DNA from: a virus
Length of the DNA: 43,719 nt
Reading direction: 5' to 3' (one strand)
Virus record (IMG/VR): IMGVR_UViG_3300030107_003260
Location: 1-43,719 of that record
Shown: piece after piece, positions 1-43,719 of the stretch
Layout of the letters: each line of letters begins with the position of its first letter
How positions within the stretch are numbered: the first letter of the stretch is position 1
The notes under the pieces: model-generated
Told to the model about the DNA's origin: nothing
Database searches by the model: none
Seen by the model: the letters and a program-made list of their open reading frames with translations, nothing else
Translations under genes and position numbers: made by a program

Positions 1-117
1 ATTGTAGTCTAATAAAAGCTTACCAATACTTGCTGCATTATCAAGCTGCACAGGCATAACAAACTCAGTAAAAGAAACGCCATAAGGGTTTGCAAAAGAA
101 GATGCTATTCCTAAAAA
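1..117. repeat. left copy of the 117-bp terminal redundancy
   Basis: Bases 1-117 match 43603-43719 with two differences (79 g versus 43681 a; 114 a versus 43716 g). The copy lies inside the giant virion protein gene and keeps its frame, because the offset of 43602 is divisible by three. Both differences are silent in that gene (Gly GGC/GGT and Leu TTA/CTA). This is what an assembly of a circular or circularly permuted genome looks like when the two ends come from slightly different strains. A genuine short terminal repeat is less likely, because it would sit inside a gene. Confidence 0.95.
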
Positions 118-3100
118 CTCCCCTTTGTATGCAAGGGTTTTAAGTCTATTATCCCAGTCCTGTGCTTCAGGTTTAGGTGTTCCAAGAAGCTCACTGTATA
201 CCCACATTAAAGATTCTGCTGTCATATAGCTTCCAAGCATATACATTGCAGGCCTTAAAAGTTCACCATTCTCAATAGCTAATTTTGTATTGCTAATTGC
301 ATTTGCAGTTGCTGCATAGGCCATTCTTTTGTAAAGAAGTGCAGGCTTTGTGTTTTCATTGCCTGCCCATAAAGGCATAAACAAATCCATAGCAGATCCT
401 TGTGTCTTAATGTGAGCCATAGAGTTCATTTTTTGGTATAATGTTTTTAATGACCTCTCAACTTCTATCTTTTGCTTTTTTGTTGCAAAATCCACATCAG
501 ATGCTGCATTTAACCCATACTCTTTAAGCATAGCCATTTCAGAGTCAGATACCTCATAGAATTTTTCAAGCCTGTTAACAGCTTTTTTGTATTGCTTTGT
601 AGAAGGGTCTAATGATAAATGCTTAACTAGCCTTTCTTGCTCAACCATTGATATTAATACACTTGAGTATCTATTAAAATTCTCAGAAGGCTTCATTGCA
701 CCAAACCAAAATGCAACATCTGATACACTTTTAACAACACCTGTTAACCCTTCATCGTAAATTCTAGTACCAATGTCTAAAGCATTTGTTTTCCTTACTA
801 TTTCTTTATTATCTCTAGATATAGACTGTGTTATAGCTTTGAGAAAATCTCTCATTCTATATGTAGCCATATTCATAGTTGTGCCCATAAGGACATTTTT
901 AAGACCTGGCATCATTAGACCTGAAAGTCCTAATTTAGCAGTAATAGCTGTACCTGCAGCAATAGCTCTGGCACTAACACCCTGTTCAGGTACTACTTCC
1001 AAGCCTAAGTCTCTCTTTAAAGCAGTGTCTATATACTTAGACATCTTGCCACTTATTTGATTGTTTTGCTTTATCTTTTGAATAAATGCATCATACTGAG
1101 CCCCTGTAGACAGCCCTGGAAGTTTTGCAAACTCAGGAAAATGCTCAAGGGTAGCAAGATACTTAGCCATACCTGTAGAATACTTACCCATCAATACATC
1201 AAAGTCAGACTCATATGTTTTTATTTTAGTGCCATCAGGCCCTTCTAAATATTCAGGGAACTTGATAGACCTGTTTAAAAGTGACCTATTAAAAGCTTGA
1301 GGAGTGCCATAGTATGATTGAGTTTCTATCTGAGATTTAACTTGATACTCAGCTTTTTCTTTAAACTCCCCAATTTGTTTGTTTGTAGGATTTCCATATT
1401 TATCTTTAGCCATCTTTGTAGCAAGGGCTTCAGCTTTTTCGTCAATGACGTTTTGAATCTTCTTATGGTTTAAGTCTAAAAGATCTCTAGCCTCTTTTGT
1501 TAAAATACGATTAACATAAGTTCCTGGCTCTTGAAATTCTATAAAGTTATCTTTTATCCATGCTTCAGCAGAAGCCTCTGAATCAGATATTTTATACACA
1601 ATGTCAGTTAATTCTTTTCTAGAATAATCATACATGTCATTAACTGCTTGTACAAACTTGCCTTCATCTGTTTCTAAATTAACAATTCTTTTTTTAGGGT
1701 CTACTTCTGCAGGGTTTTTGTAAGCTTTATTGATAAACCTTTGCCCTTCGTTTCTAACTTCAATAGGAATGCTTGGATCTTTAATAACCTCAGGATCAAT
1801 AAATCTTACTTTGCTACTAAACGACTTAAATTTCTTTTTTCCAATTTCTTTTCTAATATTATAAATAGCATTATTTACAAAGCCAATATGCCCTTGTTCA
1901 GATGCAGTCCTATTTACAAGAGTGTTAGAAAGTTTTTTGCTGTACTTCCTGACGACCTCAAATACTGGCAAAGAGGTCATTTTAGCCCCTTCAATAATCT
2001 GACCTGCTTTTTCATCTCCAACAAAAGACCCTATGAACTGCCTAAACATGCTTTTGTTTTCACCTACTTCATTCTTTAAAGTATATTTATCTGCAATCCT
2101 AGTTTTTTCATTTGTATTAACAGGGTCTAAACTTTTCATAAACGATTGGTATTGTTTAATCTGTACATCAGATGCATCAAATACATTGCCTGTCTCTACC
2201 CCCAAACTTTTTAATATCTTAGCTCTAGGCTCTTCTTTTATATTAACTTCAGGCTTTTTTCTAATATTCTCTGCATCAACATACGATTGAAACCAGTCAA
2301 TAGTGTTAGCTTTAGACTTTAATTTAACTTTGTCTACATTTTTTATATTAGACAGGGTGTTAGATACCTGTACTAATTTATCAGCATATCCAGGCTCTGT
2401 TAGCTTAGTCTTTAAAAATGTAAAGTCACTGCCAGCCCCTGGAGATAATTTAACAATATCTTTTAATATCTTTTTCCTTGCATTTCTTTTTATACCAAGG
2501 TCATCTAGTAAAGCATTATATTGACTAAAAACATTATCGTAAATCTGTTCAGGGCTTCCTTTGATATCAGCAACAGTTCTAGCGTTATCAATAATAACAT
2601 TTTCTTCAGGCTTAATATCATCAAATTTAGAAACTTCTTTTAAAGGAAATCCTGTTTTTTCTCCTTCAAGAAAAACAAAATCACCACGATCCTTGTCTTT
2701 TATAATTTTTGTAATTCTTTTACCTTCCTTAAACTGCATTACTCCTTTGGGCGACCATTGAGCAGTATCGCCAATTTTTAATTCAGGTTTTTTTGCTTTT
2801 TCAGAAACCTTATCAGCTTCAAAATCTTTTTTATTGACATCGTAAATTCTTTTTAAGTCATTCATTTTGTCAAGGTCTTCAGTCAGTATTGTATTAAGCC
2901 TATTGACATTGTCATAAATGTCTTTCTTCTCAGGGGTAGTTAAAGTTCTATCTCTATAAGCTTCAATATGGTTAAATAGTTCACCTGTGTATACATCTGG
3001 CTTGCCATCTTTACCTTTAACTACTCTGGCATCAAGAATCATGTCGCTAAAAGTTTTATTAGTAGCATTCAATACAAGTGGGGTAAGCTCTGCAACTTCT

Positions 3101-4587
3101 GATATAATTTCTAAATCTTTTACGTCTTGCTTATCTAATTTTTTACCTTCAGCTTCTTTTTTAAATATTTCAAGCTTTCTTTTAGGAACGTCTATTTGGC
3201 TTGTTAGCTCATTTAAACGAACGAAGTTATTGTATATTGCAGTCAAGCCTTCAGATTTTTTTGAGTCATCAAGGTTTCCAGCTAACAGTTCATCTAGTAC
3301 CTGCTTGTTTGTAATAAGGCCTTCTTCTTGTATTTTGTCAGAAACAGTTTTTGCAGCTTTATCAGCTCTTTGGCTTTCTCTAGATTGTAAGTTTTTCTTG
3401 CTTCCTTCTGACGTTTCCTTTAAGATAGATTGTATGCCATCAGCATCATCATTAGTAGTCAAGTCATCTTTAGGTTTACCATCTGAGCTTTTCTTTTTAT
3501 ATCCATATCCAAGAGACCTTATACCACCTATAACAAAAAAGTTTTGAATTGCATTTTTTTTATAGTTTTCCCAGTTTAACTCTTCACCCATAAGAGGCAA
3601 ATCAATAGCTGAAAATACACCTGCCTCTACAGCCACTTGGCTAGCAGGGTTGGTAGCATACTGTACAGCTAAGTCTTTAAACTTTGCAGATTCTGATGTT
3701 AGGTTTTTTAATTTAGATTTAGTGTACCATTGACCCATTGTTCCTTGAACAGCACCACCAGATAAAGCTCCTGCAATTAACCCAGAAGATCCTGCTTTAG
3801 CAGCTTCTGAGGCAACACTCCAGTAGTCAAACTCATCTTGTTCGCCATTTCTCATCCTTGTTGACTGCTGTGCTAAACTTCCAAGTGCTCCACCTGCTGC
3901 ACCATATGTACCTAAACTTATCCCTTCAGTAACGCCTGCAGTGGCTATAGTCTCTCCACTAAACTTGCCAGCCTTTGCAAGTTGATGTGCTAGTGCCCCT
4001 TTGCCTGCTGATTTAGCTTTTACTCTAGCTGCGACATTTTCTAAAGCTTGTGTTCTCATGTACTTATCTACAGACTTTTTCCCAAGCAATTTAGTAGCTG
4101 CAGCCTTTCCTACAATATTTCCTGTAAAAAGCAAACCTATATCAACAGGGTTAATCATGCCTACAAGAAACTGTCCTGCCTGTTCAATCATTCCTGTTTC
4201 TGCTGTCATATCTACATCGTATTTAGGTTTACCATACATAGCTTGATGCAATAAACCAGCAGATGAGTTATTAAAAGCTTTTTTAGCAAAATCACTATCA
4301 CTAAAAGTAGCTACACTTAACCCACTAAAAGTAGACACTAAGTCTTTTAAGTAACTAGGGGATGTGTCGTAGTCATCAGGAGAGTCTGTAGGTTTGCTGT
4401 ACATAGACTCTTGTGTAGATCTTACTGGGCTAAAAGGTTGGTATTCAGGCATTGAAGGGTCTTTTACCCTAACAGTATTGTAAATATCCTCTTCACTTAA
4501 CCCTTCATGTATTTCTTTAGGGTAGTTTCGTTTAAACCAATCAGATACTTTTACCTGATATTCTAATTGTTGTTTATATTGAGACAT
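1..4587 (-). CDS. giant internal virion protein, residues 1-1529 (continues at the right end)
   Basis: The leftward frame is open from ATG at 4587 to the window edge and continues in frame at 43602-42955, giving 1744 residues in all. The start overlaps the upstream stop as TAATG. Gly/Ala-rich hydrophobic stretches are visible near residues 138-166, 210-240, 260-281 and 1200-1235, separated by long charged helical regions. Size, position at the end of the late block and composition fit the large internal or ejection proteins of podoviruses (T7 gp16 class), which leave the capsid and help DNA cross the envelope. I see no lysozyme or transglycosylase motif. The role is inferred from context. Confidence 0.85.
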   Translation of the reverse strand, partial: MSQYKQQLEYQVKVSDWFKRNYPKEIHEGLSEEDIYNTVRVKDPSMPEYQPFSPVRSTQESMYSKPTDSPDDYDTSPSYLKDLVSTFSGLSVATFSDSDFAKKAFNNSSAGLLHQAMYGKPKYDVDMTAETGMIEQAGQFLVGMINPVDIGLLFTGNIVGKAAATKLLGKKSVDKYMRTQALENVAARVKAKSAGKGALAHQLAKAGKFSGETIATAGVTEGISLGTYGAAGGALGSLAQQSTRMRNGEQDEFDYWSVASEAAKAGSSGLIAGALSGGAVQGTMGQWYTKSKLKNLTSESAKFKDLAVQYATNPASQVAVEAGVFSAIDLPLMGEELNWENYKKNAIQNFFVIGGIRSLGYGYKKKSSDGKPKDDLTTNDDADGIQSILKETSEGSKKNLQSRESQRADKAAKTVSDKIQEEGLITNKQVLDELLAGNLDDSKKSEGLTAIYNNFVRLNELTSQIDVPKRKLEIFKKEAEGKKLDKQDVKDLEIISEVAELTPLVLNATNKTFSDMILDARVVKGKDGKPDVYTGELFNHIEAYRDRTLTTPEKKDIYDNVNRLNTILTEDLDKMNDLKRIYDVNKKDFEADKVSEKAKKPELKIGDTAQWSPKGVMQFKEGKRITKIIKDKDRGDFVFLEGEKTGFPLKEVSKFDDIKPEENVIIDNARTVADIKGSPEQIYDNVFSQYNALLDDLGIKRNARKKILKDIVKLSPGAGSDFTFLKTKLTEPGYADKLVQVSNTLSNIKNVDKVKLKSKANTIDWFQSYVDAENIRKKPEVNIKEEPRAKILKSLGVETGNVFDASDVQIKQYQSFMKSLDPVNTNEKTRIADKYTLKNEVGENKSMFRQFIGSFVGDEKAGQIIEGAKMTSLPVFEVVRKYSKKLSNTLVNRTASEQGHIGFVNNAIYNIRKEIGKKKFKSFSSKVRFIDPEVIKDPSIPIEVRNEGQRFINKAYKNPAEVDPKKRIVNLETDEGKFVQAVNDMYDYSRKELTDIVYKISDSEASAEAWIKDNFIEFQEPGTYVNRILTKEARDLLDLNHKKIQNVIDEKAEALATKMAKDKYGNPTNKQIGEFKEKAEYQVKSQIETQSYYGTPQAFNRSLLNRSIKFPEYLEGPDGTKIKTYESDFDVLMGKYSTGMAKYLATLEHFPEFAKLPGLSTGAQYDAFIQKIKQNNQISGKMSKYIDTALKRDLGLEVVPEQGVSARAIAAGTAITAKLGLSGLMMPGLKNVLMGTTMNMATYRMRDFLKAITQSISRDNKEIVRKTNALDIGTRIYDEGLTGVVKSVSDVAFWFGAMKPSENFNRYSSVLISMVEQERLVKHLSLDPSTKQYKKAVNRLEKFYEVSDSEMAMLKEYGLNAASDVDFATKKQKIEVERSLKTLYQKMNSMAHIKTQGSAMDLFMPLWAGNENTKPALLYKRMAYAATANAISNTKLAIENGELLRPAMYMLGSYMTAESLMWVYSELLGTPKPEAQDWDNRLKTLAYKGEFLGIASSFANPYGVSFTEFVMPVQLDNAASIGKLLLDYN

Positions 4588-6326
4588 TAATTGTTTAAAA
4601 TAAAACTGTCTACATCTTTTCCAATTTTATTTACTTTTGATTCAAATTTATCAAGATTTTTATGGCTTTTCCAAGATTCTTTAAAATTTAAAAAATCTTC
4701 TTTAGCTTGAGCAGCCTCATCAGACCCTGCATTTTTTATAATTTTAGGCAACAAAGTTTTGTTAAAGTAATTCTCTATCATTTTAAATTCTTCATTGCTG
4801 TACTGGAAGTCATCACGAAACTGAGCTTGATCCCAAGAGGGCAATTCAAAAGGAGACAGTCCAAACCCAGTCTGAAACCTTTTAGGCTCTGTTGCCCCAG
4901 GAAGACCTCCTTTATTTAATATAAACTTTTCTCTAAAAGGGCCTGTTGTTACAAATCTTTTTAAATTTCGAGAAGCATAATTTCTTGACTGGAATAATTT
5001 GTTTTTAGTTGATGCATAGTTATCTTTTACATTCTTTAATTCGCTTTCAGCTATTTTTTTAGACTCTATTGCTTCATTAAAGTTTTTTGGTTTTGAATAA
5101 CCAGAAGGATTGTATTTTATGCTTTTTATGTCTTCTACAGGCCCTGGTGGAAAGGCACTGTCTGCATCAATAGAATCAGGGATACCATCCTGATCTTTAT
5201 CAATATCTTTTGGCAAAGGTTTAGGCTTATTTTCATCAGCATAATCTGCAAGCTCTTTAGCATCAACTAAAACTGAAGTTCCTGCCCATGCTTTATGGCC
5301 ATCATCTAGTTGAGTCATAAGTGTTTTATTGTTGGTAATTGTTGCATCATAGCTCTCTAATAAAGCAGCCAATGTGTTCAAATTTTGCTCTTCATCTGTA
5401 CCTAATTCTAACCCAGCTTCTTTAAGTAATGCCTCAGAAAGAATAGTTGCTTCTTTGTCGTTAGGCTTTAACAGCTTTCTATTTATAATATCTTTATTCG
5501 TTTGAGCCCTTCCAATTTGTTTAGCATAAGTGTTATATGTTTTTTTAATCCTATCTAAGTTTCTTGCTTTAGTTTCTTCATAAATGCCAACATCACCTAA
5601 AGCAATCATTTCTAATTCTTGTGGGCTTAAATGGCCATCATCAACAACAGATTGGATTCCAATGTTAAGCCTGCCTATATGCCTATCTAGGTCAGCCATC
5701 AACTCTTTATCAGTTTTACTTCCTTTATTATATCTAAAACCTGCACCTTTCCCTTCCATAAGAGCATCTTTTATATTTTGTGCTTTTATTTTTTGATCCA
5801 TAAGGGCCATCATTTCAGTCTCATATTTTGGTTTTTTGTTCTCCCCTTCGCCTTCTTCTATTTTCATTAAGTTCTTTAAAACGCCACCAAACTCATCTGC
5901 AGAATCCATAGATACTATATCTGTATTGTAAAAATCATTTAACCCAGACATAGCGTTTGTATAAGTGCCTATTTGATTTTTTTTCTGATTTAACGTATTT
6001 TCTAAACCCATTGCCACATCTAGCATTTTAGGGTCATCTTTTACTTTATTAAGGAGGCTAGTTATTCTATCACTGTAAGCACTAAATCCTTTTTCATCAA
6101 CTATGTTGCCAGCCATTCGTGCCAAGTTGTTAGCTTGGTCAGTAAAATTAACTCTTCTTTCTTTCTGTAATGCAGGTATACTTCCAGCAATAGATTGAGC
6201 CACATCCCCTATTAACTCCCAACTGCTTGGAACAAACTCAGTTTGACCAACAAGCCTTCTTCTGTCTGATGCTTCAGACATTGCATCTCTTTCTGCTTTT
6301 TTTAATAAAGTAAGTATATCTGCCAT
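4587..6326 (-). CDS. putative internal virion protein with a calcium-binding-like Asp repeat
   Basis: 579 residues, highly charged and mostly helical by composition. Residues 374-389 carry a D-x-D-x-D-G-x-x-D-x-x-D pattern like thrombospondin type 3 or EF-hand-like calcium loops, followed by a Pro/Gly linker. It sits between two other virion-protein candidates, ends in a TAATG overlap with the giant gene, and starts at ATG 6326. By position it would match the middle internal virion protein of podoviruses. No enzyme motif is seen. The specific function is unknown. Confidence 0.75.
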   Translation of the reverse strand: MADILTLLKKAERDAMSEASDRRRLVGQTEFVPSSWELIGDVAQSIAGSIPALQKERRVNFTDQANNLARMAGNIVDEKGFSAYSDRITSLLNKVKDDPKMLDVAMGLENTLNQKKNQIGTYTNAMSGLNDFYNTDIVSMDSADEFGGVLKNLMKIEEGEGENKKPKYETEMMALMDQKIKAQNIKDALMEGKGAGFRYNKGSKTDKELMADLDRHIGRLNIGIQSVVDDGHLSPQELEMIALGDVGIYEETKARNLDRIKKTYNTYAKQIGRAQTNKDIINRKLLKPNDKEATILSEALLKEAGLELGTDEEQNLNTLAALLESYDATITNNKTLMTQLDDGHKAWAGTSVLVDAKELADYADENKPKPLPKDIDKDQDGIPDSIDADSAFPPGPVEDIKSIKYNPSGYSKPKNFNEAIESKKIAESELKNVKDNYASTKNKLFQSRNYASRNLKRFVTTGPFREKFILNKGGLPGATEPKRFQTGFGLSPFELPSWDQAQFRDDFQYSNEEFKMIENYFNKTLLPKIIKNAGSDEAAQAKEDFLNFKESWKSHKNLDKFESKVNKIGKDVDSFILNN

Positions 6327-6338
6327 ATTATTCCTTTT

Positions 6339-7499
6339 TTATACTTTAGTTTTATTTATATTCCAATTCCCTTGCCCTGAAGGGCCTTCCCATTTAGCAG
6401 TAATTTTATATTCATCTTTTACAGAAGGCAAATATTTGCCTGCCTCCAGATTTCCTCCTACTAGTGTAGGAAAGACTGTATATGTTTTTTCTTCATTTTC
6501 AGCTCCTTTGTATATTGGCTCAAAAGAAGAATCAAGACCATAACCTTTAAAGTGATCTGTTGGAAGTTCTGTGACATTTATTAATTTTCCAGCTTTACTT
6601 GCTGTAGCACTTATTGTTTGGTTGTCACTAAACTGAGACCTTATGTCCTGAGAGTCAAGATACTCTTGCTGAGTAGGATAACCCATAGAGACATTTCCTT
6701 GCTTTCCTAACTCTTCTTCATATCTAATAGCATCTGTAGCAGACTGAAATTCTGCATCATCTATTTGTCCTAATTCTTTTAACTTATTCAGCTCTCCTAC
6801 AAAATCATAGTCTTTTTGAGCCTCTAGTATATTACTAGTTAAGCCAAACTGCTTTTGTGCAAGCCCTGTTTCAAACTGTCTTTGTGCTTCGCTAATACCT
6901 TGTCTGTAACCAGCTCTTCTTCTTCCACTAACAAGACCTCTTCCTGCAAATGCTTGTTGACCTGCACCAGCCATTCCTTCTAGTATAGAGCCTCTTTGTT
7001 GTTGTCCCAGAGCTCCCACATCAAACCCATATTGTGTTTGCAATTGCTGTTCTTTTGTGGGGTCATACAAATTAATGTTTCCTTGTATTTTTGAAACGAG
7101 ATTTTCATCAAAACCCAAAGTATCTCTTAAATAATTTCCAACTTCTTCTCTGTCTGTTGGGTTAAAACCACCACCAGTGCTATCAAAGCCAAATCCAGAA
7201 GTTCCTCCAACACCTTGATCCATAACAGTACCTGTTGCTCCTGCCCCTAATTGGCCTGCTTCTATTTCAGTGTCAGACATAGAACTTGACATAGGATCAT
7301 CATATTGAATAGATTGGGCTCCTGGGATATCAGCTCCAGGGGTTACCATGCCACCTTGACCAACAAGCCCCATTGCTATTGATTGAAATTCTTGCTGTTT
7401 ATCTACTGGGAGATTAGGATGTTGTTGAAGGATTTGATTTATATCCTTAACATTAAATGTCCCATCTTCATTTGCATCATAAAATTTTAAAGTAGCCAT
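6339..7499 (-). CDS. putative internal virion protein with an N-terminal EF-hand/dockerin-like loop
   Basis: 386 residues. Residues 8-19 form a twelve-residue loop with Asp8, Asn10, Asp12, Gly13, Asn16 and Asp19, the spacing of an EF-hand or dockerin calcium loop. The middle is Gln/Gly/Ala-rich with a basic cluster (GRRRAGYRQG), and the C-terminal part looks beta-rich. It lies 12 bp upstream of the 579-residue gene, inside the late block. A structural or ejection role is inferred from position only. Confidence 0.72.
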   Translation of the reverse strand: MATLKFYDANEDGTFNVKDINQILQQHPNLPVDKQQEFQSIAMGLVGQGGMVTPGADIPGAQSIQYDDPMSSSMSDTEIEAGQLGAGATGTVMDQGVGGTSGFGFDSTGGGFNPTDREEVGNYLRDTLGFDENLVSKIQGNINLYDPTKEQQLQTQYGFDVGALGQQQRGSILEGMAGAGQQAFAGRGLVSGRRRAGYRQGISEAQRQFETGLAQKQFGLTSNILEAQKDYDFVGELNKLKELGQIDDAEFQSATDAIRYEEELGKQGNVSMGYPTQQEYLDSQDIRSQFSDNQTISATASKAGKLINVTELPTDHFKGYGLDSSFEPIYKGAENEEKTYTVFPTLVGGNLEAGKYLPSVKDEYKITAKWEGPSGQGNWNINKTKV

Positions 7500-7511
7500 T
7501 TAATCCTTTAT

Positions 7512-8237
7512 TTAATATAATGAATAGTAATTAATAGTTCCTTTTTGTCTATCTCTACCATCTCTAACAGGAATTGGCACAACGCCACCTTCTTGAAGTT
7601 GAAGGTTAATAGGTTGAGACGAAGGAATGTTTTCAGGCATTTGGTTCATAATGTTATCATCAATAAAACTTCCAGCTTTTCTTGCATATCTGCCTAAAAC
7701 ACCTCCACCTCTTTGTTGCCCTATGGTAGGGCTACTGCCAAACATGCCTGCTCCTTCAGTATAAGCTCCTGCCCCTGCAGTTAAACCTGATTTTAAAGCT
7801 CCCATTCTTTGCGATTGTTCTAATTGATCATAAAAATCTTCAGCACCACCTATTTGTTCAGCATAAGCACCAGCATCAAAGCCTCCATACCCTATATCGC
7901 CTTTTTCTCCAGCTGCACCTTGAAGGCTAGCCAATATATCTGATTCCTTGTCAGGGCCATATCCTAGCTTTTTTCCTAACTGTTCAGTAGCTTGAGAGCC
8001 TAAATAGCTTCCTGCTGCCCCCATTAACCCTTTAGCTAAAAATCCTGCTCCTGGCAAAAGAGTGTTTAATCCAGCTGTTAATGCCATGCCTGCAAAAGGT
8101 GAAATAGCACTCATAAATCCACCAAACCTACTTTTCTTTTTAGCTTGCCTTTCAGCAGCCCTCTGTACTGCTTCAGCTTGTTTTTTCTGTGCTGTTTCGT
8201 ATTTACTTGCTAATAAATAATCTAAGGTTGATGCCAT
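7512..8237 (-). CDS. putative small internal virion protein, Gly/Ala-rich, membrane-active candidate
   Basis: 241 residues. A basic, coiled N-terminus (residues 1-40) is followed by a long Gly/Ala/Leu-rich stretch (about 40-90, including GMALTAGLNTLLPGAGFL) that could insert into a membrane, then a Gly-rich middle. Near the C-terminus is LQEGGVV, a version of the GYxxGGxV motif that recurs in other virion proteins here. It is the first of three consecutive internal-protein candidates. No known enzymatic motif. Confidence 0.7.
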   Translation of the reverse strand: MASTLDYLLASKYETAQKKQAEAVQRAAERQAKKKSRFGGFMSAISPFAGMALTAGLNTLLPGAGFLAKGLMGAAGSYLGSQATEQLGKKLGYGPDKESDILASLQGAAGEKGDIGYGGFDAGAYAEQIGGAEDFYDQLEQSQRMGALKSGLTAGAGAYTEGAGMFGSSPTIGQQRGGGVLGRYARKAGSFIDDNIMNQMPENIPSSQPINLQLQEGGVVPIPVRDGRDRQKGTINYYSLY

Positions 8238-8310
8238 ATTATATTCTCTTATGTATATTTGTTAATGTTTCTTCTCTGTAATTTAATAAATTCATTTGTA
8301 ATTTCCAATT

Positions 8311-9090
8311 TTATGTTAATAAACCTATATCTATCAAGTCTGTTATCAATGACCCTAAAACATCTGCCACTTCATTTAAAGTCGTACTATTGCAATCAAG
8401 AGTTTTATCTGAAGTAAGATTACTTATTGTATAATTATATGTGCCTCCAGCATGGCTTCCAGCTTTACCTGTAATAGTCCCATAAGTAGTTAAATTTTTA
8501 TTTGCTGATCCTGTGCCTATATCTAAATTAGTATATAATGTAGAGCCTCCAGAATCTATTGTTAAAGTTTCATTTGATTCTGTGTGAAAATTAATTGATT
8601 TTTCATTACTCCTGTATAAAATATATGCAAGGTTTGAGCCTGAATCAACATGATCAGCTACAGATTTATTAAAAACAATATAATTATTTGTATCTTCTCT
8701 AGTTCCTACTATTAAATCACCCCTAATATCAAGACCTGTTGTTAAAGATGTTAACCCAGATTCTGTAGGTTGTTTAGCTCCTTTTACTACACCAGCTACA
8801 GTTAAGTCGTTAGGAATAAGAACATTGTCAGCTGTTATTTTAATTGTTTCACCAGCCCTTGTAATTCCAGGTGTTTTAGGTTCAGGGTTGTTTAAGTCAA
8901 ACAAAGGAACAGAGTAGTATTTGCCACCACCTGTGCTTGCTTGAAGTACCATCCCTGCTTCATCTGTATGAGTAACTCTAATATCAGCTGCATTGCCAGC
9001 CCCAGACAATGATTCTCTAGTGCTTGCTCTTCTAAGCCTTGAGCCTTTAGAAATATTGAGCCTGTTAATATCTCTTCTATCTGCAGCCAT
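8311..9090 (-). CDS. fibre or appendage-like virion protein
   Basis: 259 residues, rich in Thr, Ser, Gly and Asn, with short beta-repeat-like phrases (for example LTTGLDIRGDLIVGT) as in phage tail fibres and neck appendages. The C-terminal 25 residues are hydrophobic and could form a trimerisation helix. The start overlaps the stop of the upstream nozzle gene as TAATG, so the two are probably co-translated. Receptor binding is possible but not shown. Confidence 0.65.
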   Translation of the reverse strand: MAADRRDINRLNISKGSRLRRASTRESLSGAGNAADIRVTHTDEAGMVLQASTGGGKYYSVPLFDLNNPEPKTPGITRAGETIKITADNVLIPNDLTVAGVVKGAKQPTESGLTSLTTGLDIRGDLIVGTREDTNNYIVFNKSVADHVDSGSNLAYILYRSNEKSINFHTESNETLTIDSGGSTLYTNLDIGTGSANKNLTTYGTITGKAGSHAGGTYNYTISNLTSDKTLDCNSTTLNEVADVLGSLITDLIDIGLLT

Positions 9091-11702
9091 TAGTTAACTT
9101 TTTTACCTCTATATACTATAGATATGTCATTAACTTCAAATGTTGAAGGAACTGTATTATCACATGTAAATTTTAATTGTATAGAATGAATATTATTAAC
9201 ATCACTTGTCTGATTAGGTTCTAATACAGCAACTTTCCACACAGCATCAGTATCATCTAATTCATCGCTAGTAAAATTATCACCATTTTTAAATACTTTA
9301 TCATAACCAGTAGCTCCATCAACATCAAACATTACTTGAACATTACTAACTTCATCATCCCCACTACCATCAGTGTCACCAGATTTATATGTAACGTATA
9401 CTTTATAAATTCTTTTTCTTTGTGCAGGCTGTCCAAAATCTATATCTTTAGTTAATAATACAAATTCACCACTAGCTCTTGTTTCTGCTGTGGAGCTGTA
9501 TGATTCAAATTGGCCATACCTATTGTCTCCTGCAGTGTCATCGTCATTATAAAACCAACAAAATGGGACTCCATTAACTGAAACAAAATTACTTCGTGCA
9601 TCTGCAGCAGCTAAGTCAGAAAACAAACTGTCGTGGAATGTCCATGCTTGTGTCTCTGTGTGGAATAAATATACATCACCATTTGAAGCTCCTTCACAAT
9701 CCTTTACAACAATTATATTTTTACTTTTAGCATCATATGCTACAGAAGGTATTGTTCCTAAAAAAGATGACCATGTGTTTTGATCTATTTTTCCTTTAAT
9801 AGCATTATTAACATTACTTCCATCAAATATCCAACATCCTGTGTCGTTAACCCATACTATACCTGTAGGCATTTTTGCTACTTGGCTTCTATTAGATACT
9901 CCCATATTGTCATATTCTGCTTCTAAATACTGAGCATCGTAATTTGCTACATTTATAATAAATAATTTATTCTTTTTATAGCAAAACAGCCTATCTCCAT
10001 GTGATTCAAGGTGAACAATAGAATCTCCATCATTTGAGGCTATATCTAAAAAATAATCTTTTGGGAATACATCTGGTTTATCAAGAGGAGATACCATTAT
10101 ACGATCAGGATAGTTTCTATCGTCTTGTCTTATATTTCCTATATAGGCTTGTCTGTTTATAACAACAGCTGTTTTATATTGCTCTGCATGTATAATATCG
10201 TCTGCAGGGTATCCATTTATATCTTGGTATGTTAATGATGGGGGATTCTCAAACTCAAAAAATGAACTAGTTGCATCTGCAGGGCAAGCAACTAGCCCTT
10301 GGTCAATAGTATTAGATCCATTTTCAGATACAGCTCCCCATTCTGTATAATGTTTGTCAGTAAACTTCCTAACGCCATCTTTAAAGCTAATATCTACAAG
10401 GTGCAAGTAGTCCCCTCCAAATGTATAAGGGGTTCCAATTGATGTCTTGTCTAACCTTCGTGCATACACTCTTATTCCAACTATACGAGCGTCAGGATTA
10501 TCCTGTTCTGTTACTTGATGGTTAGTAGCAGGAAAATTATGTTGAGCTGCAGCACCTCCTGTATCTCCATTTCTTATATAGATTCTAAATTTTATTGTAT
10601 CATTGTCTAAAGCAGTAGCCACAGGTGTAGAATCATTACTCCAATCTGCAACCATAAAAGCTCCAGTTGTAGCACTTGAATATGTCTCACCATACTCTAT
10701 TCTCCTTACAGGAGATTCTGCTCCAAAATCCATATCATAATAAACATAAGAATGATAAATACCCCATATACCAGTCCATGTTCCTTTTGATGTGTCGCAA
10801 TCGTAACTAAATCCAAGACCACCTAAATTTAACAAATCTGTAAGAGGTTGATGTTGATCCCCAACAGCAATATTTGCATCACCATTGTTGTCAAAATGAT
10901 TACCAGTATTTGTAGTTGGACTTCTATGCATAAGTATAGCGTTCCATCCAACATTGCTTCCTACAGCATCTTCAGTAAGGGCACGAGTGCTAGCTGTGGG
11001 GGCTTTTATTTCCTGGTCAGTTAAATACCACCCTGCACCTAAAGTATAGCTTGCCTCATCATCACCCCCTCCTGTAGTTAAAGCAGTGCCACTTGCATCT
11101 CTAAAATAATTAACAGCTGAAGTATGATATAAACATTTGTTGGCATTTCTATTGCTGCTTCCATCAGCACTGTTTGTCCCAGCACTAACTCTTAATCCAT
11201 TATTAGAAAAATAAAATGCAGGGCTTGTAGGCATAATATCGCCACCAAAGTCAATCATTGTCTTATCTGTCATTCCTGTAGGCCCACCTTCACACCACTT
11301 TAAGTCAGCTTTTGGGTCAAATATTGCCATCGCTGTATTATTTGAATGGTCTTGAGATACAGTAACAAGCATACTTGTTGAGTTCTCTTCACCATCTAAA
11401 TCAAAATCAGAATTAAATGTAAAAAGTCCATTGCCATTAGGAACATCAAGATTCTGCCCATTAGCATCATCTCCCCCTGCATCCTTCATATCGTGAATTT
11501 CACCTGCAGAACTTCCTGCATTAGGGTCTGTACCTTGAATAGTTGCATCAGTTACAGATGAGCCACCCATCTTAATACCACCCACAACAGACAAGTCTAC
11601 ACCAGTAGCATTAACAAGTTGATTGTCAGCTATGTCTCGCTGATTATTTTTATTGTTTATACCACCTTCAAAGTTAGTAATCTTGTATAGAGTTTTGGGC
11701 AT
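9090..11702 (-). CDS. tail nozzle / tail tubular protein B-like
   Basis: 870 residues. The N-terminus (ITNFEGGINNKNNQRDIADN followed by Q-L-V-N-A-T-G) matches the opening of podoviral nozzle proteins of the T7 gp12 / P22 gp10 type: an F-x-GG-(I/V)-N segment, then a D..Q..xATN-like segment and a Gly-rich turn. The rest is beta-rich with many Asp/Asn turns, as expected for a beta-propeller, and it ends in a short basic tail. Such proteins form a ring below the portal and adaptor and act as the DNA gate. The gene leads the internal-protein cluster, as in podoviruses. Confidence 0.75.
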   Translation of the reverse strand: MPKTLYKITNFEGGINNKNNQRDIADNQLVNATGVDLSVVGGIKMGGSSVTDATIQGTDPNAGSSAGEIHDMKDAGGDDANGQNLDVPNGNGLFTFNSDFDLDGEENSTSMLVTVSQDHSNNTAMAIFDPKADLKWCEGGPTGMTDKTMIDFGGDIMPTSPAFYFSNNGLRVSAGTNSADGSSNRNANKCLYHTSAVNYFRDASGTALTTGGGDDEASYTLGAGWYLTDQEIKAPTASTRALTEDAVGSNVGWNAILMHRSPTTNTGNHFDNNGDANIAVGDQHQPLTDLLNLGGLGFSYDCDTSKGTWTGIWGIYHSYVYYDMDFGAESPVRRIEYGETYSSATTGAFMVADWSNDSTPVATALDNDTIKFRIYIRNGDTGGAAAQHNFPATNHQVTEQDNPDARIVGIRVYARRLDKTSIGTPYTFGGDYLHLVDISFKDGVRKFTDKHYTEWGAVSENGSNTIDQGLVACPADATSSFFEFENPPSLTYQDINGYPADDIIHAEQYKTAVVINRQAYIGNIRQDDRNYPDRIMVSPLDKPDVFPKDYFLDIASNDGDSIVHLESHGDRLFCYKKNKLFIINVANYDAQYLEAEYDNMGVSNRSQVAKMPTGIVWVNDTGCWIFDGSNVNNAIKGKIDQNTWSSFLGTIPSVAYDAKSKNIIVVKDCEGASNGDVYLFHTETQAWTFHDSLFSDLAAADARSNFVSVNGVPFCWFYNDDDTAGDNRYGQFESYSSTAETRASGEFVLLTKDIDFGQPAQRKRIYKVYVTYKSGDTDGSGDDEVSNVQVMFDVDGATGYDKVFKNGDNFTSDELDDTDAVWKVAVLEPNQTSDVNNIHSIQLKFTCDNTVPSTFEVNDISIVYRGKKVN

Positions 11703-11884
11703 TACTTGCTTTTAAGAATAGCGTTTTTTAATACTTCTTCAACACTGTCCCAAACAGCATCTAAGACCTTGGCTTCTGTCTTTTCTCCAATAAAGGGAAT
11801 ATCAATTGCCTTGTTCATTTCTTCAATGAGCTTCTTTTTATTCTCTTCGTTAAACAGGTATTCTACTATCATGTTTTGTATCAT
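11702..11884 (-). CDS. small helical protein, unknown
   Basis: 60 residues, amphipathic and helical, with the charged stretch NEENKKKLIEEMNKAIDIP and a second helix ending in a Lys-rich tail. ATG at 11884 overlaps the upstream stop, and its own stop overlaps the ATG of the nozzle gene, so it is embedded in a translationally coupled string. Function not recognised. Confidence 0.6.
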   Translation of the reverse strand: MIQNMIVEYLFNEENKKKLIEEMNKAIDIPFIGEKTEAKVLDAVWDSVEEVLKNAILKSK

Positions 11885-12108
11885 ATTACTTCGTCTCCTA
11901 TACTTTGTATTTTTTGTTCACATGTTTTGCAGCTAACAAACTCCCTTGGAGGATGTGCCATTTTTTCTATTAAATCTAATCTTTTTTCAATTGAGTTAAC
12001 TTTGTAGTCTAACTCATTGTCATTTTCTACATATGATAATACTTTGTCTAATTTAAACTGTTTAGCTATCATGCTAATAACTTTGTTTATTAAAATACCC
12101 TGCAGCAT
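11881..12108 (-). CDS. small coiled-coil protein with a C-x2-C pair, unknown
   Basis: 75 residues. A hydrophobic N-terminal helix is followed by a charged coiled-coil-like stretch and a CKTCEQK pair near the C-terminus. It starts as TAATG on the stop of the 39-residue membrane protein and overlaps the next ATG by four bases. The only function clue is its place beside two membrane microproteins. Confidence 0.6.
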   Translation of the reverse strand: MLQGILINKVISMIAKQFKLDKVLSYVENDNELDYKVNSIEKRLDLIEKMAHPPREFVSCKTCEQKIQSIGDEVI

Positions 12109-12227
12109 TACTTTTTTACCTTTTCATCTAAATACATGTTTTCTACTTTTTTTAAAGCTCGTATTGCAAAAAATGCAAACACAGCAAGTCCTAGTATTAA
12201 AGTTCCTAATATTTGAAAGAATATCAT
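12108..12227 (-). CDS. 39-residue single-pass membrane protein
   Basis: Short ORF. Translation gives an N-terminal hydrophobic segment (IFFQILGTLILGLAVFAFF, residues 2-20), then a basic, polar tail ending in VKK. It starts as TAATG on the upstream holin-like gene stop and ends as TAATG into the next gene. The exact fit between its neighbours supports it as real. N-out or N-in orientation is unknown; a lysis accessory role is possible given the upstream gene. Confidence 0.65.
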   Translation of the reverse strand: MIFFQILGTLILGLAVFAFFAIRALKKVENMYLDEKVKK

Positions 12228-12496
12228 TATCTGTCCTTATATTCCCTTTTAAAGAGTTTTTTTAATATATGCTCTATACCCTCTACATAACCTTTAAGTG
12301 CCTGAAAATCTAGCTGTGTGGCCTTTATTTGGTCTATTAGCTTAATCGTTATCCCTTCTAAACGCTTAAAACGTTCATCTAATTCTTCCATTAGCTCGTT
12401 CTGAATAAACTGATTTTGCTTCCATATAAAGTAGCCAAAGGCAGCTGCAACAGTTAAAGGGATCCCAAACTGCTCTAAAAATGCAATAGGATCCAT
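12227..12496 (-). CDS. holin-like membrane protein
   Basis: 89 residues. One hydrophobic segment (residues 10-25, FGIPLTVAAAFGYFIW) is followed by a long charged helix with heptad character. This layout, a short N-terminal membrane helix plus a cytoplasmic coiled coil, is typical of BhlA/UviB-like and related phage holin-type proteins. It starts one base after the stop of the 361-residue gene. It could be a second holin or a regulator of the smaller holin at 14511. Assigned by architecture only. Confidence 0.55.
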   Translation of the reverse strand: MDPIAFLEQFGIPLTVAAAFGYFIWKQNQFIQNELMEELDERFKRLEGITIKLIDQIKATQLDFQALKGYVEGIEHILKKLFKREYKDR

Positions 12497-13582
12497 TTAT
12501 GGTTTTGGCTTCATTAAGCCTTTCATAGCCTCTGCTCCAACTCCCATAAGTTTATTTTCAAACATTTTCTGTTGCATTGTAGCGTTTACCATAGCTTTTT
12601 GCTTTGCTCCTTGTCCAGCAGAAACAGCAGCATCAGCAGCAGCACTTTTACTTCCAAATGTTGACAATGTGTCTACTTTCTCTTTAGGCCCCATTCTTAA
12701 TCCTTTTTCAGAATCATAGTCATCGCTCATAATATAATCAATAAGACCATTAATCATCATGCTGTCTGTTGCACCTGTAAATTCACCTGGAGTAAAAACA
12801 TTAGGGCCAGTTCTTTCTACTATGTCTAAAACATTTATTGGTCGACCTCCCTGATGGACTTTACCACCCTCTTGATAACCAAAAAAATTCTTTAACATGT
12901 AATCTGCTATACCAGATTTTTCGTTTGCCCTTTTAAGGCCCTCTATTGCCCCCATCTCCATATCTAGCTGAGTAAAATGATCAACACCTAATTCCCTCAT
13001 AGCTTTACTTTTATCCATTGCAAAATCAGTTGATCCTTTAATTTGATTTTGAAAATGATCAACTATTTTCTCTTCACCAGTTTTTGGATCAATGCCTGAT
13101 AATTGTAGTTTTGTTAAGCCTGAAGTTCCAGATGGTGCATACGCTAAAGTGTCTATAGACATTGTACTAGGATCTATTCCATATTTGTTTGCAAATCCTG
13201 CCTCAGAATAAGAGCCATGAGGAGTATAATTGGTAAGAGCATTTAATTTGTTCATAATACTCCTTGCTTGCCCTTCTTCTGATTCTCCTTCTGCCATCCC
13301 ATAAAGATCTGCAAAATGAAACATTCTTCCTGCTGCTTCACTTTCTGGAAATTTGTCAACTTCTCCACCTTCTTGATAACCTTGTATCATTCCATTTAAA
13401 AACTTGCTTTTTAAGTAACCTGCCATTTGTCCTCCATGTTTTTTCATATCTGGCACTTTACCAGTCTCGTTCATTAATTCAAGAGCATCGTAGCCAATCT
13501 TTTGAGCAGAGTCTCTTTTTATAACAAACTCCCCTGGTGTCAGCATGGCTGGTACAGTATCAGTATTCTTTTTAGTTCCCAT
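12497..13582 (-). CDS. virion protein with duplicated tape-measure-type motifs
   Basis: 361 residues. Residues 9-22 (TVPAMLTPGEFVIK) are the motif often found near the C-terminus of tail tape-measure and other phage structural proteins; a second TPGEF occurs at 264-268. GYQEGGEV (68-75) and GYQEGGKV (235-242) form a second duplicated motif. The two motif types alternate around a globular centre, suggesting an internal duplication. It overlaps the end of the phosphoesterase gene by 11 bp. A short-tailed phage needs no classical tape measure, so the role is unclear. Confidence 0.65.
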   Translation of the reverse strand: MGTKKNTDTVPAMLTPGEFVIKRDSAQKIGYDALELMNETGKVPDMKKHGGQMAGYLKSKFLNGMIQGYQEGGEVDKFPESEAAGRMFHFADLYGMAEGESEEGQARSIMNKLNALTNYTPHGSYSEAGFANKYGIDPSTMSIDTLAYAPSGTSGLTKLQLSGIDPKTGEEKIVDHFQNQIKGSTDFAMDKSKAMRELGVDHFTQLDMEMGAIEGLKRANEKSGIADYMLKNFFGYQEGGKVHQGGRPINVLDIVERTGPNVFTPGEFTGATDSMMINGLIDYIMSDDYDSEKGLRMGPKEKVDTLSTFGSKSAAADAAVSAGQGAKQKAMVNATMQQKMFENKLMGVGAEAMKGLMKPKP

Positions 13583-14360
13583 TAATTAATTCTCCCCACA
13601 GTGATGTTTTACCATCTATTATTTGTATTATGTGCACTGTAAAATTTCCTTTATCATAAAAATCAACTATTGCAAATGCATGACTCCAATTGTGCTGTCG
13701 TCCACCAAGCCAAGCATTTTGTTCGTTTGTCATATCTTTTAAGCATCCAACACTCCATGCACTCTTAACTCCATCTAAATGAGTTACTGAACTCTGCTGT
13801 AGATCGTGATGATGTCCATACATAACATTGGTTCCCAGACGAAGCAGATGATTCCTTGTATGCTGTACACCAGCAAAATGGTGTCCATGATACATTGCTA
13901 GTTTTCCCAGCTTTAAGTACTTCCCCATTGGATAGTATTTGTATCCTCTTTCTTTTAACTTTACACATTCTTTAAACCTATATTCCTTTAGATAAGGGTG
14001 CTCTTCAACAAACCTATTCATCCAATCATCATGATTACCTTCAAGCATGTATTTATCTTTACACTTGGCCTTGTCAAGAGATTCATCTATCATGTCCATC
14101 CCTTTATTGACATCAACTATATCTTGATCAATAAAAGGAGTTTGATACTCTAGTGGAGGTCTTTTCCTTTTCTTCCACTGCCAGTGAGAACAGCCATGCC
14201 ACTCTCCTACATCTCCTAAGTCAACATAAGTGTCTGGTCTTACTATTTCTATTGCTTTCTTTAGGCATTTAATTGCAGGCATATCTGCAAGTGGAAAATG
14301 CTTGTCAGGTGTAACAATAGCTCTTTTTACAACACCTTTATCTTTTTTTATTCTTCCCAA
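13572..14360 (-). CDS. calcineurin-like metallophosphoesterase
   Basis: 262 residues with the metallophosphoesterase motif series: D19-x-H21, GD at 49-50 (DLGDVGEWHG), GNHDD at 108-112, HGHH at 158-161 and GHHH at 182-185. These residues bind two metal ions and hydrolyse phosphodiesters or monoesters; the substrate is unknown and could be nucleic acid or a nucleotide. The start is TTG at 14360; the next Met (27) falls after the first metal motif, so it cannot be the start. It lies in the late block between the small holin and a structural gene, which suggests a virion-linked or lysis-time role, but this is inference. Confidence 0.85.
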   Translation of the reverse strand: MGRIKKDKGVVKRAIVTPDKHFPLADMPAIKCLKKAIEIVRPDTYVDLGDVGEWHGCSHWQWKKRKRPPLEYQTPFIDQDIVDVNKGMDMIDESLDKAKCKDKYMLEGNHDDWMNRFVEEHPYLKEYRFKECVKLKERGYKYYPMGKYLKLGKLAMYHGHHFAGVQHTRNHLLRLGTNVMYGHHHDLQQSSVTHLDGVKSAWSVGCLKDMTNEQNAWLGGRQHNWSHAFAIVDFYDKGNFTVHIIQIIDGKTSLWGELINGN

Positions 14361-14364
14361 AAAA

Positions 14365-14511
14365 CTATTTCAACTCTTTATATATTTTAATAAGCATGTA
14401 CACTAAAGTAGCAATAGCAGCCATGGCACTGAAAAAAGGAGGAGCCCATTCTAGCCAACTAAAAGTTGAGCCTACAACACCAAAAGCTGCTGTTTTAAGA
14501 GTATCTTCCAT
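14365..14511 (-). CDS. small holin (single-membrane-span type)
   Basis: 48 residues. Polar N-terminus, a WLEWAPPFF turn, one hydrophobic helix (about residues 28-43, SAMAAIATLVYMLIKI) and a basic KIYKELK tail. This closely follows the pattern of small phage holins. ATG directly follows the upstream TAA, with an AAGGGG ribosome site about 10 bases before it. Holins permeabilise the inner membrane and release the endolysin; the endolysin candidate is 14 kb away at 28514-28906 in the same transcription direction. Confidence 0.7.
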   Translation of the reverse strand: MEDTLKTAAFGVVGSTFSWLEWAPPFFSAMAAIATLVYMLIKIYKELK

Positions 14512-14724
14512 TTACTTTTTCCCCTTAGATGCTACTTCTTGTTCTTTCATTTGCACTAAAACTTCTAAGGCTCCTTCAGCCTTTAGAGCAAGTTTGTTAA
14601 ATTTCTCAGCTTCGTGCTTATATTGAGAAAGTTGTGCTTTTAAATTTTCCATAACCTCATCATAAGACAGTTTAGGATTTTCTATTTTTTCTTTTATTTC
14701 TTTATATTCTTTTGTTTTTGACAT
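14512..14724 (-). CDS. small coiled-coil protein, unknown
   Basis: 70 residues, almost entirely Lys/Glu-rich helix with heptad-like spacing, ending in a basic ASKGKK tail. It precedes the small holin with no gap (TAA then ATG), so it is probably translated with it. No membrane segment, so it is not an obvious spanin. Function not recognised. Confidence 0.6.
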   Translation of the reverse strand: MSKTKEYKEIKEKIENPKLSYDEVMENLKAQLSQYKHEAEKFNKLALKAEGALEVLVQMKEQEVASKGKK

Positions 14725-14736
14725 ACTTTCTCCTAT

Positions 14737-15411
14737 TTAAAAGTTTGTTCCAAACCATATAGGTTGTGGCTTTTCATACATTATTCTAACAAAAGGGTCT
14801 CTATCAGTTCCTGTATAATAATCTTGATAAACTTTAGAATAATCAGCATTATCGCTAGGTGCACTATCAGTGTAGTCTCTTTCTTGGACTGCTGCTACAC
14901 AAAAAATTCCTGACGAAGAGCCACTTGTGCCTGCATTGTTTTTTATGTCAGTCAATGCTGTTTCATTTAAATCTATAGAGGTATAGGCTGATGTATTAGA
15001 AGGCGTATAAGAATCACTGTAAGAAAACATATCTTCATTACTGTTTGTGCCTCCAGAAGCATAAATACAAGCATCAAAATCCCCACTTGAAAATAAAGTC
15101 CCAATATCATTATGTTTAACTATCCTTTGAGCTCCAGCAGCAGTATTGTAATACAAATTTAAACTTGCACTCATTACTGCAGAACCATAAGGTAAGTTAG
15201 ATTGAAGGTCAAAATTAATATAATACCTAGAAACACCATAAGTTGCACCCCCTCTTCCAGTTTGTAAAAGTGAATAGATATTGGCTGTATCTGAATTATA
15301 AGCAATAGCAGTACCAGTAGAGCCATCTCTTGCATTGCTCCAACTACTTTGAGCTGTTCGTGCCTGCCCAGCATCATTAGAAGGAAATATAATTTTACTT
15401 TGATAAGCCAT
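14737..15411 (-). CDS. DNRLRE-like tail appendage protein
   Basis: 224 residues, beta-rich. The segment SRYYINFDL followed by SAVMSASLNLYY resembles the core of DNRLRE-type beta-sandwich domains (an (R/Y)xxxxFDLS strand followed by an A-x-L-x-L-Y-x strand), common in cell-surface and phage appendage proteins. Ser/Thr/Asn-rich loops follow. It sits directly after the methyltransferase gene and below the long fibre gene, which fits a receptor-binding or adhesin subunit. Family match is by eye; binding target unknown. Confidence 0.55.
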   Translation of the reverse strand: MAYQSKIIFPSNDAGQARTAQSSWSNARDGSTGTAIAYNSDTANIYSLLQTGRGGATYGVSRYYINFDLQSNLPYGSAVMSASLNLYYNTAAGAQRIVKHNDIGTLFSSGDFDACIYASGGTNSNEDMFSYSDSYTPSNTSAYTSIDLNETALTDIKNNAGTSGSSSGIFCVAAVQERDYTDSAPSDNADYSKVYQDYYTGTDRDPFVRIMYEKPQPIWFGTNF

Positions 15412-15971
15412 TATACAGACACCTTTGGCATATAATATGCTGACGATATATTTGTGTATGAATTAGCATCAGGAGTAACAGCTACTTGCTCAAACGATAT
15501 ATTGCTAAACCCAAACTCATTAAATTCTTTTTCAAAGTTATTCCAAAATGATACTTCTGCACCTGATTTAGCCTTAGCTTCTACAAAGGCTTTAAAGTTA
15601 AGCCAGCTATCATCATTAAATGTGTCTAAGAATATACCATCATAAGTGTTTAGGCTGTCTTTAACAGCCCACCAGTCACCCTCTACAACAGTAACATTAG
15701 ACTTATCTGCTGCCCAAGCATTTAATCTTGTAAGTATTTGAGGGTGTATTTCAACTATAGTATGGCTATTTACACCTTGAGCTTGTATATAATCAGAACA
15801 TATTCCCATACCAAATCCTATCTCTAATATATCTCCTTTACTTTGACAAATATATTCAGCTGTTTTTTCCATTATAGGTGCTTCCCAACTCATCATAACT
15901 TCCATACCATCATGGTCTGTATCCACAATTTTTGTGTCGTTAAATGTTAATGTGTGGTCTTTAAATGCCAT
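15411..15971 (-). CDS. guanidinoacetate/arginine N-methyltransferase-like enzyme
   Basis: 186 residues. Class I SAM-dependent methyltransferase: residues 26-36 (MMSWEAPIMEK), SAM-binding LEIGFGMG at 49-56, acidic E74 after strand 2, and DGIFLDTF at 111-118. The W-E-x-P and (F/Y)-D-T-(Y/F) blocks match the guanidinoacetate N-methyltransferase / arginine delta-methyltransferase (Rmt2) family, where the equivalent Glu and Asp hold the guanidino group; here they would be Glu30 and Asp116. The C-terminus is shorter than in GAMT. It is tightly coupled between two tail-appendage genes, so it may modify a phage or host arginine or guanidino compound. Substrate unknown. Confidence 0.75.
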   Translation of the reverse strand: MAFKDHTLTFNDTKIVDTDHDGMEVMMSWEAPIMEKTAEYICQSKGDILEIGFGMGICSDYIQAQGVNSHTIVEIHPQILTRLNAWAADKSNVTVVEGDWWAVKDSLNTYDGIFLDTFNDDSWLNFKAFVEAKAKSGAEVSFWNNFEKEFNEFGFSNISFEQVAVTPDANSYTNISSAYYMPKVSV

Positions 15972-18082
15972 TAGCTAAAATCCAAAGCTGCTGTTCCAAA
16001 TAGCTTTTCATTAGTTGCATCCCAATAAAAATTAATAATATCTATATCATTTGCTCCAGTAGACAATGTAGGAGCACTTCCTCCTGGCCATAATACTGTA
16101 GCACTGCCTGCTGCATCATTATTCCCAGAGTCCTTTACTTTCCAGTTTGTAACTACTCTATCGCCAGTACTATCTTGCTTAACAACTAAAGTAAAACTAG
16201 CTGAAACACCTGGCATTTTAGATGTTATATTTGTTACATTGTCAGTAAGCTCTACATATTGTTTTTGGCCAGTTAAATTAAAATAAACAACTGTATCGCT
16301 ATTATTAAAAGATACTGTATTTTGTGTAAATCCAACAGGTAATGATGTAGGCCCTGAAGTGTCCCCAAAATAAATATAATGATTAGCTTCATCAAAACTT
16401 ATCATTTTATCTCCACCTACTACAATTTGAACTATATCATCTGAAGCTTCATAAATATAACTTGTTGTACTTCCATCAAGAAATAATTTTTCACCTGATG
16501 ATAAAGTAAGGTCTCCTGTTAAAGTTAAATTTGTAAACTGTGGGCTGTCTCCAGTACCTACGCCAATACTTGTTCTAAGTGTAGCACCTGATTCTATTGC
16601 AGGGTCTGTAGTTCCATCACCAACAATCATTTGGCCATCAGTTAAAACTGCCATAGCAGTTATTGCACTTGTTCCACTTCCAAGCAATATCCCACCATCA
16701 GTTAAAGTCGTAGCCCCTGTTCCCCCATCTCCAACAGCTAATGTCCCTGTAATAGAACTGGCTCCTAAGTCTACAGCTGCCTCATTTGACTCAATTACAA
16801 TTCCACCATTTGATTTTAAATCTAAAGCAAATGTTCTAGAGGCTGCTCCATCAAATGTGCCTGCAGCACTAATTCCATCTCCTGCTGTTAAAGCATTAGG
16901 AACTTTTAACACTGACAGCGTATCAGATGATAATTCTATAGTCGAAGTGTCAGCAGCATTTGTATTTAGCATTGTACCTTCAACTGAGTCAGCAGCTATA
17001 GTCAAAGCACCACCTGCTGCTATTGTTGCATCTCCACTAACATTTCCAAATATAGCATCTTCAAAGTTAGAAGTAGTCATCTTTACAAGATTCCCAGAGT
17101 CTGATGTATCTGAAAGAACCATTAAATCATCTTGTGCGAAATCTGTTATTGCAGTTCCTAGTGAGTCTCCATCTAGCTTATCCATGTCAATAGCTGCACC
17201 TGAGGCAATAGAAGCATTGACAACAGCATTAGATGCTAGTTGATCTGCACCTACTGCATCATCAGCAATCATTGCTTGCTCTACTGCATCGTTGGCTATA
17301 GTAAGTGCTCCACCAGAAGCAACAGCAGCATCCCCACTAACATCAGCAAACACAGCATCTCTTACAACGCTAAAATCTGCTCTTTTAACAGTTCCTGCGT
17401 CTGACACAAGTAGTTCATCTGCATCTGCAACATCACCTGTCATTTCTGTTTGCCCACTTATTACATTAGTATTAAGCATGCTACCCTCAACAGCATTAGC
17501 TGCTATAGTAATAGCTCCAGCACTATTTAAAGTTACATCGCCACTAATAGCAACAGGGTTGTAATTTGTCCCATCAGCAACAAGCACATATCCAGATGTA
17601 TTTGTGTTCATAAACAAATCATCACCTGAGATAGTCAAATCTCCAGCTATGGTCGCATTGCTTGAGGTGTCAAGAGTAATTGCTGCATCACCATCACTTG
17701 CATATATAATGTTGTTTCCTAGCTTAACTCCAGCTGTTGCTGTTACTAAGCCAGTTAAAGTAGATGTACTAGATACTGCTAATGTTCCAGTTATATCTAG
17801 AGTGGATGATGGGGAGCTATTATTTACTCCTATTGTGTTTGCACTTCCATCAACAAAAAGCATATGATCATTACTATTGCTTTCAATTCTAAAGTCCATT
17901 GCAGTGCTGTTTTCATTAAATACAACAGTGCCTGTTCCTGACTCAGGGAACGTAATTATATTATTATTATCAGCATCTCTAAAGTTAAGACTTTGGCCAT
18001 CAGCTATATCAATAACTGTACTTGTTGTTACTGATGTTCCTGTAGCCTTTGTTGCAGTATCTTTTGTCCAGGTTGTTGCCAT
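15971..18082 (-). CDS. long repeat-containing tail fibre
   Basis: 703 residues, very rich in Thr, Ser, Gly, Asp and Ala, with almost no Cys. Three related blocks of the form SGD-(A/V)-x-x-x-xx-GA-(L/I)-TIA-x-x-(A/S)-VE are visible at about residues 179-206, 248-272 and 348-375, the kind of repeat that builds beta-helical trimeric fibres. A conserved-looking C-terminal part (about 590-703) lacks repeats and would carry the tip. Expected to recognise the host surface. The 11-codon overlap-free ends and TAATG link to the methyltransferase suggest coordinated expression. Confidence 0.75.
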   Translation of the reverse strand: MATTWTKDTATKATGTSVTTSTVIDIADGQSLNFRDADNNNIITFPESGTGTVVFNENSTAMDFRIESNSNDHMLFVDGSANTIGVNNSSPSSTLDITGTLAVSSTSTLTGLVTATAGVKLGNNIIYASDGDAAITLDTSSNATIAGDLTISGDDLFMNTNTSGYVLVADGTNYNPVAISGDVTLNSAGAITIAANAVEGSMLNTNVISGQTEMTGDVADADELLVSDAGTVKRADFSVVRDAVFADVSGDAAVASGGALTIANDAVEQAMIADDAVGADQLASNAVVNASIASGAAIDMDKLDGDSLGTAITDFAQDDLMVLSDTSDSGNLVKMTTSNFEDAIFGNVSGDATIAAGGALTIAADSVEGTMLNTNAADTSTIELSSDTLSVLKVPNALTAGDGISAAGTFDGAASRTFALDLKSNGGIVIESNEAAVDLGASSITGTLAVGDGGTGATTLTDGGILLGSGTSAITAMAVLTDGQMIVGDGTTDPAIESGATLRTSIGVGTGDSPQFTNLTLTGDLTLSSGEKLFLDGSTTSYIYEASDDIVQIVVGGDKMISFDEANHYIYFGDTSGPTSLPVGFTQNTVSFNNSDTVVYFNLTGQKQYVELTDNVTNITSKMPGVSASFTLVVKQDSTGDRVVTNWKVKDSGNNDAAGSATVLWPGGSAPTLSTGANDIDIINFYWDATNEKLFGTAALDFS

Positions 18083-18091
18083 ATATTATCC

Positions 18092-18502
18092 TTATATCCT
18101 AGGCACTGTCAAGGCCCTTACTCCAGACTTTCTTGAAGGGTATTTCTTGACAGAAGTTAAAAATTGATTGTAGTAGTATTGAGCTTTCTGCTCATTACCT
18201 TGTTGTTCGAACAGTCTGTATTTTACATAATTAATTAAAGCAGGGTGCATCCCACTATCAAGGCCAGTCAAAGTAAATAAATCACTTGTCCTTGTGGAAG
18301 AGGTTGTAAGTTCTTCAAATTTAGAATGAAAGTGTATTCTCAGGCCCTTGGTTACACTAGAGTCAAGATATGTATCATACTCTCCTGATGTTAATCCATC
18401 TGTAGAGCTGCTAGAAGAGGCTCTTGCGACAATACCTAGCCTTTGGTCATCGTTATACCATGCAAAATAATCATCAGGATGTGTTCTTTTATTTGTTGCC
18501 AT
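18092..18502 (-). CDS. head-tail connector candidate, 136 residues
   Basis: Contains GMHPALINYVKYRLFEQQGNE-like helices (about residues 84-105) and a Tyr/Lys-rich C-terminus. The 'Pro-Ala-(L/I)-x-x-Y-(V/A)-(K/L)-x-x-(L/M)' helical phrase is frequent in phage neck and tail-completion proteins. It lies between a 108-residue adaptor-like gene and the fibre gene. Assignment by position and composition only. Confidence 0.5.
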   Translation of the reverse strand: MATNKRTHPDDYFAWYNDDQRLGIVARASSSSSTDGLTSGEYDTYLDSSVTKGLRIHFHSKFEELTTSSTRTSDLFTLTGLDSGMHPALINYVKYRLFEQQGNEQKAQYYYNQFLTSVKKYPSRKSGVRALTVPRI

Positions 18503-18510
18503 AAACCCTC

Positions 18511-18837
18511 CTAGTTAACTGTACTATTTGCACCATCTCCATCACTGCCATCTGTATCAGTGTCATCCTTGCGAAGATTGTGAGCATCAACAAGCTTTGG
18601 TATTTTTACATACCTATTGTTTGTATCAAGTATTTCTACTCGTATAATATCAATCATTGAGTCATCAATATCATAGTATCTTTGTTTTGCATTTAAATCT
18701 GTAGCTGCTGCTACTTGATAGTTTTGCTTTGTTGTGGCTATTTCATCTAAACCATCATTCATTAATTGAATTAACAGACCTTCAGACTGTCTACCCATTT
18801 GCATTTCTATCATATTTAAAAAGTTTTTAAGTGTCAT
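18511..18837 (-). CDS. head-tail adaptor-like protein, 108 residues
   Basis: The first 60 residues (two helices, FLNMIEMQMGRQSEGLLIQL followed by a second helix with DGLDEIATTKQNY) look like the start of phage adaptor or gp4/gp6-like connector proteins, which begin with a short helical region followed by a 'lN.a..eIa' phrase. The C-terminus is an Asp/Gly-rich disordered tail. Function inferred from context. Confidence 0.5.
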   Translation of the reverse strand: MTLKNFLNMIEMQMGRQSEGLLIQLMNDGLDEIATTKQNYQVAAATDLNAKQRYYDIDDSMIDIIRVEILDTNNRYVKIPKLVDAHNLRKDDTDTDGSDGDGANSTVN

Positions 18838-18840
18838 GGT

Positions 18841-19332
18841 TTACACTCCACCATCATCAATTACTGCAAATACTTGAATTTGTATATTAGACGAGCCATC
18901 AGCTTCAGCATTTATATCGTCAATTTCTGTATCAGAAAGCTTTGCATAAAAACACTCATTAGCATCAAGCACTATATCGCCAACAGAACCACCTCCACTA
19001 GGGTCTGCACCACTTAAATTTAAAAACAACTTACTTGTATTTGCAGTGCTTCCATCAGATGTTCCAGTGTGTTTAATAAATAAAAATACTACATCATCAG
19101 TTCCATTAACTGTTGCAGTAGAGCCTTCTTCAGCTGTTCCTTGTCCTAAAAATGGAACACTTGCTTTTATTGCATCTGTGTTAGAATTGCCTATAATAGT
19201 TAGTGAATATATCCATTTATTATCACTGCCTAAATCATTTAAATCGTATGTCGTAGTCCCACTTACAGCAGTTTTAATTTCATCTGGTAAAAGTGAAGCT
19301 GATATGCTGACTGTTGCTCTGTCTGCTGCCAT
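18841..19332 (-). CDS. beta-rich virion protein, 163 residues
   Basis: Ser/Thr/Asp/Gly-rich, with alternating hydrophobic residues (for example KWIYSLTIIGN and VFLFIKHTG), consistent with a beta-sandwich. Starts at ATG 19332, three bases from the next gene, inside the head/neck cluster. A capsid decoration or head-fibre role is possible. Not recognised as a known family. Confidence 0.5.
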   Translation of the reverse strand: MAADRATVSISASLLPDEIKTAVSGTTTYDLNDLGSDNKWIYSLTIIGNSNTDAIKASVPFLGQGTAEEGSTATVNGTDDVVFLFIKHTGTSDGSTANTSKLFLNLSGADPSGGGSVGDIVLDANECFYAKLSDTEIDDINAEADGSSNIQIQVFAVIDDGGV

Positions 19333-19347
19333 TATTTTCTCCTATTG

Positions 19348-20664
19348 TTAGGCTGGTGGTGCTGCTGCAGTTCCACCACCTATAGCACCCATAGCCTCGT
19401 TAAAATCTGTTCTTATAGTTTGTAATTGCTGACTAACCCATTGATATAGAGCAGTCTGTTTTTGTATTTTTGCATTAAAGTTTTGTAAGTCATTCCCAAA
19501 CTTTGCCATTTTAGATGAGTTTTCTGTGCTTATCTTTTGAATCTCAGCTTGATACTTTTGCAATGCAGTATCAAAATCAGTTCTATTTTTTTGCAAATCA
19601 TTTGTAAATCTAGATACCTCAGTATTAACTTTAGCATTATATGAGGATAAATCTGCAGTTGACTGGGATGTTGCTTTTCCTATTTCTTGGGTAAAATTTT
19701 GAACTAAAGTTGAAACTCTTTGTGTTTCTGTCCCAAGATCTTGACTGTACTTTGATAATTTTTGTGAAAACTCGTCTACTTGCTCTCTGTATATATTAGC
19801 AGCATTGTTAACTTTAGCGTTATATTCAGATATTCTAGCTTGTATTTTTTGACCTCTTGCTCCAGACAGTTCAGCGTCTTCATCATCTAAAGCTGTTTCC
19901 ATTTCTATAAAATCACTAGCAGTTTCTATTGCTTGAGATAAATAATTAAAATCAGGGGCTGACACTGTTGTTGGTGCAGAAAAAGTAGGAAATGCAGGAA
20001 CATCGCTTAAATCAATGCTTGCAGGTGCTGCTGGTAAAGATATAACTGAAGGTGCAGTATATGTAGGCAAAGATGTTGTTGTTTCTTCTATTGCTGGGAC
20101 TGCCAAGTCAGCAGGCAATGTAGAATTTATTTCTACTAGCTTTCTTTCGCACACCCTAATACCAACATACAATATAACAATATGCCTTGTTTTTATAGGC
20201 AAATTAGGCACTTCAGTAGCGTTTGTTATGTCATAGTTATCACTACCACTAGCAGCAAAAGATTGATAATTCCTGTATTTAATTTTAGCTCCATTGCTAT
20301 CAGGTGTTGGGATTACAGTTAGTGCACCATCTTCTATGTACCATGCAGGGTCTAATGCAGTAGCCTCTTCGTAGTACCCAGATGAAGCTGCATACTTATA
20401 AACACTGTCTATAGGTATTTTTCTGCATTGAAAAGCATTTGTACCATTGCTTCTAGTCACAAGTAAAATGTCGTCTTCAGACAAATTAACAGCAGAGAAT
20501 GTCCCTGATGTTATCGTAGACGTAGCTGATTGAGTTAAAGCTGAAGATTGAGGTAAGTTAGCAACAACCATTCTGTGGCCCTCAGTAAAAAAATCAGCAA
20601 CAGCAGCATCGTCAGAAAAATCTATATTTGTTAGATTGTTAACTTGTTCTTTTAAAGTCTGCAT
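19348..20664 (-). CDS. neck/connector protein with a long C-terminal coiled coil
   Basis: 438 residues. The N-terminal 180 residues are mixed alpha/beta and include NLPIKTRHIVILYVGIRVCE, similar to the 'P.....ivlYaa' helix of phage head-tail connector proteins. A Pro-rich linker (about 185-235) follows, then about 180 residues of coiled coil rich in Gln, Asn, Lys and Glu, and a GGGTAAAPPA tail. The upstream gene stop overlaps its ATG. Likely structural; exact position in the virion unknown. Confidence 0.6.
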   Translation of the reverse strand: MQTLKEQVNNLTNIDFSDDAAVADFFTEGHRMVVANLPQSSALTQSATSTITSGTFSAVNLSEDDILLVTRSNGTNAFQCRKIPIDSVYKYAASSGYYEEATALDPAWYIEDGALTVIPTPDSNGAKIKYRNYQSFAASGSDNYDITNATEVPNLPIKTRHIVILYVGIRVCERKLVEINSTLPADLAVPAIEETTTSLPTYTAPSVISLPAAPASIDLSDVPAFPTFSAPTTVSAPDFNYLSQAIETASDFIEMETALDDEDAELSGARGQKIQARISEYNAKVNNAANIYREQVDEFSQKLSKYSQDLGTETQRVSTLVQNFTQEIGKATSQSTADLSSYNAKVNTEVSRFTNDLQKNRTDFDTALQKYQAEIQKISTENSSKMAKFGNDLQNFNAKIQKQTALYQWVSQQLQTIRTDFNEAMGAIGGGTAAAPPA

Positions 20665-20858
20665 TATCTTCCTTTATTCCTGTCTGCTATATCTTGTTCC
20701 ATTGTAGTAGAACTAAATTCAACTTGAGTTTGGCCTGACCATGTTTTTCTCATATTAACATAATTAGCACAATTGTTGCTTTTTAGTTCAACTTTATTCG
20801 TAGCCTTTTCAATAGGAACTACCTTTTTCTTGTTTTTATCGTATACGAAAATAGCCAT
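20664..20858 (-). CDS. small basic protein, unknown
   Basis: 64 residues. Beta-like, Lys-rich N-terminus (MAIFVYDKNKKKVVPIEKAT), then a polar region. Both ends overlap neighbours as TAATG, so it is part of the coupled head-gene string. No family recognised. Confidence 0.6.
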   Translation of the reverse strand: MAIFVYDKNKKKVVPIEKATNKVELKSNNCANYVNMRKTWSGQTQVEFSSTTMEQDIADRNKGR

Positions 20859-21292
20859 TATTCAAACTCATCAAAAAGATCACTTTTAAAAAGATTTTTT
20901 TTCTTTTTTTTGGTAGTATCAGCAACTGCTGATTTTTTCTTTTTGCCACCTTTTGTATGTAAAGTTTTTCTTGCTTGTTCAAATTTTTTATTTTCTGCTT
21001 TTCTTAGTTCATTCTTTTTCTTTAACTCTGCCCTCATTTTTGCTAAAGGTGAATCAGACTTTACTTTCCCACCTTCTGCATAACCCTGGATGTTTTGACT
21101 TCTATCCATAGCGTTTACAACTCCTCCAGCTGCAAAACCTTGCATGTCGTCAGGCATCATTGGGTTCTTCATGTCTACAATACCACCTTTTTGATAGCCT
21201 GATACTGCCTGCCCAGTTTTTTTTGCATATGCTTTAGCTTTTGCCTTACCTGCTTTGTCATATGAGAATTTCTTTTTTCCTACTTTTGGCAT
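20858..21292 (-). CDS. Lys-rich virion-associated protein with three GYxxGGxV motifs
   Basis: 144 residues. Begins MPKVGKKKFSYDKAGKAKAK, strongly basic. Three motifs follow: GYQKGGIV (32-39), GFAAGGVV (52-59) and GYAEGGKV (70-77). The C-terminal half is a Lys/Glu-rich helix ending in acidic LFDEFE. Related motifs occur in the 361- and 241-residue proteins of this genome. High charge suggests contact with packaged DNA or with another virion protein. A ribosome site GAGGAG precedes ATG 21292. Confidence 0.65.
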   Translation of the reverse strand: MPKVGKKKFSYDKAGKAKAKAYAKKTGQAVSGYQKGGIVDMKNPMMPDDMQGFAAGGVVNAMDRSQNIQGYAEGGKVKSDSPLAKMRAELKKKNELRKAENKKFEQARKTLHTKGGKKKKSAVADTTKKKKKNLFKSDLFDEFE

Positions 21293-21319
21293 AACGCCTC
21301 CTCATTAAGTGTTTATAAA

Positions 21320-21547
21320 TTATGCTGTAGTTACTACAGTCAGTCCAGATACTACCATTGTCAAAATTCTATCACCTTTTAATTGACAATGACTAACAGA
21401 AATAACAGCATTATTAGTACTATCTATCCCAGCAATATAATCTTGAACATCTCTAGCTATAGTGCCTTCATCACCAGATTGATCTCCTACTTTAGCATCA
21501 TGAATAAATACTTTAACTTTTGTATTTGTATCACCATAATTTGCCAT
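21320..21547 (-). CDS. small beta-rich protein, unknown
   Basis: 75 residues. Alternating hydrophobic pattern and acidic loops (KVGDQSGDEGTIARDVQDYI). It has a good AGGAGAAAA ribosome site and lies between head genes, so it is probably a minor head or neck protein. Not recognised. Confidence 0.55.
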   Translation of the reverse strand: MANYGDTNTKVKVFIHDAKVGDQSGDEGTIARDVQDYIAGIDSTNNAVISVSHCQLKGDRILTMVVSGLTVVTTA

Positions 21548-21590
21548 TTTTTCTCCTAAAATATATTATTATTAAATTTTTATGGGATTC

Positions 21591-21617
21591 GTGAGGAGCC
21601 TGTTATTGACTCCCCAC
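21591..21617 (-). terminator. hairpin after the capsid accessory gene (possible attenuator)
   Basis: On the leftward strand GTGGGGAG pairs with CTCCTCAC (eight pairs including one G-T), with an 11-base loop. The only T-rich stretch follows some 12 bases later, so termination would be weak. It lies in the 104-bp gap after the capsid and its accessory gene, where partial termination or RNA processing would raise capsid transcript over downstream genes. Confidence 0.45.
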
Positions 21618-21651
21618 ACAGTTCCCAAAATACTGTTGTAGTTTACTAGGA

Positions 21652-22146
21652 TTAGGTGTTTGTGAATAAAGCTGTTCCAGTCGAATCAGCATCATCACTG
21701 TAAACACATCCAGAAACCATCCACTCATCTTGAGTTATTTTCATAACTTCGATCCATGAACCTTTTTCACCTCCTGTGTCAGCAAGGTTTCCATCAAGGA
21801 CAATTTCGTAATCATTTGCTGCTGGAACTACTGCATGGCCATAGCCAGCTGTAGTAGAAGCTAATATAACCCCACCAACAAAATCATCTCCACCTGAGTC
21901 AGCATCATCACCAGTTATTATCTTGTATGCATTATCATTTGTTGTTTGCACAATAAATTTATAATGACATCCAACAGAACAATTAGAATCTGTAGGCAAT
22001 GTTACTGTAACAGCAGATGTTGAGTTTAAGGCAAACACTTTTCCACTGTCAGACTGTGTAAGAGTTTTCGATGCATTGATAAACTCAAACCCTCCAACAC
22101 TGGCATCAAAAGCATTACTATTTGAATTTAATTTATCACTTCTCAT
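21652..22146 (-). CDS. capsid-accessory or decoration protein candidate
   Basis: 164 residues from ATG 22146, one base after the capsid stop; an upstream TTG at 22200 would extend into the capsid gene and is rejected. Beta-rich, with SDSGKVFALNSTSAVTVTLP and a GxxGxxY-like core, typical of small phage decoration or head-fibre domains. Gene order (capsid, then a small beta-rich protein) supports a head role. Confidence 0.6.
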   Translation of the reverse strand: MRSDKLNSNSNAFDASVGGFEFINASKTLTQSDSGKVFALNSTSAVTVTLPTDSNCSVGCHYKFIVQTTNDNAYKIITGDDADSGGDDFVGGVILASTTAGYGHAVVPAANDYEIVLDGNLADTGGEKGSWIEVMKITQDEWMVSGCVYSDDADSTGTALFTNT

Positions 22147-22147
22147 A

Positions 22148-23491
22148 TTAGATTGCCTCCAAATTAATAACTGCATGAGTTTCAGGAAGAGATATTTCAA
22201 GACCTGCTTCAGTCAATATCATATCTTTTCTTAAATCTTCATCAGCCTGTTGAACATTTGTTGTTATAGAAGTATCTCTATTAACACCATTTCCAACAAG
22301 TGGTCTGTATGAAACATGATCAAGATCAACAAAGCACATAAGTCCTGAAGAATTATTCCTGAACAATGGTTCTTTTACTAAAGTACAATCACCATGAGCA
22401 GTTTCAATCTTCATAACTTTATGACCAAATGCCCCTGTAGATGCTTCAAAGTTGTATTGACTTTTTGATGCAGTCATACTACCTTCAGCAAATCCACTTA
22501 TTTTGTTAAAATGAGATATTACTGGAAGAGAAGCCAAGCATAATTTATTGCTTGAACCACCCCTTGCAGGATCATACATCACTTCAAAAGCACCAAGTAG
22601 GTTATCATAGGTCATTTCATCTGTTGCCCATCCACCTAAATAAGGCTTATCTTCAGCATATGCAGCCAATGCTCCACCACCAGTATTAGTACCATTTTGT
22701 AATATATGGCCAACAATACCTTCAGTATATTGGATACCACCTTGTGAACCTCTCATTCCAAAAAGCATTGATCGTTCAATATCAACTTTATGCTCTCTTA
22801 ATTTAAGATTCCAAAGTCTCTGCCATTCATCAGCATAACCTCTGTAAACAGTAGCTCTAGCTGTATTAGACATCTCACAAGCTGTTTTAAAGATCTGGGT
22901 ATATCCATAATCATTATCTAACTCTTGAGACCATACATCTGGAGCACCAGAACCTTCTGCAAAAGAAGTTCCAATAACAACAGCATCAGCATCATCATCA
23001 AGTGTTGTTGTTGCAGCACCAGCAGTAGCAGCAATAGTCTTGACGACAATTGAAGTATCAGCTGAGTTTTGAGTAACTGATTCAATTCTACCTGTTGCTC
23101 TAGTTACAGATTCTGTGTCAGTACCACCAGAAAGGTTAACATTTTGTGCAAATTCAACAACCATGCCTTTAATAAGCCAGTTTACACATGCACCTCCAAC
23201 ATCAACAAGAACTGTAGTAGTTCCACCTGGAGCAGCCAGTGTCTGAGCTCCATCAATTTTAAAGCTTCTATCTGTAATAGAAACTTTTGTTCTATCTTCT
23301 AAGAACCTAAACTGTGAATCAGATGTAGGTACTTTTCCAACTTTTGACAAATAAACGAAAAATGGTGACTCTTCTGGGGCTAGATCAGCGACTCGATCAC
23401 TAAAATCATACAGTCTTCTTGATGGTATAGTACTATCAATAACTGCACCAGGAGTACCAAATTTTACTTGTCCACTATTATAAGTAGCCAT
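22148..23491 (-). CDS. major capsid protein
   Basis: 447 residues. Opens with a short arm, then 'APEESPFFVYLSKVGK' and an alternating region, followed by IFKTACEMSNTARATVYRG and LREHKVDIERSMLFG. This series (P-x-x-SPF, Q-x-F-x-x-(A/E)-x-x-(V/M)-S-x-TA, and a D-x-E-x-x-x-LxG helix) is the pattern of HK97-fold capsids of the DUF5309/SU10-like group. It follows the scaffold gene at the usual place and has an AGGAGAAAA ribosome site. Forms the icosahedral shell. Confidence 0.88.
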   Translation of the reverse strand: MATYNSGQVKFGTPGAVIDSTIPSRRLYDFSDRVADLAPEESPFFVYLSKVGKVPTSDSQFRFLEDRTKVSITDRSFKIDGAQTLAAPGGTTTVLVDVGGACVNWLIKGMVVEFAQNVNLSGGTDTESVTRATGRIESVTQNSADTSIVVKTIAATAGAATTTLDDDADAVVIGTSFAEGSGAPDVWSQELDNDYGYTQIFKTACEMSNTARATVYRGYADEWQRLWNLKLREHKVDIERSMLFGMRGSQGGIQYTEGIVGHILQNGTNTGGGALAAYAEDKPYLGGWATDEMTYDNLLGAFEVMYDPARGGSSNKLCLASLPVISHFNKISGFAEGSMTASKSQYNFEASTGAFGHKVMKIETAHGDCTLVKEPLFRNNSSGLMCFVDLDHVSYRPLVGNGVNRDTSITTNVQQADEDLRKDMILTEAGLEISLPETHAVINLEAI

Positions 23492-23519
23492 TTTTTCTCC
23501 TATTGTGTTTTATTAACAA

Positions 23520-24260
23520 TTAAAGCACCTTGCTTCTACTTCCTGCAGCCACTATACTATCCCACATTTGGTCAGTTTCATTCTTAACTTCTGGTTGTTG
23601 CCCTTGCAGAACACCAGCCTGAGGTGTAGATTGAATATCTCTGACTTGATCTAAGTTAGCATTATTAGCAGTTGCTGGCTCAGAAACAACTGAACGCCAC
23701 ATTTTCAACACATTATCAATACCATAGCTAGCAGGGTGTCTATCTGCAAATTCTACAAAAGATGCTACTTCCTGTGGACTTAAACCTCTGGCTGATAAGT
23801 CAGCTTGAAGTTTAGACATTCCAGCAGTTTTTTGCATTTCTGCTTCCATTGCTCCTACTCTCTGTTGTACAGCACTGTTAATCTGTTGAGCTTGTTGCTG
23901 TTCTCTGTACTTGTACGATTTAGATGAAGGGTCATTAAAGGCTTCCCATGGATCAAATTCATCAGCTGTTAACTGTATTTCTGGTTGGCCACTTGGCCTA
24001 GCATTAGGGTTTGCAGCTTTTTCTTGCATAGCCTGTACTAAGTCTGGACGTGACTCCAAAAATTGTCCCAGTTGTTTATATTTTTGCAGCTGTTGATTTT
24101 CAGCAGCGAGTTTATCCTTTTCAGATTGAAAGTATTTTGCTGATTGTTGCCAATCTACAGGATTCTCGTTGGTTTGAGTCTCTACATCTTGCCCTACACC
24201 ATCAATGGGCTCACCTTGAAGATGTCCATCTACCTGTGCGTTATTGTTATCTTGAGTCAT
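23520..24260 (-). CDS. scaffold protein
   Basis: 246 residues from ATG 24260; a GTG one codon earlier is only four bases from the AAGGAG site and is less likely. Acidic, Gln-rich and highly helical, with coiled coil at about 45-70 and 115-150, low hydrophobicity and no Cys. Placed between portal and capsid, exactly where scaffolds lie. Guides capsid assembly and leaves before or during packaging. Confidence 0.78.
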   Translation of the reverse strand: MTQDNNNAQVDGHLQGEPIDGVGQDVETQTNENPVDWQQSAKYFQSEKDKLAAENQQLQKYKQLGQFLESRPDLVQAMQEKAANPNARPSGQPEIQLTADEFDPWEAFNDPSSKSYKYREQQQAQQINSAVQQRVGAMEAEMQKTAGMSKLQADLSARGLSPQEVASFVEFADRHPASYGIDNVLKMWRSVVSEPATANNANLDQVRDIQSTPQAGVLQGQQPEVKNETDQMWDSIVAAGSRSKVL

Positions 24261-24305
24261 CACTTTTCTCCTTGTTTGTGCTATCTCTCAAAAAACTTGA
24301 GTTAA

Positions 24306-26297
24306 CTACCCTTTGTTCTGTAATTTCTCTTTTTCGAGTTTAACAGCATCGTTAAATCGCCTTGCAGATATAACCTGTTCTGATTTTGATGACAGTTCAT
24401 GTTCTTTAAGACGAGCTTTAAATTTCTCAACTTCAGTTCTTTTTCGTGATGATACTTGCTCTCTTTCAGCAGTTTGCAAGTCACCTGTAAGTTTCTTGAT
24501 CTGCTCTTGAGCTCCTTGAAGTTGCTGTTGCAATTGTGCAACCATATCTGTTCTTTGCATGATACCCTCTTTGTCAAATATTTCTGTTTTCTTGAGAGCT
24601 TCGTGCTTGTCAATAAGTCCAGATTGATATGCTTGCATATAGATATCCCACTCGCCCCATTTATTAGAAGGCATGGTAGAGTTACCTATAACTCTAATAT
24701 CAAACTGACCTACTGTAATATCATTTTTAATAGTTTGCAATTCTTTTGTTTGGTCGTCATACATTTTTTTATTAACCATATATTCAGTCATATCGTTGTT
24801 AGGCTGAACAACTCTAAACATTTTATAGTAGTTGTAATGCTTTTTAGATAAATTGTATATAACACGACCTAATCTTTTTAAACTTCCTTCTACGTCTCTT
24901 AGCTTAGACTTAGAACGTCTTTGCCCAAAATCTTCCATCATCATTGTTCCAGACGATGTTTTAGGTGCAGCCTCTGCATTGCCTTGCTGCATTTCAAAAA
25001 TACCCATGTTTAAATCAATATACTTTTCAATCATTCGTGGTAATTCAATAATTGAGTTAGATAGCTGCTGTGGTGCAGGAAAGTGAGGTTCCCCTAAAGA
25101 TGCATCGTATTCTATAGTTGCGTTAGGGTTTGCCCAGTCTCTTTCAAGTTCTTCCATATCTTGAATTGAGCCCTGGGGCACGAGGAGTTTTAGCCCAGAT
25201 GATGATTGGGCGTGAGATGTTATAAGTGATACCATCTTATTAAGGAACCTCTGAAAATCTTTATTTTTTCTTACATCACTCATTGGGTAGGGAGTGTTTG
25301 TCCATATGTTTGGAAGTGGTACTATTGGGTATATATCTGTATCTAATATTCTTTCATACAAAACAATCTGCCCTACACTGCAACATAATTTAATTCTTGT
25401 CTGCTGGACTTCTACAAAATCAACAAGATTCTTTTCCATCATTACTTGAAACTTTTCGTCTTGAAGCCTCATTTGCATTTCTTCTTGAGTAACAATCTGC
25501 TCATCGCCAGTTTGAGTGTTTAACACTCTAAAGTAAGGCATTTTAACTTTTGAGTAATGCTCCAGGACTCTGTACTTTTCACCAGCAGTGTTGCCATAAT
25601 CATAGTCTTTGACTACATCTGGTGTAAATGACCCTTTGTTCCTAACATTAGTTGCTGCAGGGTAGTCATCATCATCAGTCATAGTTTCTACTTCATCTAT
25701 TAACAGTTTGCCACTTTCATCAATAGGTTGTGATAATTTAGGGTATAGATCTTTTACTTGAGCTTTTGTTAAAATCGTAGAAACAATCATAGATGAAGCA
25801 TCATCAAAGTATCTATGTCTTGCATTTGGGTCAACGTAAACCCTAAATGGGTCTAAGTTTGTAAATTTTATTTCTCCCCTGCCATAGTCAGCCTCAACAT
25901 CAGTGTAAGCATAAAAGTACCCAAGGCCTGTAACAGCATAATCATGCACTGCCTGCTTAAACATTTCGTCACCATCTGATATATCCCAAGTGTACTCTAG
26001 TATAGTTTTCCAAACTTTAGCCAGCTTGACATCAGAGTCTTCTCTTGGAGCAGCACTAAACTTAGGTGGCTTAGATGTAATAATAGCTTTAAACTGCTCA
26101 ATAGCAGAATACAGCCTGTCTACTGGGGTGCTTGATTGATTTCTTGAGTTTAGCTCGTCTTGCTCATTAGGATCAAAATGATTTCCTAGATAAAAATCAA
26201 TATCTTCTCTTGCTTGAGTGTCCCAATCAGACCTAGCTTCCTGCCATCGTCTGAAAAGCTCTTGTGTCTCAATTGCTCTTTTATCCTTTTGAATCAT
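24306..26297 (-). CDS. portal protein
   Basis: 663 residues. N-terminal helical region (RRWQEARSDWDTQAREDIDF), then the portal-typical 'Y.GNHF....' phrase, NLDPFRVYVDPNARHRYFDD (about 150-170) and a long helical C-terminal part ending in a coiled coil (about 590-660). The 'DP-x-x-V-Y-VDP-x-A' segment is typical of P22-like and related portals. It forms the dodecameric ring through which DNA is pumped and to which the nozzle binds. Start at ATG 26297: an in-frame TAA lies just upstream, and no close ribosome site is visible. Confidence 0.85.
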   Translation of the reverse strand: MIQKDKRAIETQELFRRWQEARSDWDTQAREDIDFYLGNHFDPNEQDELNSRNQSSTPVDRLYSAIEQFKAIITSKPPKFSAAPREDSDVKLAKVWKTILEYTWDISDGDEMFKQAVHDYAVTGLGYFYAYTDVEADYGRGEIKFTNLDPFRVYVDPNARHRYFDDASSMIVSTILTKAQVKDLYPKLSQPIDESGKLLIDEVETMTDDDDYPAATNVRNKGSFTPDVVKDYDYGNTAGEKYRVLEHYSKVKMPYFRVLNTQTGDEQIVTQEEMQMRLQDEKFQVMMEKNLVDFVEVQQTRIKLCCSVGQIVLYERILDTDIYPIVPLPNIWTNTPYPMSDVRKNKDFQRFLNKMVSLITSHAQSSSGLKLLVPQGSIQDMEELERDWANPNATIEYDASLGEPHFPAPQQLSNSIIELPRMIEKYIDLNMGIFEMQQGNAEAAPKTSSGTMMMEDFGQRRSKSKLRDVEGSLKRLGRVIYNLSKKHYNYYKMFRVVQPNNDMTEYMVNKKMYDDQTKELQTIKNDITVGQFDIRVIGNSTMPSNKWGEWDIYMQAYQSGLIDKHEALKKTEIFDKEGIMQRTDMVAQLQQQLQGAQEQIKKLTGDLQTAEREQVSSRKRTEVEKFKARLKEHELSSKSEQVISARRFNDAVKLEKEKLQNKG

Positions 26298-26333
26298 GGT
26301 CGTAATTTATAACATTTATTATTGTTATGCAAA

Positions 26334-27902
26334 TTATCTCCTTGCTCCAGTAATCCAGTTATAAACCTTTTTGGGTTTAAGCCAGTCACCTTTAGCGTTT
26401 TTTTCTTTCTTTTTATTAGCAGCTTTAGGATTTCCTCTGGCAAACTGAGTCGACAGCCAGAAGGCATCGATACAGTCATCATGTGTGCCCTTAGGAAAAT
26501 CCAGCAGCTCACCTATTAATTCGTGCATATTCTTTTTTAAGTGCACAGCTCCAGCTTTAAACATAGGCTGCAGCCCTTCAAAAAGCCTATCTTTCTTTTT
26601 TTGGTTACCATAACCCTTAATACCTTTTTCTATGCCAGGCAAAAAGACTCCTTCCTGTTTACTTCTTTTATGAACATAATCTCTTAACATTTCCTGATAA
26701 GATATTGTTTCGATGTTTATTCGTCTGATTGGCTTGTATCGTTCAGCGATTTTAAATATCTGGTCTGCACAGTCCATGGGTAACACTCTTTTTCTCCAGT
26801 ATTCAAGAATGTAGTAATCATTGTCCTTAGTAACCCCAATAACCATAATAACGCTATAATCGTTCCTAGCACCAAGTGTAGAGGCAGGATCCACACCAAT
26901 GTATATATTGATGTACTCAGTGTCTCCATTTTCAAATTTGATATACCACGAATTGCATTCTTCGTCAAATCTTGCATTGCCTGTATAAAAGTTGTCATTT
27001 ATGTCCTCTTCTGAAAATATCTGATCTTCAGGAGATTTAGCTTGATTCATGTATTCTTGGTAGAATTTAGCTGGAGTCCCTGAATCGATGTAAAATTGCT
27101 TTCTTTCTTCTAATTTAGTTAAAGGCCACCTGCTAGGCCACAATGGAGTGCCATCATCAAGAATAGCCTTGTAGGTAACAACATCCCAGGAAAAGTCTTC
27201 CCCAGTCTTCTTTGCATCGCTATGTCCTTTAACTATTCCATTTAAGAAACTGTCATAGTGAACAATTGTTCCATTGCACCACAAAAACCCATCTTTGTCA
27301 AAATCAATCGCTGGATACACTGCAGCAGTAACCCAGTCCTTAATATGCCTTCTTGCATCAGGAGTCTTAGTATTTAGCTCAGATTCGAAATCATCAAGGA
27401 TAATACCAGTATATCTGGTAGAAAACTGCTTTTTACCCCTTAATCTCTGGGCAGTACCCTTTGCTATCATTCTGCAGCCATTTGTAAGGGTAAATTCAGT
27501 TTTTGTCCACTTATCGCCTTCAAGGTCGCCAAAGTAGTAATGAATAGCTGGGTTGTCGTAAATGTGGTTTTGTATCCACGCCAGGTTGTCTTGAGCCTGA
27601 TCTTGGGCCTCACCAACCCATGCAATAAACTCAGGTCTTTCTTTTGTGGCAAATAAGAACCTATGCATAACAGCACAGGCTGCTAAAGTCGATTTTGCAT
27701 GGTCTCTAGGCAAAACAAGTGCTAATTGCTGTTTATTCTTGTCTAATAGGTGTTTTCCCATTTCATAGTGAAACTTAGGGGATTTAGTTGCTAAGAAGTC
27801 TTGAGGTGAGAATAACTTGCCAAATGCAATTAAATCATTGTATGCAAGTTGTAAAATCTCCTCGTTCTTCGAAACATTGCCATTTAGATTTAAATTAGCC
27901 AT
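26334..27902 (-). CDS. terL: terminase large subunit
   Basis: 522 residues. ATPase: Walker A-like LPRDHAKST (64-72), Walker B TGIILDDFE (165-173). Nuclease: GVDPAS with Asp338, Glu near 398 (NIETIS) and HDDCIDA (474-480). This is the packaging motor that cuts concatemers and drives DNA into the procapsid through the portal encoded next. Full length for the family. The last codons (AGG AGA TAA) contain an SD-like sequence for downstream initiation. Confidence 0.92.
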   Translation of the reverse strand: MANLNLNGNVSKNEEILQLAYNDLIAFGKLFSPQDFLATKSPKFHYEMGKHLLDKNKQQLALVLPRDHAKSTLAACAVMHRFLFATKERPEFIAWVGEAQDQAQDNLAWIQNHIYDNPAIHYYFGDLEGDKWTKTEFTLTNGCRMIAKGTAQRLRGKKQFSTRYTGIILDDFESELNTKTPDARRHIKDWVTAAVYPAIDFDKDGFLWCNGTIVHYDSFLNGIVKGHSDAKKTGEDFSWDVVTYKAILDDGTPLWPSRWPLTKLEERKQFYIDSGTPAKFYQEYMNQAKSPEDQIFSEEDINDNFYTGNARFDEECNSWYIKFENGDTEYINIYIGVDPASTLGARNDYSVIMVIGVTKDNDYYILEYWRKRVLPMDCADQIFKIAERYKPIRRINIETISYQEMLRDYVHKRSKQEGVFLPGIEKGIKGYGNQKKKDRLFEGLQPMFKAGAVHLKKNMHELIGELLDFPKGTHDDCIDAFWLSTQFARGNPKAANKKKEKNAKGDWLKPKKVYNWITGARR

Positions 27903-27910
27903 TCATTAAA

Positions 27911-28096
27911 TTATTTATTTTCTTTTCTGCCCACTCGTAAGCTGTCCTGACTAATTTGAATAAAAGGTTGTACATGTTCGTGAGTAACCATACAGTAGGT
28001 TGGACAACTATATTTTGTAATTTTTGCTTCATAAACTTTTTTAGACTCCCCAAGGACGACTATCACACAAAATATGATAATTGCACCCCAGTTCAT
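27911..28096 (-). CDS. small membrane or exported protein with paired Cys
   Basis: 61 residues. N-terminal hydrophobic helix (WGAIIIFCVIVVLG, 3-16) followed by a polar domain with CPTYC (31-35). A strong GAGGAGG site precedes ATG 28096. The layout suits an inner-membrane-anchored periplasmic protein; a spanin-like or lysis-accessory role is conceivable because the endolysin is 400 bp upstream. No family recognised. Confidence 0.55.
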   Translation of the reverse strand: MNWGAIIIFCVIVVLGESKKVYEAKITKYSCPTYCMVTHEHVQPFIQISQDSLRVGRKENK

Positions 28097-28131
28097 CGTT
28101 CCTCCTCATGTTATTAATTTTTAGTATATGA

Positions 28132-28425
28132 CTACCATTTTTCTTTGTCAGCCCAGTATGCAGCAGACATTTTGCCTTTTGCTATGTTTTTGCCATGCCT
28201 AGCTTTAAAAGACTTTCTTCTTGCTTTTTGTTTAGCAGATTCCCCTGCTTTAGGTTTGCCAGCAGTTTTAACGCCTTGCTGCCCAAAACGTATAGTTTTA
28301 ACCTTATCGCCCTCTTTTGCAACAACAATATGTGATTTTTTAGGATGACCAGGGGTTCTTTTGGGTTTATTGTACCCAGACACCCCAGCACGCCTAAGTC
28401 TAGCATCTTTTGTTTTAATAGACAT
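28132..28425 (-). CDS. conserved basic phage protein (DUF6321-like)
   Basis: 97 residues, very basic. The C-terminal part reads KVKTIRFGQQGVKT, then a Lys/Arg-rich run and SFKARHGKNIAKGKMSAAYW, which I recognise as a common small phage family, DUF6321-like. Function unknown; often found near terminase genes. An AAGAGG ribosome site overlaps the stop of the small upstream ORF. Confidence 0.75.
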   Translation of the reverse strand: MSIKTKDARLRRAGVSGYNKPKRTPGHPKKSHIVVAKEGDKVKTIRFGQQGVKTAGKPKAGESAKQKARRKSFKARHGKNIAKGKMSAAYWADKEKW

Positions 28426-28437
28426 TGTTAAAACCTC

Positions 28438-28530
28438 TTATTTGTTAAAAAATATAAACATTACGCCCATAATTACTTTATCTAGTATCCAAAGAAGGAT
28501 AAGTATGCTAAGCTTATTGCTTGAGCTCAA
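28438..28530 (-). CDS. possible 30-residue hydrophobic microprotein (TTG start)
   Basis: A TTG-started frame overlaps the end of the endolysin gene and reads SSSNKLSILILLWILDKVI then GVMFIFFNK. It is almost wholly hydrophobic, and its stop overlaps the ribosome site of the next gene. A membrane microprotein right after an endolysin would be a holin or antiholin candidate. No ATG and no clear ribosome site, so it may be chance. Confidence 0.3.
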   Translation of the reverse strand: MSSSNKLSILILLWILDKVIMGVMFIFFNK

Positions 28531-28906
28531 AGTGGGGTAAATCTTTGAAGCCTGTGTCTTTAACTTCTGTATTGTCATTCCAGTCTCCTCCCCATCTTAG
28601 TGGTATATCAAGCATTGCAGCAATTCCTTTAACAAACCCAGCAAAGTAATACATCCTATCTGTATCATCCCAATCGACAGGCCAAGGTACGATATCCACA
28701 GCATTGCTTGGGTTAGCATTATGTTTACCCTTAGGGAACTTGACTTTAGATTTACCCTCGTCAAAATATTTGTTTTGCAGTTCTTCACCTCTATGTCCTT
28801 CTAGAACAGTGCAGTCAAAGTGTTTAATTACCTGATAAAAGACTTGTTGTAAGTCTTCATGGCATGTTTCTAGTCTACTTATTGATTTTTTACCAAACTT
28901 TGGCAT
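28514..28906 (-). CDS. endolysin, M15-family peptidase (L-Ala-D-Glu / D-Ala-D-Ala type)
   Basis: 130 residues, the length of single-domain phage M15 endolysins. Zinc motif: H62 in KHNANPSNAVDIVPWP with D71 (H-x8-D), and LPHFEL with H125 and E127 near the C-terminus. Such enzymes cleave the peptide stem of peptidoglycan at lysis, as T5 endolysin does. No signal peptide, so release depends on a holin. AAGGAG ribosome site before ATG 28906. Confidence 0.85.
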   Translation of the reverse strand: MPKFGKKSISRLETCHEDLQQVFYQVIKHFDCTVLEGHRGEELQNKYFDEGKSKVKFPKGKHNANPSNAVDIVPWPVDWDDTDRMYYFAGFVKGIAAMLDIPLRWGGDWNDNTEVKDTGFKDLPHFELKQ

Positions 28907-28924
28907 TATACTTCTCCTTAATTG

Positions 28925-29638
28925 CTAATTTATTACGCTCGAACCCCATTTATCTTGAACTTTAATATCTTTACGACTTCTAAAATGTCCTTTCCCTTCT
29001 TCTGTCATTTTATTTTCTGTGACTTTATCGAACATATCAAATACTTTTTCCCTATCTCCCATAAATGACACAATGTTTTTAATATCAAACTGTGGCTCTT
29101 TAGATTTTAAAATATTATGAACAGTGTTAGTTAAGGCTCCTGTGCCAGTTGCAAAGCCCTTTGTACCAGAGTCTAGCATATATGTTAATATTTCTTGGTT
29201 TCGACCTGAATCAGTAGTTACTGTATTGGCTAAATCTTGTGCTTGTCTAAAAGGCATAGAACCTATCATTTTGTTAATATTGGCCCAATTTAACTGATTA
29301 TTAAGTTCATCAGTCCCCCATTGAGCTGGAGATGTGCCCCTGCTAACTTCCTGTGGGTTAATATCAGGAGCATATAAATCATCAAGAAAGTGCAACAGTT
29401 CATGCTGCCCATACTGCCTTGGAGTGTCACCCTTGCCTTTAAATTCGCTATAAGGATTAAAATTCATTGGTACATATATATCTTTCATCCAAGAGTCATA
29501 CAAAGCACCTGCCTCTTTGCCTGTTAACTTTTGCATTTGATCCAATGTAGTCCCTACAAAGCCAGGAGATGGGACTCCCTCAACAAGATATTCATCTAAA
29601 AACTTATCTATTATACTTTTATTGCTTGGCTCTGCCAC
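28925..29638 (-). CDS. unknown protein with an HELLH zinc-protease-like motif
   Basis: 237 residues. GQHELLHFLDDLY (77-89) contains H79-E80-x-x-H83, the HExxH signature of zinc metallopeptidases, followed by a hydrophobic helix and acidic residues that could supply a third ligand. No other protease feature is recognised and there is no signal peptide, so this may be a chance match. The start is GTG at 29638, overlapping the previous stop (TAGTG), with AAGGAG seven bases before. Placed between terminase small subunit and endolysin genes. Confidence 0.6.
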   Translation of the reverse strand: MAEPSNKSIIDKFLDEYLVEGVPSPGFVGTTLDQMQKLTGKEAGALYDSWMKDIYVPMNFNPYSEFKGKGDTPRQYGQHELLHFLDDLYAPDINPQEVSRGTSPAQWGTDELNNQLNWANINKMIGSMPFRQAQDLANTVTTDSGRNQEILTYMLDSGTKGFATGTGALTNTVHNILKSKEPQFDIKNIVSFMGDREKVFDMFDKVTENKMTEEGKGHFRSRKDIKVQDKWGSSVIN

Positions 29639-29868
29639 TAAGCTTCTCCTTCTACTTTCATTTCTCCATAAATATTCGTAACGATGTCATACAAATCAAA
29701 TTGACTGTTGCAATGTGGGCATACCCAGCCACACAATTCATCTTTTTCGTCTAACATGCCAATTCTTGTTGACTGCAATTCATTTAAATTTAAATTTTTT
29801 TCGCAAATTGTGCATCTATCGTCATTTCTCTTCTTTTTCGCCATGTGCGAGTAATCTTGTTTCCCCAT
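29638..29868 (-). CDS. small zinc-ribbon protein
   Basis: 76 residues. Two Cys pairs: CTIC (19-22) and CPHC (50-53), about 27 residues apart, the spacing of a zinc ribbon. Its start overlaps the terminase small-subunit gene by 47 bp; AAGAGG lies six bases before ATG 29868, so this start is preferred to the internal ATG. May bind DNA or a packaging protein. Function unknown. Confidence 0.65.
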   Translation of the reverse strand: MGKQDYSHMAKKKRNDDRCTICEKNLNLNELQSTRIGMLDEKDELCGWVCPHCNSQFDLYDIVTNIYGEMKVEGEA

Positions 29869-30562
29869 TTTTAACCTCTTCTAGTTGTTTAGGTGAAAAT
29901 CCAGCAAAAACTGTCAACTGCTCAGATTTTTTATCTTCTGTTTCGAACAAACCACTGATTTTAGACAAGCTTTCTAAGGATCTAAGTTTATCAGAGTCCT
30001 TTTCAGCTAAATCAGCAATTGTCTTGTACCTTTCAACTATCCAGTCTGGGGTTACTCCCTGCTTTTCAAGCGTAGCGACAACTTCTTTTTTAATCATTTT
30101 CTGTACCTCTCTTGTTTTTAAGAGTTTAGATGTCTGTAATTTAATATACTTTTCGCTTTCTGCATTTGGACAGGCAGCTTTGTAAGATTCTATTGGGCTA
30201 AGACCTGATGCCATATACCTTGCAAACAGCATTTGTTTGTTTTCACTAAGGTTTTTAGGAGTTTCACCAGAAAACGTAAATATGTTCTGGGCCACGCCAT
30301 CTTCGCCTAGCATCTTTTTTTTACCAGTAACAACAAACGTACCACATACTGTCCTTACACACAAAGGATTCCTTGTCCCAAGCCCTTTTACTGTAAATCG
30401 TTTTAAGATCTGGCAAATGTAACCATCATCAGTATAAGTCCAGTTACCCTCTTTTGCCTGCCTCCAATCATCAACAACAACAGAAAGGCCTGTAAGTGCC
30501 TTAAATTCATTAATATTGTCATACAAGTAGTGGTTAACGCCTTTTATTGTTTTGATGTCCAT
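29822..30562 (-). CDS. terS: terminase small subunit (extended N-terminus)
   Basis: 246 residues. Residues 105-160 (LSENKQMLFARYMASGLSPI followed by ESYKAACP and KYIKLQTSKLLKTREVQKMI) match the DNA-binding helical module of terminase small subunits (an 'F...Y...g.....Ay..a.......a....a.kll....v...i' pattern). About 100 extra N-terminal residues are mixed alpha/beta and not recognised. The C-terminus is acidic and charged. It recognises the packaging site and feeds DNA to the large subunit encoded five genes downstream. First gene of the late block, just downstream of the repeat array. Confidence 0.7.
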   Translation of the reverse strand: MDIKTIKGVNHYLYDNINEFKALTGLSVVVDDWRQAKEGNWTYTDDGYICQILKRFTVKGLGTRNPLCVRTVCGTFVVTGKKKMLGEDGVAQNIFTFSGETPKNLSENKQMLFARYMASGLSPIESYKAACPNAESEKYIKLQTSKLLKTREVQKMIKKEVVATLEKQGVTPDWIVERYKTIADLAEKDSDKLRSLESLSKISGLFETEDKKSEQLTVFAGFSPKQLEEVKNGETRLLAHGEKEEK

Positions 30563-30607
30563 ACTCGAAATATACGAAAACCTGACCCAAATATCAAAAT
30601 TCCCCCT

Positions 30608-30635
30608 ATTATAGCTATATATATTATAGCAACAA
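30608..30635 (-). promoter_or_regulatory. candidate late promoter inside the 15-bp repeat array
   Basis: Leftward strand: TTGTTG (30635-30630), 16-base spacer, perfect TATAAT (30613-30608). It is 45 bp upstream of the terminase small-subunit start. Two more TATAAT boxes occur at 30628-30623 and 30658-30653 within the repeats. Placed right for driving the 30-kb late block. The -35 is weak, so an activator bound to the repeats is plausible. Confidence 0.45.
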
Positions 30636-30683
30636 TATTTATAGCTATATATATTATAGCAATATTAATATAGCAAAAAAAAG
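30610..30683. repeat. array of 15-bp TATAGC repeats (iteron-like), control region copy
   Basis: TATAGC occurs at 30610, 30625, 30640, 30655 and 30669, that is, at 15, 15, 15 and 14 base steps. Units alternate between TATAGCTATATATAT and TATAGCAACAATATT-like forms, so each pair also forms a GCTATA/TATAGC inverted repeat. The same unit consensus (TATAGCAAYAATAYT) recurs inside the Cas4-like gene at 36538-36627. Regular spacing suggests binding sites for one protein: an initiator, a repressor or an activator. Confidence 0.85.
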
Positions 30684-30930
30684 ATTAAAGAATTAATACA
30701 AAAAAAAGTTTGAAAAAATTTTGAAAAATAAAATTTGAAAAAAATTACCTCAGAATGAGTGAGAGTGTTTTTTTATGGGGGGTGCACGTTGAAAATTACG
30801 TTTGACTTCTGTTATTAAGTTGAATTTATGGATATTTTTTTGGATTAAATTTGGAGGGATAATTTCGCAGGTATAAAAAAAGCCACACCTTTTAAAATGT
30901 GGCTTAATTTATCCCTTTATGGGGCTTATT
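30676..30930. other. gene-free A/T-rich control stretch
   Basis: Just rightward of the repeats the sequence to about 30750 is nearly all A and T with many A-tracts, easy to unwind; then come a G-run at 30777-30782 and unique sequence up to the terminator hairpin. I see no ORF with a ribosome site here. Together with the adjacent repeats it has the look of a replication origin or a strong control region, which is inference. Confidence 0.5.
30873..30905 (-). terminator. Rho-independent terminator for the small leftward genes
   Basis: On the leftward strand AAGCCACA pairs with TGTGGCTT (eight pairs, 10-base loop) and runs directly into seven T residues. It lies 26 bp after the stop of the 48-residue gene at 30931. 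It separates the small leftward control-region genes from the late block. On the rightward strand there is no T-run, so it works in one direction. Confidence 0.8.
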
Positions 30931-31077
30931 CTAGTATTTAAATAACTTATAATATTCCTTTATTTTATGATATGATAGTTTTTGGAGTTCTGTCCTGTCT
31001 ACATTATATAGGCAGCTAAAGGTTATTAGTTCATTTATCATTTTACTTTTATTTCGTGTCTGTTTATTCGTATTCAT
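30931..31077 (-). CDS. 48-residue protein, unknown
   Basis: Short ORF. Polar, Asn/Lys-rich start (NTNKQTRNKSKM) then a helical part with LITFSCLYNVDRTELQKLSY and a Lys/Tyr-rich C-terminus. GAGGT lies about six bases before ATG 31077, and a strong terminator follows 26 bp after the stop, which supports a real transcript end. Function unknown; could be a small early host-takeover or regulatory protein. Confidence 0.6.
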   Translation of the reverse strand: MNTNKQTRNKSKMINELITFSCLYNVDRTELQKLSYHKIKEYYKLFKY

Positions 31078-31116
31078 ATTATACCTCATTTAGTTTAACT
31101 TATTATTTAACTTGGT

Positions 31117-31482
31117 TTAGTTTAATTCTTGCTTTATGTCTTCAATTATAGCCTGTGCAATTTCATTATAATTGATTTGATTTAATGCATAACCAATTAA
31201 ATCATTGGTAAAAGATCCTTTGTTATTATATTGTTCTTGTGTCATGTCTTCTGCTATGTCTTGTAGATACTCAATTGATATGGATATTATAAACCTTTTA
31301 TTTATATTTTGTTTTATATAGTTATAAATATCATTATATAAATACTGGTCATTATCAATCCATAATTTAAACACCCACGTTGGATAGTTGCTCCAGCCAT
31401 TATATTTATTTTCTTCTTTTATATCTTTTATTATTTCTTGTTTAAAGTTGTTGTAAATTGCATTGTCTTTATTTATTTTCAT
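31117..31482 (-). CDS. conserved phage protein (DUF7249-like)
   Basis: 121 residues. KYNGWSNYPTWVFKLWIDND (26-45) is the hallmark of a widespread phage family that opens 'GW.NY.TW...LW..N', and the C-terminal part (DLIGYALNQINYNEIAQAI) is its second conserved helix. Often located in early phage regions. No biochemical function known to me. Transcribed leftward away from the divergent promoter region at 31850. Confidence 0.7.
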   Translation of the reverse strand: MKINKDNAIYNNFKQEIIKDIKEENKYNGWSNYPTWVFKLWIDNDQYLYNDIYNYIKQNINKRFIISISIEYLQDIAEDMTQEQYNNKGSFTNDLIGYALNQINYNEIAQAIIEDIKQELN

Positions 31483-31518
31483 TGGTTTAGTTCCTTATTT
31501 TATTATTGTTAGTTATTA

Positions 31519-31809
31519 TTATATTTCTTGTATTTCTTTTAAATCTATTATTTGTAGATCAATTAAGCCATTGTCACCAAATATTTGAATTTCGCTAGCT
31601 CCCCATAAATCAATACTAAAACTATTATTAATATCAATTTCTTGTATTTCTTTAATAAAGTCTTTTAAATATGGGTTGAAGTCTTTTTTTGACCTACTGA
31701 CTATATTTATATTCCAAATATACTTTTTAATTTTTTTTAATAATATTTTATTATCTTTTATAGATGTTTTAAAAAGCATTTGATCTTTATTATTTAATAT
31801 TAATTTCAT
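31519..31809 (-). CDS. unknown 96-residue protein
   Basis: Ile/Asn/Lys-rich, mixed alpha/beta, with a beta-like C-terminal half (SFSIDLWGASEIQIFGDNG). An AAGGGC ribosome site lies eight bases before ATG. First gene of the small leftward control-region unit. No family recognised. Confidence 0.6.
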   Translation of the reverse strand: MKLILNNKDQMLFKTSIKDNKILLKKIKKYIWNINIVSRSKKDFNPYLKDFIKEIQEIDINNSFSIDLWGASEIQIFGDNGLIDLQIIDLKEIQEI

Positions 31810-31855
31810 TAATTTAAGCCCTTATTTTATTTTAGTTGATTTGTAACGCTCCTCT

Positions 31856-31884
31856 ATTTTATTACATATTTTTAAATAATACAA
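31856..31884 (-). promoter_or_regulatory. candidate leftward promoter of the small control genes
   Basis: Leftward strand TTGTAT (31884-31879), 17-base spacer, TAAAAT (31861-31856). It is 47 bp upstream of the 96-residue gene. The -10 matches five of six consensus bases, the -35 three. It lies back to back with the rightward promoter at 31916. Confidence 0.4.
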
Positions 31885-31915
31885 GTTATTTTTGTTATTT
31901 TTATTATTTTTATTA

Positions 31916-31944
31916 TTGACTTGTTTTAAATATCAATTTAAATT
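31916..31944 (+). promoter_or_regulatory. candidate early rightward promoter
   Basis: TTGACT (31916-31921), 17-base spacer, TAAATT (31939-31944). It lies 54 bp before the first gene of the rightward block, in the only intergenic gap that can hold its start. Sigma70-like, so a host RNA polymerase could use it at infection. Upstream is a TTATT-repeat stretch (31886-31915) that could act as an UP element. Confidence 0.55.
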
Positions 31945-31997
31945 AAGTATCATTCAAAATGATTTAACAACCAATTACAAAAAAAGAAGGGACAACA

Positions 31998-32633
31998 ATG
32001 AATAAAAAAGAAATGCTAACAATCATAGGAGGGCTTTCAAGTACTTCAAAAATGCCCTGTGCCAGTTTTAATCTATCTGCATGGAGGTGCAACAATGGAA
32101 GTAAGCTAGCTAAAATTAAGGGTTCTGTATGTGATGGGTGTTATGCGATGACTGGGTTTTATAATATGTTCAAGAAAAAGCATGAAGAGAACCATGATAG
32201 GAAATTAAATAATTATTACAAAGATACAAATTTATGGGTTGATACATTTTCGAGCTATTTAAACAAGTATGAAAAAAGTGGCTATTTTAGATGGTTTGAT
32301 AGTGGGGATATACCTTCATATGATTTTTTACTAAACATTGTAAAAATAGCTAAAAACACACCAAATATTAAACACTGGTTACCAACAAAAGAATATAAAC
32401 TAATAACTAGATTTTATAAAGAAGGCAACAAAACGCCAAATAATTTAATTATAAGGGTATCTGCTCCCATGATTGATGCAGAAATTACAGGGTATGAAAA
32501 TACATCATCTGTAATAAAGACTAGCACTACAAATAGCACTATATGTAATGCACCTAAACAGGACAATCAATGTAAAGATTGTAGACTATGTTGGAACAAA
32601 GATATCAAGAATATAGCTTATAAATACCACTAA
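31998..32633 (+). CDS. GP88-family protein
   Basis: 211 residues. Pattern of the phage GP88 family: an N-terminal 'NKK...' start, CASFNLSAW then CNNGSKLAKIKGSVCDGCYA (31-50) with clustered Cys, RWFDSGDIPSYDFL (98-111), HWLPTKEY (131-138), and a C-terminal CKDCRLCW cluster. The many paired Cys suggest metal or Fe-S binding. Function of the family is unknown to me. First rightward gene, so probably early. Confidence 0.75.
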   Translation: MNKKEMLTIIGGLSSTSKMPCASFNLSAWRCNNGSKLAKIKGSVCDGCYAMTGFYNMFKKKHEENHDRKLNNYYKDTNLWVDTFSSYLNKYEKSGYFRWFDSGDIPSYDFLLNIVKIAKNTPNIKHWLPTKEYKLITRFYKEGNKTPNNLIIRVSAPMIDAEITGYENTSSVIKTSTTNSTICNAPKQDNQCKDCRLCWNKDIKNIAYKYH

Positions 32634-32651
32634 ACAAGGAGAACAACAACA

Positions 32652-32963
32652 ATGGATAAGAAAACAGTAAACCAAATAAAACGAGTTTTAAAGCATTGTC
32701 AGGAAACTAGTCAACAGTATATAAGGTTAGAAGAAAGAGGAGTTGGTAGCAGTTTAACACATGATGATTATAACATTAACAAGGGATGGGTTGAGGCCTT
32801 AGAATTTGTAATTAATGCAGTAGAAAATGGAAGCCCTGTAGCAGATACGCCCTTGATTGATGAAGAAATAAGTGCAGAGATTCAAACTCTTAAAGAAAGA
32901 AAGAAAGAAAGAAAAAGCACCCAGCTTATTGGAGATTTTATAAAAACAAAGGAGAGTAAATGA
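32652..32963 (+). CDS. unknown 103-residue protein
   Basis: Helical, charged, with a Lys/Arg/Glu-rich stretch (TLKERKKERKST) near the C-terminus. Its TGA stop overlaps the next ATG (ATGA), implying coupled translation with the membrane microprotein that follows. Not recognised. Confidence 0.6.
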   Translation: MDKKTVNQIKRVLKHCQETSQQYIRLEERGVGSSLTHDDYNINKGWVEALEFVINAVENGSPVADTPLIDEEISAEIQTLKERKKERKSTQLIGDFIKTKESK

Positions 32964-33097
32964 ATATAACAAGCATAGGGATTACTTTAATATCAATATT
33001 GTTAGCAATAGGGTTAGCAGTAGCAATAATGTCTTTTTTAGTGTATTTAATGCTAACAATATTTTCATGGATGGAAACTAAAAAATGGAGGTGGTAA
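32960..33097 (+). CDS. 45-residue single-pass membrane protein
   Basis: Short ORF. Starts as ATGA on the previous stop. Residues 5-35 are continuously hydrophobic (ITLISILLAIGLAVAIMSF and on), followed by a basic/aromatic tail (ETKKWRW). One of several membrane microproteins in the early block. Role unknown; could alter host membrane or superinfection. Confidence 0.65.
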   Translation: MNITSIGITLISILLAIGLAVAIMSFLVYLMLTIFSWMETKKWRW

Positions 33098-33098
33098 T

Positions 33099-33284
33099 AT
33101 GAATAAAGAATGGGAAGAAGTACCAGAAGAAGAATTATGGGCAGATGGAGAGAGAAGAAAGTCAGAAGTAATACAGGAACTAGTGTATAGAGTATTAGAT
33201 GAAGGGGATTGGGTGGTAATGAGAAAGATAAGCGATAGGAATAAGCCACATCCCATGTTTAACATAAAAAAAGGAGATAAATAA
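33099..33284 (+). CDS. small acidic protein, unknown
   Basis: 61 residues, rich in Glu and Trp (EWEEVPEEELWADGERRK). GGAGGT lies seven bases before ATG. Its stop is immediately followed by the ParB-like gene. Acidic, compact early proteins are often inhibitors, but nothing identifies a target. Confidence 0.6.
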   Translation: MNKEWEEVPEEELWADGERRKSEVIQELVYRVLDEGDWVVMRKISDRNKPHPMFNIKKGDK

Positions 33285-34088
33285 ATGAATAATATAATAA
33301 AAATGAACGAAGTACAAGAAAAGCATATAAAAACAATAGGAGAGGTGCTTGTTTATGACCATTCTAAAGTTTCAAATTCTGAAGGCCAAAGAATATTCAA
33401 CCAAAATGTTTTAAATGGATTGTCAGTTTCTTATGATGATTATGGTATTCTTACAAAGCCTATATTATGCTTTATTGATAAAAAGAAAAAAACCTTCAAG
33501 ATACTTGATGGCCATCATAGGTTCGAAGTTGCTAAAGAAAAAAAGCTTCCTATACTTTGTGATATTGTCAACACTGAAGGATATGATGATAACGAGGTAA
33601 TGATAAAGTTAAATATATCAGATACAAGGCAAAACTGGAAACCTATAAATTACTTGCACAATGGGATTTTGTATCACAAAAATGAGGATTATGTAATGCT
33701 TAGTGAGGTTCATGATGAAACAGGCATTTCTCTAGTCGCTTTAAGAGAAATCTATGCTTATGACCTTTCATGCTCAAATGCTCAAAAGTTCTTTGAACTT
33801 GGAATATGGACTGCATCGACTAAGTCTTTAGGAGATAAAGTTGTAAGATATGTTGAGGATTTTAAGAAAAACAGAAAAATGACATTTTACAAAAAAGCAA
33901 ATTTTGTAAGAGGTTTTGTTTCTTGTGTAGCAAAAGAAAAATACGATCACAGCCATATGATGAGACAGCTAAAAAAGTTTCCTCAATATATCCATGATGG
34001 AGATGTCCCAAATCAGTTCAAAGATATGTTAAATAAAATATATAACAACAGGGCACCTGAATCACAGCAAGTATATATTGGTTCTTAA
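33285..34088 (+). CDS. ParB/sulfiredoxin-fold protein
   Basis: 267 residues. FKILDGHHRFEVAKEKKLPI (71-90) is the ParB/Srx box: a beta strand, D-G-H-H-R and a following helix, as in ParB-type CTPase/nuclease domains. Upstream, LTKPILCFID is the preceding strand pair. The C-terminal 130 residues are helical and may bind DNA. In phages such proteins act in plasmid partition, transcription control or DNA modification. With repeat arrays in this genome, a DNA-binding role is attractive, but that is inference. Confidence 0.7.
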   Translation: MNNIIKMNEVQEKHIKTIGEVLVYDHSKVSNSEGQRIFNQNVLNGLSVSYDDYGILTKPILCFIDKKKKTFKILDGHHRFEVAKEKKLPILCDIVNTEGYDDNEVMIKLNISDTRQNWKPINYLHNGILYHKNEDYVMLSEVHDETGISLVALREIYAYDLSCSNAQKFFELGIWTASTKSLGDKVVRYVEDFKKNRKMTFYKKANFVRGFVSCVAKEKYDHSHMMRQLKKFPQYIHDGDVPNQFKDMLNKIYNNRAPESQQVYIGS

Positions 34089-34113
34089 ATAACAAACAAA
34101 AAGGAGAAAACCA

Positions 34114-34587
34114 ATGGGAATGGATTTATATGGAATCAAACCAACAGAACACATGAAAGCTACACCACTACTAAAAAAAGTAAGAAACGACTTTAACGAG
34201 TTCTTTAAACTTAAAAAAGGAGAACAGGACAAATACCTTAAGCAAAACAGAGAATATGAAAAAGTTAATGTTGGAGCCTACTTTAGAAACAGTGTGTGGT
34301 ATTGGAGGCCTTTGTGGACGTATGTGTGCAGAGAATGTAATCTATCTAATGATGTATATCAACAGGGCAACAGGAATGAAGGTTATAAGGTAAATGAAGC
34401 TGTGGCCAAGGATATCGCTGTAACCCTGTTTTTACTTTTGGAAAGGGGTGACGTAGACAGGTATGCAAAGGAGTACTTTAAAACTGCAGAGAAATGTGGG
34501 GATTCTGCTGAGTATCCATTTGATGTGGAAAATGTCAGGGACTTTGCAGTATTCTGTGATGAATCAGGAGGGTTTACGATATGTTAA
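34114..34587 (+). CDS. conserved phage protein with aromatic-rich N-terminal half
   Basis: 157 residues. MGMDLYGIKP at the start and YFRNSVWYWRPLWTYV (56-71) are the two hallmarks of a common phage family of unknown function ('G.YFR...W.WRPLW'). The middle is helical, and the acidic C-terminus ends FDVENVRDFAVFCDESGGF. Strong AAGGAG site. It overlaps the next gene by seven bases. Confidence 0.7.
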   Translation: MGMDLYGIKPTEHMKATPLLKKVRNDFNEFFKLKKGEQDKYLKQNREYEKVNVGAYFRNSVWYWRPLWTYVCRECNLSNDVYQQGNRNEGYKVNEAVAKDIAVTLFLLLERGDVDRYAKEYFKTAEKCGDSAEYPFDVENVRDFAVFCDESGGFTIC

Positions 34588-34727
34588 AAGCAGTCATGAC
34601 TAGAATATCAATATATATGTCTTTATTGTTATTGTCTTTGCTTTGTTGGTATTACGTCATAGCACTAGGCAATTGGATAGCAAGTAACTGGGGATTAATA
34701 CAATTTAAAATAGGAGGTGTTTTATAA
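34581..34727 (+). CDS. 48-residue single-pass membrane protein
   Basis: Short ORF. Starts within the end of the previous gene, with GGAGGG about nine bases upstream. Residues 9-33 are hydrophobic (RISIYMSLLLLSLLCWYYVI), then a short polar tail. Unknown role. Confidence 0.6.
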   Translation: MLKAVMTRISIYMSLLLLSLLCWYYVIALGNWIASNWGLIQFKIGGVL

Positions 34728-34729
34728 CC

Positions 34730-34813
34730 ATGGTAGATACAATAATATTTTCAATAGGTGTTTTTATTTTAGCGTGTGCATTTATAGAAATAATCAGTCA
34801 AATAAGTAAATAA
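34730..34813 (+). CDS. 27-residue membrane microprotein
   Basis: VDTIIFSIGVFILACAFIEI then ISQISK. Almost all hydrophobic. AGGAGG lies 12 bases before the ATG, a wide spacing, so expression is uncertain. It directly follows another membrane microprotein and precedes a gene with its own good ribosome site. Confidence 0.4.
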   Translation: MVDTIIFSIGVFILACAFIEIISQISK

Positions 34814-34825
34814 TAAGGAGATAAT

Positions 34826-35020
34826 ATGAAAAGAGGACAAAAAGCAAGAGCAAGAGTAGTTAAGGCCTATCAGAATCACATCGTGTGTAGTGAGTGCAAG
34901 ACATCTAAGCCAGTTAAAGAGATTACTAAAACATCTTTTGGAGATAACGTATGCGATGTCTGTTGGCCACTATTTGAAATGGAGCAGTCTTTCACAAACT
35001 TACTTAGAGGAGGTAAATAA
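34826..35020 (+). CDS. small zinc-ribbon protein
   Basis: 64 residues. Basic N-terminus (KRGQKARARVVKAY), then CSEC (21-24) and CDVC (43-46), a treble-clef/zinc-ribbon spacing. AAGGAG site. DNA- or RNA-binding is likely; exact role unknown. Confidence 0.65.
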   Translation: MKRGQKARARVVKAYQNHIVCSECKTSKPVKEITKTSFGDNVCDVCWPLFEMEQSFTNLLRGGK

Positions 35021-35021
35021 T

Positions 35022-35198
35022 ATGAAAAAATGGTATATAGTTCAATATACAATAGACACAATTATCAAAGCTGATGACCCTTTGGATGCACTTGTTAATA
35101 TACAGGAGATTGCATCAGAGGACTTAGGGTCTCGCATAGATGATATAGTATGGGAAGCTAGTAAAGAAGAAATCAAAGAATATGGGGAGGAAGAATAA
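35022..35198 (+). CDS. small acidic protein, unknown
   Basis: 58 residues starting at ATG 35022, which has GAGGAGG about eight bases before it; the same frame stays open upstream into the zinc-ribbon gene, but that part is its out-of-frame shadow. Beta-like start (KKWYIVQYTIDTIIKADDP) then an acidic helix. TAATG couples it to the next gene. Confidence 0.6.
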   Translation: MKKWYIVQYTIDTIIKADDPLDALVNIQEIASEDLGSRIDDIVWEASKEEIKEYGEEE

Positions 35199-35491
35199 TG
35201 AATACATGGAATAAACTGTTTGATATACTGCAAGTGTTAAACCCACAAGGGGTTCATCTTATCGATTTTAAAACCAAGGAAGATGAAAAGCGATGGGATA
35301 ATATATGTCACTATATGGATATACTCAAAGAAGATAGAGTAAGTGCTGATGAAAGTATATCAAGCATGATACGACTTCTTAGAGATATACATGATGGTAA
35401 TACAGACACGCCTAAGGAAGATATCAGAAAAGAGTTAATGAAATATGGTATTGATTTGGTTTACAATAAAAGTATAAAAGAGGAGGGGTAA
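35198..35491 (+). CDS. unknown 97-residue protein carrying a copied GVHLIDFKT peptide
   Basis: Helical and acidic. Residues 18-26 are GVHLIDFKT, identical to residues 151-159 of the Cas4-like nuclease, where this is the D-x-K active-site strand. The DNA match is 29 of 30 bases (35247-35276 versus 36731-36760), and sequence on both sides is unrelated. The rest shows no nuclease motif. No family recognised; the peptide looks inserted or converted from the nuclease gene, or the reverse. Confidence 0.65.
   Translation: MNTWNKLFDILQVLNPQGVHLIDFKTKEDEKRWDNICHYMDILKEDRVSADESISSMIRLLRDIHDGNTDTPKEDIRKELMKYGIDLVYNKSIKEEG
35247..35276 (+). repeat. 30-bp segment shared with the Cas4-like gene (copy 1)
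   Basis: Matches 36731-36760 at 29 of 30 positions (35251 g versus 36735 a, a silent Gly change), in the same reading frame and ending abruptly on both sides. Confidence 0.95.
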
Positions 35492-35658
35492 TGATAGTAG
35501 ATAAAATAAGATGGTGGAACCTTAAAATTGAATGGGATGATGGCACTGAAGAATATATTGATGACATCCCTAATTATGTAGCCAAACATGTTGATGAGTT
35601 TTTAAGTACAATAGAAGATGAAAGATATGAAGAAAAACAAAACAAAGGGGAGGGTTAA
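35491..35658 (+). CDS. 55-residue acidic protein, unknown
   Basis: Short ORF with TAATG at both ends. Trp-rich start (IVDKIRWWNLKIEWDDGTE), then an acidic helix and a Lys/Glu tail. A GAGGAGGGG site overlaps the previous stop. Not recognised. Confidence 0.6.
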   Translation: MIVDKIRWWNLKIEWDDGTEEYIDDIPNYVAKHVDEFLSTIEDERYEEKQNKGEG

Positions 35659-36038
35659 TGAAAAAAGATGAAAAGTACTCATTAGCAAAAGAACTAATGC
35701 CCTTCCCATCGTACGATGCATTATTTGGGGCATTACACAGCATGGCCTTACTGCTCTCTGGCATAACATCTGGAAAGCTTGAAATAACTGAAGGTATTAT
35801 TCAAGAAGCAAAAGAAGTGCTAGAGTTTGTGGCCACAGTCCAATCTATGATGGAAACAGACAGGTTCTCAGAGTTTCTTGATAGAGATAATGAGAGGTTC
35901 CACATGGAAATAAATGATGCCTGTCACGACCATGGTGTTGATTATGAAGAAGCTAGAGCAATGATAAGAGCAAACAGCGAGATAGGACAGAGAAGGTTTG
36001 ATATGTCTGTCGACAAAGCAACAAAGAAAAAGAACTAA
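35658..36038 (+). CDS. unknown 126-residue helical protein
   Basis: Helical, with a hydrophobic stretch (YDALFGALHSMALLLSGI) and an acidic, Met-rich second half. Last gene before the RHH operator gap. TAATG start. Not recognised. Confidence 0.6.
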   Translation: MKKDEKYSLAKELMPFPSYDALFGALHSMALLLSGITSGKLEITEGIIQEAKEVLEFVATVQSMMETDRFSEFLDRDNERFHMEINDACHDHGVDYEEARAMIRANSEIGQRRFDMSVDKATKKKN

Positions 36039-36047
36039 ACAAAAGGG

Positions 36048-36100
36048 TTGTTTGGTTATAAAATAATGATTATCTTACAATGCAATATTTATTCGCATTG
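36048..36100 (+). promoter_or_regulatory. candidate promoter with a downstream dyad operator
   Basis: TTGTTT (36048-36053), 17-base spacer, TATCTT (36071-36076). Overlapping its start region is the inverted repeat CAATGC (36078-36083) / GCATTG (36095-36100) with an 11-base centre, flanked by TTAC and GTAA. The dyad lies 25 bp before the RHH gene, the usual place for an autoregulatory operator. Confidence 0.5.
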
Positions 36101-36124
36101 CAAGTAAAATAAGGAGAATAGACT

Positions 36125-36286
36125 ATGAGTAAGGAAAAGCAAAGAACATTTTTACTAAAAAACATACCTGATTCAGAGTGGAAGAAATTCAAACAAATAA
36201 CGATTGGAAGGGACTTAACTTTAAATGAGAATCTATTGAGACTGTTGACTGATTATGTCCAATTAAACTACTCAAGAAAATCATGA
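36125..36286 (+). CDS. ribbon-helix-helix DNA-binding protein
   Basis: 53 residues from a short ORF. Layout of Arc/CopG/MetJ proteins: a beta strand (RTFLLKNIP, 7-15), helix one (DSEWKKFKQITIGRDLT) and helix two (LNENLLRLLTDYVQ). RHH dimers bind short inverted repeats; a CAATGC/GCATTG dyad lies just upstream, so it is probably autoregulated. AAGGAG site eight bases before ATG. ATGA overlap with the Cas4-like nuclease, so it likely controls that gene and the recombination genes after it. Confidence 0.75.
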   Translation: MSKEKQRTFLLKNIPDSEWKKFKQITIGRDLTLNENLLRLLTDYVQLNYSRKS

Positions 36287-37101
36287 AGAAAATATCAAAG
36301 AAAATAGAAGAAATATACCACAGCTTTATTGAGGCTGAGAATCAAAAGAATGTCGAGGAGAGATACTCAGGCAAAAAGAAGTACTACCACATCAGTGCTG
36401 TTGGGATGTGCAGTAGGAGGCTGTATTTCGAATCTATTGAGCAAATAACACCAACAAACAAACCCAATGAAAAGTCATCGAGGATCATGCGACTAGGGAA
36501 TTTGGTACATGAAGATATTCAAAAAGCTCTCTCTCTATATAGCAATAATACTTATAGCAATAATACTTATAGCAATAATACTTATAGCAATAATACTTAT
36601 AGCGATGATATTTATAGCAAAGAAAAAAATTATAGAGATAATACAAAAAGAAATATTTTTGATATTGAGGGTGAAGTAATTGTTGAAGACCTGAACATCA
36701 GAGGTTTTTACGATCTTGTTATTCATGACGAAGGAGTTCATCTTATCGATTTTAAAACCATTGCTTCTTTTCCATACAAAAGGAAGTTTGGTAGAAATGT
36801 CGACATGAATCAGTCTAATCATCATGAATTGCAGGTTGCAAGTTATGGCTTAGGGGTTATCAAAGAGTTTGGGAGGCTAGATAGCATGAGTCTATGTTAC
36901 TACAACAAAGACAATTCTTATCTTAAATTTCACCCAATTTCAATGATGTATGTTGATCAGGCCAAGACTTATTGGGAAGAGATAAACGAAGAGCATAAGC
37001 GAGGATTGCCACCATTTAGGATGGGTACATCACCTAAGGCAGAGTGGGTATGTAATTACTGCTCATTTGCTGACCATTGTGGCAGTCCTTACAAAAAATA
37101 A
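36283..37101 (+). CDS. Cas4/AddB-like PD-(D/E)XK exonuclease with an Fe-S cluster motif
   Basis: 272 residues. C43 in HISAVGMCSRRLYFE; LGNLVHE (71-77) with His76; E130-E133 (EGEV); Asp144; D156-F-K158 (LIDFKT, active-site D-x-K); Q184-x3-Y188 (QVASYGL motif); and C257, C260, C266 (CNYC and HC). One Cys before and three after the nuclease core is the Cas4/AddB Fe-S arrangement. Residues 86-115 are an inserted repeat (YSNNT four times, then YSDDI and YSKEK). Such enzymes resect DNA ends for recombination, fitting the neighbouring SSB and annealing candidate. A Cas-independent role is implied, since no CRISPR genes are present. Confidence 0.85.
   Translation: MKKISKKIEEIYHSFIEAENQKNVEERYSGKKKYYHISAVGMCSRRLYFESIEQITPTNKPNEKSSRIMRLGNLVHEDIQKALSLYSNNTYSNNTYSNNTYSNNTYSDDIYSKEKNYRDNTKRNIFDIEGEVIVEDLNIRGFYDLVIHDEGVHLIDFKTIASFPYKRKFGRNVDMNQSNHHELQVASYGLGVIKEFGRLDSMSLCYYNKDNSYLKFHPISMMYVDQAKTYWEEINEEHKRGLPPFRMGTSPKAEWVCNYCSFADHCGSPYKK
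36538..36627. repeat. 15-bp TATAGC repeat array inside the nuclease gene
   Basis: TATAGCAATAATACT repeats exactly four times (36538-36597), followed by TATAGCGATGATATT and TATAGCAAAGAAAAA, all at 15-base steps. Encodes residues 86-115 of the nuclease (YSNNT units). A further related unit, TATAGAGATAATACA, lies at 36631. The control-region units at 30625 and 30655 match this consensus at 13 of 15 positions. Confidence 0.95.
36731..36760 (+). repeat. 30-bp segment shared with the 97-residue gene (copy 2)
   Basis: Partner of 35247-35276; here it encodes the nuclease active-site strand GVHLIDFKT (151-159). Confidence 0.95.
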
Positions 37102-37112
37102 GGAGAAATGAG

Positions 37113-37295
37113 ATGAAATACTATAAAACAGTAACTCTAAGAAGTAACTCTAAAGGGGTTATCAGCATACCAAAAGATGTTTGGGTGGCTTTAGGTTGGG
37201 ATTTAAATGAACAGCTTAGATTAAGCTACACTTATAGCGATCCTGATGGGTGGGAAAAAACTGGTTTAATGGTAAATAAAAAGGAGGATTATTAA
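37113..37295 (+). CDS. AbrB/SpoVT-like small DNA-binding protein
   Basis: 60 residues from ATG 37113 (AAGGAG eight bases before; an upstream ATG at 37077 lies inside the nuclease gene). TVTLRSNSKGVISIPKDVWV then ALGWDLNEQLRL follows the swapped-hairpin AbrB pattern: strand, G-x-I-x-IPK-x, short helix, LG, strand. AbrB-like proteins are transcription factors or antitoxins; no toxin gene is recognised beside it. Start of the next gene overlaps its stop. Confidence 0.6.
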   Translation: MKYYKTVTLRSNSKGVISIPKDVWVALGWDLNEQLRLSYTYSDPDGWEKTGLMVNKKEDY

Positions 37296-37693
37296 TGAAC
37301 ATGAGAGATTTATTTAACAAATACTCATTCCTTTCTAAGAGTGAAGGGGTGGACTTTTGGAAGTGTCATAACAGCTACATATTAACCCATGATGCTGTTA
37401 CTAAAATAGCAAACTATGAACAAATAGAAATGGTAAGCATAGAATCTATTTTAAGCACTGACACAAATGTTAGATTCCTGATTACTATGAAGGATAGGAA
37501 AGGCAAACAAGTAACAACAGTTGGAGAAGCAGGCAAGATGAATTGCAAGAATGTATACTATGGAGCAATGGCTGAAAAAAGGGGCATAGATAGAGCAGTC
37601 CTTAAATTAATTAATGCCTATGAGTATGGTGTATATTCAGAAGTAGAAGCAGATGATTTTAAAAATACAACAGAGGAGAAGAACAATGGATGA
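37295..37693 (+). CDS. recombination-mediator / annealing-protein candidate
   Basis: 132 residues. VSIESILSTDTNVRFLITMK is a strand-rich core, and VYYGAMAEKRGIDRAVLKLI (88-107) resembles the '.A.AE.RA..RAL..L' helix of single-strand annealing and RAD52-like phage recombinases. It is placed between a Cas4-like exonuclease and an SSB, where recombinases usually lie. Assigned from this motif and context only. TAATG start. Confidence 0.5.
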   Translation: MNMRDLFNKYSFLSKSEGVDFWKCHNSYILTHDAVTKIANYEQIEMVSIESILSTDTNVRFLITMKDRKGKQVTTVGEAGKMNCKNVYYGAMAEKRGIDRAVLKLINAYEYGVYSEVEADDFKNTTEEKNNG

Positions 37694-38306
37694 ACAGATG
37701 ATAAACGATGCAATAAACACACCAAGTACAGAAACAACAGGTAAATCAAAATACCCTGAATGGGTTCCAATGTCAGAAGGTGAACACTTTGGACATATAG
37801 TTAAGGCTGATACCAGGAAGGTAACATGGGAGAAAGAAGGCGTTGATTATGAGGCCACAGTGTACAATTTCTTTGTAGAGATTGCACCTGAGAATGCACA
37901 GAATCAATTTGTAGTTAAGATGAATGGTGCTGATGTAACTAAAGATGGTTCTCACTATGCAGGTAAGAAAATCAAAGCTAAAGGCGTTTTTAGAATAACA
38001 AAGCCTTCTAATGATGCTAATACACAGTATACACGATTCTGTGAGGATTTAAAGCTTCCACTTGTAGATAAACAGGCAGTTGTTGATGGCAAAGAAGTTA
38101 CTATTAAAGAGCTTCCTGAGTTAACTACTGACTTTATGGAAGGTAAGCCTGTAACTGCTGTAGTGAAAGAAGGCAAGCCTTGGACTAACAAAGATGGAGA
38201 GCAGAAGAAAGGATGGGAAGTAAAGTTTACCAAGGCCTGGGCTGATGGTAAGCAAAAAGAAGCTGTTGCTGAGAAACCTGTCAGTGACGATGACCTTCCA
38301 TTCTAA
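37686..38306 (+). CDS. ssb: single-stranded DNA-binding protein
   Basis: 206 residues from ATG 37686 (GAGGAG nine bases before); the ATG at 37653 has no ribosome site and lies within the previous gene. The C-terminus is DDDLPF, the acidic tip that bacterial SSB (DDDIPF) uses to recruit replication and repair proteins. The body has an alternating pattern expected of an OB fold (YNFFVEIAPENAQNQFVVKM). It would coat ssDNA and contact host partners, which matters here as the phage lacks its own polymerase. Confidence 0.75.
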   Translation: MDEQMINDAINTPSTETTGKSKYPEWVPMSEGEHFGHIVKADTRKVTWEKEGVDYEATVYNFFVEIAPENAQNQFVVKMNGADVTKDGSHYAGKKIKAKGVFRITKPSNDANTQYTRFCEDLKLPLVDKQAVVDGKEVTIKELPELTTDFMEGKPVTAVVKEGKPWTNKDGEQKKGWEVKFTKAWADGKQKEAVAEKPVSDDDLPF

Positions 38307-38440
38307 TGAAGGCTAAAGTTACACCAATCAAGGCAATGTTTATGAGACTCTTAGTGCATTTATTTAAGAGAGACCCTATAAAGGTTGCCAAGATGTTTAA
38401 TATATCAAGAGCCACAATATACAGGCACTTGAAGAAATAA
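38306..38440 (+). CDS. 44-residue helix-turn-helix protein
   Basis: Short ORF. Basic N-terminal helix, then PIKVAKMFNISRATIYRHLK (24-43), the resolvase/invertase-type HTH (as in the Hin C-terminus). No catalytic domain is attached. TAATG couples it to ssb. Could be a regulator binding the adjacent gene-free region. Its stop codon is the first base triplet of the 10-bp long-range helix that follows. Confidence 0.65.
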   Translation: MKAKVTPIKAMFMRLLVHLFKRDPIKVAKMFNISRATIYRHLKK

Positions 38441-38725
38441 TGCAGACAAACACTTGACATATTTTGCTCATTAATTAAAATTGTTGGATTTTTGTTGATT
38501 AATTGAACAAGGTTAGATGTCACACAACATATGAAAAAGGAATTGAGTGGCTGAAAGTTGCACTAGGTCTTGGTTGAGACAGCATAAAAACTTCAGTCTG
38601 CATTAGATTTATCGATGAGAGGAAAATGCTAGGGGATGTAGGTTTTTTAGAGTCTGGTTAACTCTATGGTCTTTATTCATGACCATCCTTATTTCCTACT
38701 TGCTAAGACGTTAGCACCCTAGCAT
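38438..38725 (+). ncRNA. candidate structured RNA or leader filling a 300-bp gene-free gap
   Basis: Two domains. Domain A is closed by TAATGCAGAC (38438-38447) with GTCTGCATTA (38596-38605), ten perfect pairs, and contains a GTCT/AGAC hairpin at 38567-38580. Domain B is closed by ATGCTAGGG (38626-38634) with CCCTAGCAT (38717-38725), nine perfect pairs. Inside are GTAGG/CCTAC (38638-38642 with 38695-38699), TAGAGT/ACTCTA (38648-38666), ATGGTC/GACCAT (38666-38686) and TGCTAA-gacg-TTAGCA (38701-38716). All nest without crossing apart from one shared base. The region ends seven bases before a ribosome site. No ORF with a start site is visible. Not a tRNA, and no known RNA family recognised. Confidence 0.65.
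38454..38481 (+). promoter_or_regulatory. strong sigma70-like promoter
   Basis: Perfect TTGACA (38454-38459), 16-base spacer, TAAAAT (38476-38481). Best promoter match I found in the window. Transcription would start near 38488, just ahead of most of the structured region, so domain B would be in the 5' leader of the downstream genes or part of an independent RNA. Confidence 0.6.
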
Positions 38726-38741
38726 AAATTTAAGGAGGAAT

Positions 38742-38930
38742 ATGAGAAATCCAGGACAAGCAACATATAAAGACAGAATGAGAGAAATTAAAGAGTGTAA
38801 TACATGCAAAAAGAACGAAACTGAAGTAGAGTTTTATTTGAGATATAGAACGATATGTAAAAAGTGTCATAACAATAAATCTAAAAGCAGGTATGCTAAA
38901 AACAAAAAGAAAATGGAGAGGTATTGGTAA
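38742..38930 (+). CDS. zinc-finger protein of the HNH-associated type
   Basis: 62 residues. C-N-T-C (19-22) and C-K-K-C (39-42), between them EVEFYLRY, then a basic tail (NKSKSRYAKNKKKMERYW). It resembles the N-terminal zinc module found in front of phage HNH/endonuclease VII-type nucleases, here without the nuclease domain. AGGAGG lies only three bases before ATG. May be a nuclease remnant or a stand-alone nucleic-acid binder. Confidence 0.6.
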   Translation: MRNPGQATYKDRMREIKECNTCKKNETEVEFYLRYRTICKKCHNNKSKSRYAKNKKKMERYW

Positions 38931-39235
38931 TGAAGCATGAAGTGATGTGTACGAGAATAGAAGGCATTTTTAAACAAGTATTAAAAACACATAAAGAAGG
39001 TCAAAGGGAGTATGCTAGAGATGTAGATGATGTGTTTGCTAATTTCAAAAGAGTTGCAGACTTTGCTGATATTACTAAAGAGAAGGCTGCTTTAACATAT
39101 CTTATTAAGCATATAGATGGTATTGCTGCTCACGTTAATGGTCATAGATCTCAAAGAGAAGGGGTTAGGGGCAGGCTAACTGATGCTATTACCTACTTGT
39201 GTATATTATGGGGGATGTTCGATGAGGCTGAGTGA
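38930..39235 (+). CDS. conserved phage protein, DUF6378/DUF1599-like
   Basis: 101 residues from ATG 38930 (TAATG on the previous stop; a TTG six bases earlier is not needed). YARDVDDVFANFKRVADFAD, then a helix with LIKHIDGIAAHVNG, then QREGVRGRLTDAITYLCIL. The 'ANF.R.A....' and 'R..DA..YL.ll' blocks match a family often annotated nucleotide-modification associated. The actual role is uncertain; may bind a nucleotide. Confidence 0.65.
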   Translation: MKHEVMCTRIEGIFKQVLKTHKEGQREYARDVDDVFANFKRVADFADITKEKAALTYLIKHIDGIAAHVNGHRSQREGVRGRLTDAITYLCILWGMFDEAE

Positions 39236-39482
39236 GATGAAAGAACTGATAGCTGAGTACAACCAAGAGTCATTATTGGCTGATGGATTTGATGATGCAA
39301 TTATAGGCATAGTAGACAGCTTTTCTGACAACCCTGTTGTTCTTTATGATAAAGATAAATGTATAGACATACTATGTAAGGATATGTCCAGGGAAGAAGC
39401 TATAGAATATTTTAACTTTAATGTAATGGGAGCATACATGGGAGATAATACACCTAAATTTGCTATGTTATTTAATAAATGA
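39222..39482 (+). CDS. conserved small phage protein
   Basis: 86 residues from ATG 39222 (GGGGGA six bases before; ATG 39237 is an alternative). NPVVLYDKDKCIDILCKDMS followed by EEAIEYFNFNVMGAYMGDNTP is a phrase I recognise in many phage proteins of unknown function. Overlaps both neighbours, ending in ATGA into the nuclease gene. Confidence 0.7.
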   Translation: MRLSEMKELIAEYNQESLLADGFDDAIIGIVDSFSDNPVVLYDKDKCIDILCKDMSREEAIEYFNFNVMGAYMGDNTPKFAMLFNK

Positions 39483-40012
39483 AGAAAACACCTGAACAAA
39501 AAATAAAGGAGTACTTTAAAATGGATTGTACACAATCGTTTGAAAAAAGGGCAAAAACCACGCCTGCTGAAGATGAAATGCAAATTTACTATGAAAATAG
39601 AAAGGGAATAAAGGTAATGAGATATGGCCCTGATCAGAGGGAGCCAAGCAATCAATTTGGTGTTAGGTATTGGATGAAGATTAAAAAAGTCATAAGAAAA
39701 ACCCCTGACTATATCGTTATGGATTTAAAAAAACCTAACGCTTACTTTTTAGAAGTTAAAGGCTGTGGAAAGGATGGATTGGTTAAGCTTAAAAAAGAAG
39801 ATCTTGAGGAGTACAAAGAATGGGCAAAAGAAATGCCTTTTAGTTTTTTTGTATTCAATATGTATAAACGAGAAGTGATTCAGTTTTCTATACAAAACTT
39901 AGCAAAAACAATAAATACAAACAATATAGAGATGGAAAGATTTGAACTTGACAACAAGCTCCACTTTCCTGTACCATACAAACTATTAAAGAAAGTTAAC
40001 GAACTAAAATAA
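39479..40012 (+). CDS. PD-(D/E)XK nuclease
   Basis: 177 residues. KTPDYIVMDLKKPNAYFLEV then KG: Asp77 and E92-V-K94 form the PD...ExK active site on adjacent strands, followed by a Lys-rich helix. Single-domain enzymes of this type are Holliday-junction resolvases or restriction-like nucleases. The genome also has a RuvC-like resolvase, so this may act on other branched or damaged DNA, or on host DNA. ATGA start. Confidence 0.75.
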   Translation: MKKTPEQKIKEYFKMDCTQSFEKRAKTTPAEDEMQIYYENRKGIKVMRYGPDQREPSNQFGVRYWMKIKKVIRKTPDYIVMDLKKPNAYFLEVKGCGKDGLVKLKKEDLEEYKEWAKEMPFSFFVFNMYKREVIQFSIQNLAKTINTNNIEMERFELDNKLHFPVPYKLLKKVNELK

Positions 40013-40023
40013 AAGGAGGCGTT

Positions 40024-40227
40024 ATGGGAAGAGCAATAGACATGGAAAATGCAATAGATCAACTAGGAAGAGAAGTACAAGGGCTGAAAAAAACTCTTAA
40101 TGAGATTCTTGAGGCAGTTGGAGATAAAAAGAAATCACCAGAAAAGCCAAAAAAGAAAACAAAAACAATCATGGAAGAGCAGAAAGAAGCTTCTAATGAA
40201 AAAAACCCACAAGGAACTACAGATTAA
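40024..40227 (+). CDS. small coiled-coil protein, unknown
   Basis: 67 residues. Helix with heptads (IDQLGREVQGLKKTLNEILE) followed by a Lys/Pro-rich disordered tail. AAGGAGG site. May tether or oligomerise another replication protein; not recognised. Confidence 0.6.
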   Translation: MGRAIDMENAIDQLGREVQGLKKTLNEILEAVGDKKKSPEKPKKKTKTIMEEQKEASNEKNPQGTTD

Positions 40228-40444
40228 TCAACATATGATATATAAGGGGATAGTTCATGCTTTTAAATGTGTAAGGTGCATTGATTACAAGCATAAATCC
40301 CCTATGTATCTATGGATTGGCATGATCACAAAAGATGAATTAGGTGGTGTATGCCAAAAATGTGCTATAACTGAAGCCTTTGGAAGTAACTATAGAAATA
40401 GTAAAAAATACCAACAATGGAGAAAAGAGAATGGCAAAGCCTAA
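40196..40444 (+). CDS. small zinc-ribbon protein
   Basis: 82 residues if started at ATG 40196; ATG 40235 would give 69 and neither has a strong ribosome site. CVRC (C's near 25 and 28) and CQKC (near 54 and 57) form a zinc ribbon. The start lies within the previous gene's end. Likely nucleic-acid binding; role unknown. Confidence 0.6.
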   Translation: MKKTHKELQINQHMIYKGIVHAFKCVRCIDYKHKSPMYLWIGMITKDELGGVCQKCAITEAFGSNYRNSKKYQQWRKENGKA

Positions 40445-40646
40445 AAGACCAAAACCTACAAATAAAGACTTTGAGATTGCTTTAGTAAATATAATGAAAA
40501 GACTAAATGCATTAGAATATAAATTTAATGCTTTTGACAATCTTTTTGGGTTATATTTAGAATGGAAAAAAGAAACTAAAAAGTTTCATAACTATGTGCA
40601 AGTCAAGGCCAAAAGAAACATAGAGAAGTCGAAAAGTGAAGAGTGA
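40431..40646 (+). CDS. small basic helical protein, unknown
   Basis: 71 residues from ATG 40431 (GGAGA nine bases before). Basic start (AKPKRPKPTNKDFEIALVNI), coiled-coil-like body (MKRLNALEYKFNAFDNLFGLY) and Lys-rich end. Overlaps the previous gene by 14 bp. Unknown. Confidence 0.55.
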   Translation: MAKPKRPKPTNKDFEIALVNIMKRLNALEYKFNAFDNLFGLYLEWKKETKKFHNYVQVKAKRNIEKSKSEE

Positions 40647-40986
40647 ACTAAGAATTATATTTCTTGCTGATGATGGAACTCCTTTTTTCACAGAAGAAGG
40701 AGCCATAAAGCATGAAAACAAATCACACGAAAACAAACAAGAGGTAGATATGACTATAGTCGATCTAATAAAAAAGGTTATTGAAGATAACAATTGGGGT
40801 ATATACTACAAAGCCAAGCCTTTGCAAAATCTTCAAGTCCAGGATGGCGTGCCTCTTCTTAGAGTTAATGATGTTGACTTAGATACTGTTTCTAATGAGC
40901 TAGGTAAAGCACTTAACAAAATGGAAGAGAAGCTATGCAAGGAACAAAATCGTTCGCAGACAGATTCTCAACAAGAGAAGAGCTAG
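40636..40986 (+). CDS. unknown protein with a phage DGxxFxTEEEA-like N-terminus
   Basis: 116 residues from GTG 40636. IIFLADDGTPFFTEEGAIKH (7-26) resembles a small domain common at the start of phage proteins ('f.a.DG..F.teeeA..hE'), which supports the long form. An ATG at 40750 with a good GAGG site would give a 78-residue product, so two products are possible. Function unknown. Confidence 0.55.
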   Translation: MKSELRIIFLADDGTPFFTEEGAIKHENKSHENKQEVDMTIVDLIKKVIEDNNWGIYYKAKPLQNLQVQDGVPLLRVNDVDLDTVSNELGKALNKMEEKLCKEQNRSQTDSQQEKS

Positions 40987-41144
40987 ATGATTGGATTTTA
41001 AGGTTTTATGAAGGTCGTATTGAATTTTATCTAAAGTTTTTAGGTAGAAAGACAAGCAATGGGGTCATGATAACACATAGAACAATTAAAATTACCATGA
41101 AAAGATACATGGAACTCTTGGAGAAGAACCAGACAGAACTGTAA
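40935..41144 (+). CDS. small helical protein, unknown
   Basis: 69 residues, basic helices (REELDDWILRFYEGRIEFYL). It starts within the end of the previous gene with GGAAGAGAAGCT before the ATG. Directly precedes the helicase, so it could be a loader or adaptor, though nothing in the sequence proves it. Confidence 0.55.
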   Translation: MQGTKSFADRFSTREELDDWILRFYEGRIEFYLKFLGRKTSNGVMITHRTIKITMKRYMELLEKNQTEL

Positions 41145-41167
41145 AAACCACATAAAAAGGAGAAAGA

Positions 41168-42520
41168 ATGAATACAATCTTACCATATGATAACAATTTG
41201 GAGGATATGGTACTAGGGACTCTTGTCCATAATCCTGACCATATCGACATCGTTTCTGAGTACATAGCTAATGATAATGTGTTTAACACCACTAGAGCAA
41301 AACAGCTATGGAAGCTTCTTAATAAACTTAAATTAAATGGAGAGCATATAGATTTAGTGACTGTGTGTTCTCATCTTACACAGGAAAACCAAACCTATGG
41401 ATTAAATAAAATGTATGTTATAGACATAACTACTGATACTTGCATGAAGGATCAGTCTACTGTATATGCAAGAAGAATGTATGAGCATTACCTTTTAAGA
41501 GAGGTTATCGTTAAAACACAAAATATACAGCAAATGGCCAAAGAGAATAAGTCTGAGACGTTTGATGTTTTAAATTCCACACATAACCTTATAGGTAGAC
41601 TGATAGACTTGAAACCTGATAAAAAGTTTAGCATAGAATCAGAGGTTATGGAGGCTATAGAGTCTATTACAAATACAGAGTCTAGGTTGGTAAGGACTGA
41701 CTATCCTGGTCTAGATAGTTTTGCAGGTGGTTTAACAAGAGGGGAGATTACTATTGTAGGAGGAAGGCCAGGTCATGGAAAATCAACATTCCTTATTAAT
41801 CTGCTATCTCACTTTCTAGCATCAGGCCAAAGAGTGTTATTGTTTAATAGGGAGTTGACTAATGTAGAGGTACTCAAAAAAATTATAGCCTTGGAAAGTC
41901 AGCAATTGTCATACACTAGTGTAAGGCAGGGAGTTTATGACGACAAGTCTATAAAAGAACTTGAAAGGGTAAAGTCTTTAATAACTGAGAAATACAGCGA
42001 GGAAAACTTTAAGATGTTTGATAATATTAGAGACCTGCCTAAAACAATTAATGAAATTAAAAAGTTTAAGCCTGATGTTGTTTTAGATGACTACATACAG
42101 TTAGTAACTCTAGGGACTAAGGATGACTCAAGATTAGACAGAAGGCTCCAACTAGAAAAGCTTGTATCAGACTACAAGTGGGCACTTAAAGAGACCAAGT
42201 GTGTTGGAGTGCTAGCCTCTCAGTTAAACAGGGCACTTGAGACAAGGGGTGATGCAAGGCCTAGATTGTCTGACTTAGCTGAAAGTGGAGCAATAGAACA
42301 AATAGCAGAAAACGTATTCTTTGTTTATTATAAATATAAAGCATCAGGAAAACCTGAAGACAGGAAGGACATAATGATCATAGCATCGAAAGTTAGGTAT
42401 GGAGACTCAGGGGATGTTATGCTTAAATACGATGGGGATCATGTTATTATGTATGATCCTAGAGGTATTATTCCTGACAGGCTAGTAGAGGAGGTTAAAA
42501 ATGAAAAATTCCCATTCTAA
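41168..42520 (+). CDS. DnaB-like replicative helicase
   Basis: 450 residues. N-terminal domain (helical, about 1-115: LPYDNNLEDMVLGTLVHNPD), linker, then RecA-like core: Walker A GGRPGHGKST (198-207), Walker B VVLDDYIQL (304-312), ASQLNR motif and a C-terminal ESGAIEQIAENVFF block. These are DnaB family signatures. It unwinds the phage fork; no primase domain or separate primase gene is present, so it must load with host DnaG. AAGGAG site. C-terminal EKFPF weakly echoes an SSB tip. Confidence 0.9.
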   Translation: MNTILPYDNNLEDMVLGTLVHNPDHIDIVSEYIANDNVFNTTRAKQLWKLLNKLKLNGEHIDLVTVCSHLTQENQTYGLNKMYVIDITTDTCMKDQSTVYARRMYEHYLLREVIVKTQNIQQMAKENKSETFDVLNSTHNLIGRLIDLKPDKKFSIESEVMEAIESITNTESRLVRTDYPGLDSFAGGLTRGEITIVGGRPGHGKSTFLINLLSHFLASGQRVLLFNRELTNVEVLKKIIALESQQLSYTSVRQGVYDDKSIKELERVKSLITEKYSEENFKMFDNIRDLPKTINEIKKFKPDVVLDDYIQLVTLGTKDDSRLDRRLQLEKLVSDYKWALKETKCVGVLASQLNRALETRGDARPRLSDLAESGAIEQIAENVFFVYYKYKASGKPEDRKDIMIIASKVRYGDSGDVMLKYDGDHVIMYDPRGIIPDRLVEEVKNEKFPF

Positions 42521-42965
42521 AACATTCGTGGGGATAGATCCTGGGAAAAGTGGGGCTATAACAATACTGCAGGGCGACTACATTAAATCATATAAATGCC
42601 CTGACAACACAATAGACATGGCTGTTTTGTTTGGCATAGGCATGAAAGGGTCTACGTTTGACACAGTGGTAGGCATAGAAAAGGTATGGGCATTCCCAAC
42701 TGATGCTAAATCAAGGGCATTCGCCTTTGGAATGAACTATGGAATGTGGCATGGAATTGCAGGGTCTTTTGAGGTTAAAATGAAAGAAATAATACCAAGA
42801 GAATGGATGTCGCACTTTGAAGTGCCTAAAAAACTTACAAAAACACAGCGTAAGCGATGGATAAAAGAAAAAGCGATGTCAATGTACCCTAAGGTTAAGG
42901 TAACGCTTTATAATGCAGATTCTATGCTGATAGCTAGGTACTTACAGGATACAGCTACTTCTTAA
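42501..42965 (+). CDS. RuvC-like Holliday-junction resolvase
   Basis: 154 residues, single-domain. Catalytic acids: Asp13 in GIDPGKSGAI, Glu60 in VVGIEKV, and Asp140 in YNADSMLIARY. This is the RNase-H-fold arrangement of RuvC and phage resolvases, which cut branched DNA before packaging. It overlaps the end of the helicase gene by 20 bp and its stop overlaps the giant gene's stop by 11 bp on the other strand. Confidence 0.85.
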   Translation: MKNSHSKTFVGIDPGKSGAITILQGDYIKSYKCPDNTIDMAVLFGIGMKGSTFDTVVGIEKVWAFPTDAKSRAFAFGMNYGMWHGIAGSFEVKMKEIIPREWMSHFEVPKKLTKTQRKRWIKEKAMSMYPKVKVTLYNADSMLIARYLQDTATS

Positions 42966-43719
42966 AGTGGTCTTGATATAACCTTTTAAAGTTCTTTCGT
43001 ATATATTGGTATGTGTGGGGCATATAGCTGTCGTACATTTCTTTCCATTTCTTCTCGCCTTCTTTCATATCTTTTATAATATTTTTCCAGTTGTCAGGCT
43101 CTGCTTGCTTTAACCATGAAATTTTGTCTACAGCCCTTCTAACTTTACCATCAGACACTTTTCTGTAATTTTTTTCTATCAAAAATTGAGCAGGGTTTAA
43201 GCTTTTAAGCACTTTCTCAAGGCCTTTTTCTGCTTTTTTAAAGGCTTCAGCCTCAGTAGTGACCCTACCTTGCTCTACACTATCATGGTAATAATAAGTG
43301 GCGTACCCCATCAAAGATGTTAGATATGCTTTAGCAAAAGCATCTTTATTTCCTTTAACAAAAGCTGGCAATAGCATGTCTCTATATAAATCTTTTTCTG
43401 TTCTTGCATAGTCACCACCAGCACCTATATAAACATCCTTTGCTTTCCTGTAAGTCCTTTCAAGTTGATTAAACCTTTTGTCATTCATGATCATCCTGTT
43501 GGAAGCTAACCCTTGATTTGCAACTTTTTGAAGATTCCTGTAAAGCCCTGTCGTAGTTTTTGCCATTTCATTAAAAGTTTGATACCCTGTTCTTGTATTA
43601 TTATTGTAGTCTAATAAAAGCTTACCAATACTTGCTGCATTATCAAGCTGCACAGGCATAACAAACTCAGTAAAAGAAACACCATAAGGGTTTGCAAAAG
43701 AAGATGCTATTCCTAGAAA
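42955..43719 (-). CDS. giant internal virion protein, C-terminal part
   Basis: Open to the right edge and in frame with the left-end ORF through the 117-bp overlap. Bases 43602 down to 42955 add residues 1530-1744 and the TAG stop; the apparent ATG at 43659 is internal. Highly charged helical sequence (KISWLKQAEPDNWKNIIKDM), with a basic end (FKRLYQDHFKK). It converges with the RuvC-like gene. Confidence 0.85.
   Translation of the reverse strand, partial: FLGIASSFANPYGVSFTEFVMPVQLDNAASIGKLLLDYNNNTRTGYQTFNEMAKTTTGLYRNLQKVANQGLASNRMIMNDKRFNQLERTYRKAKDVYIGAGGDYARTEKDLYRDMLLPAFVKGNKDAFAKAYLTSLMGYATYYYHDSVEQGRVTTEAEAFKKAEKGLEKVLKSLNPAQFLIEKNYRKVSDGKVRRAVDKISWLKQAEPDNWKNIIKDMKEGEKKWKEMYDSYMPHTYQYIRKNFKRLYQDHFKK
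43603..43719. repeat. right copy of the 117-bp terminal redundancy
   Basis: Partner of bases 1-117, with two silent differences; marks the join of a 43602-bp unit genome. Confidence 0.95.

Follow-up and report, generated by a model that had tools for sequence, protein, structure and literature searches.

The window considered in this article is the whole of a 43,719-nucleotide IMG/VR virus record (IMGVR_UViG_3300030107_003260), which carries a P22-like portal and a Terminase_6C gene. An SSB-like gene, named from its DDDLPF end and without a family match, ends at 38306 and is followed by a 44-aa helix-turn-helix ORF (Pfam HTH_22, 1.8e-5, and HTH_7, 5.9e-5, both slightly under the curated cut-offs); further downstream lies a 62-aa zinc-finger/HNH-like ORF (79% identity in L004/L005; L numbers denote the loci compared), which starts with an ATG at 38742 behind the ribosome site AAGGAGG at about 38732. 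Between these two ORFs lies a structured RNA of about 290 nt (about 38439-38725), of which the fold reported in the original prediction is the 3' domain. The features, all on the + strand, are as follows:

38306..38440, +, 44-aa helix-turn-helix ORF, adjoining the RNA on its 5' side
38439..38447, +, 5' strand of the closing helix P0 (AATGCAGAC), pairing perfectly over 9 bp with 38596-38604
38448..38540, +, variable 5' domain between P0 and core, holding the promoter-like TTGACA..TAAAAT at 38454-38481
38546..38549, +, P1 5' strand AGUG, covarying with 38561-38564
38550..38560, +, L1 (GC), P2 5' strand UGA-(bulged A)-AGUU (38552-38559) and L2 (G 38560)
38561..38564, +, P1 3' strand CACU, with C-G and G-C exchanged between phages
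38567..38580, +, P3 insert hairpin GUCUU-GGUU-GAGAC
38584..38595, +, A-rich L3 (AUAAA) and P2 3' strand AACUUCA (38589-38595), with P2 pair types GC, AU and UA
38596..38604, +, P0 3' strand (GTCTGCATT), abutting P2
38605..38625, +, linker from core to 3' domain
38626..38725, +, 3' domain, a multi-branch fold (ViennaRNA, comparison with L003)
38626-38634/38717-38725, +, 3'-domain helix of 9 pairs (this and the next four from ViennaRNA)
38638-38642/38695-38699, +, 3'-domain helix of 5 pairs
38648-38653/38661-38666, +, 3'-domain helix of 6 pairs
38667-38671/38681-38685, +, 3'-domain helix of 5 pairs (6 if the shared base is taken)
38701-38706/38711-38716, +, 3'-domain hairpin of 6 pairs
38742..38930, +, 62-aa zinc-finger/HNH-like ORF, 3' of the RNA (phrog_2255 HNH endonuclease, E 3.7e-5)

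The original prediction described five helices without an ORF, forming a closed multi-branch structure just ahead of a ribosome site, and ViennaRNA returns exactly this fold; there is no credible ORF within 38626-38725, and the ribosome site is where it was said to be. The stretch folds at -33.3 kcal/mol, where shuffled sequences average -20.9 (z -4.2, 0/200 shuffles as good). Most of its pairs being Watson-Crick, the reverse strand folds too (z -5.9), so that folding energy alone does not assign the strand. The nearest relatives are L002 and L003, whose neighbouring proteins stand at 78-79% and whose whole intergenic region can be aligned with the window, and the check for compensatory changes that had been proposed can be made against L003: pairing survives at both of the helix sites that differ, with A-U replaced by G-C at 38705/38712 (both sides changed) and U-A by U-G at 38639/38698. 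The remaining differences fall in loops and junctions and include indels of 1 and 2 bases, which exclude coding for this domain, known from two distinct phages only.

The suggestion that the closing helix and last hairpin swap partners as a switch did not survive: TGCTA (38627, 38701) and TAGCA (38712, 38720) do occur twice each, but forced swapped pairings are 10.6-12 kcal/mol worse in the window, and the L003 hairpin is kept as UGCUGA/UCAGCA with the repeats gone, so that neither energy nor the L003 sequence supports a conserved swap structure. A metabolite riboswitch is unlikely, since the genes downstream of the core are unrelated rather than of one family or pathway, and the alternative pairing, costly as it is, is lost in L003. 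Similarly, the promoter proposed at 38454 is present in the window (TTGACA-16-TAAAAT, 11/12 bases), but it sits inside the RNA, within its closing helix P0, and is ruled out as a conserved feature by its absence from L003.

The conserved unit, which the original prediction missed, begins about 190 bases 5' of the reported fold. It opens with P0, a helix that starts inside the stop codon of the helix-turn-helix ORF and closes the core domain; it recurs at the same place with different sequences in the window, L003, L013, L023, L026, L028 and L062, is not seen in L064-L096, and its observed length is reached in 0-30/500 shuffles per P0-bearing locus when base composition only is kept. Within P0, at 38546-38595, lies an H-type pseudoknot core with the signature UGGCUGnAAGUUGCA ... 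AUAAAAACU, which in its general form measures 33-37 nt and is composed of P1 (3-5 bp, NNUG/CANN), a 2-nt loop GC, P2 (7 bp with a bulged A, UGnaAGUU/AACUnCA), a 1-nt loop G and an A-rich strand AUAAAA; the A-rich loop may also carry a hairpin, P3. There are 21 invariant columns in the core: across 14 distinct core rows, AAAAACT is invariant and so is 38550-38560, save for the third P2 position, which covaries. P3 pairs in all insert-bearing copies, with different sequences in L003, L013, L021, L023, L026 and L028, and is absent in L062-L096. Identity between the window and L003 is 92% over 38540-38733, 85-89% in the flanking genes and 67.5% over 38448-38539, and the linker varies between the two with an indel. 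The frame of a conceivable leader peptide from GTG 38547 (MAESCTRSWLRQHKNFSLH) was rejected as not coding, since substitutions among the window, L003, L013 and L015 alter the amino acid and keep the pairs. Two details of related loci may be added: inside the P0 loop of L003 (4855-4880), AGCACTT-TATT-AAGTGCT followed by TTTTT looks terminator-like on the + strand by eye and was not flagged by the scan, and a relative, L027:9430-9570, has lost the pseudoknot core and retains a long closing stem together with a TCGTCGGGA element, which L023 and L028 also have 5' of their cores.

A loop-anchored pattern from 38541-38600 found a second phage lineage (L013/L015) in the same sample series, and the primase-helicase of L015 was used to retrieve 80 loci of uncultured phages, marine to judge by their IMG sample numbers; the core reappears in some of them. 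In total it is present in 25 loci, amounting to 19 distinct uncultured-phage sequences, with a gap in pattern score between true copies (at least 25) and chance matches (at most 23). Of 50 records, 19 carry it, each in one copy (the reversed-pattern control gave zero), and it is absent at one mismatch or fewer from the other 31 related phage records, so the core is not essential to the lineage. Pattern matches in L011, L012, L014 and L018 and genome-collection matches in L019 and L020 were set aside as chance, lying in coding sequence, as was a weak model match in G007 that sits in a coding frame; blastn matches to Lak phage, HK639 and an Acinetobacter phage were rejected after reading, and others to annotated phages had E values of 2 or worse and short coverage. 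Annotated phages (50,697 records) gave chance matches only; the separate genome-collection scan covered a lineage-specific form of the pattern.

Covariation was counted over the 14 distinct core rows, with the insert omitted and the rows of a second form of the core, type B, rewritten in the order of type A. Cells of P1/P2 are paired in 96.8% of cases versus 88.4% when shuffled, and the covariation score is 0.237 versus 0.089 (0/500 shuffles; slid controls 0-0.117); the count of pairs in which both partners change is by itself weaker, being reached in 38/500 shuffles. The exchanges are C-G/G-C and A-U/C-G/G-C in P1, and G-C/A-U/U-A and G-C/G-U in P2. When a model was built without the window, L003, L013 and L021, the window copy was its sole significant match (30.6 bits, E 8e-6 under a rough calibration), and L013/L021 were recovered as well (E 4e-6, same rough calibration). 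A P1/P2 pseudoknot with UGGCUGnAAGUUGCA and AUAAAAACU, in single copy and with covariation, is what defines the new phage pseudoknot RNA family put forward here, and a sequence and structure model of the defined 37-nt core would allow its detection in any metagenome. That the locus is instead a DNA element (a replication or protein-binding site) or a set of chance palindromes that happen to fold is scarcely credible: both strands fold well and the region lies within the replication module, but G-U keeps pairing on the + strand (P2 G-U in 5 rows, P3 U-G, 38698 A to G) where the other strand would have A-C, single-nucleotide loops suit the geometry of an H-type RNA, and every copy lies on the coding strand, co-directional with the gene used for retrieval.

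The core comes in two connection orders. In L039, L043, L045, L054 and L095 the strands are ordered P3'-AUAAAA-P2' ... P1-P2-P1'-P3, and this type B is a circular permutation of the core, opened in P3 and closed by the hairpin region beyond P2. Few phage noncoding RNAs are known, and an RNA core that is circularly permuted in nature is a rarity. Published cases of natural circular permutation include hammerhead, twister, 5S rRNA and group II introns (PMC10085705). It is possible, and proposed here tentatively, that these RNAs form a new phage class whose pseudoknot core is catalytic or RNP-forming, has at least two naturally occurring, circularly permuted forms and is found once per genome in distantly related uncultured phages. 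A self-cleaving ribozyme or processing element, in which the compact core with its invariant loops would cut the polycistronic transcript or shield it from nucleases, could draw on these two orders and on the many invariant columns; however, few of the conserved bases are unpaired and no Rfam ribozyme matches the core regions of the window, L003, L013, L054 or L064, so this reading seems improbable. The likeness to hammerhead and twister (PMC10085705) is that of a small conserved core in circularly permuted orders, whereas the phage core lacks the hammerhead CUGANGA/GAAA, its P1/P2 is an H-type pseudoknot, and Rfam models find neither the hammerhead nor the twister sequence core.

At the gathering score, Rfam 15 gives no match to the window and 12 related loci, and no family matches the core taken by itself; at a relaxed E-value the matches amount to noise (eukaryotic lncRNA/snoRNA, sRNA or CRISPR-repeat families), and the L064 core draws none at all. 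A CRISPR-repeat mimic was dismissed, its sole CRISPR-DR36 match (E 0.84) being taken as chance, and so was a group I intron, the phage RNA having a P3-P7-like topology but no P4-P6; a limited library of open-access literature held no recognisable description of the core. Its two-stem pseudoknot with an A-rich L3 (AUAAAAAACU) presumably resembles the H-type aptamers of preQ1-I type riboswitches, although the phage P2 has 7 bp with a bulge, L1 is 2 nt, the neighbours are not of one pathway and Rfam finds no match. GOLLD and ROOL are structured noncoding RNAs from metagenomes, partly linked to phages. Unlike these ornate RNAs (PMC12286853), the phage RNA is about 290 nt rather than many hundreds, with a different core and no Rfam match. 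Another comparison is offered by ToxI, whose units are 36-nt pseudoknots and of which phage PhiTE expresses mimics as noncoding RNA (PMC3475682); the core is similarly compact, exists in single copy in an early operon and has an accessory distribution, so that a decoy mimicking an immune RNA of the host, for example a type III antitoxin, might neutralise a host toxin during infection. This is nevertheless highly unlikely: there are no tandem repeats in 37500-39500, no toxin-like match among the neighbours scanned (PADLOC, Pfam), the core is embedded in a larger multi-domain RNA, and no host array or antitoxin is known to carry it, the genome-collection scan having covered an over-specific pattern.

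In every case read, the core lies within an early/replication operon, and the genes that follow it are exchanged between phages: the zinc-finger ORF in the window and L003, a similar small ORF in L064, a ubiquitin-like ORF in type B phages, a class II tRNA-synthetase-like ORF in L062 and small unknown ORFs elsewhere. The zinc-finger gene, to which the original prediction tied the RNA, does follow it in the window but is one among several. A cis-acting leader would control how the next gene is translated or transcribed, for instance by binding a phage protein, and would fit a window RNA that ends 7 nt ahead of the ribosome site, as well as L064, where the core is followed by a hairpin with a U-run and then by the small CxxC..CxxC ORF (such a hairpin also closes the RNA in L043 and L054, by eye). 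There is also a precedent in phage SSB autoregulation, the T4/RB69 gene 32 mRNA leader pseudoknot (PMC535899), which is likewise of the H type and carried by the transcript of a phage replication gene. However, that leader precedes the SSB gene, while the window RNA has its SSB-like gene upstream and the zinc-finger ORF next, a comparison that is one of placement; together with the varied downstream genes and the lack of a conserved swap structure, this leaves a cis leader rather unlikely.

Because the genes around the core vary from phage to phage, an RNA with a function of its own is favoured. The reading preferred here, with middling confidence, is a noncoding phage RNA about 290 nt long, most likely transcribed within the early/replication operon, which would fold stably and present a conserved pseudoknot face to one conserved host or phage partner, with P3 and the 5' and 3' domains as exchangeable supports that differ between phages. 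By this account the RNA would act in trans and the pseudoknot would bind its partner; counting against it, the RNA is always in an operon and near a ribosome site, which fits a cis leader too, the 3' domain is confined to two distinct phages, and 31 of the 50 related records lack the core. As to the functions originally suggested, a structured RNA is supported by conservation, by pairing-preserving changes and by a core common to other phages, with the free-standing RNA fitting best, the regulatory leader possible and the switch discarded. A strongly conserved RNA that uncultured phages carry in single copy in their replication region would suggest that the hosts contain a conserved molecular partner.

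The surroundings of the RNA merit description in their own right. In many relatives (L066:7942-8415, L069, L072, L096, L062) the RNA is directly preceded by an HNH (endonuclease VII-like) gene, with the core of L069/L072 beginning within a few bases of the HNH stop codon, whereas in the window the HNH-like zinc-finger fragment sits 3' of the RNA instead. In phages with the permuted core, the small ubiquitin-like protein is encoded directly 3' (L095:507-752, L039:1138-1371; Rad60-SLD, E 4e-4, under the curated cut-off), and a ThiF-like protein is found in the L015 lineage (L015:5967-6677). The protein encoded immediately 3' of the RNA at L062:4826-5647, on a phage contig, has a class II tRNA-synthetase catalytic domain (PF00152, E 9e-15) in only 274 aa and is possibly asparagine-synthetase-like. 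Tiny helix-turn-helix proteins of 42-44 aa with an xTIYRxLxK end recur (window 38306-38440, L039:8766-8894, L066:8936-9067), and the Cas4-like/exonuclease protein at 36283-37101 of the window (phrog_1706) is internally repetitive around residues 90-112, where YSNNT units may form a variable linker.
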